Assembly (NCBI GenBank): GCA_002104905.1
Contig: MCFE01000070.1
Location: forward strand, 123,138 to 187,137
Reading direction: 5' to 3'
Length of the DNA stretch: 64,000 nt
From: Basidiobolus meristosporus CBS 931.73
Taxonomy: Eukaryota > Basidiobolomycota > Basidiobolomycetes > Basidiobolales > Basidiobolaceae
The notes beneath the pieces are model-generated. The model saw only the letters and a list, made by a program, of their open reading frames with translations. It was not told the DNA's origin and ran no database searches. A program made the translations under genes and the position numbers. This document shows, piece after piece, positions 1 through 64,000 of this stretch (position 1 is the stretch's first letter; each line of letters opens with the position of its first letter).

Positions 1-616
1 GGGATGCAAAGCTGGTTCACTTCTTACCTAGACTGGCTTGAAAATACGCCCTTCAGAAGTGAAGAACAAGGCTCGCTTAACAACCATGGTAAGAATCAGC
101 CTGATCCATCCACCACAAACTAAACTAACCATACTTGAAGGCACCTATTTTGACTACCAGTATATATCCATTGCCCTGTCTCTCGGAAGGAATGACCTTG
201 TGATTGCTACAGCCCAGAATGCGACCATTCGCAGGATAGCTGCACATATCACACCACAGGGGATTCAGCCCGAGGAGGTTAAGCGGCCAAATTCCTGGGG
301 CTATTCTGTCTTCAACATACATGGGCTGTGTCTATTGGCAAGAAGCGCAAAACTAGCCTCAGTAGATCTATGGAACTACTCAACCTCGGATGGGCGTTCC
401 ATACGTACGGGCCTAAATTATCTGATCCCATTTGCGCTGGGGAAAGCTAAATGGCCTTACAAGGATGTCCCCAAGAATGGGACACTCAACGAGTTTGTGG
501 AGATACTGGAGATAGCACGTGGAGCCTACACCGATCCAATCTATCTAAATGCGTATAACTTGTTGCACCAGAAATTTCCACCCAAAGTCAATTACAACCG
601 CTTAATGGTTTCTTAG
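1..616 (+). CDS. Alginate lyase-like polysaccharide lyase, C-terminal part (cut by window edge)
   Basis: Partial gene; its 5' part lies outside the window. Exons <1-88 and 141-616, with a 52-nt intron 89-140 (GTAAGA...GAAG, CTAAC branch site). Splicing restores NNHGTYFD, which matches the NNHG active-site motif of the alginate lyase / PL5-like fold (Asn-His pair that neutralises and abstracts at C5 of the uronate). The downstream stretch STSDGRSIRTGLNYLIPF is the other conserved block of this family. Such enzymes eliminate uronic-acid polysaccharides and are usually secreted; the signal peptide, if any, is off the window. The protein ends at a TAG just before an AT-rich 3' flank. The family call is solid; the substrate is not known from sequence. 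Confidence 0.82.
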
Positions 617-816
617 AATCAATATATATTTGCTCCTGTATATATTATTACAGTTTATCCACCAAATACAACCATTCCCCTTTGCTTACTTCAACCTCAT
701 TCTGCCCAATGTCTATTGCAATCGTCTAATCGTTCCTTAGAAACAATGTATATTTGCTCCTTTCTGGAATTACAGTTTATTCGCTAAATATAACTATTCC
801 CCTTGGCTTAATTAAC
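608..816. repeat. Imperfect direct duplication of a 3' flanking segment
   Basis: The stretch beginning at about 608 (CTTAGAATCAATATATATTT...) recurs at about 735 (CTTAGAAACAATGTATATTT...). Similarity continues for about 80 bp, through ATTACAGTTTAT and a CCATTCCCCTT-like block. It lies between the stop codons of two convergent genes, so both genes may use one copy as 3' UTR. No coding potential is seen. Confidence 0.55.
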
Positions 817-817
817 T

Positions 818-1380
818 TCAGCCTAAGAGGTTTCTATTCAAGATAAGGGAGGCGGGAAGGATTATTGGCATCAACCAGGGATACATTGTGGCACCATCGT
901 TAGGTTTGTTCGTCTTGGGGGCCGTATCACCCTCGGGTGGAGCATTAGAAGTGGATCCTGATGGAGCGTTGGATTTGATCTCGAAATAAGGGGTATATTT
1001 GACATTGGGTCCAGTGCCTGAGCGAATAGCGTACTGCTTGCCAGCAGGGAGATCTTGTGGGATTTGCCATTTATACTGACCCCCCTTCGCGTCCACACTT
1101 TGCTGGATGACATACAGCAATTGCATCTGGGTTGGAGGGCCTGTCATTAATGCCAACTCAATCGTGACCGGCGTGGGAGAACCACCTGTCTCAGTCCTAT
1201 GCGAAGAACCTGAGTTAAGATGGGTAGATGGTTGTGCAATGACCAGGAGGCTTACCAAGTAATCATTTTCTCACTCCCCGCTTCCCAGATCGCATTGATA
1301 GGGCTCGTGAGGGCGTAATCACCAGCCACCAATGAAGCCATTGCGAGCATACCAACACTAAAAAGAGAACTGAAATACAT
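818..1380 (-). CDS. KRE9/KNH1-like Ser-Thr-rich GPI-anchored cell-wall protein
   Basis: Two exons on the minus strand, 1380-1256 and 1196-818, with a 59-nt intron; 167 aa. The start at 1380 gives a signal peptide (MYFSSLFSVGMLAMASLVAG), then DYALTSPINAIWEAGSEKMITW. The intron acceptor was chosen as CATAG|GACTGAG because it rebuilds ITWTETGGSPTPVTIEL, the usual core of the yeast cell-wall synthesis Kre9/Knh1 domain; the nearer acceptor CTCAG runs into a stop. The domain ends near YTPYFEIKSNA. A Ser/Thr/Pro-rich linker and a hydrophobic C-terminus fit GPI attachment. Family members are surface proteins linked to beta-1,6-glucan assembly. The role here is inferred. Confidence 0.83.
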
Positions 1381-1434
1381 GTTTTCCTAGGTATATGAAG
1401 TCGTGATAAGGCTTGGCTGCCATGCTCAAGAGGG

Positions 1435-1441
1435 TTTTATA
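1435..1441 (-). promoter_or_regulatory. TATA box of the KRE9-like gene
   Basis: TATAAAA on the minus strand, about 55 bp upstream of the ATG at 1380. Position and sequence fit a core promoter. Confidence 0.45.
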
Positions 1442-2485
1442 CATGGGGATAACTGCAAAGACACGAGTTTGACAGGTGGGGTGGCCGAGCCAAATGAGGA
1501 AAATAAAATGTCAACAGAATGTGCGCTGAGAATGTTTTCTGGCGTGGAAATTCGTGTTTGAATACAAGCCCAATTGACGAGTTTATTACACACTTCGATT
1601 AGATAGATTACACTGTGTGGCCGGCATGTAGTGATTCTGTCTTGATTCGTTCATCAGTTCCTGATGTCTTGTTGCTAGAGCGTGATGATATTCTAGCTCC
1701 TGATCAGATAATGAATTGTCACTAGGCCTTGTCTTCGGGCCTAAACTGAGATCATCCGAGCATGTCAGACATTCGGAACCATTGGGCACATCTGCGCGAG
1801 TCCCTGTATTTGATAGGTCAACTCTTTGTGACCATGGATTGTCAGGTATAGCAGATGTGCATTCGGCAGCTGGGTGTTGAGGAAGTCTCATTGTTATGCG
1901 GGTTTGAAGTTGGCCTTGTAGCGAATTTATATGATTTTAGCATGTGAATGAGCTGGACAGTATATTACATCATTGGCAACACCTGCTCGCTAAAGACCTA
2001 TATTACCAGCGATCATCCTACCAATTATTCAACTATGCATTCAGCGATGTATCCTTATTTTTGACACATCATTAGCCAATATTACCAGCATCGCTGTTGG
2101 CTCTGATCCGATACAGCGCTGACTGTATCACACAATGATGCAATGCCACTCAATCATTTTGTGCTGTGGCCACGGTAGAGAGAACATTACCAAGCTGCTA
2201 TATATAGGTAGCTGGAAATTGGTCAAAGCGTAGATTAGTCATTAGTAATCTAGTCCCCATTCAAGTGCAGATACCCACGAAGCAAGCCGTTATTTTTTAT
2301 TATGCTATTCTTCGCCGTGTGGTTGTGATACACGGTTGGATTTGGTTTAATCAAGCATCTCATCTTTTCCCTCTGAAAAATTATAAGGATTCACCAACTC
2401 GTTAACCTTAACTTCTTAAATATTACCTCCTATACTAATATACCTAGAAATCCTCTCTCCCACACACACGAACTCTTTGCACCTC
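1442..2485. other. Intergenic region between divergent genes
   Basis: Upstream of both the KRE9-like gene (minus) and the AVT-like gene (plus). The only long frame is a 101-codon minus ORF at 1586-1891, low in complexity evidence and without recognisable domain. The last 80 bp are CT- and CA-rich, which looks like a fungal 5' leader. Confidence 0.5.
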
Positions 2486-4357
2486 ATGGCACACTCGCAC
2501 AAAAAAGAGAGTCCCATAGGAAGCTTTACCAACAGAACCGCTCTCTTAAGCACTACACCTGGGACATCCGATTATCGGAGTATTTCAGGAAAATCTGTTG
2601 CAGAAGAAAACGATGGCTTCCGGGTGGGTAGTTATGTAGGCGGCTCTTCCCAACATCATTCCTTTTTAGAAGGGGACATTGCGTCCAGTCCGGGCGCCTT
2701 CATTTCAAGAGACTTATACAAAGCCCACGATGACTATATAAATAACGGAAAGCTCGTAAGGTCTAGATCCATCGATGACTTACAGTCCTTAAAAACGGAA
2801 TCCGTGATGGAGGAGTTTAGAAGTCCCCTGGGCTTCCGACAGCATTTCATAAGGAATAGAGCTCAGTTATCCGGAAAGGCTCCGCCCAACCTTGTCACTC
2901 GCACTTGGATGGACTATCTAGATTTGTATGGCCATTTCGCCGGAGAAGAATTAGAGAGCGAAGACGAAGACGATTATTATACCCGAGTTGACTCCGACTT
3001 GGAAGATAACGAAAGCGGAGAGATTCACCCAGACGACAGCCAATATGGGCCAGGGGCGGAAGAACATGGCCACGAGCCGGGAAGCAATGTAGGAACCGCT
3101 TCAGTGGGAAAGTCGTTCTTTTTGCTGCTCAAATCGTTTATCGGCACTGGAGTGCTGTTTTTACCGAAGGCATTTTACAATGGCGGATTACTGTTCTCCA
3201 CGCTGTTTCTGATCTTCATCGCGGTCCTAACCTCCATCTGCATGCTACTGCTCATCAAGGTTCACGACAAAATCCCCGGCAGTTTCGGAGAGATAGGTGG
3301 AATCCTCTTTGGCAGCAAAATGCGAATTTCCGTATTGGTTTCAATCATTCTTTCTCAGGTAAGCCAGTCACCCACCAATATCAGTCGATGATGGCTAATC
3401 AACTTGCCTTTCTAATAGGTGGGCTTCGTCTGCGCTTATTTCATTTTTGTGGCCCAGAATATTCGGGATCTTCTGTTGGCCATATCCGACTGCGCTATTG
3501 ATATCCCACAGCATTATTTCATCGCACTGCAGCTCTTCATTTACATCCCGTTCGCGTGGATGCGTAAGATAAAGAGTCTATCATCGGCAGCATTGATAGC
3601 AAATATGCTAATTCTGTTCGGAATCGGCTACATCTATTATATTGATACAAACAGACTAGCAACTCTTGGACTGGCCAATGTCCAAATGTTCAATCCCAAG
3701 GATTTCCCATTATTCATTGGTACAGCATTGTTCACCTTTGAGGGGATTGGGCTGGTCATTCCGATTGTGAACGCTATGAAGGAGCCGGAGAAATTCCCAC
3801 GAATGATGATCACTGCCATGGCAGTCATGACGGTACTGTTTGTTTCCGTGGGGGCCCTTTCATACTCGGCCTTTGGCGACGAGATTCAAACGGTGGTGCT
3901 CCTTAACATGCCCTACAAGCACCCTGTTACTGAGTCGGTGCAAGTGTTCTATGTCACCGCCATTGTCCTGACAGTCCCCCTGATGCTCTTCCCCGTCACA
4001 CGTATCATAGAGCAATGGGTATTCGGTGCACGAACTGGCAAATATTCGTTCAAAGTTAAATGGCAAAAGAATCTCTCCAGATCGATCATTTGCATCATCT
4101 TGGCTCTGATCGCATGGGGCGGTGCTTCCAATCTGGATAATTTCGTGGCTTTGATTGGTGCCTTTGCTTGCATTCCACTAGTCTTTATTTATCCGGCCAT
4201 GTACCATCTCAAAGCGGTCGCTACACACAGGCTTGTACGTTTAGGAGATCTGCTGCTGATTGTCTTTGGTATCATTGTGATGTTCTACGTCACTTACACC
4301 ACCATCACTGGATGGACAACTGCCCATGAGATTGACCGTTGCCCTGGCAAGCATTAA
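2486..4357 (+). CDS. Vacuolar amino-acid transporter, AVT3/AVT4-like (AAAP family)
   Basis: Exons 2486-3358 and 3419-4357 with a 60-nt intron; 603 aa. The first ATG of the frame is at 2486. About 205 N-terminal residues are hydrophilic and acidic, with a clustered Glu/Asp tract. They are followed by KSFFLLLKSFIGTGVLFLPK, the signature first membrane segment of AVT3/AVT4 proteins, and about ten further hydrophobic segments. The long cytosolic N-terminus is typical of this subgroup (yeast members about 700 aa). These carriers export neutral amino acids from the vacuole by proton coupling. A second, shorter AAAP permease lies at 10366-11661 but is not a close copy. Confidence 0.9.
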
Positions 4358-4967
4358 CCGCTTCGCACAGCCCCTACATAACCCCGCTAAAATGAATACT
4401 CGTAGTATTAAATAATCCATTTACTCTCGGTCATGAATATTTTTTGCTCGGGAAGGTTAGATCATGGATATTCAATCGCCAACCTTAAGCATACCATCCC
4501 TCACCACGGCTAATCTAATCCAAATGAAGCCCTTCGGGTTACCAAGGCTCTAGCCTGAAAGCATCGCTCCCAACAGGATTCAAACATCAATAAACTTTTC
4601 GCATTTTACCATTGAACAGACCAGACCAGCATTGTATCGATCGGCAGCGAAATCTAAGACTTGATGGCTCTTATCTTGCCAATTCCGTATCATATCAGAT
4701 GGTGATTATCCTTTCTTGGAGCGTGTGGTTGGGTTTACCAAGGGAATTGGAAAATTCTGGCGGAACGCGGACCCTTATAAATACCCTTGGTTACACATCG
4801 CATCACACTCTTGTGAGCTTAATTTCTCTCTTGTGGTTTTTGGGTATAGGGACTCTCGTGTGCTTGACCTTACCCTGGTTTCCTCGTCATTTCTTCCATT
4901 CAATCTCGAAAAAACCAAGCGAAGCACATATTCCAATCGAAAGCAATTCTATCTTCTCAATAGGATC
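4358..4967. other. Intergenic region
   Basis: 3' flank of the AVT-like gene and promoter of the SSS symporter. Apparent frames here (for example 4612-5046) overlap the start of the symporter and lack domain signals. No RNA gene or repeat seen. Confidence 0.5.
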
Positions 4968-6523
4968 ATGTCTACTCTATCCATCGCCGCGTACACCACC
5001 AGCGTCATTGTCTGTGTCCTCTTCGGCGCCTTTGCTTTGTATCTAAGCAAGAAGCTCCAGCATCGAAATGCTGACACCGAGTTCTTCCTTACTGCCAGAA
5101 GTTCTTCTAACTGCACGAAGATTACTTGGAGTTTCTACGCGGCGTCCGTCGGTGCATGGTAAGTGTATTAAGTTTCCCACTCCTGAGCGCATTTTATTCA
5201 ATCCACACCGATAGGACTCTCTTCGGGCCACCTAGTTATGCCTTGACTGCGGGGATTATTGGGGTGGCTTCGTACGCAGTAGCCACCGGGATCCCCATCT
5301 TTATCGTGGCCTTCTTTGGTAACAAGATACAGGCCCGTTACCCGAACGTGGTCTCCCTCTCGGATTTCGTGCATTGGCGTTTTGGACCCACATTGCAATA
5401 CTTCGTGGCATTCATCATGCTGTTCAATATGGCGACTGCGCTCATTGCCGAGTACACATCCATTGGGGATCTCTTCGAGTCGATCATCGGGGCCAGCAGA
5501 ATCCCTTATGTAATCATGGTTGGGGTGATTACCATGGCCTACACAGCAACTGGTGGCCTCTATGTCTCGATCGTTACGGACCAAGGTCAAGCGGTCATGA
5601 GCATCCTGTTCGTTGTCATCATGATCATCTACATAGCTGTAACGTTCCGATTACCTTTGCGCACTCCATTACCGGAGGCGTTAGGTCCCAATTACTACGG
5701 CTGGGGATCCATCGCAACCATGCCGATCTCCCTATTCGCTGGTACTTGCTTTTCGGAAGCTATGTGGCAACGTGTTTGGGCCTCGGAAGATCCACGCGCG
5801 CTGAAGAAAGGCGCTCTTCTCGCCATGTTGATCACCACTTTGGTGATCTTCTTCCTTGGGTTCTGCGGCTTTTTGGCCGCTTGGGGTGGTCTGGACACTT
5901 CCAATGCGAACGTGGTCTTGTTTACGTTGTTGGGTCACGGTGGCGACGCACCGGTGTGGATCACTGTCATCGTAACTATGCTCGCCGTTTGCATGAACAC
6001 GTCTGCTGTGGATAGTATGCAGAACGCTTTGGTAGATAGTATCTCTTCGGTATTCCTGAAAACCCGACCGGTCTGGTGGTCCCGTGTATTGGTAGTGGTA
6101 GTGAACGTACCGTTGATTATCTTATCTTTGAAGGGATACCAGGTCATGAACCTCTTCTTGCTCTCAAACCTGGTTACTACCTGCTTCATCTTACCGGTCT
6201 TCATGGGGCTCTGGGAAGGACGTGGACGCCATATGGTGAACACGGCATCCGTGTTGATCGGATGCATGTCCGGATTTGGTTCAGTTATGGTTTACGGAAC
6301 TCTGGTCAAAGGCAACCTGCGGGATGGTATGTATTACACCTTCTTTGCTGGATATACCTATCCACCATTCTTGCTCGCACTGGGCTTTTCTGGTGTGGGA
6401 TTGGTGATCTCAGGCTTCCTTATCTCTCTTGTTTTCCCGGACTACGGCAAACGACCGAAGATTGTGGAGCATGCAGTAGAGACATCCAAATTATCCAAGA
6501 TTGACCAACAACTCTACGAATGA
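4968..6523 (+). CDS. Sodium/solute symporter (SSS/SLC5 family)
   Basis: Exons 4968-5158 and 5215-6523 with a 56-nt intron; 499 aa. Splicing restores GAWTLFGPPSYALTAGIIG, the conserved SSS segment around TM2 (compare AW..FGPP). ATGGLYVSIVTDQGQA is the family's TM6 region. About thirteen hydrophobic helices are spread over the length. The protein belongs with fungal PutP/DUR3-type carriers but is shorter than DUR3 urea permeases (about 700 aa), so the substrate (proline, urea, polyamine or other) is undetermined. The C-terminal tail is short and basic/acidic mixed. It ends in LSKIDQQLYE. Confidence 0.87.
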
Positions 6524-6676
6524 AGAGGTATTAACTATCGAAGAAAATGGGCGAAATAAACTGAGAATTTCGATATTTGCTATCTACATATATGTGCAAG
6601 CGGGAACATTTGGAACATTTATTTCATTTCGCTCATTGGGCAGGGGCTTGAAAGGTTACAAAGCTATGATATCATA

Positions 6677-7390
6677 TCATATGGATTTCGAGGAATCATG
6701 GTATCGTTCGGAGAAAGAATGGTTGGGCACTTGGCAAAAGGTGGATTAGCTTCGTGTGCATGGATTGGTTTTGTAGAAACTTACCTGGCAGCGTGAATTT
6801 CCTCTTCTTCAGTGGCGTGGCCAAATTCCGGTTGGGTGTTTTCAGCGTTGGTGTCTGTGAATGTTCAGCAGGATGTGACTTGTACTCGAAATCCTCTTTG
6901 TCCGACGTGTCTGTCCCATTAAATTCGGGCGAAATCGTATGATTGTTCTTGGGTCTTGATTTAGACTTCACCTTAGCTAATGGTGTGGTGGGCAACGAGG
7001 AGCCCAGCGAGCCAGTGGGTGAACTAGCTTTGGCTGGCTTAACGTCATCTGCGCTAATCGCAACATCCTGCAGTATCTTTCCAGTGCTTCCATTTAACCC
7101 CACAGGCATTACACAGCGTGCCAGCACCAGCCGGCCCACGCCTCCACATGGGTGTACTCTTACATCCACAATACGCGCACTTCTTGGCGTTCCCGTTGTT
7201 GGAGTTGTATGTATTGGAGTTTTTCCGGGACACCACTGCAGCGGGCTTGGACTTTTTCACTACATCGACAATCGCACGGTCAATTCTGGGAAACAATTCG
7301 GTGCTTGTTGGGTGGAGGTTTACCTTCAGAGGATCCAAGGGTTTTCGATTTTTTGGGATTACGTCGGGTTTCGGACTGAATGGTGATCAT
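6677..7390 (-). CDS. GATA-type zinc-finger transcription factor with a frameshift
   Basis: Minus strand. Exon 1 7390-7324, intron 64 nt, exon 2 7259-6785, intron 55 nt, exon 3 6729-6677. The finger is C50-x2-C53-x18-C72-x2-C75, with [18 protein letters not shown] intact. Just after VKWKH the frame breaks. The expected continuation GKILQ lies in the next frame and is reached by skipping one base at about 7083, after which about 100 more codons stay open (Ser/Thr/Lys-rich). Without the skip the protein stops at 7054. Either an assembly base error or a real mutation explains this; the downstream frame being open and ending in a good GTAAGT donor favours a sequencing error. DNA target would be GATA sites. 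Confidence 0.75.
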
Positions 7391-7660
7391 GCTGGTTAGC
7401 TACCTTTGAATTCGTGTGATGGCGATTGATGACTCACGCTAGAGACGGAGGGCCGGCGCTCGATCGCCTTCGATGGTGTTTTGATGTTGGACGTTTCTTT
7501 GTGGTTCGCATTGACTGATGTCGTTTTCTATCGATAAGATACCGATTAGATAGCTTCCGAGCTATTCATCTTTGTTTGGAAAACTTGCCTTGACCAAAGC
7601 TTCTGGCAATTCGCATGGTAAAGAATATTTCATGTGTAAACTATTAGGGAGAAACTTGAT

Positions 7661-8529
7661 CTAAGAATTGCCAACGGGAGTGTGAGGAGCTGGCGTTGCT
7701 GCAAAATCTAGTGAACACCGAGTCTGGATTACCTTGTCGGTCATGTATCCGTATACGAAGGACACGTCCTTTGTAACTTGCTTTATTGACATCCAGAGTT
7801 CTTTGGATACTTTCGATAGATGTATCGTCATGACCGAGGTTGCTGGAACCGATAGAGGAGTTCCCGTTTCTCGGGATATCGCAGACACGTCGGCAAGGAT
7901 CTAATTATTCTTCGTTAAAAAAATAGAAACATCAAGATAGAACTACACAGTGTGCTCACCTCATACGGCTCATTGATACTTGTTGCCTCAACGACTGCTT
8001 CTTCGGGGAATAGCCAAGTTTCAGAGGGATCCTCTTGAAATTCAAATATGAGTTCACCAGGCACCAACGATTCGGGTAGGTCAGCTAAAGTATTCGTGGA
8101 TAGATCGCTGATGTGTAGAGACTTTCGAGACAATTGTGTAGCACTTTCCGGAGGGGTTTCCAACATCGGGTGTAACACACGATAAAATTTGGTGGAAGGA
8201 AACGAATGAGGGCCAATGAACAACGTGCAGGCTCCTATACATAGGTATTGCACACCTGATTCCAAGCTATTGGTATATCTTTGAAAGAGTGAAGTACAAG
8301 CTTTTCGAGTGTGAATCAAACTAGTAAGAAGCGTGCTCCTAAAAAGCATGAAAGATTTGAATCACTGCCAAGGAGAAGTTATTGATCTCACTCTCCTCGC
8401 ATGTCAAAGGAGAGTGCGGACCCAATCTACGTACATGTCTGTTTTCAACCTCTCATCATTCAAGTGATTCCTTGGACTTTCGATGACCGGGAATGGAGAG
8501 ATCGTCTTTCTTTCGGCACTAGATTCCAT
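7661..8529 (-). CDS. Unrecognised conserved-looking protein, 237 aa
   Basis: Minus strand, three exons: 8529-8435, 8338-7960 and 7900-7661, with introns of 96 and 59 nt (GTACGT...TTTAG; GTGAGC...TTAG). All junctions keep frame. I do not recognise the family. The N-terminal 30 residues are polar. The middle (TLLTSLIHTRKACTSLFQRY onward) looks helical, with an acidic central segment (FEFQEDPSETW). The C-terminal part contains VMTIHLSKVSKELWMSIKQV, again probably amphipathic helix. There is no signal peptide or clear membrane span in the spliced product. An adaptor or complex subunit is possible, but no function is claimed. Confidence 0.6.
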
Positions 8530-8931
8530 TCAGATTTTGTGTAGTAGCCACTGTTGGTAGGTTGGTGAACGATGAAGGCAGAGATGAAGTATATTATTCA
8601 CAGTTACTTCAGACTTTAGCCGCAATCTAGTATGTTTGAGAAGTGTGTTTGAGAGGAAACTTTTCGTGTGCCCTAATCCAGCATTCAAAATGACTGCAAT
8701 AGACACATGGTCAGAATTGAAATCATCCGTCCATGATGGAAGTCACATCAAGGTTCACCATCTCTAAGCCCTACTTAATTTAACCAAAATCTACACAACT
8801 TTTCGCTTCTCGCTTAAACATGAAAAATATCCAGCTCCATGATTGTTTATTTACATTACTGACGAAGTACGATACAGTCATAGTTTCTGCTTGTTTCATG
8901 CCTAGTGGTAGACCCACATCTGAAAACGAAC
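8530..8931. other. Divergent intergenic region
   Basis: Separates the 237-aa gene (minus) from the BRCT gene (plus). No conserved element seen beyond AT-rich leader sequence. Confidence 0.45.
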
Positions 8932-9611
8932 ATGGACAAGTTTGTGATAAGAAAGCGTTACCCCCTACAAGAAAAGACTACCAAGACCCTCTCCACGGAA
9001 AACGTATCTAAACCGAGCATAAAAGAGCTTTTAAATGTTGGGCCGTGCAAAGATACACTTTACAAATCCAACTCCACAGGTCATCAAACCAATGAGTCCC
9101 AAAGAAGAACCCATCACTACTGGGAATATAGACATAAAAAGCTACAGCAACAGAAGCCCGAGATAGTACGTTCCTCACTTCGGATTACCAGCGTCCTGTT
9201 TTTGACCATACTCTTGTCTGCAACCAGGTGTCGAGAGTTTTGAAGGGAGTGGTTGTTTATGTGGATGGCTACCTAAATTTGACTATGTCTGATTTGGAAT
9301 TCAAGAAGTTGATACAGAAGCATGGTGGCGAAGTAAGGTAACTGCGTAGTATACACCTTTATAAACGGGGGTGCCAAGTCTGACCTAGTTTAATGTTTAC
9401 TAGCTATACTCTGGCAAGACGGAAAGTAACCCATGTGATATGTCGCAATTTAAGTGCCTCAAAGGCCCACAACCAGCTTCAAACTCAAACCAAGGTGAAA
9501 GTGGTGACTCCGGACTGGATAGTAGAAAGTATAGGCAAAGGAAAACTACTTCCGGAGTATTCCTTCTTCGCCTTAAAAGATCAAACGTATCGAGTACTAA
9601 AGGCCAATTAA
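8932..9611 (+). CDS. Stand-alone BRCT protein resembling the REV1 BRCT domain
   Basis: Exons 8932-9165, 9228-9337 and 9404-9611; 183 aa. The N-terminal 80 residues are polar and basic, starting MDKFVIRKRY. The rest is one BRCT domain. It has GVVVYVDGY, then KLIQKHGGE, then RRKVTHVICRNL, then VKVVTPDWIVESIGKGKLLPE. The last two blocks match the BRCT of the translesion scaffold REV1 most closely. REV1 is normally about 1000 aa with a Y-family polymerase domain after the BRCT. Here the frame ends 12 residues past the domain, and nothing downstream encodes a polymerase. It is thus a truncated REV1 or an independent phosphopeptide/DNA-end binding protein. Confidence 0.72.
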
Positions 9612-10365
9612 TGCTATGTGATGCATCTATATGTATATACTAATCTCTTTTTGGTCTCTTGTGCGCAAATAAATCATCATACGAGGTCAGTCTGATGATA
9701 TGAACAAATGCAAACCAAGTTATAGGAAATGATGGGATCAGTAACTGATTCTACTTGAGATATTTGTATTAGAGAATCTAGTGCACATCTTTTTTTAAAT
9801 CTAGGTTCTTTAGGGTTGACCGTTGGGTGAGACACTGTACTCGGGATTGATTGGCGAATGAATATTAATAATACTGAATGGTTTAATACCTGCATCTCCA
9901 GTATATATTCTAATGGAAGCACCCTAGGTAACAGGTTACGTGGCTCACAATGCCATGAGGCTCGGTACCCCGATCAGAACCGGCACCTCAACCAGAACTG
10001 TGAAATGATAATGACGTTAATTACGTACCACACTAATCACCAGCCAACTAGCCCCATCGAGTGCCAAATTTGTAACTAAAAACCCCTGAATTACCGTCGG
10101 CTCTTCTAAAGAAAAATTAATTTAAATACACATAGACTCGGCAAATCAAAACCCACCGTCGCTTGTCGGAAATGGCAAGATGGTTCCTGAATTCACCTTT
10201 TCCGTAATCCCATGAAACTGTCAAACGAAAATGGAGTGTTATGCTTCGAAAAATTTATTATTGCTTGGAATCGGTGTGAGTGGTGAATGTATATTGAAGA
10301 GCGGGTGGGTAGGTGATGGAATACTGCTATTATATGTATGCTAGGCGTAGAATGACTTCCCTATA
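9612..10365. other. Intergenic region between convergent genes
   Basis: Shared 3' region of the BRCT gene and the AAAP permease. No ORF, RNA gene or repeat can be supported. Confidence 0.5.
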
Positions 10366-11661
10366 TTACACTTGTTTGTCTTTCTCGATATTGTTAATAA
10401 GGGAAATGATGGCATCCTTAGCACCAAGTACACATCCCAATAGACCGATGGCCACCACAATCAAGCACCACAAGAGCTCCAACTTACTGACACTTCTCCA
10501 TCCAAAGAGCTTGAAGTAGAGAACGATTGGCGCGACGAACACAATAATGCAGTTGGATAGAGCGCCAATCAACGACATAAGGTCAGGGACGTATGGTAGA
10601 AACAAAGCAATAACTGTGAGCACCACAATAACAACGCTACGCAGAGAAGCGCGAAGGAAGAACTCCTTGGGTGCGCTGTGATATTTTCTGTCAATCTTGA
10701 AAATCATCTCCATCTCGTTGGCGAAGCTCGTGAGTAGAATAGGTGCGGCAAAAATAACGTGGATGGTAATCAGAATCACCGAGATGTAGTAACCAGCATT
10801 TTGTGGAAGGTTGAGATAAATGGGAGATTCTGTCATATTCCCGTACACGTAATAGCCGCAAATACTGATCAACAAGTACATGCCAGTAATCGTGCCAATG
10901 GCCGCAGCCAATACCTTGGGCCAGGATTTAGGATGGCGCATCCCTTCCTCTACATGTGGGTAGATAACGTTGCCACCGTAGGAGAAACTAATGGATGCGA
11001 GAGCAATGGGCAGACCGGATCCATGTACAAATACGTGACTATTGTCGAAGCCCGGTGGGAGCTTTGGCAGTTGAATAAAGCCTTCGATTACCACTGTAAG
11101 CACAACGACCAATGTCGCAACGGCCCCAAAAGCTGCCAAGATTGCAACCTCTTTGAGGGTCTTCAGCGCGATGTAAGGAATGCAGACAACAACCGCGGCA
11201 ACGATAATGCAGACTTTCTCACTTGCATTGACGCCCCAAGATTGTAGGAGACCTCTAGCATTTTGACCAGCAAGCAGAATGTAAATACAGGAAGCGCCGA
11301 GTTGAATCGAGTAATAGAAGACTCGAACAAAGAACTTCCCGGGCTTTCCGAAGGCTGCCTGTCCGATTGATGGGTAATCGGGTAGACGGGAAACACCATC
11401 GTAATAAAGGCACTTGATGAGGAGTTGACCAGTATAGACAGCAATACAAGCTGAGAGCACGATCATTATTAGAGATATCCAGCCACCTTGGTGGAGCGAG
11501 AGTGGAAGCTGCAAGGTACCAGTTCCAGCAATCACACAAACGATATTGAAATAGGCACCAAAACTTGAGCCAGTTCTGTGTTGGTTTGCGCCATCATCGA
11601 ATTCGAGTTGATGGACTTCTTTGTCGGAGGAAAATTCGTTGGTAGCAATTTTTTCTGTCAT
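10366..11661 (-). CDS. Amino-acid permease, AAAP family (AVT1/LHT-like), intronless
   Basis: Single exon on the minus strand, 431 aa, start ATG 11661. A 40-residue hydrophilic N-terminus precedes GAYFNIVCVIAGTGTLQLP, the AAAP helix-1 motif (GxGxLxLP). About eleven membrane segments follow. YPSIGQAAFG and SFSYGGNVIYPHVEEGMRHP are conserved AAAP loops; the latter resembles AVT1 and the plant lysine-histidine transporter group more than AVT3/4. Proton-coupled amino-acid transport across the vacuolar or plasma membrane is expected. It lacks the introns of most neighbours. Confidence 0.88.
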   Translation of the reverse strand: MTEKIATNEFSSDKEVHQLEFDDGANQHRTGSSFGAYFNIVCVIAGTGTLQLPLSLHQGGWISLIMIVLSACIAVYTGQLLIKCLYYDGVSRLPDYPSIGQAAFGKPGKFFVRVFYYSIQLGASCIYILLAGQNARGLLQSWGVNASEKVCIIVAAVVVCIPYIALKTLKEVAILAAFGAVATLVVVLTVVIEGFIQLPKLPPGFDNSHVFVHGSGLPIALASISFSYGGNVIYPHVEEGMRHPKSWPKVLAAAIGTITGMYLLISICGYYVYGNMTESPIYLNLPQNAGYYISVILITIHVIFAAPILLTSFANEMEMIFKIDRKYHSAPKEFFLRASLRSVVIVVLTVIALFLPYVPDLMSLIGALSNCIIVFVAPIVLYFKLFGWRSVSKLELLWCLIVVAIGLLGCVLGAKDAIISLINNIEKDKQV

Positions 11662-11844
11662 CCTGGCAGATGGAGTCGTAAACCAAGAGAGTGAGCGAAA
11701 CTAGTCAAGTACGAAAAGGTGAACTGGTCGTTCAACGATTTCTAGATGGCGTGGTTGTAAGGTTAACTTACAACGAGGGACGTTAGTGTAGGAGCGGATT
11801 GATAGAGCTGGTTGGGACTGATGTGAAGGGGACTCCGGGACAGG

Positions 11845-11852
11845 CTTTTATA
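11845..11852 (-). promoter_or_regulatory. TATA box of the AAAP permease
   Basis: TATAAAAG on the minus strand, 184 bp upstream of the ATG at 11661. A pyrimidine-rich leader follows. Confidence 0.4.
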
Positions 11853-13022
11853 TTGGTGGGCGGTCTAAACATGTCTCGTAGTTCTGGAAACCGTTATACC
11901 TAATCCAGTAAGTGACCAAAAGAATACTGTGCTCATGACTCTTCATTGATTTGTCTAAATTCGATGGTTTCGTACCACTTGATTGGCCACCATCCCACTG
12001 ATCAAGAGACCACTTGGCAACCAGAGTTGAAAGATATCGCAGCCTGTAGAATGCCACACTATATTTGAGAGGGTCAATAATGTAAGGAACGTGGTACATT
12101 ACACGATTCAATCTAACCCGTGATTAGACATTTAGGTTTCTCCTCGGTGGGGAAATGTTTTCTAATTGGCAAACGCTAGATCCCGACTATTTTACGTAAC
12201 ACTCGAAGCGTGTGGTGAGCCGCGAATAGTTGGTCGAGTGAGATATAGAGTGGGGAATGTGAATAGCGGTTTGGGTGGGAAGATTCTGAGGTGCTACCTC
12301 ATTTGATTGAAGTATTGACTGAAGATTGGCCAAACGTTCATTAAACAATCCGGTTCCTAGCAAGAATGTGGGCGCCGACCACAATCAACCCAACATCACT
12401 TTCTAAATGCAGATTTTGCTTTTTAAGCTATGACCGAGCCACTTCTAAAACCGATTTCGAGCGCTAACTGGCAGGCGCCTTATATGCCAGACAACATGGG
12501 CTGCTTGCCTCCCTCTATTTTGGAAAAATTCCACGGTGGTTTAGGATACTCTAATCGGATGCGCGGGTGGGAACCATTCTTTGACTCATGGGAATTTTTC
12601 TTGTTGCAAGTCAAACCATTTCGCAGGATCTTGATTTCCCTCACGAACACAGGTAACCTGATGATCGATCCTGGGGTGATGGTCACCACCCGATCGCATC
12701 CGGTTGTGGTCATTGATCTCCAGTTGTGATTTTCGATGGAAACGTCTTATCACGTCAGGTATATGACGATGTAAATTACCTCGCGGAAGATTACTCATTC
12801 CGATCCCCTTGCTTTGGCATGCCAAATTGAGAGTTCCTGATTCCGCAAAGCAGAAAGTTAGTTAAAGTGCATAAATCAAAGGCAAGTTGGTCTACCAGTT
12901 TACCGGGTGTTTACTACAGCTTTGGAACTGTTATCCCAGCTATATAAATACTGGCTTTATCCTATTCGAGACTTCTGTGATACACAAGCGCTTCTGATTT
13001 CTTGCTTGATTGACTTATTATA
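11853..13022. other. Divergent intergenic region
   Basis: Between the AAAP permease and ERO1. A 99-codon plus ORF (12430-12729) overlaps minus frames of similar length and shows no domain, so it is not annotated as a gene. The ERO1 TATA box is the only element I can point to. Confidence 0.5.
12941..12950 (+). promoter_or_regulatory. TATA box of ERO1
   Basis: TATATAAATA, 73 bp before the ERO1 ATG. Confidence 0.5.
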
Positions 13023-14789
13023 ATGAGCGGTGAAAAGAACGAGGAGGAAGCAACTATAGCACTGCGAAACAAGCTTCTAGTCAAATACTTTCGCCCCCTT
13101 TTCTTTATATGGGTCGTTTCTCATGCTTGGAAGATCATTAAATATTTTTTCTTTACTCCAACTCCTTATCCCGATTTAGACGTTCTCTCTTCCATCAACA
13201 AGAATTCTTACCTCGTAAGTTGACGTTACTGGTACACGTATTCCGCACAAAAACAAGGACTAATCCTTTTACTCTAGCCTGTAGGCTTGATTGAGGGAAC
13301 CTCTTGTGATTTTGAAGCCATTAGAAATCTCAACGAGAAGCTTTCTCCCGAGCTTCATAACCTGGTGCAAACCCCATTCTTCCGGTATTATAAGGTGGTT
13401 TTTATGTCACATGTAAATGTAAGCTAGGTTTTCACTGACGCCTTTGATCCGATTCCAGTTAAACCTCTACAAACAATGCCCTTTTTGGCCCGACAACTAC
13501 TTGTGTAACCGGGAGGATTGCAACGTTGAAGTGATGGACGAAGTATGTATTCTCGCCGATCATGCATCTGTTTAACCTGAGAATAACATCATCGTAGGTG
13601 GATGTTCCGGAGGCGTTGAAGAACAAACTCAGTGCCATTGATTTCTCGCCAGCTGGTTTGGTAAGTGTCGAAACAAGATTCATGTCAGGCGGCAGGTTTA
13701 CTAACATCGCTACCAGAGTTTCCAGCCCTTCAAAAAATGCGAATTTACCAACAAAGATTTCTGTGTGCTTGAGGATGAGGCATCTCAAGGTACCGCTGAT
13801 CACATGAACGGATTTTGGCGCGAATGAGCCTGACCTGTATTTGCTTCAGATGGGATATTCGTAGATCTCATTAAAAACCCGGAACGCTTTACTGGATTCG
13901 CAGGCCCGCCTGCGCGAAAGATTTGGCAAGCAGTTTACGAGGAAAATTGCTTCTCTCCTATCAAATTGATCTCGGATGCGAATGATCACGTAGTGCCAAT
14001 GACAAATGCGTTCATGGATAGTGTAAAGGAGGAGGACAAGACATGCTTGGAAGAGCGGGTGTTTTATCGCCTCATATCAGGTACACATCTTCCCAGAAAT
14101 TCGCCCCCAGACTGTGAATTCCAACACTGGCATGTTTTTAGGGCTTCACACTTCGGTTTCCGTTCATATTTGCGACGAATACTTTGATCAGGCAACTGGT
14201 CAATGGGGGACCAACCTCGAGTGTTTCCACGAACGTGTCGGAAGATACCCTGAGCGTATAGAGAACATGTATTTCAATTATGCTATTATCCTCCGTGCTT
14301 TGAACAAAATGTCCACTTATCTCCAGAGATACGATTATTGCAGCGGAGATCCCAAGGAAGATCATAACGTGAAGGTAAATGCCTGAGCACTATTGGTGCA
14401 TAACTTCCTGACTCGACTCGACCTCACTCAACTTGCAGGTGATATTAGATACAATTCTGGCCTTGAGCAAATCGTTACCCTCGACATTTAATGAGAAGGT
14501 ATTGTTCAGTGATCCCACAGCGGCCTTGCTGAAGGAGGAATTCAAAGATCATTTCCGAAATGTCACCCGCATCATGGATTGTGTGGGTTGTGAGAAATGC
14601 CGATTGTGGGGCAAAATCCAAACCTCTGGCTTGGGAACCGCGCTCAAAGTGCTCTTTTCCTATGACGAGCACAAGTTTGGCCCTCGAGCAAGCCCAAGTT
14701 TACTACAGCGTAGCGAGCTCGTAGCTTTGCTCAACACCTTCAACCGATTTTCCGAGAGTATAGCTGCGTTGCAGCGCCTTAAGAAATAG
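13023..14789 (+). CDS. ERO1: Endoplasmic reticulum oxidoreductin ERO1
   Basis: Eight exons: 13023-13214, 13278-13394, 13459-13542, 13598-13660, 13717-13789, 13850-14080, 14142-14374 and 14439-14789; 447 aa. A hydrophobic segment at about residues 22-44 acts as signal anchor. EGTSCDFEAIRNLN and YKQCPFWPDNYLC open the ERO1 fold. CNREDC supplies the N-terminal shuttle cysteines that oxidise protein disulphide isomerase. The FAD-side disulphide is in CVGCEKC (Cys379, Cys382, Cys385) followed by RLWGKIQTSGLGTALK. NPERFTGFAGPPARKIW and ISGLHTSVSVHIC are further family blocks. The enzyme passes electrons from PDI to oxygen in the ER lumen. The product is shorter than yeast Ero1p (563 aa), close to animal ERO1. 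Confidence 0.95.
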
Positions 14790-15505
14790 TAGATGTTTAC
14801 TATAGATCCTTCTACTTCTACACTTGCAATTAAACTAGATTAAAGACGCAAACACCAACAATGTTGTGGTGGTCATCTTCCATGCTGTATGAAAAACCCT
14901 TATGCAATGCATGAATGGCATGCATATATGACGGCTAAATCATTCAGACATTACACAAGGATAATTGTGGCCAATTGACAAATTAGTGCTTGACCTATAG
15001 AGACTGGCAAAGGGCCTGGCCGCGGGTTAATGTTTCATTCGACTATGTTAATTATTTATCCATCATTTTTCCTAAAGATGCGTTCACTTGAACAAAACAA
15101 GCCGAGTAGAACAAACCAGTCAGAATAATAGAATCTGTTTCATTTCATATATATGTTCAACGAAGAGCGTATGGGATAATGGAGCCCAGCAGGCCTTTGG
15201 ACGACTTTATTTCCGAGAACATTGAGCAGAATGATACATCAATCACATCATTACATTGAGCCTCATTGCTATATATCTAACCGGATTTGATTCGACATAC
15301 ATTGAACTTCTCGCCCCCTTATAGTCCCAGCCTACTTTCCTAGCTTGGTCCCTCTTCCCTGGACTGGTTTTATTAATTGTCCAAATTTTGGCTATTCTTA
15401 TCTCTATAAGATAGCGAGTTGTTTAATTTAATATTCTCATAAAGCCTCTACTCGTATTAACTCGAATAACAGAAACATTAAAGTTAACCTCAACAAGGGT
15501 TTGTA
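14790..15505. other. Intergenic region
   Basis: ERO1 3' flank and promoter of the coiled-coil gene. AT-rich, with no ORF or RNA gene seen. Confidence 0.5.
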
Positions 15506-18500
15506 ATGCGGAACTCTTTGCAAAATTTACTGGAGCTAGACGACCAGCAGTTGGTTGAGAAATTCCGTAAGTTTCTCTATTTCCTTTAGCACGTCACGCA
15601 AACCAAAAAACAAACCCTCGTGGCTATTTTCGAACCGCTTGACGGTTTCAGGGGCCTTTACCTCACCAATTCTGGCCGCCGGTTCAGCAGCTTCACAAGA
15701 TAAGCCAGTAGCCTCTACCTTAAATCCCGCTTGTTGTTGCGGTAGCGAGGATTGCACTGGACATCTCAAAAGGAACCAACAGATTCAGGAAAAGACTACG
15801 CAACTTACACTGCTAGCAGGTTAGGCTTGGTCAGCAAAGTGAAGTTTTCCTATTTTCTCATCTTTTCCACAATTTAGAACTGAGTAATGCAATACTACTG
15901 AAACATGAGGCACATATTCAAGATTCAGCTTTTGCACTTGAAACAGCTCAACAAGAGGTGATCTCCGTGCTCTAGTTATACATCGGCGAGTTCTAATCCT
16001 TTGAGAAATCCAGTGCGAGCAGAAAGAGATCGAACTACGGGAGATACTCCTCATGGCGCAACAAATGAGAAATGATATGGAAGCTATTGAGGAATCTCGG
16101 GATAATCTTTACGTTTCTACGCTAAAAACGGAAAAGGTTGGCATTCGATATGGTTTTGTAAGGTTGACTTCGTTAATAATCATATGTTTTGCGCAGACGT
16201 TGGCGGCAGTTACAAAGGATCTAGAAGAAGCTAATTTTCGCGTACGCGAGCTCAATCTCGAACTTGAGGAGCAAATTCAGTCAAATGAGAAACTTCGGTC
16301 CGAGACAATAAGAGCCCGTCGATCAACTGCTAAAGTAGATGAGTGGAAAGAAAAGGTACACAGTCCGGCCATGCTTTCACACATCCCAGCCTCAGTCTTT
16401 TACCCTTATCAATTCGATAGGTCGTCAATCTACAGTGTGAACTCGAGAAATATCGTCAATCTGAGGCATCTTATCTTGCCAAGATTCGAACCCTGAGAGA
16501 ATCTTATGGTAAATATTGGTCGATGGCACTGGTGATACTCGTTTGGTTAAGTTTAGTGATTTTCGTAGACGAACTGGAGAGAGAGCATGACCATCTTCTA
16601 ACTGAGTATCAAGAACAATCCTGCGAACGCGAAAATCACGAGACACTCTCTTGGTTACGGGATTCTAATGAAAAGCTTCGGGAGTATATTTCATATGTAT
16701 GGCTTTGCTGCACTCAATGCTATGCCAACTACCATTGCTAACTTAACCATTGAAGCTTGAAATCAAGACGCCAAGTCAAGTTCACAACGCAGGCCAAGAC
16801 AATGACGCTGTAATCTCCATCCTCAAGGAAATATCAGACGAAAATGTCAGACTGAAGTCTGAGATGGCAGAATACTATGAGCTCTTGACTGAGTCGCGGA
16901 ATGAAGTAGCATCACTAAAGGCCAAGTTGGAGGATCTTACGTTTGGGAGCTTCTCTATTGATGCTTTCGATAGTATGTATGCCAACATAGATAATGGCTA
17001 CAGCAAAGTGAATGCCCCGTTCTGTTATCCCAAGGAGGACTGTTCGAAATTTCACGAATTGCAGCTCCATAGCGCTTCCGCACCTTCCATCGCCCCGTGT
17101 TGGGATGAGCTTCAAGATCGACCAGTCAGATCATTGACGGTTCCAGCTACCCCTGAAGGGACGTATGCTGCAAGGGACACAATGTTTGGAGAGCTAGAGA
17201 AATATATTCGAAGGAAAAGACGGCAGAGAAGAAGTTTCAGAGACTCTCACTACGAGAGAGGCCGAGGTTCAGAGTATTCAGAATCGGCCAGCAACGACTC
17301 TTGCACTGATACTTCAGACACTCAGAGCCTTTATTCTGATGAAAACTTGAGTGAGGTGATACACGAATATAAGCCCTTGATCAATGATGGCGCGCCCTCA
17401 CTAACAGCCATTTATATAGTCTCTTACATCGAACAATACGTCTACCAAAGCAGATTACCCTAGTGGTGGACTATCAGGCAATCACCCAGCTTGCAAATTA
17501 TCCGAAGAGTTGGCAATTGGTGAGCAACCCAAAGTTGTACCAAAGGTGGGTCTATCAGCACTGGATACGGACACAGAGATCGACAGATTGAACCATTCGG
17601 AAGGAGAGAGAATAGGTATGGTACCATATGGAAGGTATCACAACTGATCACGTATACTCAGACTCGCTCTAAAACCCCCTAGTTCAAGAAACCCGTCTTA
17701 CTTCATGCCCCGATAGCCTCACTCAAGCCACTGAGGTTGGTACACTTTCAACTTGCGAACAAGCCAGAGCTTATAGCAATGCGGACATTGAGAGAGTATC
17801 TAGTCAATGGTCCACTTCTTCGAACGAGTCTACAGAAGTTATGGCAAAGTTGCAGAGTGGACATATCAACACTCAGCCGAAGTCAAGTAACTTGTCAACC
17901 CAACTTGGTATTCTACAGAAGAAGCAAGACGCTGAGGCCAGTCCCAACAACCCGGTTGTCCTGAGCAGAAATGAATTTGGGGGAAGCATACCACTACCAG
18001 TAATAGATAATCCTTCGGAGGCGGTGCAGAGGGTATATTTGCTTCACCAGAAGAGAAACGCAGTTGAACCAAGAATGACAAGAAGGCAGGAGCACCTGTC
18101 AAACCAGTTGGACGCCGATATGAGTAGCTTTGCTGGCCGATACAATTGTGAGTTATCTACTTCAATTGAAGGCAAGTTTATGAGTAGAACTAGAGATTTG
18201 TTCACAAAGCTTACATATATGCGCACACGTTTACAGGCCATACCAAGAGGTCAACTACAATGCCCCAAACCCAGCTACCCGCTGCAACAAAAGCGTCCGA
18301 CCATACCTATCAGAGACTGTTTGTCTATCTTTCAGTGATGTTTGAGCGCATTCGTGCTACTGAGATGGCCAATATTAATCGACCTCTTCGCAAAGCATTC
18401 GATATAGATGCATTATCAGAAGTCAGCAACTCGATGCTAAGTAGCATATTAGATGAACTAACTGACATGGATAAACACCTCGGGTCAAACGACCGATCAA

Positions 18501-18949
18501 GAGATATCGAACTAAAACTACTGATCGAACTGTTGCAACAAATTCTGAGAGATCTGGCAATGTTGCGTATGACCTCCAATGAATATAGTGTAGCTTATTG
18601 CCGTCTAATCAAGCAGAAGGAGCAGGAATCTTTGCTAAACAGATCACCTGTGTTACCTGTGGCTGTATCGGCACCGGCACCAGCACCAGCACCAGTATCC
18701 TGGAACGAAGTTCAACCTGAGCCGCTTGTGGCCACAGACAGAACACCGATATCTGCCACATTAACATCCCCTATCTCACGAACTCTAGATAAATGGCACA
18801 CGTGCGCATCACACCTCACCACCTTGATGGACAATTCTCGAAAGGAAGTCACATCTAGACTGTGGTATGATCCATTCGGGATCCATCGGCCGATCGGATA
18901 CCGAAGTTCTGGGCAAACTTGGTGCCCCAACTCCCATCTGAACTTCTGA
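15506..18949 (+). CDS. Large coiled-coil protein of unknown function, 921 aa
   Basis: Eleven exons: 15506-15566, 15652-15819, 15878-15957, 16014-16136, 16197-16355, 16436-16508, 16569-16696, 16756-17355, 17420-17615, 17683-18147 and 18237-18949. All junctions are GT-AG and keep frame. Residues about 60-300 are strongly coiled coil (repeated E/K/L/Q, for example LEEANFRVRELNLELEEQIQ), after a small Cys cluster (CCCGSEDCTGH). The middle is Ser-rich and disordered, with a basic patch (RRKRRQRRSF). Near the C-terminus a helical block (FVYLSVMFERIRATEMANIN, then RPLRKAFDID) looks conserved, followed by an Ala-Pro repeat. Architecture is like fungal microtubule-organising or polarity scaffolds, but no family is claimed. 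Confidence 0.72.
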
Positions 18950-19532
18950 CAGAAGCTCAGTGTACATACTTGGTTTTGATTAATTAGAGTCCACTTCTAA
19001 CCCATGTTTAATCCATAATATAGTCTAGTTTGATTAGAACCCACGCTTAAATATATCTAATCCATTCACCATACCCATATCCACGCACCCCCCCCCCAGA
19101 AATAAAGTTACGAATGAGGCCGGTTGTGCCAATTATCATGCAAGATAGACTATCGATGGCTATCGTTGGTTCAGTATCTGGACTGCCCTAAGGTTCCAAA
19201 TCGGGAAATATTGTTTCCAATCAGGAGAATTTCCAAGTCATTTTCGGCCTCTCCGTAGTGTTTGACGGAAGTGTTTCGTGGAAACCAGCGGTGGATTAGC
19301 GGTGGATTAGGGGATCGATAGAATAGTGAATTCATGGAATCATAAGGCATCATTCAGGTTTCATGAGATTTTCTCGATTTGTCAGGGAAACACAAATTTT
19401 TGAAGGATCTTCGTTGTTTTGATTTTTTTTCCAATCCCCTCTCCTTATTTAGTTATCTTCCGTGGTGAACAGTACTAAATTGCTTCTCAGCAAGACTTCT
19501 TTCCCATACCTGCCGAGTGTCTTTATTAAAAA
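18950..19532. other. Intergenic region
   Basis: Includes a C10 run at about 19086 and a short tandem GCGGTGGATTA pair near 19290. No gene seen. Confidence 0.5.
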
Positions 19533-21295
19533 ATGCAACCAGGTACACCAGAGACTCCCTTACCGAAGGCCCAGTTCTTCGTCCTTTCGTGCGTGCTGCT
19601 GGCTGAGCCAGTGGTGCTGACCGTCATCTTCCCGTTCATGTATTATGTAGGCTTGGTTTTCCGACTTTATCTTATTTGCCTGTAAGTACTAACGTCCTTA
19701 TCTTCTAGATGGTAGAGTGGCTGTCTGTACTCTGTGGCCCGTTCGCAGCGGTGTTAATCCTCCCCTCCCTTTTAGGTGCGCGATTTTGGTATTGCAAAGG
19801 AAGAGAAGGAAATCGGTTTTTATGTTGGCTTGTTGGCCGCCGTATTCTCCATTGCCGAGATGATTTCCGGGTTGTTTTGGGGCGTCGTATCCGATAAGAT
19901 TGGTCGCCGCCCAGTTATTCTTATGGGCCTAATTGGCAGCTTCCTCGGTTGTACCATGTTTGGTCTTAGTAAATCATATGGATGGGCCATATTTGCACGC
20001 TGTGTCAGCGGATTGCTGAATGGCAATGTGGGAGTTGTCAAGAGTGTCATCGGCGAGCTGACCGATAGAACTAATCAAGGTAGGATTTTATTTCTCAAGG
20101 GCTTAGTTGCTTTTTCGGAAAGTGACCCTTTTTCTATTCGTAGCCAAGGGCTTCAGCCTTGTCTCCTTGATGTGGGGTGCCGGTATCGTCAGTAAGTATC
20201 TTGCTTTTATTTATTTGGCTAGCCGTCTCTGACTCGGGTTTCCTTTCGAAGTTGGTCCTACTATTGCTGGTTTGCTCTCCAATCCCGTCGAGCAGTTCCC
20301 CTTTTTGTTTGGGTCGTCGGAGTTTCTTAAAGAATATCCTTACTTCCTTCCATGTATCACCGCCGCATCCATCACAATCCCTGGATTTTTCATGGGCTTT
20401 TTCGTCTTGGAAGAGACTTTAGAGTCCAAGAAATCCAGGAGCACCGATGCTGCACCTACAGAAAACTCCCCTCTCCTGGCCGAACGAACCGATTCCGTAT
20501 CTAGCAGCAGCACTCAAGTTGAGCCAAGTGCCTCTGGTCCTTTTGCGTTTCCAGTTCTTATGGCTATCCTCGGATATGGATTGTTGGCATTCCAGACTAC
20601 CTTGTGTGACGAGCTTTTCCCCGTATGGGCATCCTCACCTATTCCTTTCGGCGGTCTCTCATTTACCGTGTCCAAAGTTGGTCTCGCGCTGTCGATATGC
20701 GGTGCGTTCATCGTCATCGGACAGCTAGCCTTTTATCCACCATGCCAGCGTAAATTAGGAACCTTGCCTTTCTACCGCTGGAGCTTGTTCGCTTACATGG
20801 TCACCTACGCAACATTCCAACTTGGATCGGTGGTCGCGAAGAAAGTCGAATATGAAGGCTGGCACGAGGGCTGGGTGTGGGCCATCGTGATTTTCGATCT
20901 GGCCGCAAAAACCCTTTGTGGCGCCGGTGCATATACTAACATCTTTATCTTGGTAAGTGACGGGAAAATTGGTGCCTACAGCCTTTCCTACCTTTGCTGA
21001 CCTGTTTCTTTGCCACTAGTTGAACAATGCTGCCCCCAACGAGAAATACCTGGGAACTATCAATGGTGCCTCACAATGCGTAGCCGCCTTTACTCGAGCC
21101 ATTTCACCAGCTTTGGGTGGAATCACGTGGAGCTGGTCTCTCAAAGCAGGATTACCCTATCCGTTCAATCACCAGTTCGCATGGATCTTGTTGACTCTGT
21201 GCAGTGGCATCTCATTGATTCAAAGTTTCTGGATCACCGATGAGAAAACCAGCCAGAAAGAGGAAACGGTTGTTCCAGTCGAACAAAGCGCATGA
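19533..21295 (+). CDS. MFS transporter, ZIF-like/peptide-drug class, paralogue 1
   Basis: Six exons: 19533-19646, 19709-19711, 19776-20079, 20144-20191, 20252-20952 and 21020-21295; 481 aa. Exon 2 is only the codon ATG, giving FPFMYYMVRDFG as in related transporters. Motif A of the major facilitator superfamily is GVVSDKIGRRPVIL. RCVSGLLNGNVGVVKSVIGE is the conserved TM4 region and LEET/ERT loops separate the two six-helix halves. Family members are fungal 12-TM proton-driven carriers (zinc-induced facilitator and related). Substrate unknown. A paralogue of identical length and intron plan lies 5 kb downstream at 26460-28271. Confidence 0.88.
19709..19711 (+). other. Three-nucleotide microexon (ATG)
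   Basis: TTCTAG|ATG|GTAGAG: a lone Met codon between two introns of 62 and 64 nt. The same arrangement occurs in the paralogue at 26660-26662. Including it restores the expected YMVRDF motif. Confidence 0.6.
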
Positions 21296-21647
21296 GCCTT
21301 ACATTTCCTTGCAAGCAGCTAGGAGGATTTCGATTTAATTAGACAGCATTTTGTATTGATCTAGAATTCACCCATCAAACTTGTCCATATTATCGTCGCA
21401 TACTTGAGCATTGTTCTCAATAAATAATACTAGTGGTGACTGGTGATGTTGGCGATTTTATATATCAGTGGTTGCAGAAGCATTCAGCTAAGAGGGGTGA
21501 TGAAAATTCACATGGATAATGACAATTGTACAATTGAACCATTTTCACAAGAAAAGGTGGGGATTTCTATAAAGCAAGGGGAATTTCCGCAAAAAGGCCG
21601 GTATGGCAGAAAATTCGATGAAATGGGGAGAAATGTACGAAGTGTGT
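21296..21647. other. Intergenic region between convergent genes
   Basis: Common 3' region of MFS paralogue 1 (plus) and the RhoGEF gene (minus). A 75-codon frame at 21443-21670 overlaps RhoGEF exon 11 and is not supported. Confidence 0.45.
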
Positions 21648-24600
21648 TCATAGGTCAAGTCGATGGTTAATCAACTCGGTCCATTGTTTTAGCTGGAATA
21701 AACAGATTTGAGTGAACTACCAAGAGTATGGCGCATCAGAGGCAACATACCGTTTCCGATGATCCAGTGAAGTACAGGATGGTTTGATTGTCGACCAGGC
21801 GCATGGCTTCAATGAAGAGAATGGTTATTATTCGTCATATGTAATGGCTGGCCGTGTAAACGAACGTACTGTTATTGTCAATCATCGTGGCTGGTTTGGA
21901 CCTTGAGGAAAGCTGAAGGATTCGCAGCTTTCTGTACTCCTTATTCGAAGGCTTGCACTGGTGATAAAGAAGAGAGTAAGTTACATGTCACCGCTTACCG
22001 AATGTAGCGGTGGCTCGACGCTTACCTTGATCATAATATCGTTGAACAGATAAAACATGAAATCCGAGTCGATGACCATTTCGTGTAGATAGGGACAATC
22101 CCTGGTTTTCTGGGTTTTTGGATCTTTCACTTGGGCGTTGAAAGTCCGAACAATTTTGTGCAAATGCAGTGTTCCCTCGTGGATGTAACGACGATGAGGC
22201 TGGACCAAAGGAATCTCGCATGCTCCCTTGATTTTGGCCTGGATGGCGATCACTCGATGTTTACGTTCGTGTTCTCGCTTGCGCTCATTGATCTCCTGAG
22301 CACGTATCGTAATTTCCTCCAATGCCAATCTTAAATCTTGGATATCCGGATGATCTGGAAGCGTATTGGCAAGCAAATCCTATGTTGCGAAATTGTCATG
22401 TGAGTGTTGTGCGCTAATCGATGCGCATGCCAAAACAATGAGCATCCCATACCTGAAGCAACATCTTGTATCGAGGAATCCGTTGAACTGGCAATAGAAG
22501 GTATCCTTGTAAATTCAACTGATTGTGGTTGGGGTGCTGTAGAGCAGACTTGAAGGAAAATCGGTTAGCAAGCCGATTACGAAACATTCTCTCCCAATAT
22601 TCACCTTCAAGTAAGTGCTCGTGCGCTTAGGATGCTTGGCAATCAATGACTGTAATTCGGATAATGCATAGTCAAAATTGTTGATGTAGACGGAGTACAT
22701 TTTGATGTATGGATTCTATTCAATCCCATTGTAAGTAAAGGATTTTAGAGAAAGCGAACAATGAACCAACATACGTGTTTTGCAAAAACCCGGCCAATAC
22801 ATTGGTTTTCCTCCTTCAAACATGACTTGAGAGCAGGCAAGAGGTGCTCTCGATGGAAGAGTAGAATACTTTCTACGTTGGAGAAGATCGCTTTGCTCTT
22901 TCTCGGGCTCATCACTTTATTCGATTCGGCAGGCAGCAGGTAAATCTGGAAAATGTGAGGTTAAAAGCAGCCCGGTGCAACCAATATCCCTCGTAGACTT
23001 ACTTGGATCAGGTTTTCGAGAGAAGCAACATAGGTTTCTTCAGTAGCAATGATTTCGCTGATGATATTGTTCCGCTGGTCCATTATCCCGTACATCGACA
23101 AGTGAACTAAAGAACGAAAACATTATTAAGAGTCTTTCCATTATAGAGCGCTGGTTCTGAGAGATTCTTACCCGCTTTACGATAAGTTTGCTCAGTCTCA
23201 GGCCCGTGGACATCCGACGCTGCGGTGTTCCCACGCTTTTGAACGCCAACTTTAAGTAGATCACGTTCGTTTGTCTCCGGGTCCAAATCGTACAAATCAC
23301 GTAGTTTATCTAGGAATGGGCCAACGGCAGGAGATGAAGTGGACCCAATGTTCCCAGAATCCCAGCTACCAGGTCGCGAAAAGGACGTAGAATTGGAGTA
23401 TGTTGAATAGGCCGAGCTACCCAATACACCATATCCAGCAGAGCCATTGAGATTCCAGTCTGAGGTGTTTTGATAGTCTACACTATTGCGCCGGGCGTCG
23501 GGATACTCGCCGTTTAAATCAAACGAGCCACGCTTCGCCCTTTGGAGCAGGTTTGGGGATGAGAAGCGGGGTCGAAGGGTCCGGTTTAGAAGTGCTTTGA
23601 ACTGAGGGCCTTTGGAAGGGTTTGCACCCGCATGTGGATCCTCGTCACCCTCTTTGAATATTTGATCAACCGAAACTCTGGATTCATTCGAATCAGCACC
23701 ACGTCGGCTTTTGAAAGGGTTCAAAGTGCTGAACTTGGATCCTTTTGTGGTAGAAACCTTGGCTTCCTGGTTATTTGGGATGTTGACCTTGGAGGAAGGG
23801 TTGAGTGGCTGCGGCTGCGACAGCCCCATGCTTATCTCCTCACTTAATGTGGTATCGAAGGGGAGTTGATTGTGGTGCTGCTGGGCAAAGTTACTCCAGA
23901 GATGGGCCAGTGGAGGGCTGATTTTTCTTTCCTTACGCCTCATGCCATCATTGTCCAGTAAGGTGACCACGGCAGGTTTACGGTTCAACCCCAATCGGCC
24001 TAGCGAGAAAGTTTTGTACATTGGGTCATCGCCATATCCGTAGCCAGCCAACCCACCGCTCTTGCCTATGGACTGGCTCTTGTCGCGCTGCGTATTGGAA
24101 ACCTTGATGAAGCTCCGCTTGCCGCGGAACGGCATGGATAGGATTGGCACAACCAGCTCGCTGAATGGATAGATAAACGGGTTTCCGTCAACCAGAAACG
24201 AGGTGAGATTCGCGGAGAGAAGCCCCAGAGAAAATGGAACGTCGATGAGCTGGTTGTTCCGGACATCTAGATGACAAAGGGAAACCAATCTACATACAGA
24301 TGCATCTGTGCTCTATATCAGCGTCATGTCAAATGAAGCAACCATCTAACATGCCACCTACCCAATTTCTGAATGCGATTTTCTGAAACATCTAAAACCT
24401 CCAGATTCTCCAAGTTGTACAATGTTTGTGGTAGGGCCTCGATGTGATTGTTCCTGAGATAAAGCTCCTTCAACGTCTTGACCTGACCAATGTCTGGTGG
24501 AAGCTCAACTATTTGATTGAATGACAGGTCCAGGACAACCAACTGGGGCAGATTCCAGAAAGCACACAGGGGAAATCTGTTGATGCTATTTTGTGTGAGG

Positions 24601-25092
24601 ATCAAGTGAGTGACATCTAAGAATGGATGGATTAGTATCGGGAGTGCTCACGCCTGCTTGCAGTCCAATAACCATACCGTTCTGTGTTTCCGGGAATTTC
24701 TCCAGCCCCTTAAAGGAAAGGTCCAGGAAAACGGTTGCCGGAGTGTCGTACTGGCTTGAATCGTCGTCTGACAGAGTAAGCGAGATGGCTGAGCTCAGGG
24801 AAGATTCCGAGCTCTTGTGCGCAAGCATCGGGCTCGTCTGAAGCTTCTGTTTGATGAATTGGGATATCCGATTGATAGGGTATTTTGGCACATGAAGGGC
24901 ATGGTATCTCGATATTCTTCTTCCAAAAGAGTTTCTATTTGGCTCTAATACGTTGTCTAATTCTAAAACCGACTCCTCTTTTTCGCTTTTTTCGGTAGCA
25001 GCCAAGTACTCATAACTTGGTGGCAGTTGATTGGACTCTAAAGGCCTCGGTATTTTCAGAGGACTTTGATTCGACTTTAGAAGGACTGTCAT
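21648..25092 (-). CDS. LRR-DH-PH Rho-family guanine nucleotide exchange factor
   Basis: Eleven exons, minus strand: 25092-24678, 24616-24362, 24305-23172, 23106-23003, 22945-22775, 22715-22605, 22548-22453, 22379-22026, 21957-21870, 21806-21751 and 21692-21648; 942 aa. Residues about 118-265 are leucine-rich repeats (VLDLSFNQIVELPPDIG; ELYLRNNHIEALP; LDVRNNQLIDVP). A Ser/basic linker follows. The DH domain runs from about 605 (ISEIIATEETYVASLENLI) through GYLLLPVQRIPRYKMLL (conserved region 3, about 745-761). The PH domain spans about 820-940 (VIDSDFMFYLFNDIMIK; TILYFTGSSE; final-helix Trp in LKQWTELINHRL). It should load GTP on Rho/Cdc42 GTPases at the cortex, with the LRR as targeting module. 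Confidence 0.87.
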
Positions 25093-26459
25093 TCGAGGCT
25101 ATGGCTGAAAAGAACGGAGTGGTATACTGTCTCAAAAAAGAAAGTAGGAAATATGGCAGAGTATCAGGTGAACAGGGCAAAACAACGTCTAGTTGTTGGA
25201 GAGGAATGTAACAAGGTAAGTGGATAGTATTTAGAATGGAATAAAGCTAGAAGGATAATGGGAAATGAGGTAGAGATAAATAAGAAAATCGAGTCTGTCC
25301 TTTTGTTACCGAACGCAAAAACAGGTTTGTTGATTGACAAGTTTACGACATTCCAAGCTCCAAAATACCACCTCAGACACTTAAAAACCCGTTCGACCAA
25401 TCTTCAATCTGAGTTTAAATTTGCCTTTAAATATACTATAAGCGGCACCAACATCATTACAAAGCCTCTTTTTGATGAAACAGAAATATTATCGCCCACT
25501 ATGATTGGGCCATCTACTGTATCTACCCATAAAAATACCATGGCAAACCGGAATTTACCATTCCATCACCACTAGCCATAAATCGGCAACTTACCAGCAT
25601 TGAAGATCATCCTTCACTCGTGAATATGCATTCGGTCAAGCACCCCTATGACATTTCCAACTGCTTTCACCCCATTAAATATGTCATGGAACCTGAACGG
25701 ATCCGGTAGCTCCATATCTCGAGTAACAGGCGTTTTCCCGCAATTTAAGTCGTCACGAAGCCTTTGTTCACCTTGCTTAGCCATGTATGGGATGTATAAA
25801 GGTGGTGCTGAATGTGCCTTGCTTGTCCCAATCCTCCTCAAAGAAGGCTACTGTTGATAGGCAGATTTGCCTGGTGATTTTGCCATTCTATGGGTATGTG
25901 GGATGATTATTCCAGGTACCCAGATCACCTATTCAGGCGCCAGCTGTTTTCCAGCCAATGACTCTTCGTCATACAGTCAGGCACGTCGATAGAGCAAATA
26001 TTCTAATCAGTACGAGATCGAGATGATCCCCAAGGGTGATCCTTAAATTCCATTTCATGGTTTCACCTCGACAATCAATCCAATGTGCCTCGATTTTCCC
26101 AAGCTAAATGAAAATTTGTTTAATCAGAACGCTGTTTAGACCCTTGCTTAAAGATGAGAAAAGTTGCTTAAACTAGCCAAAAATGATTGAAACCTAGCAT
26201 AATGACTCAGCCATAATCATTCCATCACAAACAGTTGCTTATCATAACTTTTCGTGAATAAAGAAGGATATGTAACCATATGGGCGGTGCTGCGGACACT
26301 GTCTAATGATTTGCAGTTTCGAATGGATATACTCGGAAAAATATCCAACTGAATGAAAAAAACCAATGAGAGATGACTGTGAATGGACTGATTATTCTAA
26401 TTTATAGGCTCCAAGGTGGTGTTTGCAACCTGTATCTTTATTTTAGATAGTTGTTTGCC
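25093..26459. other. Intergenic region
   Basis: Promoter side of the RhoGEF gene and of MFS paralogue 2. A 105-codon frame at 25258-25575 has no domain. A minus frame at 25614-25841 ends in a stretch (VGNVIGVLDRMHI) faintly like the PIF/Harbinger transposase core, too weak to call. Confidence 0.45.
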
Positions 26460-28271
26460 ATGTCTTCGAACAACATATCTTCCAGAGCTGCTGATACGCC
26501 TACGCCTCTGCCAAAGCGTCAGCTGTTTATCATATGTGTAGCTAGAGCCGGGGAACCCATTTCCATGACAATTCTCTTTCCGTTCATCTATTATGTATGT
26601 ATTATTTTGCTCCGAAGAATCCAGGACCGGCTTTCTTAACAACTTTTGTTGTCCTTTAGATGGTTAGTTCGTGACGTGTCTAAAGTTTGACAACGCCTTG
26701 GTTGACCGGCCGTAAATCTACTCTAGGTGAGGGATTTCAACTTTGTCAAGGACGAAAGCGAAGTTGGTTACTACGCGGGGTATATTGCCTCGAGCTTTGC
26801 AGTGGCACAGGTTCTCACTGGTAATAGTTGCAGTCCACTGGAAATTGAACCATAAGGCCTTGACTAATACGTGACAAAAGGTATTCCCTGGGGTATACTA
26901 TCAGATCGAATCGGACGTCGGCCGGTCATTTTGATGGGTTTTTTCGGGACTTTTATGGGAACTTTTCTGTTCGGATTTAGCAAAAGTTTGACTTGGGCGA
27001 TCGTGACGCGCTCTATGTGTGGGTTGCTAAACGGGAACGTGGGAGTAATTAAAAGCATGGTTGCTGAAATCACGGATCTGACTAATCAAAGTACGTATTC
27101 CACGGTACACAAGATATCTACTCTGTACTGATGTTAGTTTAGGTGTCGCATTCAGTCTTCTACCATTGGTGTGGGGTGTCGGAAGCATTGGTAAGCTCAC
27201 TTCCTCTCGCGATGAAACATGATTAAGGGTTAACCAGCAATCGTATGCAGTTGGGCCGATCTTGGGTGGCTTGTTATCTCAGCCTGCTGAGCAATATCCA
27301 AGCTTGTTTGGGCAGTACGAGTTCTTCCATACTTACCCGTACTTCCTGCCCTGCTTCGTCTCTTCCATGATTAGTCTTATGGGCTTGATATTGGCATTTT
27401 TCTACTTGGAAGAGTCATTAGACGCCAAAGCTCGTAATCCCGGCCTTTCGGAAAGAACACCACTGTTGACCGAAACCGGAGCATCTCAAGATTCGGAAGC
27501 ATCCGCAAGCAATGGGCTGTTGAGCGCTTTTACAAGAAACACAGTGCCAGTGATCATCGGATACATGTTGTTGGCGCTTCAGAGCATTATAACCGACGAG
27601 ATCATCCCAATCTGGGCCGCCACAACAATCGTCAAGGGTGGCCTTCACTTCACCACAAAGCAAACCGGATTATTTCTATCATTTTGTGGGCTCATCACGC
27701 CGCCGCTCCAATGGTTCCTATATCCGAAATTTCATAAAATCTTCGGCCCACGGAGACTCTACCAGCTTTCGATGCTCCTACTTGCCCCAGTGTACTTCAC
27801 GATACCATTTGTCTCGAATCTCGCCAGAGACGAAAGCGACAATGGTAGTCGTCTAGTGTGGGCGGCTTTGCTTTCTTTGATCGGTCTGCGTGCCGCCTGT
27901 AATGTGTTCTCATTTACGAACTGCAACATCTTGGTGAGTATCCTTGATTTTTAATGGGGCAGGGCGTGCTTTATTTACTCACACCATACTTATGATAGGT
28001 TGCTAATTCCGCGCCATCAAGAAGAGTTCTTGGATCATTAAACGGCATTAACCAAGTTGCTTGCTCAATAATGCGAGCAATTGGTCCGACATTGGGCGGT
28101 ACTCTCTGGAGTTGGTCTCTGTCACATGATTATAGCTTCCCCTTTGATTTCCATTTCATTTTCAACTTTCTGTCTTTGATAGCTCTTGCCACTGCTTTAG
28201 AAACCTTGTTGATGAAAGATAGTTATGTTGACGACGCGGATGAAGTGGTATCACAAGAATCCAGTGATTGA
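26460..28271 (+). CDS. MFS transporter, ZIF-like/peptide-drug class, paralogue 2
   Basis: Seven exons: 26460-26594, 26660-26662, 26727-26820, 26881-27090, 27143-27190, 27251-27933 and 27999-28271; 481 aa, the same length as paralogue 1. Motif A is GILSDRIGRRPVIL, and SMCGLLNGNVGVIKSMVAE matches the TM4 block of paralogue 1. Intron positions agree except for one extra intron (26821-26880) just before motif A. The ATG microexon is kept. Sequence identity with paralogue 1 is moderate, so the duplication is not recent. Twelve membrane helices; substrate unknown. Confidence 0.87.
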
Positions 28272-28652
28272 GGCCATTTCCAAGTACAACTAATTGAGGC
28301 AATTTTTACTGATTTCGGAGTTAAACATATTCATATCAATCACCACTACTTTTAGAGTTAAACCTATTCATGCTAGCCATCACTGATCCAGTAAACCTTG
28401 ATTTTCAACCATCTCCAATGGTGTAGAGTCGTGCGAGTGTACGAGGTGGGTACGAATCGTACAAGCCACCAAAAGCTCGTCTTATCTTGAAATCTGTTGC
28501 AATCCTTAATCTCTGCATAATATTTCCATTCTGACATCCGTTGTGGCTTAGATCATGGCTGATCGTCCAGGTGTTCGCACTGCTATATAATCTGGGTGTT
28601 GAGGGTAGAAGTAGTCACTCCAATCGAGACTACCATCCTTCAGAGTATCAAT
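28272..28652. other. Intergenic region
   Basis: Contains the promoter of the FAS1 gene. No RNA gene found. Confidence 0.45.
28584..28590 (+). promoter_or_regulatory. TATA box of the FAS1 gene
   Basis: TATATAA, 69 bp upstream of the ATG at 28653. Confidence 0.5.
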
Positions 28653-29831
28653 ATGTCTGTAGCTGACAACAACACGACTGGTTTGAACGAACAAGTTGTC
28701 CATGAGCAGGAGACTATCAAGCAGACACGTTCATACGGAAAATCAAATAGCATAGCGGAGATCTTGAGTCGGGACGGGCGCTTTTCCAAGCTTTTGAAGA
28801 TATTCTCTTCATCAAATGGAAGCTTACAAAATGATCTTGCAGACCCACGCAACCAAGTAAGTGGTCAAAAACCGCTACTGCAGTGTCTACATGATGTGAG
28901 ATACTGACTATTCTGGCCTTAGGTGACCATCTTTGCCCCAACCGACAAGGCCTTCGAAGAGTTTAATCAACGTCGTAACGCTTCACATGAAGAATTGGAA
29001 AAGATCCTGGATTACCACATTATTTCAGACATCATTGACGAAGAGGACGTTTACAAAAGTGATGCTCTGGTGACCAACTACATTGCACCGGAGCTCTTGA
29101 ACGAACCCCAACGCATCTTGATTGAGCGTAAAACGGGTGGGCTTTATTTGAACTACGGAACCGAAATTAGCGAAGCCAATATCGAGGCCAGAAACGGAAT
29201 CATCCATATCATCGATCAGGTCCTTGAGCTACCGAAAAGCATTCCAGAGCAGTTGGGAGAGTTTTCGCAGTTCTCCATCTTCCTCAAAGCGTTGGAGAAG
29301 TCTGGCCTCGAGAAAGAATTCAACGAACCAGGATTGACCGTTTTCGCGCCTAGTAATTTTGCTTTCAAGAGCCTGGGACCTGCTGCGGTGGACTACTTAC
29401 TCTCTACTGAGGGCCGAGAGGATCTGCGCTACATTCTCCGGAACCATATATCTCCTGAACTGATCTATGCCGGTGATCTGAAGCTCCCTGTTGACGGAAG
29501 AGACGCAAGAGCTAACAAGGCAGAGTCCAGGGGGGAAAGCTTCTCGGACGATAACGATGATGAGTACCTAACCCGACCAAGGGCCCAAATCCAAGGCAGA
29601 GGCATAGATACTTATCGAGTAAAATATCCATCGTGGATTCGTGGGGAGGAAATCAGACTTTACGTTGTAACCGATTACAGGAATAACATCGATGTCACTG
29701 TCAATGGCCAAGCGCGTATCGTGTTAGCAGACGGTGTTGCAAAGAACGGGGTAATTCATGTAATTGATCGTGTATTGCTTCCGGTTGACGTTCAACTCCC
29801 CAAACTTCAATGGCATGAGCTAAATGAATAA
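28653..29831 (+). CDS. Protein with two FAS1 (fasciclin) domains
   Basis: Exons 28653-28856 and 28923-29831, 66-nt intron; 370 aa. Domain 1 spans about residues 35-170. It carries VTIFAPTDKAFEEFN (H1 box) and ARNGIIHIIDQVL (H2 box). Domain 2 spans about 175-365. It carries LTVFAPSNFAFKSLG and AKNGVIHVIDRVLLP, with an acidic/Arg-rich insertion in between. FAS1 domains mediate adhesion or protein contacts, usually outside the cell. Here no signal peptide is seen from the chosen start, and the extended frame upstream adds none. It may therefore be vacuolar or cytosolic, or a leader exon was missed. Confidence 0.85.
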
Positions 29832-29955
29832 ATTGCATGCTAATGAATCGACTGCACATGATCTGGGAGTTTTGATAAATGATTGCTGATGATTGGGAAG
29901 ATTCCGTGAATAAAAATCATGTCATTCTCCGGCGCTGGTCTGGTAAACAAGCCTA

Positions 29956-30405
29956 ATGGAATACTTGCTTCTAATCGGAAAAGATATTGACTCGCCTGAA
30001 GTTCAGCAGTACCTTGACAAATTCCCTTACGAGCCTGAAAGGGTTTCTTTCCGTGACTGCTTCTATCTGAATCTCCGAAAAGATGGGGTTTCCATATGCT
30101 TTGATCAGCCCTCAACCGAGGTGAAATCTCCGTCGAATGCTGAAGTAGGGGCATTTCATTTTTACAATCAGGGTGTGGATGACTACCTCGGTTTTTGCGG
30201 AACCTTGCCGGAGGAGCTTTCGATGAACATGAAGGCTTGGGAGATTGTCGAAAAGCTCGGCGAGCCGAGCAAAAAGGGCGGCGGGATCAAAGGAGTTCCG
30301 GTGTGGATACTCTACGAACCCAAGGGCTTACAGATCAACTTTGTTGGCACTTCTTGGGATGACAAAGACAACGCCATTGCTTTCGTTACCCTTTACAAAG
30401 CCTAA
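29956..30405 (+). CDS. Small conserved protein of unknown function, 149 aa
   Basis: Single exon. No named domain is recognised, but the sequence has a strongly structured look: FYLNLRKDGVSICFD, FHFYNQGVDDYLGFCGTLP, IVEKLGEPSKKGG and VWILYEPKGLQINFVG. Alternating beta strands with conserved Gly and aromatic residues resemble small single-domain proteins often met in bacteria. It lacks signal peptide and membrane spans. It sits 125 bp downstream of the FAS1 gene on the same strand. Transfer from bacteria is a possibility only. Compact and intronless in an intron-rich neighbourhood. Confidence 0.65.
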   Translation: MEYLLLIGKDIDSPEVQQYLDKFPYEPERVSFRDCFYLNLRKDGVSICFDQPSTEVKSPSNAEVGAFHFYNQGVDDYLGFCGTLPEELSMNMKAWEIVEKLGEPSKKGGGIKGVPVWILYEPKGLQINFVGTSWDDKDNAIAFVTLYKA

Positions 30406-30966
30406 GATAGGCGGCAATAAAATAGAAAAGGTGGTCCTTGCAATATATGATTTGTTTGTGGGTGGAGGCTAATGCAGATAGGCAGCGGAACACAGAGTAA
30501 CATGAGATCTCCTCAAAGACTGATCCAGCCTTTCCATGCAATGATCCGAATTAGTTAGTAGTGGGATTAATCAAGATCATGCCCCGCTTGGCTTGGGATA
30601 TTTGTTTCAATTTTAGATTCCTTCCACCTGTCTATTAAGTATTGGCTGGCTCTTCTACCCATTTGATGCGGTTCGGCATATTCAATCTGCCAACCCACCG
30701 GCTTCGTGACCCCTCGCCGAATTCTGGATTCTAATCGTGCAAAGCAAATGGTCTTCCGTTGTGCCAAATTTAGGAAATCTGATAGAGACCTTCGTTTAAA
30801 CCGATATTGCTTCGTCCGAACTCGACCAATACCGCCCAAGTGTGGTTGGATATTGGATGATGGCTTCAGTGCTCCAATGTTATCATTGAATCTTGATTTT
30901 TTTGCGTGGAGCAGGTTAATGATGTTAAAAGCACGGCGCGGAGCAAATATCGCACACTTCATTGAA
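30406..30966. other. Intergenic region
   Basis: Upstream of the desaturase. A minus frame at 30567-31127 is the shadow of the desaturase first exon and leader. No other element seen. Confidence 0.45.
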
Positions 30967-32201
30967 ATGGTGAGCTCTACGAATCTCAAGCAGAGAGTCG
31001 GTGACGGTGTAAAGCCGCGCAAGGCCACTGCTCCCAAGTCATTCCAACCACCAAACTTTACCATCAAGGAGCTACGCGATGCTGTACCAGCACATTGCTT
31101 TGAGAGAGATACATTCAGATCCTTCACATATGTGGTGGTGGATGTATCAATAGTTATGCTCCTTTTCTATGCTGCAACGTTTATCGATACGCTTCCAGTG
31201 GCTCTCCGCTATATTGCTTGGCCCGTCTACTGGTTTGTGCAAGGTATCGTCGGTACTGGTGTCTGGGTTCTCGCTCATGAATGGTTAGTTAACATACAGA
31301 ATGTTGTTTTGCCTGCATTAGCTTATTGACCACGCCATTCCTTATCAGCGGCCATCAAGCCTTTTCTCCTTCCAAAGCCATCAACAACACCGTTGGTTTT
31401 ATTCTTCATTCCGCACTCCTTGTTCCTTACCATTCTTGGAGAATTAGCCATTCCAAGCACCACAAGGCAACCGGGCATATGACTAGAGACCAAGTGTTTA
31501 TTCCAGCAACCCGCAGTCAAATGGGCTTGGGTACCAGAAGTAACGAGGAGGAGGAAGAATATGAGGAGTCAGCTATAATGGCTGCTCCTTTGGTTGACTT
31601 ATGGTGGATCATTGTAATGCTCACCTTTGGTTGGCCGGCTTATCTCCTATGGAATGCCTCGGGACAGGATTATGGAAGGTGGACCTCCCACTTCCATCAT
31701 TGGTCACCCATCTTTGATCCCAAAGATAAGTGGCAGATCATTGCTTCAGTCGCTGGTGTCTTTGGTACCCTGGGTGGTTTGGCCTACGCTACACATGTAT
31801 TTGGATTTATGGCAATTGTCAAATTTTACCTTGTTCCATATTTATGGGTCAACTTCTGGTTGGTCCTGATCACCTATTTGCAGCACACCGACCCACAACT
31901 TCCACATTACCGCAACAAAGAATGGAACTTTGTTCGTGGGGCCTTGGCGACTATTGATCGGGATTATGGATTCATCCTTAACACAGCATTCCATCACATC
32001 GCCGACACCCACATCGCCCACCACCTCTTTTCACAATTGCCTCATTACCATGCTCAGGAAGCCACGGAGGCGATCAAGAAGGTCCTCGGGGAGGAGTACT
32101 ATTACTTTGACAACAGACCGCTCGTAGCCGCGGTCTGGAATAGTTGGACAAAATGCCGCTTTGTTGAAGATGAGGGGGAAGTGTTGATGTTCAAGAATTA
32201 G
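30967..32201 (+). CDS. FAD2: Delta-12 (omega-6) fatty acid desaturase
   Basis: Exons 30967-31283 and 31349-32201, 65-nt intron splitting the Cys codon of the first histidine box; 389 aa. The three di-iron histidine boxes are HECGH (104-108), HSKHH (140-144) and HIAHH (327-331). FTIKELRDAVPAHCF and HHIADTHIAHHLFSQLPHYH match the Mucoromycota delta-12 enzymes, as does TGHMTRDQVF. Four membrane segments are expected, in the ER. The enzyme turns oleoyl into linoleoyl chains, the first step toward polyunsaturated fatty acids. The start chosen is the only ATG that gives the usual short polar N-terminus. Symbol by homology; naming differs among fungi. Confidence 0.93.
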
Positions 32202-33689
32202 TCAATTGCCATCTTTTGCTGTTCCAAACTTAGTCATCTGTTGACGCTCAAAAATTAGTCTGATTCATCTGTTGACGCTCAAAAATTAGTCTGATTCCTC
32301 TCCTAATAAACCTCACATATCGATCTCGCCTTATTGCTCACCAACCCCACATGTCTGCCTCACCTTAGTTTCCATGCTCACGTGTTGTTTGTGATCTACC
32401 AGATGGAGATTTAGGGGGCTCGCTCCAATCTGGCCATTCAGCGTAGATGATGCATAAAGATGCAAGGATATGCAACCATAGCTTATCTACACATACCCTG
32501 ACTGCCGTTCTGATCTAGCATTCTTCAGTGAAGCTTAATCGGTGTCAATGTGTGGGTAATGCTGGTTTCACCTCAGCTGCTAGATTCGAAGAACACCCCA
32601 ACAGTAGAAATCACTGGCAGATTTGAGGAACACCTCACCACCCTTCCTGCGTTTGGCTTTATTCCTAGACGCAAACCAGACTCCTCTTCATCCTCTAATC
32701 ATGAGACGTAAAGGAGTGCATATTTCTCCAGGCTTGTCTTTTCCAAGAGTCACAGTTGGCTCATAACTGGCTATTGCACTTACCAATTCAGAACAGAACT
32801 TGCCAGCTATTCAATTTAAGCGCGGGATCATTTATGCTAGCAAGAATTGATTGCTAGACTCCTATTCTGGCTAAAGGACTGTCCTCCCTAGTCTAGTATT
32901 TTCAATATCAAATGTTCCTATTTGGCCGGGGAGTTGAATGTACAGGATATTCCGTAGTCATCCCCAGTGACGAACCAACGTTGCGAATTCAACAGGTTCA
33001 TCAGTAGTCATGGGTGTTGCCCAGCTCAGCACATACCAATGGGTTCAAGATCCACCACCTAACATACAGATAAGACACATATCATGGAGAAACCTGATTT
33101 TGATATCGCGGTCGATATTTTAGGAAACCGACGTGATGCAATCTTCCATCGTGAGGGGAGGTTTTAGTCACAGCAGGATTCAGTGGAAAAAGGAGTGTTT
33201 TCTACCAGAATGGTAAGAGGCGTTCGATTCAGATCCAACTGACTTCCGAGATTTCAAGATGGCGTCTGCATTTCTCCATGCATGGCATCTCAACGGGCAC
33301 GATGCTTTCTGGCTTTAACCAATTTGGTAGAGATATTTGCTAAGAGCCAGGGGCTGGAGGTACTTTGTGATTTGCATGGCACCTATACCAACCAGCCGGT
33401 ATTGAGCACTTTTCAAGTCAGAAGACAGCCATATCCAGTACCATGCCATGATAATATCAATCTTGGCTACTCACACCAATATCATCAATCTTGGATTCGA
33501 TTCGGATGCTATTCTATGCAACTGGATTCATTTAAGTCCAGTAAGAAAGGAGTGAAAGTTCTTCAGAGACGATCACGATACAGATAATTGTCTCACCTGC
33601 TAGAGTATAAGTATGGGGCCAGCCGGCACCAACGTCAGATATCAACTTCCTCCACCTCCACCAACCTTCTACCATTCACGTATCTCAAA
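32202..33689. other. Intergenic region with a short tandem repeat
   Basis: A 31-bp unit starting TCATCTGTTGACGCTCAAAA is present twice in tandem at 32234-32295, plus a partial match just before it. The remainder shows no convincing gene. A 101-codon frame at 33282 has no domain. Confidence 0.5.
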
Positions 33690-35924
33690 ATGAGCACCCT
33701 GGGATTCTCGACAACTAATACCACTGGAGCCACTTTCGAGGATTCAGAGTATGTCTCCTGGCTCTGAGCTCAACCTTCCCCGTCTAATGTTTGAATTTCA
33801 GCTCTCCCAACATCACCATCAGTGTCAGGGATTTGACCCGCGCAAAAATCGCCCATCTGAAGATCCCACAAGGGACGGTTATTCGAAAGGTGGTCGAATT
33901 GGTTGGTTGGTTTTGATAGCTTGAGTGGCCCTGCAACGCCACTAAACTTTAGACCTCTCTTAGTGCTGTGACCATTTTGAATACTGGGACGAATGGAATT
34001 ACGCAATGTATGTCGCATCTGAGCCATTTGCTTGCCCTCTCAAGACTAACTAGATTATACAGATACTGCCAGACGCTAAATAGCTGGCTGAATGACGCTT
34101 ACTCTATCGAATCGTATCCCCCAGAGACCAGGGTATATCCGTTATTCTGGTTTTGTCCGCTGTAGCAAAACCACTGACATCCTGTTCTTAGAAATCCCTC
34201 ATGTTAATCAGCAAGAAGCCAGACTATTTCGAACTAATGGCCTCCAAATTGGTACATTTGCTTCACATGGATGTTTCACCATGGACGGTTTGACTGACAC
34301 TCTCCACCAGCCCATCCTCTCCAGGGATCCTGATGAGATTATGAGGTCGCTACCTCCCAAGCACAACTCCTTTTCGAATATATTTGGGAAATCCTACACC
34401 TCGTTGAAAACCAAGCTTCGCCGGGATTCCCTTTTCTTGGGGGCGTTGGTGTTTCGTAGCGATCACAAAGTGCTCCAAACCAGCAACGGTCTGCTGCCCA
34501 CTGTTTTGGTCGCCGATTCCTTCTCATCGATCAAGGGCGATAGAGAGTTCGATGAAAAAAGCGACGACTTCGTATGGATTCTGAAGGCTTCCATGGATTG
34601 GGAAAACTCCAATACCTCCAACACCTACAATCCTCTTCTGCATAAGCAAACAAAACACCACGACTCTAATGTCGACTTGCGTCTAGCTTATTGTGAGGCG
34701 GCAGATAGCTTGATGAGAATCACCCCGCTACCAAAGCTGGGCATGCTCTACGAACACCCATTGGACCTGGTCCAACTTTCATCCAAGATGCTATTGTCGC
34801 TACAGTACGTCAATGATGATTCGCTTCCGTCGATTGCCACCGAGTCTATCAAGAACGGGACACTGAAGTGGCGATCCATCGAATCGCTGGACGTAGAAGT
34901 ATACGCATCCTGTTGCACCATGTTTTCGCAAGCCTGGTACCTCTTCAACGCAAGATACAGCCGGCCATCTCCCGGACTATACATCAGCCTGGTTCATTTG
35001 CAGGCTGTCCCCTCGGGATTAAATATCCTGATCCCCAAAGATCGCAAACATACAACGCCCATGATCAAAATTCGAGACGACTCAACATTGAGCAAGGAGG
35101 AATGGGAGACTATCTTGTCCTCGCGGGATGAGGACGTCGATGAGAATCTGAAGGATGATATACAGTACACCTTGCAGCATTCGAAAAATCTAACCCCGGC
35201 TGCTCAGTTTCGTTTGCAGTTCCTTCAAGGATTCATCCGGCTCCAACAAATGGCGAGGCTCCAGCTGAGCCTGAAAGATCTGTATGATGTGGAAACGATT
35301 GAACTTGAGTTACCTAGGGAGCCGCCATCCCCCAACTCCCCCACCATCCCGAAACGTCCGCCATTTTACCCGGAGACAGCAAGGATTATCTTGATTGTAA
35401 AACCCATACGCTTGCTGGAGAATAACAACATACTGGAATCTTATGCCCACCACCCTAGACTAACCATGCACTCATTCAAGCATTTTGAGGCCTTGCACCA
35501 TCATCTGTACAACCCGAAATACGAACCTTACCGGCGATCCATGCTAGGCTATCTGAACCACCTGAATGATGCTAGAAAAGGCCTCTTATCCTCAGTGAAG
35601 CAACTAGGGCTCAACGACGGGCAACCGGGCCCAATGACTAAGGAGAGGGTTATATCAACTCTCAAGCAGAAAATACAGGAACTAAATGGCACATGGTCTT
35701 CGATCTCATGGAGTGTCCGTATTCTAGAATGGGACCGCAACCGACACTGGGAACAGAAGATGGGTCAGCACTATTACGACAATCTCGGAGGCATTCCACA
35801 CATGACAAAAGGTCACTCCGAGCATCATCGGGATGAGTCTCGAAACTCTACAAAAACCACGTATATCCCACGTGGGATGGTAGAGGATCGGTCTACATAT
35901 CCAGCAGATATATTGTACAGCTAA
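33690..35924 (+). CDS. Unrecognised protein, 666 aa
   Basis: Five exons: 33690-33748, 33802-33889, 33964-34007, 34063-34113 and 34166-35924. The donor of intron 4 (TC|GTATCC) was chosen because it is the one that enters the large exon in frame. I do not recognise a family. Near the N-terminus CCDHFEYWDEWNYA is rich in aromatics. The centre (ISLVHLQAVPSGLNILIPK) and QFRLQFLQGFIRLQQMARLQ look folded and helical. A Pro-rich linker is at about residue 430, and the C-terminus (RGMVEDRSTYPADILYS) is polar. No signal peptide or membrane segment is evident. The single long exon and even composition argue that it is a real gene. Confidence 0.68.
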
Positions 35925-36192
35925 AGAGTTCCATGTCTTAGAAATAGTTATCGCCAATACCTCTTGTTTGACATTTTGATATTTATCGCCCCCACTCTTG
36001 GTCTCCCCCCCCCACTATATAGCTCTATATCTTGAAAATCAATAAACAATCTTACGTAGTCACACGGGGTCAATGTTTAAAAATTCTATTTCGAAGTCTA
36101 AATTGGTGCAGGTAGCAAAAATGAATGCGCGCTGGAGTTGGCTCTCTAAGTCTCCAGATATTCCAAGGTATCGATGATGTATCTTGGCTTCT

Positions 36193-37212
36193 TTAGTTCT
36201 CAAGCCATCCGTCACCCAACAACCACTTGAAATCGAATCCAGTCTGGCTGGCGATGCTCGAGCTAGGCTCGGTTTGAGGGCTTTCTTGATAGTGAACCGC
36301 ACTGGGGTACATCAGACCTCCCTCGCTAGGATTCGTGAATGGATACTGGTTCTTCTCGCCAACTCCAGAGTAGTATTTGGAACGCTCGATAGAGGGTAAC
36401 TCCACATTGACAGGATTGTAACTCGACATGTTCACTCCGTGACTGTGGCTGTCACTGGATACGGGATACACTGATAAAACGTCGGGATTCATGAGATAGT
36501 CGTGAGCTTTACGCCCGGCGTTCAATGGATTCTCATCCTGGTTCATCCGCTTCAACGGGCTCTCCCGCAAGTCTTCCGAGTAGGTATCCCACTCGCTAGT
36601 CAGCTGTGGGGACTTCTTGCGTTTGTTCTTTGATCTGTTTGGAGTGTACTTGTAATCGGGATACTTTGCCTGATGATCTAACTTGATCTTCTCGGCCATC
36701 CATTGGTACCTCCTCTTCTCTTCAACAGAGATGCTTTTCCACATCTTCCCTATGATCCTGGACACCTCCATGTTTGTGATCCCCGGATTGGTGGCAAAGA
36801 TCTCCGCTTGCTTGTCCTTGCGAAACAGAAAAAAGCAGTTCGCAGGCCTCGGGATCTTCTGCTGAGGGGGGCTTTTCTCTCTCAGCTCTGCCAGATGCTG
36901 CACTTCGCTTGAATCCGAGCTGGCTTCATAGATGTGTTCTGATTCCTCATTGAATTTCTCCTCTCTGTAGGAACTTTGATGGGAGGGAGTGGTGGTGGCG
37001 GCATTGGGAAAAGAGGAGGCCATTGGGTAAATGGGATTTCCTGATGAAAGAAAATGGGAATCCAAGTTGTATGACATGGGGAACAGATTGAACCCAACGC
37101 CTTCATGTAGCGTCTGGAACGGGATGCTATTACTTCCTATTACTTGAGTGTTCTTCATGCCTTTGGTGGAGTAATTTGTGTTCGGGAAGATGGAATGTCC
37201 GATATTTTTCAT
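36193..37212 (-). CDS. HMG-box transcription factor, MATA/Ste11-like
   Basis: Intronless, 339 aa, ATG at 37212. The HMG box at about residues 118-190 reads KIPRPANCFFLFRKDKQ, then NMEVSRIIGKMWKS, then RYQWMAEKIKLDHQAKYPDY, the MATA_HMG type that binds the DNA minor groove. It is followed by a basic nuclear-localisation run (RSKNKRKKSP). Flanks are Ser/Asn-rich. Such factors control mating and development in fungi. In zygomycete sex loci the HMG gene sits between TPT and RNA helicase genes; neither is beside this one, so it is more likely an autosomal regulator than the sex locus. The convergent neighbour ends 269 bp away. Confidence 0.87.
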   Translation of the reverse strand: MKNIGHSIFPNTNYSTKGMKNTQVIGSNSIPFQTLHEGVGFNLFPMSYNLDSHFLSSGNPIYPMASSFPNAATTTPSHQSSYREEKFNEESEHIYEASSDSSEVQHLAELREKSPPQQKIPRPANCFFLFRKDKQAEIFATNPGITNMEVSRIIGKMWKSISVEEKRRYQWMAEKIKLDHQAKYPDYKYTPNRSKNKRKKSPQLTSEWDTYSEDLRESPLKRMNQDENPLNAGRKAHDYLMNPDVLSVYPVSSDSHSHGVNMSSYNPVNVELPSIERSKYYSGVGEKNQYPFTNPSEGGLMYPSAVHYQESPQTEPSSSIASQTGFDFKWLLGDGWLEN

Positions 37213-38077
37213 TATAGACAGAAGTCACCAGCAGGAATGGCGTGTAGAGTTCTATGAAGCAAGTATGAATCTGATCAACAAAGATCTACTATTTATAGTT
37301 CTCGTCGGGCTTATGACCCAACCAAGCCTAGCAGCGGAGAAGAATGATGTTGGAAATTTGCCGAGCACCGCATACGACATGATAAAATGGGTGGATTGTC
37401 CCACTGACATCCTTCTGCGTATACTGGACAAGCCCCTCTTCCCCAGCTGTGTAGATGGTGAAATGGGAGATGGCTGTGTGCTATTCCGTGCGCAAGGAGC
37501 TGACAAGCAAAGGCACACTTACAGCATGCTTTCAGGCTAGTGAGGGTGCTATAGTCTCTTCTCCAGTAAGGGACAAATACCAACAGACGTAACATAACTT
37601 TCACTATGGGATAGGGCGGATTCTGATGTAAGATCTGCATTTGATATGCTCTACATAGGAGAATTCGAAATCATCTCCAGACGGATGAGATCGTACGCCT
37701 CTGCATTGTATTGATATGCTGAGACATGCCATGCGTCTTCACTTTATTTTCCACTATATCATTGGCTTAGAACGTGTCTACACTTGACTACTGTTCCTGT
37801 GAAGATCACGAAGAAAGCTTGGGCCATACCACGATTGACCTGAAATACGACTAATTTTAGTCTGATTACGCGCTAATATATATATTGCGAATCTCAGTGG
37901 TTTAAAATTTTAATCACTTGATATCCGTCTCATCACCACTCCTTTCTCACCATATCGTTCAGCCAAGCAGAGTGCCTTTCCTTTTCAGACTGAACTATGC
38001 CATTGAATACGTATTTCTTTCTCTAGACTCCAACTGTTCTCACCTTACCTTCGTTTCTATCTTTTTCAGCAAGTCTC
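37213..38077. other. Intergenic region
   Basis: Upstream of both the HMG gene and the AT-hook gene. Frames here (37178-37540 plus and its minus shadows) overlap the HMG leader and show no domain. Confidence 0.45.
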
Positions 38078-38808
38078 ATGCCCGCCCCAGAAGACAAGCT
38101 TGGGCCAAAACGATATGCTGCCATAAAATCCGCTTCAGGTACACCAAATTTCCTCTCAGAGCTCGTTAAATTCTAGACATACCTTACCGTTGTTATTGTC
38201 AATAACCACGCAACACAACACGCCGCCTTCCAACCAACAGAATGGTATGTTGTCTTGCTGTAGCTTCGTATATACATATATAATGCACCCAACTTGATAC
38301 GGCTCCCTCTTATCGAATTCACCGTGTTTCGAGGGTTCTTCTGTCATGGTGTTTACGAGATACATACTGAGTGTGCAACTATAGGAATAAATTATTGTTG
38401 TGGGCTAGAAAGGCCAGAGGACCATTTTACGACCCGTCCACGCGCATGCATCAGGTGAACAAGGGCTCTGGGTTGTACTTTTCTGGAGTCAAGCCTGAGG
38501 ATCTAAACCGGTGAGGATCAACTATCTAACACCGTGGATAATATCACTACACAGGCTAACCCTTACCCGGTTTTTATGTGGGACCTAGCGATCCAGGCTC
38601 ACCACCTACTACGAACCATGATCTATCGGACATCAAATCCAGCGGACACCAACTCCCGCCTGGGATTGGTAACAAGAGTTTGTCGAAGGCCCCGAGCGCC
38701 AGCCCAGCCAAAGCAAGCAATCGAGGGAGACCCAAGAGAATCCATCTTGATAGCAATGCTAGCTCAGCTACAAATACACCTGGCTCGGTATCCTCAGTGC
38801 TCAATTGA
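38078..38808 (+). CDS. Small AT-hook-like nuclear protein, 136 aa
   Basis: Four exons: 38078-38138, 38241-38244 (4 nt), 38385-38510 and 38589-38808. The 4-nt exon AATG was inferred because it is flanked by AG and GT and is the piece that joins MPAPEDKLGPKRYAAIKSAS to WNKLLLWARKARGPFYD in frame. The last intron ends at ACCTAG, with a CTAAC branch site; the nearer CACAG acceptor leads to an early stop. The body has WARKARGPFYDPSTRMHQVN, a basic and aromatic segment. The Ser/Pro-rich C-terminus carries NRGRPKRIH, an AT-hook core (RGRP). Minor-groove DNA binding is likely. Family not recognised. Confidence 0.55.
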
Positions 38809-39799
38809 TGCCATGAGTGGCTTATGATGATTTCAAGCATTAGCAATAATCGTAATAATAATAAATCTCGTCTACATCAGTCTCTATCTTGTTCACGGCT
38901 TCGACGGAGCAAAAATCAATTCATGGATGGTGAAAAAAAATGTGGCCACACCCCTGTCATATGACAAGATAAATTAGCAAGAACCAGCCAGGTGGACTCC
39001 ACTTTTCACGTCCAGAGGCGAAAGCAACCGAGTAAGTATCTTCGAGAATTTTCCCGTTGACAAACACCCCACCGTTAAGTCAGAGCATTAGTTTTACCCC
39101 ATAACTTCTGTCTTGTTACAACAGTGGGAAATGAAAGCCGCCCGCCACGAGTAAAACTTGTTTTAAGTTCGCTCAAATTAGGGTGTTGCTCAACGTATCT
39201 TGAGAGTTGGTGCGTTCTATCATGGTTTACCATGGAATCAAGAGCGGACCTTAGTGATAGAAACATACATGCAACCCACAGCCCACAACCCACACTGGTT
39301 TACTGCGTCCAGAGACTAACCCAATATCTTCATAGATCGCATCTGGCTGTTTCTGGAGGATCCGATTATTGGTAAGTGTTTCCAGCATTGGTTTCCAGCA
39401 TTCGTTTCCCCTACCCAAGACCCCATATTTAAGTCAGAGCAAATCTTTGACTTCGTGTCAATATACACCGTAAGATTTGACTTGTTACAAATGTGGGAAA
39501 TTGAGATCGCCCGTCATGGTGCCGACTTGTTTTAAGTTGGCCCATAAATTGGGTTCGATATCCGTTTCGCGAGAGTTGAGAATTTGTCAATGCCCACCAG
39601 ATTCCCTTAGTACTTGAAACACACACCACACCATCTACGTTTCCACCAAACATTGGCTTGTTCTGAGCTAACATCTTCTCTTTAGCATCCTTCCGAATGT
39701 ACATATTGTGTAAATAAATGATTGAAACCATGATTTCTGAAATACTTGGTAACATTGATATCCTTTGGGATGGGCCAATTGGTTTATTAAATGCCGTAA
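38809..39799. other. Intergenic region holding a diverged repeat pair
   Basis: Segments at about 39070-39290 and 39430-39640 are diverged copies in the same orientation. Shared blocks are TAAGTCAGAGCA, CTTGTTACAA, GTGGGAAATxGA, CGCCCGxCA, ACTTGTTTTAAGTT and GAGAGTTG. Spacing is about 360 bp. No coding frame is conserved between the copies. Confidence 0.55.
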
Positions 39800-40184
39800 T
39801 TAAACGCGGGAAGGATACATCATGACACGAACACTGGCACCAAAGGAGTGAGGGGGCAAGTTGGATCTGAACTTGGCCTTGACAACACCGGAGTTGCCGT
39901 GGGGGCGGGTGACACGACCCCAGATGACACGGACCTTGGAGCCGTTGATTTCACGCTTGGCACGGTAAACATAAGCAACACGCTTGCCGAGGTAGAATTG
40001 GGTGTCTTCCTTGGTGGCAACGTTTTCGAGTTGGACCAATGAGGTGTTGGTTCTTTGGTTACGCTTGGCACGCTTGAAGCCCAAAACACGGCCCTTGGAG
40101 TAAAGACTAGATCGAAAGGAGGGGTTACATGAGTGCTCCGTGGATGGATGGCTCCCGAATGACTTACCGAACTGGCTGACTCAT
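39800..40184 (-). CDS. RPL33: 60S ribosomal protein eL33 (L35a)
   Basis: Exons 40184-40168 and 40106-39800 with a 61-nt intron after codon 5; 107 aa, the same as yeast Rpl33. [20 protein letters not shown] opens the protein. The family blocks [32 protein letters not shown] and [12 protein letters not shown] are intact. It binds large-subunit rRNA near the E site. An intron splitting the first few codons is typical of fungal ribosomal protein genes. It is transcribed away from RPL26, sharing a 282-bp promoter. Codons are C-ending and biased, as expected for high expression. Confidence 0.96.
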
Positions 40185-40466
40185 GGCGCTCAAGGAAATG
40201 GAAGAGAAAGAAGGAAACCCGGCCTGGGTCGTCTGCACTTAGACACACACCCAACCCGATCCGCTTAGCGAAAACATTTGACAGGGGTCACGGGATCAGC
40301 GGGGAAATTGATCGTTGAACCTCTTCGTCGAGGAGAAAAATCTTCCTCGAAAAAAATCACGTGAGAGGGCGGGTGAATCGCATCAAATATCCAAAGAAAC
40401 GATCATTGGAGGCCTTCTCTTTCAAACATACTACCAAATCTCGTGTAGTTTTTCTACGGGCTCAAG
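40185..40466. promoter_or_regulatory. Bidirectional promoter between RPL33 and RPL26
   Basis: 282 bp between the two ribosomal protein ATGs, with CT-rich tracts on both sides. A shared promoter would couple two large-subunit proteins. I see no unambiguous TATA box, which is usual for ribosomal protein genes. Confidence 0.6.
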
Positions 40467-41049
40467 ATGAAGTTCAGCAAAGGTAACAATCTAAACTATC
40501 AATTGAACACATCCATCCGGGTTCGGGAGTAATGACATATATGTGGATTTGTGGATGGAGTAGTGGACACGATGCTTACCTGACTTTTTCCCTCGATAGA
40601 CGTCACCTCCTCCCGCCGCAAGAGCCGCAAGGCCCACTTCGCCGCTCCCTCCAGCATCCGTAGAAAGATTATGTCTGCTTCTCTTTCCAAGGAATTGAGA
40701 GAGAAATACCACGTTAGTACCATCGATGCGTTGCATGCTTTCTCGACCCAGATCACTAAACGTCGACTCCTATTAGGCTCGCTCCATTCCTGTCCGCAAG
40801 GATGATGAAGTCTTGGTCGTTCGCGGTACTTACAAGGGTCGTGAGGGCAAGATTGTCCAGGTCTACCGTAAGAAGTGGGTCATCCACATCGAACGCCTTA
40901 CCCGCGAGAAGGTTAACGGTGCTACCACCGCCATCGGTGTCCACCCCTCCAAGGTCGTTGTCACCAACCTCAAGTTGGACAAGGACCGCAAGGCTCTTCT
41001 CGCCCGCAAGGATCGCTCTGCCAAGTCCGCTGATGCCATGGAACAATAA
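40467..41049 (+). CDS. RPL26: 60S ribosomal protein uL24 (L26)
   Basis: Three exons: 40467-40482, 40600-40712 and 40777-41049; 133 aa. [20 protein letters not shown] is the conserved start. [20 protein letters not shown] contains the KOW motif. [20 protein letters not shown] follows. It is an early-assembling large-subunit protein at the polypeptide exit tunnel. The first intron falls after five codons, mirroring RPL33. C-ending codons indicate strong expression. Confidence 0.96.
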
Positions 41050-41363
41050 GTCAATCTATTCGTAGTTTGGTATAAGTCGTAGTGTTGCTGGTGTCGAAAG
41101 ACCTTCGTTTTATTAATAAACACAAACTGGGAAAATATCATCGCCAGATTATGCACATTGTGGATGACTAGCACAAGGCATGGCTTCATCGTAAGATCGT
41201 AGGGTTGGCGGCAGCAACTTGAAGTATTGCGAGTCTAGATAGAGATGCTTGTGGCATCGATGGCAAACAGCCGAGTATAGGTCATGGTATGAGGCAAGCC
41301 AGTCCTGTTGGTAGCAAGGAGTATTTCTTAGCCATTAGCGCTTGTATCAGAGTCAGAACCAAA
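41050..41363. other. Intergenic region between convergent genes
   Basis: 3' UTR of RPL26 and of the Med27-like gene. No other content seen. Confidence 0.45.
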
Positions 41364-42006
41364 TCAAACCAGCAAGTATTCCAGTGAGTCTTCGCCCTTC
41401 GTACGCTTGATGAAATCTACTGCACCGATGGCTAGTTGAGATATCCTCTGGAATACCAAATAGCTAGAGTCTTCCCAGGCGTTTTTCTGAATTGAAACAA
41501 TGTGAATATAGCTCAGGTTGTTACACCCATGCCAAGTGCTCTTACATCCTCGTCGATGCCGAACATAACAATTCTTTGTATCTCGTCTGTGGTCTCGCCA
41601 GGCTTGACGATCATTTTCACATTCATAATGTTCGATATGGTCACCTGCATCGAGTATGAAATGAGTAAAATGGAAATGGTGGATAGCGACCCAGTCACAT
41701 ACGGTTAAGATGAGTGTTGCGTTTTGGGTTTGCTCCGGCACCGTGACCAGAACAGGGAAGGGAAAGGCTTTGGCTTTTTCTGTCCACGAGTCTACCAAAG
41801 CCTGGATTGATCTACAGGCATGAAGTCGAACTTGTAAATCCTTATTGATGTGTGTTGGCTTCGGCCCGATCTGCTTACCTTTTCGTCGCACCCTTCTGTT
41901 TCTTCAATTTGTAGGTGTCTTCACTCGTATCCAAGCCACGAAAGTTTTTTTTCAGCTCATCAAGGAACGTACTGCGTGTTGGATGGTAAGTTTCAAGGCG
42001 CGACAT
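41364..42006 (-). CDS. Possible Mediator subunit 27-like protein, 152 aa
   Basis: Four exons on the minus strand: 42006-41879, 41811-41703, 41644-41546 and 41486-41364; all junctions in frame. The N-terminal 45 residues are polar and Lys-rich. Then come VLVTVPEQTQNATLILTVTI, IVKPGETTDEIQRIVMFG and WEDSSYLVFQRISQLAIGAV. The last block resembles the W-x-S-x-Y-x-VFQ-x-(V/I)-T segment of Med27. Known Med27 proteins continue into a C-terminal zinc finger, which is absent here, so the identity is tentative. An alternative is another small nuclear complex subunit. Confidence 0.5.
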
Positions 42007-43338
42007 CAAAATTGGTGGCGTTGTATGGAATACCTGTGAGCACGCTTTGCGTGGGTAGAGAGAGTAGCGCATTTCTCTATAGCGCTCTCCTGAATCTCAC
42101 CGTTGGTTTCTACGTCTTCAGTCGCCCTAGTGATAACAAAACACCATCAATAAATGGATGGCTGCTGGCGTTCCAAACCAAAATGCGAGTATTACTTTTG
42201 AGAGCGCTGTTGTAATAGTTGTGTGATATTGACGGTTTCAAAGTGATTGTATATCTCTGAGAAAAAAACAGTATTGATACGGTTTTATCTTTTTGAGGGT
42301 TCACTCGAGTCTAACCTTCGATTCCCGGCTGCAGGGCTGATAATTTGTCTATTAAGTTGAAAGAATGTTGTGCATTCTGTTTGAAATCCGCGATCACAGA
42401 TTCAGCTATCAACCGAGTTTAGTGCGAGGGCGGGAGAGAAAATCTCACGTAGAAAACCAGCTACCTTTCTCTGCAGCATTCAGGGTTGTTAGATTCGTGA
42501 ATACATTGGAGACGGTAGCTCTCAGTTCGAGCAACTAAACAAAGTCAGGTCACATATTCGGACGGCTATGTATAAAGTACATCACTAACTGTTTCAGTCA
42601 TTTCATCCAACAATTCTAATCTAGAGGCGGAATTTGGCTCCGTCATAACTGGCGTTTTTCTTCTAAATAATACACAAAGACAAGTGCAGAATACCACATG
42701 CTATCGAATTTACAATATTGAGCAATTTTCAACTCGTTTCACGATCTATTTCAAAAGAGGTGTGGATCATCAGATCTTTTACTAGGAATCTTGGTTAAAA
42801 ATTTGAGCCAATTTAATCACTTGGATGAAGTATTCTCAGAGTCGCTTGAGGCTAAATGGTGGGAAAAATGCTCAATAAACGCTTGGTGGATTGAGAGTTG
42901 CCTGTTTTCCTGAGCCTTCTGTGGAACCTACTGAAGTGATGTTTTATACTTGAACGGAGGCGTGGAAAAATTCTTATTTATACCTCGATAACTGCTAGTC
43001 GACCGCCACCACTAACAACATGGAAAGCGTGAGTGATGCAAAGACAACTGACAAAAAGATATGCCATTACTTATCTGAGCTCCCCCATTGGTGTATTCGT
43101 GGGAAGAAATCATCTTTTACTCCCATGATTGGTTGTATATGTAATACCACTTGACTTTTGTTTTACCAAAAATGAAGTCATCTGAGTACGTTGTGTATCT
43201 ACTTGGGATTTTGATGAAGCTTCCCACGGTGGATATAGCCCCTTTTCATATGCTTATTATTGAAGCTTTTGTCCTGTTCTATCCTTACATAACGTTTCAC
43301 TCTCTCACTTCTCCACACACCCTACCCTTGTTGAGATA
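42007..43338. other. Intergenic region
   Basis: Divergent promoter region of the Med27-like gene and the MCC alpha gene. AT-rich, no convincing ORF, RNA gene or repeat. Confidence 0.45.
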
Positions 43339-46300
43339 ATGGCCAACGTATATACCAAAGCCACCGCCTTGCCGCTTCTTCGGTTGCGCCTTAACCCCGC
43401 ACAAACCTCTAGATACTTTGGTTCAACCGCCGCTGCTTTTTCTGCCAGTAAGCATTCTACCACAGGAATATTGTTTTCTATGGATTTCATTTACAAACTT
43501 GCTTTTAGCACGCAAGCCTCTTTTCGATAAGATTCTTATTGCCAATCGGTACTGTGCTAATTCTCCACTCTGCTTCAGTTGATGCTGACTAAATCGTTTG
43601 TTTAGTGGAGAGATCGCGTGTCGTGTTGTTAGAACCGCTCGTAAGCTGGGTATTAAGACTGTGGCTGTTTATAGCGATGCAGACAAATACGCCTCTCACG
43701 TCAAAATGGTACTACTTTTTGGGAATAGCTGGCTAAGATCGAACAATTAATCCTTATCGAATTCACACAGGCTGATGAAGCGTACCTTATCGGCCCTGCT
43801 GCCTCTTCTGAGAGTTACCTAAGAATGGACAAGATTGTGGATGTTGCCAAGAGAAGTGGTTCTCAAGTAGGTTCTAGTAGGTGAACTTCTGTATAAACGT
43901 GCTATTCACTAGTTTTATCATCTCTGCAGGCCATTCACCCTGGTTATGGTTTCCTTTCGGAGAACGCATCTTTTGCTGAACTTTTGGACAAAGAAAACAT
44001 CACATTTATTGGTCCTCCCGCATCCGCTATGATCTCTATGGGTTCAAAGAGGTATACCTTGACCAGCCTGCTCGTCAACACCCCAGCAAATATTTAACGC
44101 ATTTGTCAACCATCAGTGAATCAAAGGAGATTATGGAAGCAGCTAAAGTACCAGTCGTTCCCGGTTACCACGGACCTAACCAGGAACTCAACTTCTTGAA
44201 AGAGGAGGCCGAGAAGATTGGGTAACTAGAAATAAGATCCAATCACTCGCCGTGTAACTGTGACTTACCCCCATATCAATAGTTATCCCGTTTTAATCAA
44301 GGCCATCAAAGGAGGAGGTGGAAAGGTACTTCTTGACTTCCCTTCGCTCCTATGTAGCATCGCAACTCACCAAATATAGGGTATGCGTATTGTTGAATCA
44401 CCAGCCGACTTTGAGGAGATGTTGAACTCTGCTAAAAACGAGGCCCGCAAATCTTTTGGTGATGACCAAGTGTATGGGCCCAATAGTTTTTGACCCATTG
44501 TAATACAGTTATGCTCATCACTTTCATTCATATCTAGCCTCATTGAGAAATATCTTGTTACTCCAAGGTAAGAAAGCAGTTGATTAATGGGATTTGCTGT
44601 ATCAGGGTCTAATCAAGTTCCCTAGACACGTCGAAGTTCAAGTTTTCGCTGATAAGCACGGAAATGCCGTACATCTGTTCGAGCGTGACTGCAGTGTACA
44701 AAGAAGACATCAAAAGATTCTTGAGGAGGCACCTGCTGTAAGTGGGCATATTGTTGCAGATTGCTGAATGCCTGCCTGAACTGTTCTTCGTTGATCAGCC
44801 AAACCTTTCCGAGGAGGTTCGTGCACTTCTTGGTGCCAAGGCCGTTGCTGCTGCCAAAGCTGTGGATTACGTGGGTGCTGGTACCGTGGAGTTCATCATG
44901 GACAACACCGATCAGAAGTTCTACTTCATGGAGATGAACACCCGTCTTCAGGTATTATATAAGGAACAAAGCTATATGTTGGGTCCGTTGCTTATTAATA
45001 TGCCATCATTAGGTTGAGCACCCCGTTACTGAGATGGTCACCGGAACCGATCTTGTTCACTGGCAATTGGAGGTGGCTGCTGGCAACAAACTCCCCAAGA
45101 CGCAGGAGGAACTCAAATTGAGAGGGCACGCATTCGAGGCACGTATCTATGCCGAAAACCCAGCAAAGTAAGCCACATAGGATAAGGATCTCTCTGAACG
45201 TTTCTAATGGGGTTTTCAACTCGTAGGGGATTCGTTCCTGACACTGGCAAACTTCTTCACGTGCGTATTCCAGAGCCCTCTGACAGTGTCCGTGTGGAGA
45301 CCGGTGTCGGACAAGGTGACTCCGTTTCGGTTCACTACGATCCTATGATTGCCAAGTTGGTTGTGAGGGGAGATGATCGTACTGGTGCTCTGAGGGTGTT
45401 GAGAAAGGCTCTTGGGGAATATGAGGTAAGCAGAGACCTCCACTTGGTCCAATTCGATGAACCTTGCTTACAATTACCCCCGCTAGATTGTCGGCTTGAA
45501 CACAAACATCGACTTCCTCAAAGACGTCATTAGCCACCCTGCTTTCATCGAAGGTGACGTGGAAACCGGGTTTATCAAGGTAGGCATTCATTAGGAATAC
45601 TCAGTGAGTGGCTTTTTTGGGGTTCTCTTATTAAGCAGCATCCGCAAACAGAAATATGAAAACGAACTCTTCAAGGAGGTACCCGCTGTCGCACACGATG
45701 TATTGGCCCAGGCCGCACTTTCGCTTGTTCTTAGGGACCAACAGCAGGTTTCCTCGCGTACTAACAACTCCAACGATCCTTACTCTCCTTGGAGCTCGTT
45801 GGCCGGCACTCGTTTGAACGAGTTGGGCTCTCGTAAGATCACCCTTTTGAGTGGGGAAAATCAGGTCACTGTGGATGTAGCCTTCAACCAGAATGGTACT
45901 TACCAATTGAAGGTCAACAACGGTGAAACAACCAAGGAATATGACCAGGTTGAGGTGGCTAAAAACGCGGACTATGAAAATCAATTGAGCACCTTCATTG
46001 GAGATCGTAAATACTGCTCAAACGTTATCCTCAAGGGAGAGCAACTTCACGTCTTTGGAGAGGTAGGAGGGCGCACCAACATTCACCTAGCTGATGTACA
46101 ACGCTAAGCAAACATTTCCTGAATTTAGAATGGCAGATCGACCTTCAGCCTTGAAGTCCCTGCGTACCTCAGTGCTGAAAAGTCGGATGTAGCAGGCTCC
46201 GTGAAGACTCCTATGCCCTGCAAGATTTCACAGGTGCTTGTTCAACCAGGAGAATCGGTTAAGAAGGGAACTCCATTGGTGATTTTGGAGGCCATGAAGA

Positions 46301-46425
46301 TGGAGCATGTTATCAAGGCACCATTCGACGGTGTCATTTCCAAGGTTCATTTCAACGTTGGGGATCTCGCTGAGGAGAACAAGTCTCTAGTGGCGTTCGA
46401 GCAACAGGAAGAAGCTAAAGCCTAA
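43339..46425 (+). CDS. MCCC1: Methylcrotonoyl-CoA carboxylase subunit alpha, mitochondrial
   Basis: Sixteen exons: 43339-43447, 43509-43548, 43606-43708, 43771-43866, 43930-44051, 44117-44221, 44283-44325, 44380-44471, 44538-44567, 44626-44737, 44799-44951, 45013-45167, 45227-45425, 45487-45579, 45652-46062 and 46129-46425; 719 aa (human MCCC1 725). A basic mitochondrial presequence is followed by the biotin carboxylase domain ([31 protein letters not shown] loop; [16 protein letters not shown]). A BT linker precedes the biotinyl domain with EAMKMEH (biotin on Lys678). EAMKMEH rather than the propionyl-type sequence supports MCC. It carboxylates 3-methylcrotonyl-CoA in leucine breakdown, with a beta subunit not in this window. 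Confidence 0.94.
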
Positions 46426-46591
46426 TTCATAGAAATCCATCATTCACGCACCTCATGTTCATTATTATCATGTTTAATTTCCTACTCCACAAAAGCAATG
46501 AAATTAAATGATTTGTAAAAAAGCACGGGGCTTGTGAAATCTATATTTATTGAAAGTAACAAAGAAAGGGAATGTCTGGTTTACACACTGC

Positions 46592-47771
46592 CTACAGCTC
46601 CATCGCTGTGGCCTCCCCAGTTTTCCACTCTTCGTGAGCGTCTAAATCGCCAACAGAGTTGACCGATACCACTCCTTTATGAACATTACGACGGGTTTCT
46701 GTCAATAAAACGGATGGATTAGCATGTGCGTCTCAACACTAGCTGATTGTTGTTATTACCTGAGTGATATATCACGCTACGGCAGTTGATAGTTAGGCAA
46801 TCTCTGGCTGCTGCTTGATTGAGACCGAACAGAGAACATCTGTGAATCATGACTGGTCAGTTGTGGTTTGAAAGGCTATGACATGGAAGAACAACATTAC
46901 AGGTTGATGATATCGTATGGTCCTCGCAGCTCCATAGCTCTTTGGGCTTCGCTAGTAACAATGATGTTTTTTCCGCGTGTTACACGAATTAAATTAATGG
47001 CATTGCTAATCAAATGTCTGCGCGCGGTGCTGTCTTGAGAAATACAAGCCGGGTTAGTCCGAGGAGACGTGGAAGCGTAAAGCGCAATGTTGCAATACCT
47101 TTGATGCAAGCGCTATACGAGATCTCGAAGTGGATTCCTCGTTCAATGGCCAATCCCACGGTGGAGTGTTTCAAGTAAAACGGCAATCTTGTAGAGAGTT
47201 CCAGTGAGATGATATCTACCTCAAATGTGCCGCACGCTGCTTGGAATAGCTTCTCGGTGGTTGGCTGGACTGCCACGATATCGTACGAGGACACAACAGG
47301 ATTGTTGGCGTTCTACAAGTAGCAGCTCAGTAAAAGAGAAGGGGAATACACCCGTGATTCACCGCCTACCAATTCATAGTTCTGCGAGATATCTTCAACC
47401 ACTACTGATAATCTGGAAAGAACACGGAAGTTCTTTCGGAAGCCTTTACCAGAGACATCAGGGATGTCCATCTTCCGGAATGGGTTGACCTAGGAGGGTA
47501 GTCATATTAGTATATCGAGAGCCTCCCGGCACCCATCCTAGTAGAGCCTACATTGTTTTGGCCAATTTTCCCGACCACTGTGTTGTTTAAAGCCACGACT
47601 TCATATCCTACTGATACGACAATATAAAGGTAAATTCTTTGGCAGGTCAACAATGTATCAAAAAGGACACATACACTCGGAGCACAACTCCAGACGCTTC
47701 CGCAGAGAATCTAGCTGCGTCTCTCCAGCTTTAAGCTTTGAATCATTCGAAATGTTAAGATCATGAAACAT
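46592..47771 (-). CDS. RPP1: Ribonuclease P/MRP protein subunit p30 (RPP1)
   Basis: Seven exons on the minus strand: 47771-47675, 47610-47552, 47489-47370, 47312-47099, 47033-46901, 46839-46760 and 46698-46592; 269 aa (human RPP30 268). It starts MFHDLNISN. Family blocks are LGYEVVALNNTVVGKIG, DIVAVQPTTEKLFQAAC, DIISLELSTRLPF, GIHFEISYSACIK, RRHLISNAINLIRVTRGKN and SSEA-like EAQRAMELRGPYD. The TIM-barrel-like protein is a shared subunit of RNase P (tRNA 5' processing) and RNase MRP (rRNA processing). It is transcribed away from RRP42 across 241 bp. Confidence 0.93.
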
Positions 47772-48012
47772 CCCAACAACCCCTTCCTTTGCAGCAATAG
47801 TTTACAGTGATAGAAGTGGATATCTTTCCAGGAACAGTTTACAAAAGTGGATTTCTTTCCAGCAGATACTTGCTGATCCAGATTGGAAATTGGCTTATTA
47901 CCGAATCGTACGATTGAATTTTTTTCATATTCTTTTTTTTGGATTAGGGTGTCGAAGTACAATGTTGGTCAAAAAACAAATAGACTGAGTTTGGTTGGAC
48001 TTGTTCCTCGAT
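47772..48012. promoter_or_regulatory. Bidirectional promoter between RPP1 and RRP42
   Basis: 241 bp between the two start codons. It joins an RNase P/MRP subunit and an exosome subunit, both in RNA processing. No TATA box is obvious; short T-runs lie near 47920. Confidence 0.5.
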
Positions 48013-49147
48013 ATGTCTTCCTTATTAATCTCTCCTGCTGAACGCGATTACATCACCAAGGGCGTCGATGTGGACATTCGTGCCGACGGTAGAACTCGTT
48101 TAGATTATCGTGACATTGTTCTTGAGACGGGGTTGATTTCGCAAGCCAGTGGAAGTGCCAGATGTCGAATCGAGGGAACTGACGTGTTGGTGGGAGTCAA
48201 GGTCGAGATTGGCATGGTCGACGGTGAGAAAAGTAACCTTGGAAAAGTAGTCTGCAACGTCGAATGGTACTAGATCTGCTTTCTCTTTGATGGTTCAGAA
48301 ACTGACTCGATTTGCCACTTAGTGCCCCTAGTGCCTCGCAACAATTTGAAGGCCGTGGCGCTGATGAGCTTAACATTGAGCTCACTCAGCTTTTGGCCAA
48401 AGTATTGGACGGTCCCCAAGGCGGAATAAATTTGGAAAAGCTGTGTATCATTCCTGGCGCACAGTGCTGGGTCATATATATTGATGCAACGGTAAGCCCT
48501 TAATTCTTGGAGACCGAGTCCACAAGCTAATGCCAAGATGCGCAGATTCTCGACTATTCTGGAAATATTCTGGATGCGCTGTTTATTGCCACCCGAGCTG
48601 CCCTCTTCAACACTCGTGTCCCCATGACGGAGGTTCAAGATGTTGGCGAAGGCCAGCAAGAGTTTGAAATCGTTGATGATGTGGAAGCTGCCGAGCGTCT
48701 CGAGGGGTGGGAGCAGATCCCCATTGCCGTAACACTCAACAAGGTTTGTCTGCGATCCTTGATATTGCCACTCAAGGCAGGAAGACCTAATTGATTTTAT
48801 AGATAGGATCCCGTTACATTGTAGATGCTTCTCCACTAGAGGAGCTTTGTACCGATGCACGTCTGACTGTTGCTGTGAACCAGAGTGGCAATCTTTGTGG
48901 TGTTCAAAAAAGTGGAGAAGGGTCTATCGAGCCTAGTTTGTTGCTTGAGATGGTTCAGGTAAGTGTCTGGTTCATGTACTAATTCGTGCTGGCTCAGTGG
49001 ACTAACGGTTGCTTTTAGACCGGAAAAACCGTAGGCCAGTCGATGATTCAACAGCTCAACAAGAAATTAGAAAGGGAGGAAGAAGATATCCTTGCCAAAG
49101 AGTCGAGGGGAGAGATAGTCAAGAAGCTTGGCTTTTTTGCTATGTAG
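48013..49147 (+). CDS. RRP42: Exosome complex component RRP42 (EXOSC7-like)
   Basis: Five exons: 48013-48266, 48323-48491, 48546-48743, 48803-48958 and 49019-49147; 301 aa. ISPAERDYITKGVDVDIRAD and GRTRLDYRDI open the RNase PH fold. SGSARCRIEGTDVLVGVKVE and GGINLEKLCIIPGAQCWVIY follow. ALFNTRVPMTEV and GSRYIVDASPLEEL complete the domain. It is one of six RNase PH-like ring subunits of the eukaryotic exosome core, which is catalytically inactive itself and channels RNA to Rrp44/Rrp6. The last conserved chromosomal gene before the gene-poor subtelomere. Confidence 0.94.
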
Positions 49148-52100
49148 ACAAGGACCACAGCCACACTACTTCAATGTAAATATTGTCCGTAATAAATGAT
49201 GGGCTAATTTCATTTAATCAATTTTGCTAACAGTGCAAGGGCCATCCTGAGGATGTGCTCGGTGGTGAAATACATGGGTTTAGTTACATGCCAGATGTGT
49301 TCGCTCTTCATGCTGTAGTGAGAGTTAGCGAGTGCAAGATTTAAAGACTGGCAAAGTGGTTACCATCGATGCTCATATTCTTGTTGTATTCTGGAAAGTT
49401 ATCCGTACCAGAAGGTAGTGAGTAGTGTGAATTGTCACTGCTCGGTATAGGCAGGTGCGTAGTGTTGCTTGACGTATAATGTTAGAGTCAACCGCACGGT
49501 CAAAAGTCCTTGGTAGTATTTCTTTACCTTGCTTTGATATATTCTATCACGCACTGACCCAAGCTGAGGGATAAAACCTTGATTGTTGTCACGTACGAAT
49601 TAGTATTGGCAACTGAATCGTTGCGGTAGTTAGGTAACCAACCGTTATGATGAATATTCCCGAATGGTAGCTCATAATTAGTAGCATAATTAAATAGCGA
49701 AGTATAGTGGCAAGAAGGTAGCCGCTCGATTTTATGAGAACATCCCGTATACGAAAGGATGCACTTTGGATTGTTCAGTTATGTGCTATTTTCAAGTATA
49801 TCATAATCAAGAGGCTCTACCTGTACTGATAGGTTTCGAGGAAGTACGAGCAACTTCTCTCTCCAAAGCACATCAGTGCTGTGCAGGCGTAAGCTATTAC
49901 AAGTCCACTTGCGGAGGTAAGCTTAAAGCTAGGGAAAAAGAAGTATATCGTAGTATAATCTGGATACAATAAGTACGAGATATATTAATAGCCGCGAGCT
50001 CAAGTAGAATAGAAAGGAATTACCTCCATGAAAGTACTGGTATCCTGTCATTACATTGTCCATGCTGAAAACTAGCTTTTGTGAAGGGAGGAAGAGCTTA
50101 ATTCAAACTTGGCCAAACTGAACTATATTTAGCAAATTATTACCAAAAAAATCGGATTGTAACCACCTATTACGCAGTGAAAGCTTTATTGGTGATTGGT
50201 CAACTCATGCACAGCCTCATCTCAAATGGGCCTTGAGGTAGCTTGAGTTCAGGGAGAAAGGGGTTGCTACTGACGTAGTGTGTAATAAGCAATCAAAGGG
50301 TGAAAGGGTTAATGATTCGCTATAGCGGTTAGTTAGCAAGAACACGCACAAAGTCACCTTAAAATTTCATTACCCGCAATGCGTGTTGTGTCAAATTCGA
50401 AAACACAAGATATCAGTTGATGTGCGTGATGTCAAACTCAAACGCCCATCAATGCGTATAATATCTAACTGTATATGCAGCCAAAGATGACATGGGTTGT
50501 GGTACTATGATCCTGTGAGCAGACCATGTGTGAAGGGCTTTAATTTCAACAAAAAGGAGCCATACATAATTAAGGATCTGCTTGAAGAGGAACTCTGCCT
50601 AACCAAGTGTACACAGATATTACTAAGTTAAAGCTGTATCATTAAACATACTGAGATGTCTTAATATGCTGCCATGGGTTATATTGTTGAAACCTGCATT
50701 GCCTAGTATGGTGCACTAAGATGGTTCTTAAAGAGTTGGCGTTGACAGTACTTAGCTAAGCTGATCCTACTCACCATGCATATCTCTTTTGCTAAGTACC
50801 ATAATGCTGTAACATAGATACGCTTTAGTTGACCACTACCACTACAACTGAGCTACGCCTGATGGTAGCATTTGGTAGGAACTAATATTTATTGATATAG
50901 TGTTGTAGTGTGGTTTTGACTTCTAAACAGTCAGATGGGCAAATCCCGGCGCCTGCCATCACAACTACACTTGTTTGCACATTTGGGATGTGTATTCAGT
51001 GCTATATGTTCCTTGTTTGGGGCATTTGCATCTAAGCAGCTCAGCTGGATGACAAGGCCTGTGGTTTTCCTTCCCCCATCGTGTTGGTGAACGTACACCC
51101 ATTCTGATTGCCTAGTAGAATCAGATTTGCCAGAGGTTGATAATCAATAACCAGCACCAATATCCCATCCTGCTAATGACTTATCCTTGCAATGACTTCC
51201 CATTTAAAAGGAAGTTTCCCTTTATAGCATAAATGCGTTGCGCAGCCCTTATTTTTCCAGTGCGTCTTGCCCAAGGATATCATCGGTCAACGTACCCAAA
51301 GCACACTTGTACCTAAATACAAAAGTTCGTAAGCCTATACTTATCCATGCTATGATATGCTGGGTAGACCTTCAGACCATTGTTTTATTAGCCATGGAAG
51401 AGAGGAGTGGAATTCCTTTGCCATCAAATACTAGAATATATCTTCTTTCTCTATATGTATTGCAAACACTTGATAAACCATTGCCAGATCTCAGGATAGA
51501 TTAGTAGAGAAATGTTCAATATGTCAGTTGCATCAATGGGGCGATAAGGATTGTGGTATGAGAGCCGTCAGAGTCTAATAACCTTATATATGCTCGCTAG
51601 TCGTGCGAGTTCAAGTAAGGAGTCTATAGTTTATTGTGCATTAGAGAATACAAACGATGGGAAAGTTCTGAGATAATTACTGGGGTGTTATAAGGCTTGA
51701 GCAAGAGTAGCACGGACTACAATGATATCGGTATTCCTTAACATCACACAAAAAACCGCTCTGCATCAGCGGTGGCCTTTCCCATACCCTTGTGGTGATG
51801 GTGACTATTCTTGGGTTGGGGCATGTTACCTCAAGTAGTTGTTGACTTTAGGTGAGCATCAATTCTTGAAGGCGGGAGTGTAGAGTAAGTCTACTGGGTT
51901 AAGTAAACAATGACAAGGAAAGCTAGGATGGGACCGCAATGCTGGAAAATAATGCCGTCATTAGGAAGAAAGGCTAGCCAACAGTGGTAAATAAGGAGGC
52001 TACACATATGACCGATATAACCATGGCCGGTGTTGACATTCTTCAGATAAGTTTGGGGCGTTAGGATTAGGGTTAATAAGTCAACATGGTTTGCAGGCGA

Positions 52101-52353
52101 AAATATAGTGATGCTTGAATTCTGGCTTAGGGTTAGATGCTGGCTAGTCCACCTCTTTTTACCATCCAATGATATTTGCACTCATGCCATGTTGACTTGG
52201 AAGCTACTAGTAACAATCTATATTCGACCTGGATATAGTCAAAGAGCGGGCGACAGTTAGGGGCTTAGGCGGGCGACAGTCAAATATATACTCATCAAAT
52301 CAGTCTAGTTGTGGTTATTCTAGCTAATTCTGTTTCATTATTGCTGCCTTGCA
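49148..52353. other. Gene-free subtelomeric stretch
   Basis: 3.2 kb without a supportable gene. Frames are short (maximum about 96 codons) and without domains. Telomere-like words occur in isolation, such as TTAGGATTAGGGTTAA at about 52070 and CTTAGGGTTAG at about 52126. A short repeated word GCGGGCGACAGT occurs twice near 52246 and 52272. It looks like eroded subtelomeric or transposon DNA. Confidence 0.5.
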
Positions 52354-53001
52354 ATGGAAAAGCTAGAATGCCCTGATTGCCGGAAGAATTTATCCAGTAC
52401 AAGTGCCCTTTATCAGCACATACGGAGGGTACACAAAAAACCTGTGATTGTCCGCAGAGGTCGACTGCCAAAATATTCTTCAAAAGAGGAGCAGCGGGAG
52501 GCTGCCAAGAGACGGCGCCAATCTCGCATGTCACAACCACCAGTAAAGGAATACGAAAGCTTAATAATTATAGTAAGGAAGGCAATGGAAGCCTATCACA
52601 AAGATGCAATCTGCAGATTGGCCATCCCAGCAGTCCTCTACGCTTGCATGGATTCAAAAGTGTCTGATTTAGCTGATATGTCGGAATATTGCAAAGTCAA
52701 AGTAAATACGCGAACACAACTAGAACAGGCAGCTACGGAGTATCTAAACAAGAAATATCCTGGAATAATTTTGGGTTTTCAATTCATTCTGCTTAATCGC
52801 TATGCTTCAGAATTCTCCTGCCTGTTGAATAACATTCTTAATACTCACTTGAAAGAGACCACCGCAGATTGTAGAGAAGGAACACCAGCGAGCACAAAGC
52901 ATAATGCGGAGGATAAGCAAACGTCTGGTGCCCACAACGGAGGTAGCACTAGCAGAATACGCTCAGCACTACAGCAATTTTTTGATGTATTGTCGCTCTG
53001 A
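52354..53001 (+). CDS. C2H2 zinc-finger protein with bZIP-like basic region, 215 aa
   Basis: Intronless. Residues 6-28 form a C2H2 finger (CPDC, twelve residues, then H-x4-H in HIRRVH). A basic run follows at about 42-60 (KEEQREAAKRRRQSRMSQPP), which reads like a bZIP basic region but has no leucine zipper after it. The remainder (AICRLAIPAVLYACMDSKV; LEQAATEYLNKKYPGIILGF) is probably helical, and the C-terminus is polar. Composition is more A-rich than the core genes. It may be an orphan DNA-binding protein or the remains of a transposon-encoded one. Isolated in the subtelomere, 3.2 kb from the nearest gene. Confidence 0.6.
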   Translation: MEKLECPDCRKNLSSTSALYQHIRRVHKKPVIVRRGRLPKYSSKEEQREAAKRRRQSRMSQPPVKEYESLIIIVRKAMEAYHKDAICRLAIPAVLYACMDSKVSDLADMSEYCKVKVNTRTQLEQAATEYLNKKYPGIILGFQFILLNRYASEFSCLLNNILNTHLKETTADCREGTPASTKHNAEDKQTSGAHNGGSTSRIRSALQQFFDVLSL

Positions 53002-53836
53002 TATACAATCATCACTTGCTCATTGAGTACTCATGGCTTGTCTCGACTGATATTCTGCTAACTAGTTGATCTGAACCTTTGCCATCCCTGCTATTGGCCA
53101 CTTTCTCAGTTTTTCCTCCTACCTGTTATATCCCAAGAACTCAATATATCACTGATTGGGGATACTAAACTCTTTTTGACAATTGAGCTATACTAATACA
53201 GAGGGATAAGAGGCTCCACTTGGCATTTCACTTAGTATGGGTGCTAAGCTGACTGTTTTAACCATTGCGTTCCCACTGTAGCCAGTCACCTCATTCCCAT
53301 ATCAATGAAAATTGGTGCCTATGCACTCATGGTGAAATAAAGTCACATTGTCAGTAGGTTAATTTTAATTGTTGGTATTAGTATCCACCTTTTGACAATC
53401 ATGACACCACTAACATCAGCTTCCACTTTATTTTGACAACATCAAGCAGACTCCATTGCTTTGCAGCCACTGGCAGGTGGCCACATCATGGATGCAGCCT
53501 TGTTGCCATGGTGAAATATCTTTGCTTAGGACAGTTACAGTTGCCAGCTGGAAGAATCACTCTTCAATAGACTTGAGTACAGAGGTCATATGCTATATCA
53601 GAAGCTCTTTGAAAAAAACTGAGCAGGATCATTTTGTGAAAGCCAGTAGGAGAGCTTATTAATCTCAGATATGGCAAGAAAAGAGCAAAATGGAACTAAT
53701 TGTGCAGTTGTTGTGGCAATGGTTGAGAAAGGCTAGAGACAAAAGAGATTAGTTGTAAAAGCATCACCTTGTGGGTGAATGCTTTGAAAACGGAGCTAAG
53801 TATTTCTGCATGACCAAATAGCCTATGGGAGTGAGT
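53002..53836. other. Gene-free stretch before retroelement remnants
   Basis: No frame above 70 codons with any recognisable feature. A-rich and T-rich tracts suggest eroded mobile DNA. Confidence 0.4.
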
Positions 53837-54195
53837 GCTGTTGTAACAATTCAGAATTTCACCCAAATATTCAGCTGCCTTGGTCACTTAGATCATTACC
53901 TTCTCACTCTAGAGAATAATGGCCAGCTTCCTTGTTGGGATCTACTTGGAATATTTTCACCAGAATATCAGGTACCCAAAACATGAAAATTAGGTAAGTT
54001 GTACAAGCAGCTTCAAACTTTGCACACATTTTTTTGGGACCTTCCTTAACCTATTCTATGGTCTTGCTATGCCAAGACTATGTAAAAGTACAAATACTAC
54101 TTTTACATTCAATAAATCATTAAGTAAAAACCACTTAATCTGCTTGTTCTCCCAATCACTTCCAATATCTCCAAAACTCATACTACAGTTGCAGC
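53837..54195 (+). mobile_element. Degenerate LTR, copia-type, copy 1
   Basis: Starts TGTTGTAACAATTC and ends near GTTGCAGCA. It is a diverged direct copy of 54351-54679: they share ATTCA...TTAGATCATT, CTTTGCACACAT, GGGACCTTCCTTAACCTATT and CACTTCCAATATCTCCAA. Its downstream AGTTGTAAAGTCTC is a decayed primer site like that after copy 2. Confidence 0.6.
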
Positions 54196-54350
54196 AAGTT
54201 GTAAAGTCTCAGAAATAGTGTGAAACAGTAACAAAGCATCTCAGGATTGAACATTCCTTATCTTAAATGATGCTGGCTCATGCTGCACTTGTAGACTTAA
54301 ATTAACTCCGTATTAAGCTTGCATACAGCTATTTTGATATGTTTTAGCTG

Positions 54351-54679
54351 TTGTAAGAGTTTGTATTTCCACCTAAATATTCACCTAACTTAGTCACTTA
54401 GATCATTCCTTCATATCCTAGAGAATACTGACCAAATTCCTTGTTGGGATTTACTTAGAATATTTACCCAGAACATGAAAATTCTCAAAGTTGTCCAAAC
54501 AGCCCCAAACTTTGCACACATGTTCTTGGGACCTTCCTTAACCTATTATACGTGTTTGTAATGCCAAGACCAGGTAAAAGTATAAATACTGCTTTCACAT
54601 TAATAAATCATTAAGTGAAAACCATGTAAACTACTTGTTGTCCCAAATCACTTCCAATATCTCCAAGACTCTTGCAACA
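54351..54679 (+). mobile_element. LTR, copia-type, copy 2
   Basis: Ends TGTTG...CAACA are inverted. A TATAAATA box lies at 54581-54588 and AATAAA just after. GGTTATAAGCCCC directly follows at 54680. This resembles the internal initiator-methionine tRNA site (GGTTATGAGCCC) used as a half-tRNA primer by several Ty1/copia elements. Confidence 0.65.
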
Positions 54680-54710
54680 GGTTATAAGCCCCAAGCTGTC
54701 ACTCTCTGCA

Positions 54711-55450
54711 ATGTCTACTACTGCTATTACTGGAACTTTCCCCTCTGCTGAAAAGTTGGATGGATCTAACAACCAAGTGTAGAAGGTGAAGATGAAGATG
54801 CTGCTACAAGAAAGAGACCTTTGGGATATTGTCATGGGAGATGAATGCCCTCCTAAGCACATGGGAGAGGAAGCCTTGAAGTACCAGAAAATAGAACAGA
54901 GTACCTTTAACTGCATTTGCCTTAATGTCAAGACAAGTTGCCAATTCAATGCTCAAGAGCAAAAAAGGCAAAGAATGCCTGGAAGGCATTAGAAGACACC
55001 TACCAGTTGTGTTCAGCTGCTAAGAAAATGTATCTGAGACAAATACTCCCTACTACAAAGATGCTGCCAGGAGAAGAAATGAAAAATCTAATTAACAGAA
55101 TTACCCTGCTGGTAGATGTGATGGAATCTGTGGGCATACCAACTACTGATCAGGATGTGATAGTTACCATCCTGAAAAGCCTGACAGACAAGTTTCAGGG
55201 CCTTGTATTATCCCTAGAGTCAAGAACTGAAGATTTGACCTTAAATTATGCATATGGAAGGCTCCTGGTTGAAGAATTAAGAAAATCAAGTGCAAATAAG
55301 AAGGAAGAAGAATATGCTTTAATAAGCAATGATAACCAACAAAGGAGGTACCCAAGACCCTTCAAAGGCAACAGCAACCTATTTTGTAACTACTGCAAAA
55401 GGAAAGGACACACATCAAATCAGTGTCTCAAAAAGAAAGATAATCAGTAA
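54711..55450 (+). pseudogene. Copia-type Gag polyprotein remnant
   Basis: Reads as a UBN2/gag-type protein from the ATG at 54711. A TAG at 54780-54782 replaces the Trp normally found after YxV in this family (one G to A change), and a frame change occurs at about 54960. The rest then stays open to the TAA at 55448. The recovered parts include the LQILPTTK-like capsid region and a CCHC zinc knuckle (CNYCKRKGHTSNQC). No integrase or reverse transcriptase follows; the element is cut 36 bp later by another LTR. It is dead. Confidence 0.75.
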
Positions 55451-55485
55451 AAGAAGCCTGAATATGGAAATGCTTAGGGTGTAGG

Positions 55486-56044
55486 TGTTATAGTAAGGGC
55501 TAGGAAAAGGTTAGAAGAGCAGGGGGTCTGGGGGACGCAGTCCCCTAGAGAATAAAATAGCAGGGGGTTTGGGGGATGCAATCCCCCATACTGCTCCCAT
55601 ATGTTGTGCATCAACATTGAAAACTTAGCCAATTTTACTCCATTTGAAAATCTAGTACCCTAACTGATTTTCCCTAACCCAAACATAACAAATCCCAGTT
55701 ACAGTTTATTTTATCCCACCTCAGAATCTATTTTTAGCTATCACACCTGATCTATTTTCAAATGGTCATTATGTTATCAACCTATCTGCCAAGCCTTCCC
55801 AGGTGATTTGTCATCTGAGATCTATCCAACCACTGTGCAGTTGCCAAGACATCAATTGATTGATGATGTAATTTTCATCTTATGCACCTACGAGCACCCA
55901 AATTGATTTCAATCTATCCAGTCCCTTGGCGCTTACTAATTCAACTTGATTAGAAAAGTATAAATAAAGTTTACTGAACCTTTTGGTTTAGTGTGTGTCT
56001 CAACAAAATTAAGATTCTGTCTCAGCAAAAATAAGAGTCCAACA
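55486..56044 (+). mobile_element. Solo or 5' LTR of a second retroelement
   Basis: 559 bp with inverted ends TGTTATA...CCAACA. It contains a TATAAATA box at about 55959. Near its left end two GC-rich hairpin units occur in tandem (55518-55546 and 55559-55588). It precedes, by 290 bp, the gag-like ORF at 56334. Boundaries are inferred from the TGTT/AACA ends; no second LTR copy is in the window. Confidence 0.5.
55518..55588. repeat. Two tandem GC-rich hairpin units, 41-bp spacing
   Basis: Each unit is AGCAGGGGGTyTGGGGGAyG followed by CArTCCCC. The first folds as GGGGA/TCCCC around CGCAG, the second as GGGGGAT/ATCCCCC around GCA. The second stem is extended by paired changes. They stand out in AT-rich surroundings. 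Confidence 0.6.
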
Positions 56045-56333
56045 ATTCAGTTCTAGTTTCTATCCAAGCCTAGTATATCTAGCACTCCAAAGAACACCAA
56101 GCCTAGCCTGCCTAGCAAACAAATATCATTGTCTTTATAGCCAACCCAGCTATATCCAAGACCAATATTAGATCAGAATCTCTCTGCTAATATTTCCACC
56201 ACTCTCTGACAATTCCAAGATTCTGCACTTAATTGTCCCTTTGGTTCAGTTAAACCATTCAAGAGTTTTATTACACTTTCTCTTGGATACAACATTTTTT
56301 TGTTGAATTCCATTACATTCAGCCAATTAGAAA

Positions 56334-57203
56334 ATGTCCTCAGTAGCAAGCAATCCAAACCTTTCCATGTTGGAAGAAGCCAGAAGAAATCAGGAAGAAC
56401 TTACTGAACAGCTTGAAAACATCATGCTTGAAAGAAATACCATGATGCTTGAGCACTCAAAGCTTGCCAAAACAAGATCTGATAATCACTATAGAGATGA
56501 ACTCCTTGAAGTTATATCCGGTTACTAAGATGAAATTGGAATAATTAAAGAAGCACTGGAGGATATTGTCATAGTAATTGACAGCATTGAAAATCCGCCA
56601 AGCCGTGCTCTGCATCAGCCACCAAGAAGCCATGCCTTTGAATCCTCCAGATCTACATCTCCTTCTAGACCTGCCCCGGTGGTTGTCCCAAGATCCTTGC
56701 TTGTTTATGCTGAAGGCACCAATGCCATCAAGAGTCCAACTGAGTTTCTTTACAAGTTTAGTCATGTCTTAGATGCACACCAGCTAGACTCTGACACCAA
56801 CTGGGCTAGACTTCTGCCTCTCTGTCTCACAATGCAAGATGCTGACTGGGTTGAAGTGAACATTCCTTCCAATAGTATGTGGAAAATTGCCCAAAACCTC
56901 TTTTGCAGCCATTTTGAAGATCCTCTCAAGAAAGCACATCTGAACTGCAACTTATGGAAAACTAAAATGCAAAAAGGTGAATCTGTGCAACACTTCTGTG
57001 ATAGATTTCAAAGACAAATGAGATTAGCTGGAGTTAGTGATGATAATCCATCGCTTACTGCTCATTTTCTTTCAAACTTTTCACACCAGCTACAGAGCAA
57101 TATTGCTATTCTCAAAGCATGCAACCCTGCACGTACCTATGACCAGATCTCAGAGATATGTACACTGGCAATCACCTTGACTGCAGCTGTTAGCCAGATT
57201 TAG
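56334..57203 (+). pseudogene. Gag-like ORF truncated by telomere repeat
   Basis: ATG at 56334. The first 64 codons encode a coiled coil (EEARRNQEELTEQLENIM). A TAA at 56526-56528 interrupts the frame. The same frame then continues, through a Ser/Pro-rich linker, into a retrotransposon gag (Ty3/gypsy-type) core: EFLYKFSHVLDAHQLDSDTN, FCSHFEDPLKKAHL and GESVQHFCDRFQRQMRLAGV. The ORF has no zinc knuckle because it runs directly into TTAGGG repeats at 57200. Its terminal stop TAG (57201-57203) is part of the telomere sequence. Truncated by chromosome breakage and healing. Confidence 0.72.
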
Positions 57204-57222
57204 GGTTAGGGTTAGGGTTAGG
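57200..57222 (+). repeat. Interstitial telomere tract 1
   Basis: Three perfect TTAGGG units plus TTAGG, in the same orientation as the terminal telomere. It separates the broken gag ORF from the AT-rich block. It supplies the stop codon of both flanking ORFs. Confidence 0.9.
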
Positions 57223-57670
57223 CGAGTTTATGGCATGAAGTATTATTATTCTCTGCAATTGGTTTGTTGGATGATAAATTAGTTTTGTCAGCACACCTAT
57301 CATCCAACAACCTTTCTTCTTGCAAATTTTTTTGTAAATTTTGATAATTTGTATTAATAACAGATTGCAATTCTTCTTCTGTGTATAGGTAATGTTCCAT
57401 TAATGCAACGTAAGTCAGTGCAACCTTTGATATATGATACCCGCAATATTCTGAATCTTGTTTGACTTTGTGGCCGCATTTAGAACCTTTATTATGTCCA
57501 GTGGTTATTATAGCAATACATTTACAACTTTTTGCAGATTTGTCTGGATTATATTCTTGGTTAGCTAATATGGCATTTCTTGCATTGCAAATATGCAGTA
57601 TACATTGGTTAAGCCTTTTGGTTATATTGCTTTCAAGTTGGGCAAATAACTTCTGAATTTCAAATTCCAT
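57218..57670 (-). CDS. AT-block ORF A: Cys/His-rich protein, 150 aa, 3' end replaced by telomere
   Basis: Minus strand, ATG at 57670. No named family. The centre has CKCIAIITTGHNKGSKCGHK followed by EYCGYH, a C-x-C...C...C-x2-H pattern suggesting a small zinc ribbon. Such C...G...C...CGxH modules are common in nucleocytoplasmic large DNA virus proteins and in some mobile elements. Flanks are helical. The stop TAA is bases 57218-57220 of the telomere tract, so the original C-terminus is lost. Composition is far more AT-rich than the core genes. A foreign origin is likely; which source is unclear. Confidence 0.55.
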   Translation of the reverse strand: MEFEIQKLFAQLESNITKRLNQCILHICNARNAILANQEYNPDKSAKSCKCIAIITTGHNKGSKCGHKVKQDSEYCGYHISKVALTYVALMEHYLYTEEELQSVINTNYQNLQKNLQEERLLDDRCADKTNLSSNKPIAENNNTSCHKLA

Positions 57671-58021
57671 AGTTAGTTAACTTGCAAGTTAATCCAATAG
57701 TTGATTTAAAATCAGATGATAATAGAGAATATATATATAACATAAATTGTACAGATAATAGAAGCTAATATTACAAATAACAAATGATTGAGTTACGTGT
57801 GTAGGCCCAGAGTATCATTGACCAATCAATAAATAAAAAATTTTTTGTCAAACATTTTTTTTGCAAATTTATTTTTTGTGAATCCAGTTTGTTATATTAT
57901 CCACATTTTGTAAAAACCCATTTTTAATTCATAATTTTGTTAAACCTTGAATAACCCCATCTAAACTTAAAAAGTTTTTACAAACCCTAAATAATCTGAT
58001 CTCAACAACAAATTTTTTATT

Positions 58022-58450
58022 ATCTTAAACCCAAATTAATATCTTTGCATCAAGATTTAAACTTTAATCATCACGCCAAACTTTTTTAAATTATAAACGT
58101 TAAACTCGGATTAATATCTTTGCATCAAGATTTAAACTTTAATCATTACGCCAAACTTTTTTTAATTATAAATGTTAAACTCAAATTAATATTTTTGCAT
58201 CAAAATTTAAATTTGGATCATCACGCCAAACTGTTTTAAATTATAAATGTCCAACTAGGATTAAAATCTTGTCTTCAAAATCTAATTTTGGTTGTCCCAA
58301 AACTTTTTTAACAAACTTCTAAACGTCATACTAGAATTCAAATTTTGTCTTCAAGATTTGAGTTTGGTCGTTTTAAAACTTTTTTAACAAACTTCTAAAC
58401 GTCCGACTCAAATTAGTTTTTTGTTTTTAAAAATTTAGCTTTATCACCCC
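58022..58450. repeat. Degenerate tandem array, unit about 75 bp, copy set 1
   Basis: Unit features: TTAATATCTTTGCATCAAGA, TTTAAACTTTAATCATCACG, CCAAAC and a T-run, then ATTATAAACGTTAAACT. Clear units start near 58036, 58110 and 58186; later ones decay. The same unit reappears at 59800-60460. Confidence 0.75.
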
Positions 58451-58645
58451 GCAAACTTTTTTTAACTCCAAAAATTATTTAACACAACAAAATCTTAACA
58501 ATCACACCAGTTTTAAATCTTTTACATTACTTGTTCAACAAATAAAAATTCATCCAGACTTTTTGTCCAAACCTCTTTTTTTAATCTATGTTTTTAATCT
58601 ACGTTTTTATTGTAAGTATTTTTTTGTTAAACTTGTTAATACCAC

Positions 58646-59062
58646 TTAAATCATAACGCCAATTAACATTAATAACATAATAAACAAACCGTTTATAGTT
58701 ATTTTAGAACTGTTGGACCCCATTGGAAATACACAATTTCTACCTGGGGTTGTAATATTAGTATACATCCTTGTATTTCTGAAGTTGATATGATCACATT
58801 GGACAGAACAATACGTAAAACCATTTGTTGAACACAAATTAATTGCTTCTGAAGTCTTGTTTTGCAAAATATCTAAATTTGTATTATTGTTGTAGTTTAA
58901 ATAAACCCAATAATTAAATCCTTTGCATGTTCCATTAGTAACAACACCATTAGTAGACAAAGTTATCATATTAAAAAGATCCTTGTTTAAAAACATAAAT
59001 GCATTTAAAGTAAGAACTGTATTTATTTCTGCAACTTGGATGTATGTAAGAATGCAATACAT
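58646..59062 (-). CDS. AT-block ORF B: Cys-rich, N-glycosylation-rich membrane protein, 138 aa
   Basis: Minus strand, ATG 59062, TAA stop. The first about 30 residues are fairly hydrophobic (MYCILTYIQVAEINTVLTLN) and could act as a signal. The middle has five Cys and several N-x-S/T sites (NGT, NNT, NKT, NIT, NSS), as in an ectodomain. The C-terminus ITINGLFIMLLMLIGVMI is a membrane span. It resembles a small type I surface glycoprotein. No family recognised. Confidence 0.45.
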   Translation of the reverse strand: MYCILTYIQVAEINTVLTLNAFMFLNKDLFNMITLSTNGVVTNGTCKGFNYWVYLNYNNNTNLDILQNKTSEAINLCSTNGFTYCSVQCDHINFRNTRMYTNITTPGRNCVFPMGSNSSKITINGLFIMLLMLIGVMI

Positions 59063-59209
59063 AATTTAAAGTTTGTAAAAACTTGTTTATTTTTGTATAT
59101 AACAATCAAACAATATTATTACTTAAACCCTTAAAGAAAAATAAAAACAAATTTCTAAACGCTTAATTAGAAACTTTTTAACATTTAACATAATTGTTCC
59201 AGAAATTTT

Positions 59210-59785
59210 TTATGATTTAATCTGCAATAACAATGCATTATGTTTAACAGAAAAATATTTTGATTTTTGTTTTTGTTCCCATTTTAAATTCATAAGTTGT
59301 TGTTGTATTTCTTTTAATTTGACGCCATAAGTTTTACGTTCTTGATCTAGCTTTTTTATTTTTAAGTTTAATTTTGTTAATTTTTGTTCTATGCTTGGAT
59401 TACACTCTTGTTGAATCTTTTGTTCCGTCCAACTAATTTCTTGTTGAACTTGCTCTGTTTCTTGATTTATATGCTTTCATCTTTGTTCTATTTGGGATAT
59501 CTCATGTGCAACTTGTTTTAATTGTTGGTCAACTCCATCTTGAAAACTTTGCTGCTCTGGTTTAAGTTCACTTGCTAATTTGCTAATATTTTGGATTTTT
59601 ATTTCCAATGCTGATTTTCTTGGTTTGTATACATTATATACGTTGAAAACCATGTGTATAATATATATTATACATATTACATAATAAATTAATTTTTGCT
59701 TTTTTGACGAATCTGAAATAATGTGCATAATAATAGTTTTGTACATTTGTGTCAACAAATTTTTAACTTTACAATCAATATCCAC
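59210..59785 (-). CDS. AT-block ORF C: single-TM coiled-coil protein with in-frame TGA
   Basis: Minus strand. ATG at 59785; the frame reaches a TGA at 59479-59477 after 102 codons, then stays open for 88 further codons to a TAA at 59212-59210. Residues about 30-53 are a membrane span (KLIYYVICIIYIIHMVFNVY). The rest, on both sides of the TGA, is one continuous Lys/Glu/Gln coiled coil (ISQIEQR before; KHINQETEQVQQEISW after). An open frame of this length and composition in such AT-rich DNA is unlikely by chance, so the two parts belong together. The TGA is either a Trp codon, a read-through site, or a point mutation of TGG. Confidence 0.5.
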
Positions 59786-59799
59786 AGTTTATCTATAAT

Positions 59800-60460
59800 C
59801 CAAGCTTAATTGCTTATAAACTTTTTTAAAACATCTAAATGTCATACTAAAATTAGTATTTTGTCTTTAAAACCTGAGTTTGGTTGTTTTAAAACTTTTT
59901 TAAAAAATTATAAACGTTAAACTAAAATTAATATCTTTGCATCAAGATTCAAACTTTAATCATCACGCCAAACTTTTTAAAAAAATATAAACATTAAACT
60001 TGAATTAATATCTTTGCATCAAGATTTAAACTTTAATCATCACGCCAAATTTTTTAAATTATAAACATTAAACTTGGATTAATATTTTTACATCAAGATT
60101 TAAACTTGGATCATCACGCCAAACTTTTTTAAAATATAAACGTTAAACTTGGATTATTATTTCATATTCAAACTTAACTGAGACAAAATTCTTTACAAGT
60201 AGTTAGTTGTTTCAAGATCTAAACTTTGTCAAAAAACTTTTTTAAAACCAAATTTTTTAAACATCAAACCCAAATTGTTATTTTTTGTTTCAAGACTTGG
60301 ACTTAGTCTCAACAAAAAAATTATTTCAAGATCTAAACTTGGTCAAGACAAAACTTTTTAAAAAATTTTTACACGTATAACTTGAATTAATATTTGTTTC
60401 AAGACTTGAACTTGGATCATCCCGCAAGACTTTTTTAAATCAGATAAAAAAAATATTTTG
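59800..60460. repeat. Degenerate tandem array, unit about 75 bp, copy set 2
   Basis: Same unit as 58022-58450: TTGCATCAAGATTTAAACTT, then TAATCATCACGCCAAA and a T-run. About eight units, best preserved at 59930-60140. It lies between ORFs C and D. Confidence 0.75.
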
Positions 60461-60547
60461 CGCAAATAATTTTAATATATATATTAATTATAAAACAAAT
60501 ATAATGCCATTTTGCTCAATCAATATTAAACCAATTTTTGCAAAGGT

Positions 60548-61300
60548 TTAAAAAGATGTTTGTATCATGTAAGTTAAATATCTTACTAATGGTGCAAGTT
60601 GTTGTTTCCACAAATCTGGGTCTTTATTAATATAGATTTCTACTGGGTCAAATTTGGCTTTGTGTTCCCACCTTAATTTAGACCTAATCTCATCCAAATC
60701 GTTGTTATCAAAAATGTCTTCTCTGTTTGGTCCAACACACCAAATAATTTCCCACATATATCCTGAAGTTATAGCTCCATAAACCGTATGATCCATTCAA
60801 TGACCACATTTTATATTTTGCATATAAGCGTTATATAATTGCATAAGATTTTGGGCTTGACCTTGGTTCCACCCTTCTTGTTTTGCCTCAACAATAATTA
60901 CAAACTGTTTTTTATTTACAATCACAAATTCAACCGTACCCTTTACAGCATCACCTATAAGATTAAATTCTTGTTCAAGTTTAACCTCTTTATCGTAATA
61001 TAAAGCAACAATATTATATAATATTGTCAATACAAAATCACCTTGGGTAGTTTCTCCTTTGTCATCAACAACGCCCTTGGCTTTTGTAAGATTAATAAGA
61101 GACTTGACTATATGATTTAATGTATCTTCATCAACATCTGCTCCTTCAAGTTTAGAATCCATTGCCAAAAATTCTCTATATTTGATACCAAGAAACTCCA
61201 AAACTTTTTTGTAACTGATATTTGAATACCCGCCTTTATTTTCAGATTTATATTTATCTGATGTTGTAGATAAATTGACTATTCTTTTTTTGGTTGCCAT
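60548..61300 (-). CDS. AT-block ORF D: PD-(D/E)XK nuclease-like protein with in-frame TGA
   Basis: Minus strand. ATG at 61300, 167 codons, TGA at 60799-60797, then 82 more codons in the same frame to a TAA. GTVEFVIVNKKQFVIIVEAK has the E...ExK pattern of the PD-(D/E)XK fold (Glu124, Glu138, Lys140), followed by QAQNLMQLYNAYM, the usual Q-x2-x-QL helix. After the TGA, VYGAITSGYMWEIIW matches the (Y/F)GIVT-x-G-x-W segment that follows in fungal members of this family. The TGA therefore splits one domain. Sister proteins are abundant in some early fungi, often linked with Crinkler-type or mobile genes. Five other Trp codons are TGG. Confidence 0.6.
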
Positions 61301-61443
61301 GAAAAAATATTACAAATAAGTTGTTCAATGATAAAACATAAATGCAAAATAATAAATTTCAAATAAATGTAATATTATTATGTTAATTGGATTTTTTGCA
61401 TTTATCATCCAATATATACCATTTTTAATTCTCAGATGCAAAC

Positions 61444-61455
61444 TTAGGGTTAGGG
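61444..61455 (+). repeat. Interstitial telomere tract 2
   Basis: TTAGGG TTAGGG at the right border of the AT-rich block, directly before the first retroelement tail. Confidence 0.7.
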
Positions 61456-61484
61456 GGGAGACAGTCACCAACAGGTGAAATCTT
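61456..61484 (-). mobile_element. Tail-only retroelement fragment 1
   Basis: About 29 bp: GGGAGACAGTCACCAACAGG then TGAAATCTT. Its 3' end (minus sense) abuts TTAGGG on the left. Its right side meets TAGGGTTTAGGGG. This is only the 3' tail hairpin of the SINE/LINE family described below. Confidence 0.6.
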
Positions 61485-61497
61485 TAGGGTTTAGGGG

Positions 61498-61527
61498 CGG
61501 GAGACAGTCACCAACAGGTGAAATCTT
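61498..61527 (-). mobile_element. Tail-only retroelement fragment 2
   Basis: Same 3' tail as fragment 1 (GAGACAGTCACCAACAGG, TGAAATCTT), again between telomere-like runs (TTTAGGGG on the left, AGGGTAGGGG on the right). Confidence 0.6.
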
Positions 61528-61538
61528 AGGGTAGGGGG

Positions 61539-62059
61539 GGAGGAAAGTCACCAAGTGGTGAAATCTTTATTTACTTATGACAAGTATCTAAAGAAGCCAA
61601 GTTAATCTGAAGTAATTCCTAGAAAGCTAGGTCTGAGAGATATCTTCCTGGTAAGCCAGGTCTGAGAGTTGAGAAGCTGAGTGGTACTATATTTCCTAGT
61701 TAGCTAGGTCTGAGAGAGGTTTCCTGGAAAGCCAGGCCTGAGAAGTGAGAATCTGAATATATCTGAGCTAAGTTATACTGGTTTGCGGTAGCTGAATTGT
61801 GGCCGGAATGGCCAGTAGACTGGGGGAACTGAGAGGAATTTCTGGGCGATCACTGGCCAAATTTACTAGGCAAATCTGGCCAATTAGCATTTCAAGGATT
61901 TCAGCCAATCAGAGCCTTTACTTTGCCCGATGGTTGATCAAGCCATCTCCCAATGAGCACACATCAATTTATTAATCAAATTTTGCTGGATCCAGGATTT
62001 GAACCCACAACCATGGGTATGGAAGGGTTAGGGATAACCACAAGGCTAAGTGTTCTTGG
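61539..62059 (-). mobile_element. tRNA-derived SINE, copy 1 (521 bp)
   Basis: Minus-sense element. Its 5' end at the right (minus strand ACCAAGAACACTTAGCC...) holds a pol III A box (TAGCCTTGTGG) and B box (GGTTCAAATCC), i.e. a tRNA-like head. A unique body follows with CTAGGTCTGAGA-type internal repeats (plus strand). The 3' tail on the minus strand is AACTTGGCTTCTTTA ... AAATAAAGATT ... hairpin. A single TTAGGG (62060-62065) separates it from copy 2. Confidence 0.72.
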
Positions 62060-62065
62060 TTAGGG

Positions 62066-62586
62066 GGAGGAAAGTCACCAAGTGGTGAAATCTTTATTTA
62101 CTTATGACAAGTATCTAAAGAAGCCAAGTTAATCTGAAGTTGTTCCTAGAAAGCTAGGTCTGAGAGATATCTTCCTGGTAAGCCAGGTCTGAGAGTTGAG
62201 AAGCTGAGTGGTACTATATTTCCTAGTTAGCTAGGTCTGAGAGAGGTTTCCTGGAAAGCCAGGCCTGAGAAGTGAGAATCTGAATATATCTGAACTAAGT
62301 TATACTGGTTTGCGGTAGCTGAATTGTGGCCGGAATGGCCAGTAGACTGGGGGAACTGAGAGGAATTTCTGGGCGATCACTGGCCAAATTTACTAGGCAA
62401 ATCTGGCCAATTAGCATTTCAAGGATTTCAGCCAATCAGAGCCTTTACTTTGCCCGATGGTTGATCAAGCCATCTCCCAATGAGCACACATCAATTTGTT
62501 AATCAAATTTTGCTGGATCCAGGATTTGAACCCACAACCATGGGTATGGAAGGGTTAGGGATAACCACAAGGCTAAGTGTTCTTGG
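62066..62586 (-). mobile_element. tRNA-derived SINE, copy 2 (521 bp)
   Basis: Near-identical to copy 1, shifted by 527 bp. I see only about four base differences, such as GAAGTTGTT for GAAGTAATT and CTGAACTAAG for CTGAGCTAAG. Full tRNA-like head, body and tail. Followed by four exact TTAGGG units. Confidence 0.75.
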
Positions 62587-62610
62587 TTAGGGTTAGGGTT
62601 AGGGTTAGGG
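62587..62610 (+). repeat. Interstitial telomere tract 3
   Basis: Exactly four TTAGGG units between the SINE head and the 3' end of the LINE-like element. Confidence 0.92.
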
Positions 62611-63843
62611 GATGATCATCACCAAAGGGTGAAATCTTTATTTAAATAATAAATAAAGAAGCCAAGTTTGCATATGAATATCTGAGATGCAGGAAGCCTA
62701 CAAGATAAACTTGGACTTTGCTGTATCCCAAATATCCTCAATATCAAAGTCTAGAGGAGAGTGTAGCAAGACTGCTTGTTCACTGTAGTATTTCTTGAGG
62801 AAGTTTGTGACTTGAAGGGAAGGAGAGTTTTTCAACAAGCTGGTAAATCTTTTGAGGAGTTCTTTTTCCAGAGAGAATGGCACAAAGAGTGGAATGTCCA
62901 AATGATGTCTGAATATATGCTCTGAGAGCTCCCAATCCAGCATATTTTTGACTTCTTCTGTAAAATCTTCAACAATATCTTTGTCAAGAATAACTTCCAA
63001 GAGATCCCTGGCAATGTACTGAATGTTAATAATCTTAGGCATATGAATACCTAGGTCCTTGAGGTAGTTTCTTTGTTCTGATATTGGGAGATATCCTGCA
63101 TTTCTGAAATAGCAAACTGCCCAGTTGGCAGTAGGAGGAGTATCAGGGCTGACAGGGAATCTTCTTCTGGCTTTAGAGTGCACTGGCTTAGGAGACTGTC
63201 TTGATGGAAGGGCAGCTGGTTTTGGATGAGCTTGAACTGCTTGGGAGTAGGTCTGAGTACAAGTAGTAGAAGTTCCTGGTTGCTGAGAATTTTCAGATTG
63301 ACTGGATGAAGAGCTAATTGAGGGGTTGCAAGGTAAGGAAGAAGCTGAAAGAGAAGTGGAGAGGGCTGGGTGAAGTTCAGAAAGAGTTTTGAAAAGAATT
63401 TGGATCTGAGATTTCAACATTGAGTTTTCAGCTTCAAGAAGAGAAACTCTTTGTTCAAGGTAAGAAGTCTGTAAAGAGTGAAAGTTGGGTAAAGACATGG
63501 AAGTAGTAAATAAGAAGAAAGGAGTAGTTGGGGTGGGAGGGTGGGAAAATAGGTAAGAAGAAAAGAGAGGAAAGATCTGAAATTGAAAATCTCAGAATTT
63601 ATAGATGGATGGACAAGGGTAGAGGATTGATTAATCCAGGGTTAGGGAAAAATAGGTAAGAAGAAAAGAGAGGGTAGTAAATAAGAAGAAAGGAGTAGTT
63701 GGGGTGGGAGGGTGGGAAAATAGGTAAGAAGAAAAGAGAGGAAAGATCTGAAATTGAAAATCTCAGAATTTATAGATGGATGGACAAGGGTAGAGGATTG
63801 ATTAATCCAGGGTTAGGGAAAAATAGGTAAGAAGAAAAGAGAG
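62611..63843 (-). mobile_element. ORF1-only LINE-like retroelement abutting the telomere
   Basis: Minus-sense. The 3' tail (62611-62697) has the hairpin TCACCAAAGGGTGA and the AAATAAAGATT and AACTTGGCTTCTTTA words shared with the SINE. It carries one ORF (62698-63498) and a 345-bp leader containing two 171-bp units. No reverse transcriptase/endonuclease ORF lies between the ORF1 stop and the tail, so it is non-autonomous or internally deleted. Confidence 0.6.
62698..63498 (-). CDS. LINE ORF1/gag-like protein, 266 aa
   Basis: Minus strand, ATG 63498, intact. Residues 12-42 are a coiled coil (YLEQRVSLLEAENSMLKSQI), as used for trimerisation in LINE ORF1p. A Ser/Pro/Gln-rich linker with basic clusters (KARRRF) comes next. 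The C-terminal half begins WAVCYFRNAGYLPISEQRNY and has LGIHMPKIINIQYIARDLLE, resembling the RNA-binding part of fungal LINE ORF1/gag proteins. No CCHC knuckle. It would coat element RNA. It is adjacent to a telomere tract at each end. Confidence 0.6.
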   Translation of the reverse strand: MSLPNFHSLQTSYLEQRVSLLEAENSMLKSQIQILFKTLSELHPALSTSLSASSLPCNPSISSSSSQSENSQQPGTSTTCTQTYSQAVQAHPKPAALPSRQSPKPVHSKARRRFPVSPDTPPTANWAVCYFRNAGYLPISEQRNYLKDLGIHMPKIINIQYIARDLLEVILDKDIVEDFTEEVKNMLDWELSEHIFRHHLDIPLFVPFSLEKELLKRFTSLLKNSPSLQVTNFLKKYYSEQAVLLHSPLDFDIEDIWDTAKSKFIL

Positions 63844-63844
63844 G
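63503..63844. repeat. Tandem duplication, two 171-bp units, in the element's 5' leader
   Basis: Units 63503-63673 and 63674-63844 look identical. Each contains AGGTAAGAAGAAAAGAGAGG twice and an internal GGGTTAGGG. The second unit ends exactly where the terminal telomere starts. Confidence 0.85.
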
Positions 63845-64000
63845 GTTAGGGTTAGGGTTAGGGTTAGGGTTAGGGTTAGGGTTAGGGTTAGGGTTAGGGT
63901 TAGGGTTAGGGTTAGGGTTAGGGTTAGGGTTAGGGTTAGGGTTAGGGTTAGGGTTAGGGTTAGGGTTAGGGTTAGGGTTAGGGTTAGGGTTAGGTTAGGG
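63843..64000 (+). repeat. Terminal telomere, (TTAGGG)n
   Basis: About 26 TTAGGG units running to the window end, with one shortened unit (TTAGG) near the last bases. G-strand orientation marks the right edge as a real chromosome end. Confidence 0.97.

Follow-up and report, generated by a model that had tools for sequence, protein, structure and literature searches.

Retroelements of Basidiobolus meristosporus, namely two LINE lineages with an APE-type endonuclease, a SINE and ORF1-only elements, appear to take part, together with telomerase, in the extension of chromosome ends, as suggested by their near-uniform facing at contig ends and by the joining of their tails to telomere repeats. The best reading, which we consider somewhat probable, is that the telomeric G-strand end primes the synthesis of LINE and SINE cDNA and that telomerase then recaps the new end, a mechanism deduced from the sequence of a single assembly. 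The elements do not replace telomerase, since TTAGGG arrays are present at contig ends and the host genome has a gene for a telomerase RNA-binding domain.

A stack of elements adjoining a terminal telomere array

The window, that is, the whole stretch of 64,000 nucleotides analysed, covers positions 123138-187137 of contig C980, which totals 187,137 bases and ends at the right edge of the window. A first-pass annotation had placed five element pieces there, all with their RNA sense on the minus strand, and a recheck of the window sequence found all five in place, each with TTAGGG-type sequence and a G-run ahead of it on the plus strand. Along this strand, an interstitial (TTAGGG)3TTAGG (57200..57222) is followed by an AT-rich segment of 4.2 kb, and the stack then opens with the telomere-type spacer TTAGGGTTAGGGGGG (61444..61458, plus strand, like all spacers below). 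Next comes a LINE1 3' tail of which only 24 nt are left (61459..61482, minus strand), with the plus-strand hairpin TCACC-AACA-GGTGA, the same tail being carried by LINE1 copies. The spacer TTTAGGGTTTAGGGGCGGG (61483..61501) separates it from a second LINE1 3' tail, also reduced to 24 nt (61502..61525, minus strand), which is followed by the spacer TTAGGGTAGGGGGGG (61526..61540). Two minus-strand SINE copies of 519 nt (61541..62059, whose 3' end is of the common two-hairpin type described below, and 62068..62586) flank the spacer TTAGGGGG (62060..62067). Beyond the spacer (TTAGGG)4G (62587..62611) lies an ORF1-only element with the common 3' end (62612..~63841, minus strand), whose 5' side holds two 171-bp repeats (63503-63846). 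The terminal array (TTAGGG)n (63842..64000, plus strand) adjoins this outermost element and runs to the contig end.

The two tails and the two SINEs keep the identity first given to them, whereas the piece labelled LINE-like codes only for an ORF1-like protein of 266 aa (62698..63498, minus strand), without a reverse transcriptase (RT). This protein matches LINE1 ORF1 at 29% over 154 aa (E 2e-18) and another ORF1 of the same genome at 49% over 152 aa. The autonomous partner, LINE1, is located outside the window stack.

Element families

LINE1 codes for ORF1, an APE-type endonuclease and an RT that is L1-ORF2-like by sequence and not of the Penelope type. Its ORF2 matches the Pfam model RVT_1 with 86.8 bits; the endonuclease models reach only 19.2 and 16.9 bits, under the cut-off, but the endonuclease motifs N, Y, GDxN and SDH nevertheless align and are kept in N-terminal position, the metal-binding Glu position being occupied by Asp in LINE1 and its relatives P0001 and P0003. 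A REL-type endonuclease was not found in ORF2, for which Pfam gave only RT and APE-type matches. LINE2 is a second, divergent LINE lineage with a tail unrelated to that of LINE1, and motif alignment indicates that its endonuclease motifs are kept, Glu included. It was dropped as a control LINE when it turned out to be a second telomere-facing family.

The SINE, as read in the first window copy (61541..62059), harbours near its 5' end an A-box-like TAGCCTTGTGG and a B-box GGTTCAAATCC, recognised by match to the consensus. ARAGORN and Rfam gave no tRNA match in the stack, and an Rfam match to CsrC (19 bits versus a gathering score of 61) was taken as chance. With its Pol III promoter motifs and a 3' end in common with a LINE, the SINE belongs to the tRNA-type class. 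This 3' end is common to LINE1, the SINE, the ORF1-only element and further families, and its predicted RNA fold, alike across elements, comprises two hairpins followed by a free C-run; through it, the SINE may be mobilised by the LINE1 RT.

Tails and junctions across the genome

Beyond the window, an exact-pattern search of the host genome (89.0 Mb, one assembly) recovered the common tail 1,300 times (1,200 + 100), and chance does not account for the pattern, because the reversed-pattern control gave 0 matches in the same 89.0 Mb. TTAGGG stands just upstream of 85 of the 98 tails checked, the other 13/98 being without it at the tested spacing. Of 67 distinct junctions, 55 have it in the preceding 22 nt, as against 139 of 10,000 random windows from the same loci, the latter being 18 nt long and hence different in size from the junction test. 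By the spacer rule used, telomere-type spacers, with a median length of 12 nt and a maximum of 27 nt, are present in 58/67 junctions and absent from 9/67. Genome-wide, the spacers mostly amount to a single unit (43/67) and not to long tracts. Over all families, they span one to four units with G-runs of 3 to 10, while terminal arrays measure 143-243 nt in the 19 array-ending loci read (18 contigs).

Spacers of two or more units were counted in 15/67 LINE1-type versus 9/9 LINE2-type junctions (p 9e-6, in a post hoc comparison), the LINE2-type copies having 2-4 units. The LINE2 tail follows TTAGG in 23 of 24 matches, and the 9 copies read have 9 different inner flanks. More generally, spacers adjoin very varied inner sequences, and most junctions read join differing truncation points to differing families; in contig C2, a unit of ~120 bp is repeated with spacers differing between the repeats. 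Telomere arrays sit directly on 5'-truncated elements. In five stubs, ~5-11 nt of the element 3' end extend past the G-run before at least three TTAGGG units follow, and one stub of ~10 nt lies ahead of a LINE1 copy. In 25/39 cases (p 0.02), the spacer takes up the telomere register where the last inner base leaves it, an argument weakened by the random-breakpoint control, which already gives 47%. Locus L116 (contig C474) falls within the ORF and was of no use.

Orientation and position at contig ends

The uniform orientation noted in the window extends to the genome. Internal copies in both orientations were sought, and among the 120 LINE1 copies on contigs >50 kb, drawn from the best-scoring 150 of 1,294 candidates, 119 have their 5' side facing the contig end, one faces the wrong way, and 0/120 lie beyond 20 kb from an end, the sizes of many contigs being interpolated for these distances and old, diverged internal copies being able to escape both the best-150 list and the exact tail pattern. 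LINE2 faces outwards in 12/12 copies on contigs >50 kb. In the cases read, the contig ends near copies are telomeric where the end is reached. The sole wrong-facing LINE1 copy, on contig C726, lies 12.4 kb from the nearest end; as this contig has a terminal telomere array preceded by a SINE stub, the copy is tentatively read as an internal relic. Inner copies score lower than outer ones on 8/10 contigs (p 0.055), and stops are present in 4/10 inner versus 0/10 outer copies. These differences between inner and outer copies, together with the register continuity, weakly favour priming at the end.

Comparison with known telomeric elements

In LINEs of the CRE/REL clade, a REL-type endonuclease is positioned after the RT and the APE domain is absent. 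MoTeR1 and MoTeR2 of Magnaporthe oryzae are non-LTR elements lying in TTAGGG telomeres with their 5' ends outward, in head-to-tail arrays with short TTAGGG tracts between them, 5' truncations, and an autonomous and a non-autonomous member; MoTeR1 has a REL-type, SLACS/CRE-like endonuclease, and MoTeR2 has both ends in common with it (PMC7367193). They resemble the present elements in outward 5' ends, head-to-tail order, short TTAGGG separators, truncations and a non-autonomous partner, and differ in that the LINEs here are APE-type and their partners seen have the 3' end in common, one being a tRNA-type SINE. FoTeR of Fusarium oxysporum is a telomere-confined LINE of the REL-type clade, with telomere motifs at both ends (typically 3.0-7.0 telomere copies at the 3' end) and 5'-side tandem repeats; the word SINE is absent from the main text of its description (PMC12857005). 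The present elements share with FoTeR the telomere-confined fungal LINE type, the telomere motifs at both ends and the 5'-side tandem repeats, and depart from it in the APE-type endonuclease, in the number of telomere copies at the 3' end and in the SINE, of which that text makes no mention. The first-pass annotation knew of no fungal LINE/SINE pair behaving in this way; fungal telomeric LINEs and a non-autonomous partner had already been described (MoTeR1/MoTeR2, PMC7367193; FoTeR LINE, PMC12857005), but the association of a tRNA-type SINE with APE-type LINEs appears new among them.

Outside fungi, the relevant section of a review describes SART/TRAS of Bombyx and Tribolium as APE-type LINEs specific for telomere repeats, inserting inside these repeats through endonuclease specificity in hosts whose genomes still have telomerase, and leaves a SINE partner unmentioned (PMC5537684). 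The APE-type telomeric LINEs and the retained telomerase gene recur here; ORF2 likewise combines APE and RT, and confinement to telomeres in a fixed orientation holds for the best-scoring copies on contigs >50 kb. By RT phylogeny, SART/TRAS belong to the R1 clade. Drosophila telomeres are without telomerase and TTAGGG, and HeT-A has a gag-type ORF without an RT, comparable to the ORF1-only element here. The same review presents HeT-A/TART/TAHRE as head-to-tail elements with the poly-A (3') side towards the centromere, added successively at the end (PMC5537684). Orientation and position here are alike on that description, with the 3' end centromere-ward and head-to-tail order, addition at the very end being inferred; unlike in Drosophila, telomere repeats occur at the junctions and the host has a gene for telomerase. 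Endonuclease-deficient Penelope-like elements also have fungal members. For Athena, that review describes short 3' telomere repeats and 5' truncation, both seen here too, and an inferred uncapped end at insertion, such as is also proposed here (PMC5537684). The present LINEs differ from Penelope-like elements in their ORF1/ORF2 organisation and RT class, and as LINE1 and LINE2 keep APE-type regions, they are not endonuclease-free like the terminal members of that group.

Proposed mechanism and alternatives

The idea that the G-strand primes reverse transcription and telomerase recaps the product agrees with the orientation, the 3' joins, the location near ends, the telomerase gene, the arrays on truncated elements and the stubs; that the chromosome's own 3' terminus serves as primer, and not a nick made within telomeric DNA, is its more tentative part. 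In the scheme we favour, the LINE1 RT would recognise each of these RNAs by the common 3' end, and the RNA C-run would pair with the 3' GGG of the telomeric G-strand, most likely at a short or uncapped end. The telomeric 3' end would then prime cDNA synthesis outward from the centromere, which would halt anywhere from a few nt to full length, and the new 3' end would be extended by telomerase or by the next element, repeated rounds yielding head-to-tail stacks. LINE2, with its own different tail, would act likewise. Against the scheme count the 13/98 tails without TTAGGG, the 9/67 spacerless junctions and the wrong-facing copy on C726.

As both LINEs keep their endonuclease regions (with Asp for Glu in LINE1 and Glu in LINE2), the primer could also come from an internal nick: as in SART/TRAS, an APE-type endonuclease would nick the G-strand within double-stranded repeats, the site would fix the orientation, and inner tracts would later shrink or break. 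MoTeRs, which share the orientation, are interpreted by their authors as cleaving telomeres, and interstitial tracts of more than 3 units reportedly tend to break in that system (PMC7367193); by analogy, the short spacers could be breakage survivors. Nevertheless, we judge internal nicking rather unlikely: a longest spacer of 27 nt among 58, against terminal arrays of 143-243 nt, is hard to reconcile with insertion at arbitrary positions along a telomere of full length, a common breakage filter predicts no difference in spacer length between LINE lineages, and the ultra-short stubs also speak against it. This difference between elements suggests that the element RNA may serve as template for some of the spacer. 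Were the whole TTAGGG unit to belong to the RNA 3' end, the RT could start on any broken end and copy a CCCTAA-type tail, each step dispensing with a pre-existing telomere, which would suit the dominance of single units (with 2-4 in LINE2-type copies) and the varied inner sequences ahead of spacers; this is unlikely in view of spacers of one to four units, G-runs of 3 to 10, and telomere that follows the five stubs in a register which, in our reading, telomerase could give.

Growth of the stacks mainly by recombination, with TTAGGG junctions as the sites where one end is copied onto another after a break, has a precedent in MoTeR arrays, reported to rearrange so (PMC7367193), and a possible trace in the repeated C2 unit with its different spacers; it is improbable as the main process, given that most junctions pair different truncation points with different families, that inner flanks differ in 9/9 LINE2-type copies, and that recombination cannot create the first junctions. 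Repeats might also gather at contig ends simply because assemblies break there, and a copia control (a 257-aa 5' piece of the polyprotein as query, best 148 of 8,491 candidates scored) is indeed enriched near contig ends (58/107). Such an artefact is hardly credible, since copia faces outwards in only 17/58 cases, against the 119/120 and 12/12 of LINE1 and LINE2, and since, of ten large contigs chosen by rank, five have a telomere array as their right end and tails occur in 5/5 of these. Returning to priming by the telomeric 3' end, we tentatively extend it, as a possibility falling short of probable, to two APE-type LINE lineages of this probably early-diverging fungus that would mobilise SINEs and ORF1-only elements, forming a standing second end-extension system beside telomerase on numerous small chromosomes, where the RNA 3' end of each element would determine how long its spacer is.

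Significance

The role played by MoTeR and FoTeR seems to be filled here by APE-type LINEs and their SINE and ORF1-only partners, with two lineages, more than 1,000 tails and a telomerase gene that has been kept. The many junctions, some of which hold stubs of a few nt, constitute a natural record of how an RT and telomerase may alternate at one DNA end, and bear on the possible origin, from a mixed state, of telomeres without telomerase like those found in Drosophila.

The retroelement stack at the contig end

The window reaches the end of its contig (C980:123138-187137 of 187,137 bases) and closes in a TTAGGG array. From position 61444 outward, the plus strand carries a telomere-type spacer, a 24-nt tail, a spacer, a second 24-nt tail and another spacer, and then a SINE, a spacer, a SINE, (TTAGGG)4G, an ORF1-only element and the terminal array, the RNA-sense strand being the minus strand for all of these elements. 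The first-pass annotation had described a same-orientation stack at 61444..63844; its pieces, their order and their orientation stand, but the piece called LINE-like encodes only an ORF1-type protein of 266 aa. This element, with two identical 171-bp repeats on its 5' side, codes for a protein sharing 29% identity over 154 aa (E 2e-18) with the ORF1 of LINE1, an autonomous LINE sited outside the window, and 49% over 152 aa with a third ORF1.

Two other features lie inward of the stack. An AT-rich block at 57223-61443 (26% GC vs 45% for 1-56000), flanked by (TTAGGG)3 and (TTAGGG)2, holds minus-strand ORFs, one of which weakly resembles the N-terminus of type I restriction enzymes (16.3 bits, under the cut-off); it is possibly foreign or mobile DNA caught at the telomere. 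A Ty3-type gag fragment at 56100-57199 (Retrotrans_gag, 23.3 bits, slightly below the cut-off) passes straight into telomere repeats, looking like a broken element that telomerase had healed.

LINE1 and the elements sharing its 3' end

LINE1 ORF1 spans at least 480 aa in locus L053, and probably about 500 aa counting the start seen in L099, with a cysteine-rich N-terminus and a coiled-coil-like stretch. ORF2 is an open frame of up to ~922 aa, whose reverse transcriptase (RT; Pfam RVT_1, 86.8 bits) is similar to human L1 ORF2. The APE-type endonuclease region gives a weak Pfam match and keeps the N, Y, GDxN and SDH motifs, while the Glu position reads Asp in LINE1 and in its database relatives P0001 and P0003. 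The Pfam search of ORF2 listed neither an RNase H nor a REL domain. The 5' region contains tandem repeats. Eleven tails, picked from 45 distinct ones, align over the common 3' end, and those of LINE1, the SINE and the ORF1-only element are each predicted to form two hairpins and an unpaired C-run (z-scores -3.6, -2.3 and -3.5, respectively); the TCACC/GGTGA stem was fixed in the search pattern and is invariant, and therefore carries no covariation test. The SINE bears what we take to be A-box-like and B-box motifs.

Genomic distribution and orientation

The arrangement noted in the first-pass annotation, which had suggested a search of other contig ends, recurs throughout the assembly. In a whole-genome pattern search, the tail TCACC-N4-GGTGAAATCTT matched at 1,200 places on the plus strands of contigs and at 100 on the minus strands (1,015 and 78 with GGG at a fixed upstream place), and the reversed pattern, used as a control, gave 0 matches genome-wide. 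This strand imbalance reflects contig orientation; direction relative to the chromosome end is what counts. Among the tails listed up to contig C104, TTAGGG lies 4-16 nt upstream of 85 of 98 and is absent at that spacing in 13.

Orientation was tabulated for LINE1 from its endonuclease region (151 matches reported, 150 rows parsed, the best 150 of 1,294 candidates scored) on contigs >50 kb. None of the 120 copies on such contigs is more than 20 kb from a contig end, and in 119 the 5' side is toward the nearest one. Since contig numbers follow rank in lexical order and fetched sizes decrease monotonically with it, the remaining sizes were interpolated; five copies seemed to lie at least 20 kb from an end on these sizes, of which exact sizes placed four at <20 kb, the fifth being on C726. 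The LINE1 array of this contig, 12.4 kb from the nearest end, is the sole wrong-facing exception among these best-scoring copies. C726 itself terminates in a SINE stub plus telomere (L082, L115) and is possibly a fusion, an inversion or a chimeric contig.

A copia family of the same subtelomeres served as a control (query, a 257-aa 5' piece; 148 best of 8,491 candidates). These matches split into 87 plus and 61 minus; 107 are on contigs >50 kb, 58 of them at most 20 kb from an end, and 17 of these 58 face outward in the LINE sense. Contig breaks at repeats can thus account for some end enrichment, but not for orientation.

The exact tail pattern and the best-first list favour young copies, and old internal relics are therefore perhaps under-counted. 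One (TTAGGG)3 site in mid-contig (L001, C1:184730-184747), 160 kb from the end of a 345-kb contig, is possibly an internal relic. A diverged remnant on C27 (L043:1115-1714), without a match in a Pfam search, looks by eye like the C-terminal portion of LINE1 ORF2, which points to a related, older lineage at these ends.

Junctions, stubs and growth order

By our own rule, a telomere-type spacer is present in 58 of 67 distinct junctions (median 12 nt, longest 27 nt), with one unit in 43, two in 9, three in 4, four in 2 and none in 9, several of the last containing irregular G-rich sequence. TTAGGG occurs in the 22 nt preceding 55/67 junctions, against 139 of 10,000 windows of 18 nt drawn at random from the same loci. 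A search for GGGGAG followed by 2-18 nt and (TTAGGG)3 gave 15 matches, five of which (C293, C496, C726, C760 and C1102) are element 3'-end stubs extending ~5-11 nt past the G-run, with telomere units immediately after; the long array behind the stub was also read for C293 and C726. The other ten correspond to the 5' end of an element with the tail of LINE2, a second, divergent lineage (6), element bodies (2) and a local G-rich repeat (2). A sixth stub, of ~10 nt, precedes a LINE1 copy in C2.

With regard to growth order, the results are modest. In ten contigs with at least two listed LINE1 copies (leaving out C1, whose outer copy was the query, and the middle C661 copy), the outer copy scores above the inner one in eight (p 0.055), which homogenisation of outer copies could explain, and stops occur in 0/10 outer vs 4/10 inner copies. 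In 25 of 39 junctions the spacer keeps the telomere register set by the last inner base, vs 47% in random simulation (p 0.02). These junctions come from 107 candidates: a comparison copy was available for 64, and 43 were resolved near the spacer, four of them spacer-less.

A second LINE lineage

LINE2, from C284, encodes a separate endonuclease region that retains the Glu, and its RT shares 30% identity with that of LINE1 over 328 aa. The LINE2 3' end bears no relation to the LINE1 tail and sits after (TTAGGG)n: its tail pattern has 24 matches (22 plus, 2 minus), 23 preceded by TTAGG, and the 24th, in C404, shows no further likeness to the element. Of the 23 match rows, four are second pieces of copies already counted; the remaining 19 copies include 12 on contigs >50 kb, all 12 outward-facing within 20 kb of an end. 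The nine LINE2-tailed copies read have nine distinct inner flanks and 2-4 telomere units; seven reach a long telomere array in ~1.4 kb and are thus short, non-autonomous versions near the end. The LINE2-tailed non-autonomous element (L105-L112, L114; e.g., C23, C45, C351 and C427) carries 5' G-rich repeats TTAGGGGAGATTG. At least two spacer units occur in 15/67 LINE1-type vs 9/9 LINE2-type junctions (Fisher p 9e-6, in a comparison chosen once the data had been seen); spacer length thus seems to vary with the element.

Telomeres and telomerase

Both ends (300-1,500 bases each) were sampled on 16 contigs >100 kb, ten picked by rank and six holding copies that needed checking, and right-end TTAGGG arrays were found on seven. 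One of these seven, C424 (312,558 bp; L060, L080), appears to be a complete very small chromosome, since arrays stand at both its ends. Five rank-picked contigs have a right-end array, all with tails; three others bear tails but finish in other sequence, and C102 and C125 have no tail among those listed and no array in the sampled ends. Nineteen of the loci read, from 18 contigs, finish in a terminal array. These arrays are 143-243 nt long, some being interrupted and hence longer, and several stand directly on 5'-truncated elements (e.g., C609 and C353). The 8,002 + 103 overlapping (TTAGGG)3 matches genome-wide may reflect very many telomeres. Two stretches of C880 encode pieces of a telomerase RNA-binding domain, scoring 40.5 and 34.7 bits (both above the cut-off); one has a stop within the matched stretch that may mark an intron.

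Relation to known elements and proposed mechanism

MoTeR1/MoTeR2 are REL-type, but have their orientation, arrays and short tracts in common with the present elements (PMC7367193); they also make the earlier claim that no fungal LINE/SINE pair is known too strong where a LINE with a non-autonomous partner is meant. A limited literature search, judged by titles or abstract openings, gave no tRNA-type SINE as partner. FoTeR clusters with MoTeR1, in a clade having REL domains (PMC12857005). SART/TRAS are APE-type, their insertion being described as within repeats; Athena, a Penelope-like element, has short telomere repeats at its 3' ends, taken as uncapped ends at insertion; HeT-A/TART are closest in way of working, but operate without telomerase (PMC5537684).

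The main rival to priming at the chromosome end is that the retained endonuclease nicks inside telomeric DNA and that longer interstitial tracts are lost later; such tracts are reported by the MoTeR authors to be breakage-prone (PMC7367193), and stubs could also arise where insertion at a nick was aborted. A third view, compatible with end priming, is that the element RNA carries one or more CCCTAA units at its own 3' end, which would account for element-specific spacer length. The stubs are what aborted reverse transcription primed by a telomeric 3' end would leave. The data show where the elements lie and how they are oriented, the sequence at their junctions, their common tails and the stubs. 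We favour end priming, and infer both primer and order of events: the 3' end of the telomeric G-strand, at a short or uncapped chromosome end, would prime reverse transcription of the element, and telomerase would cap the chromosome end after its addition.
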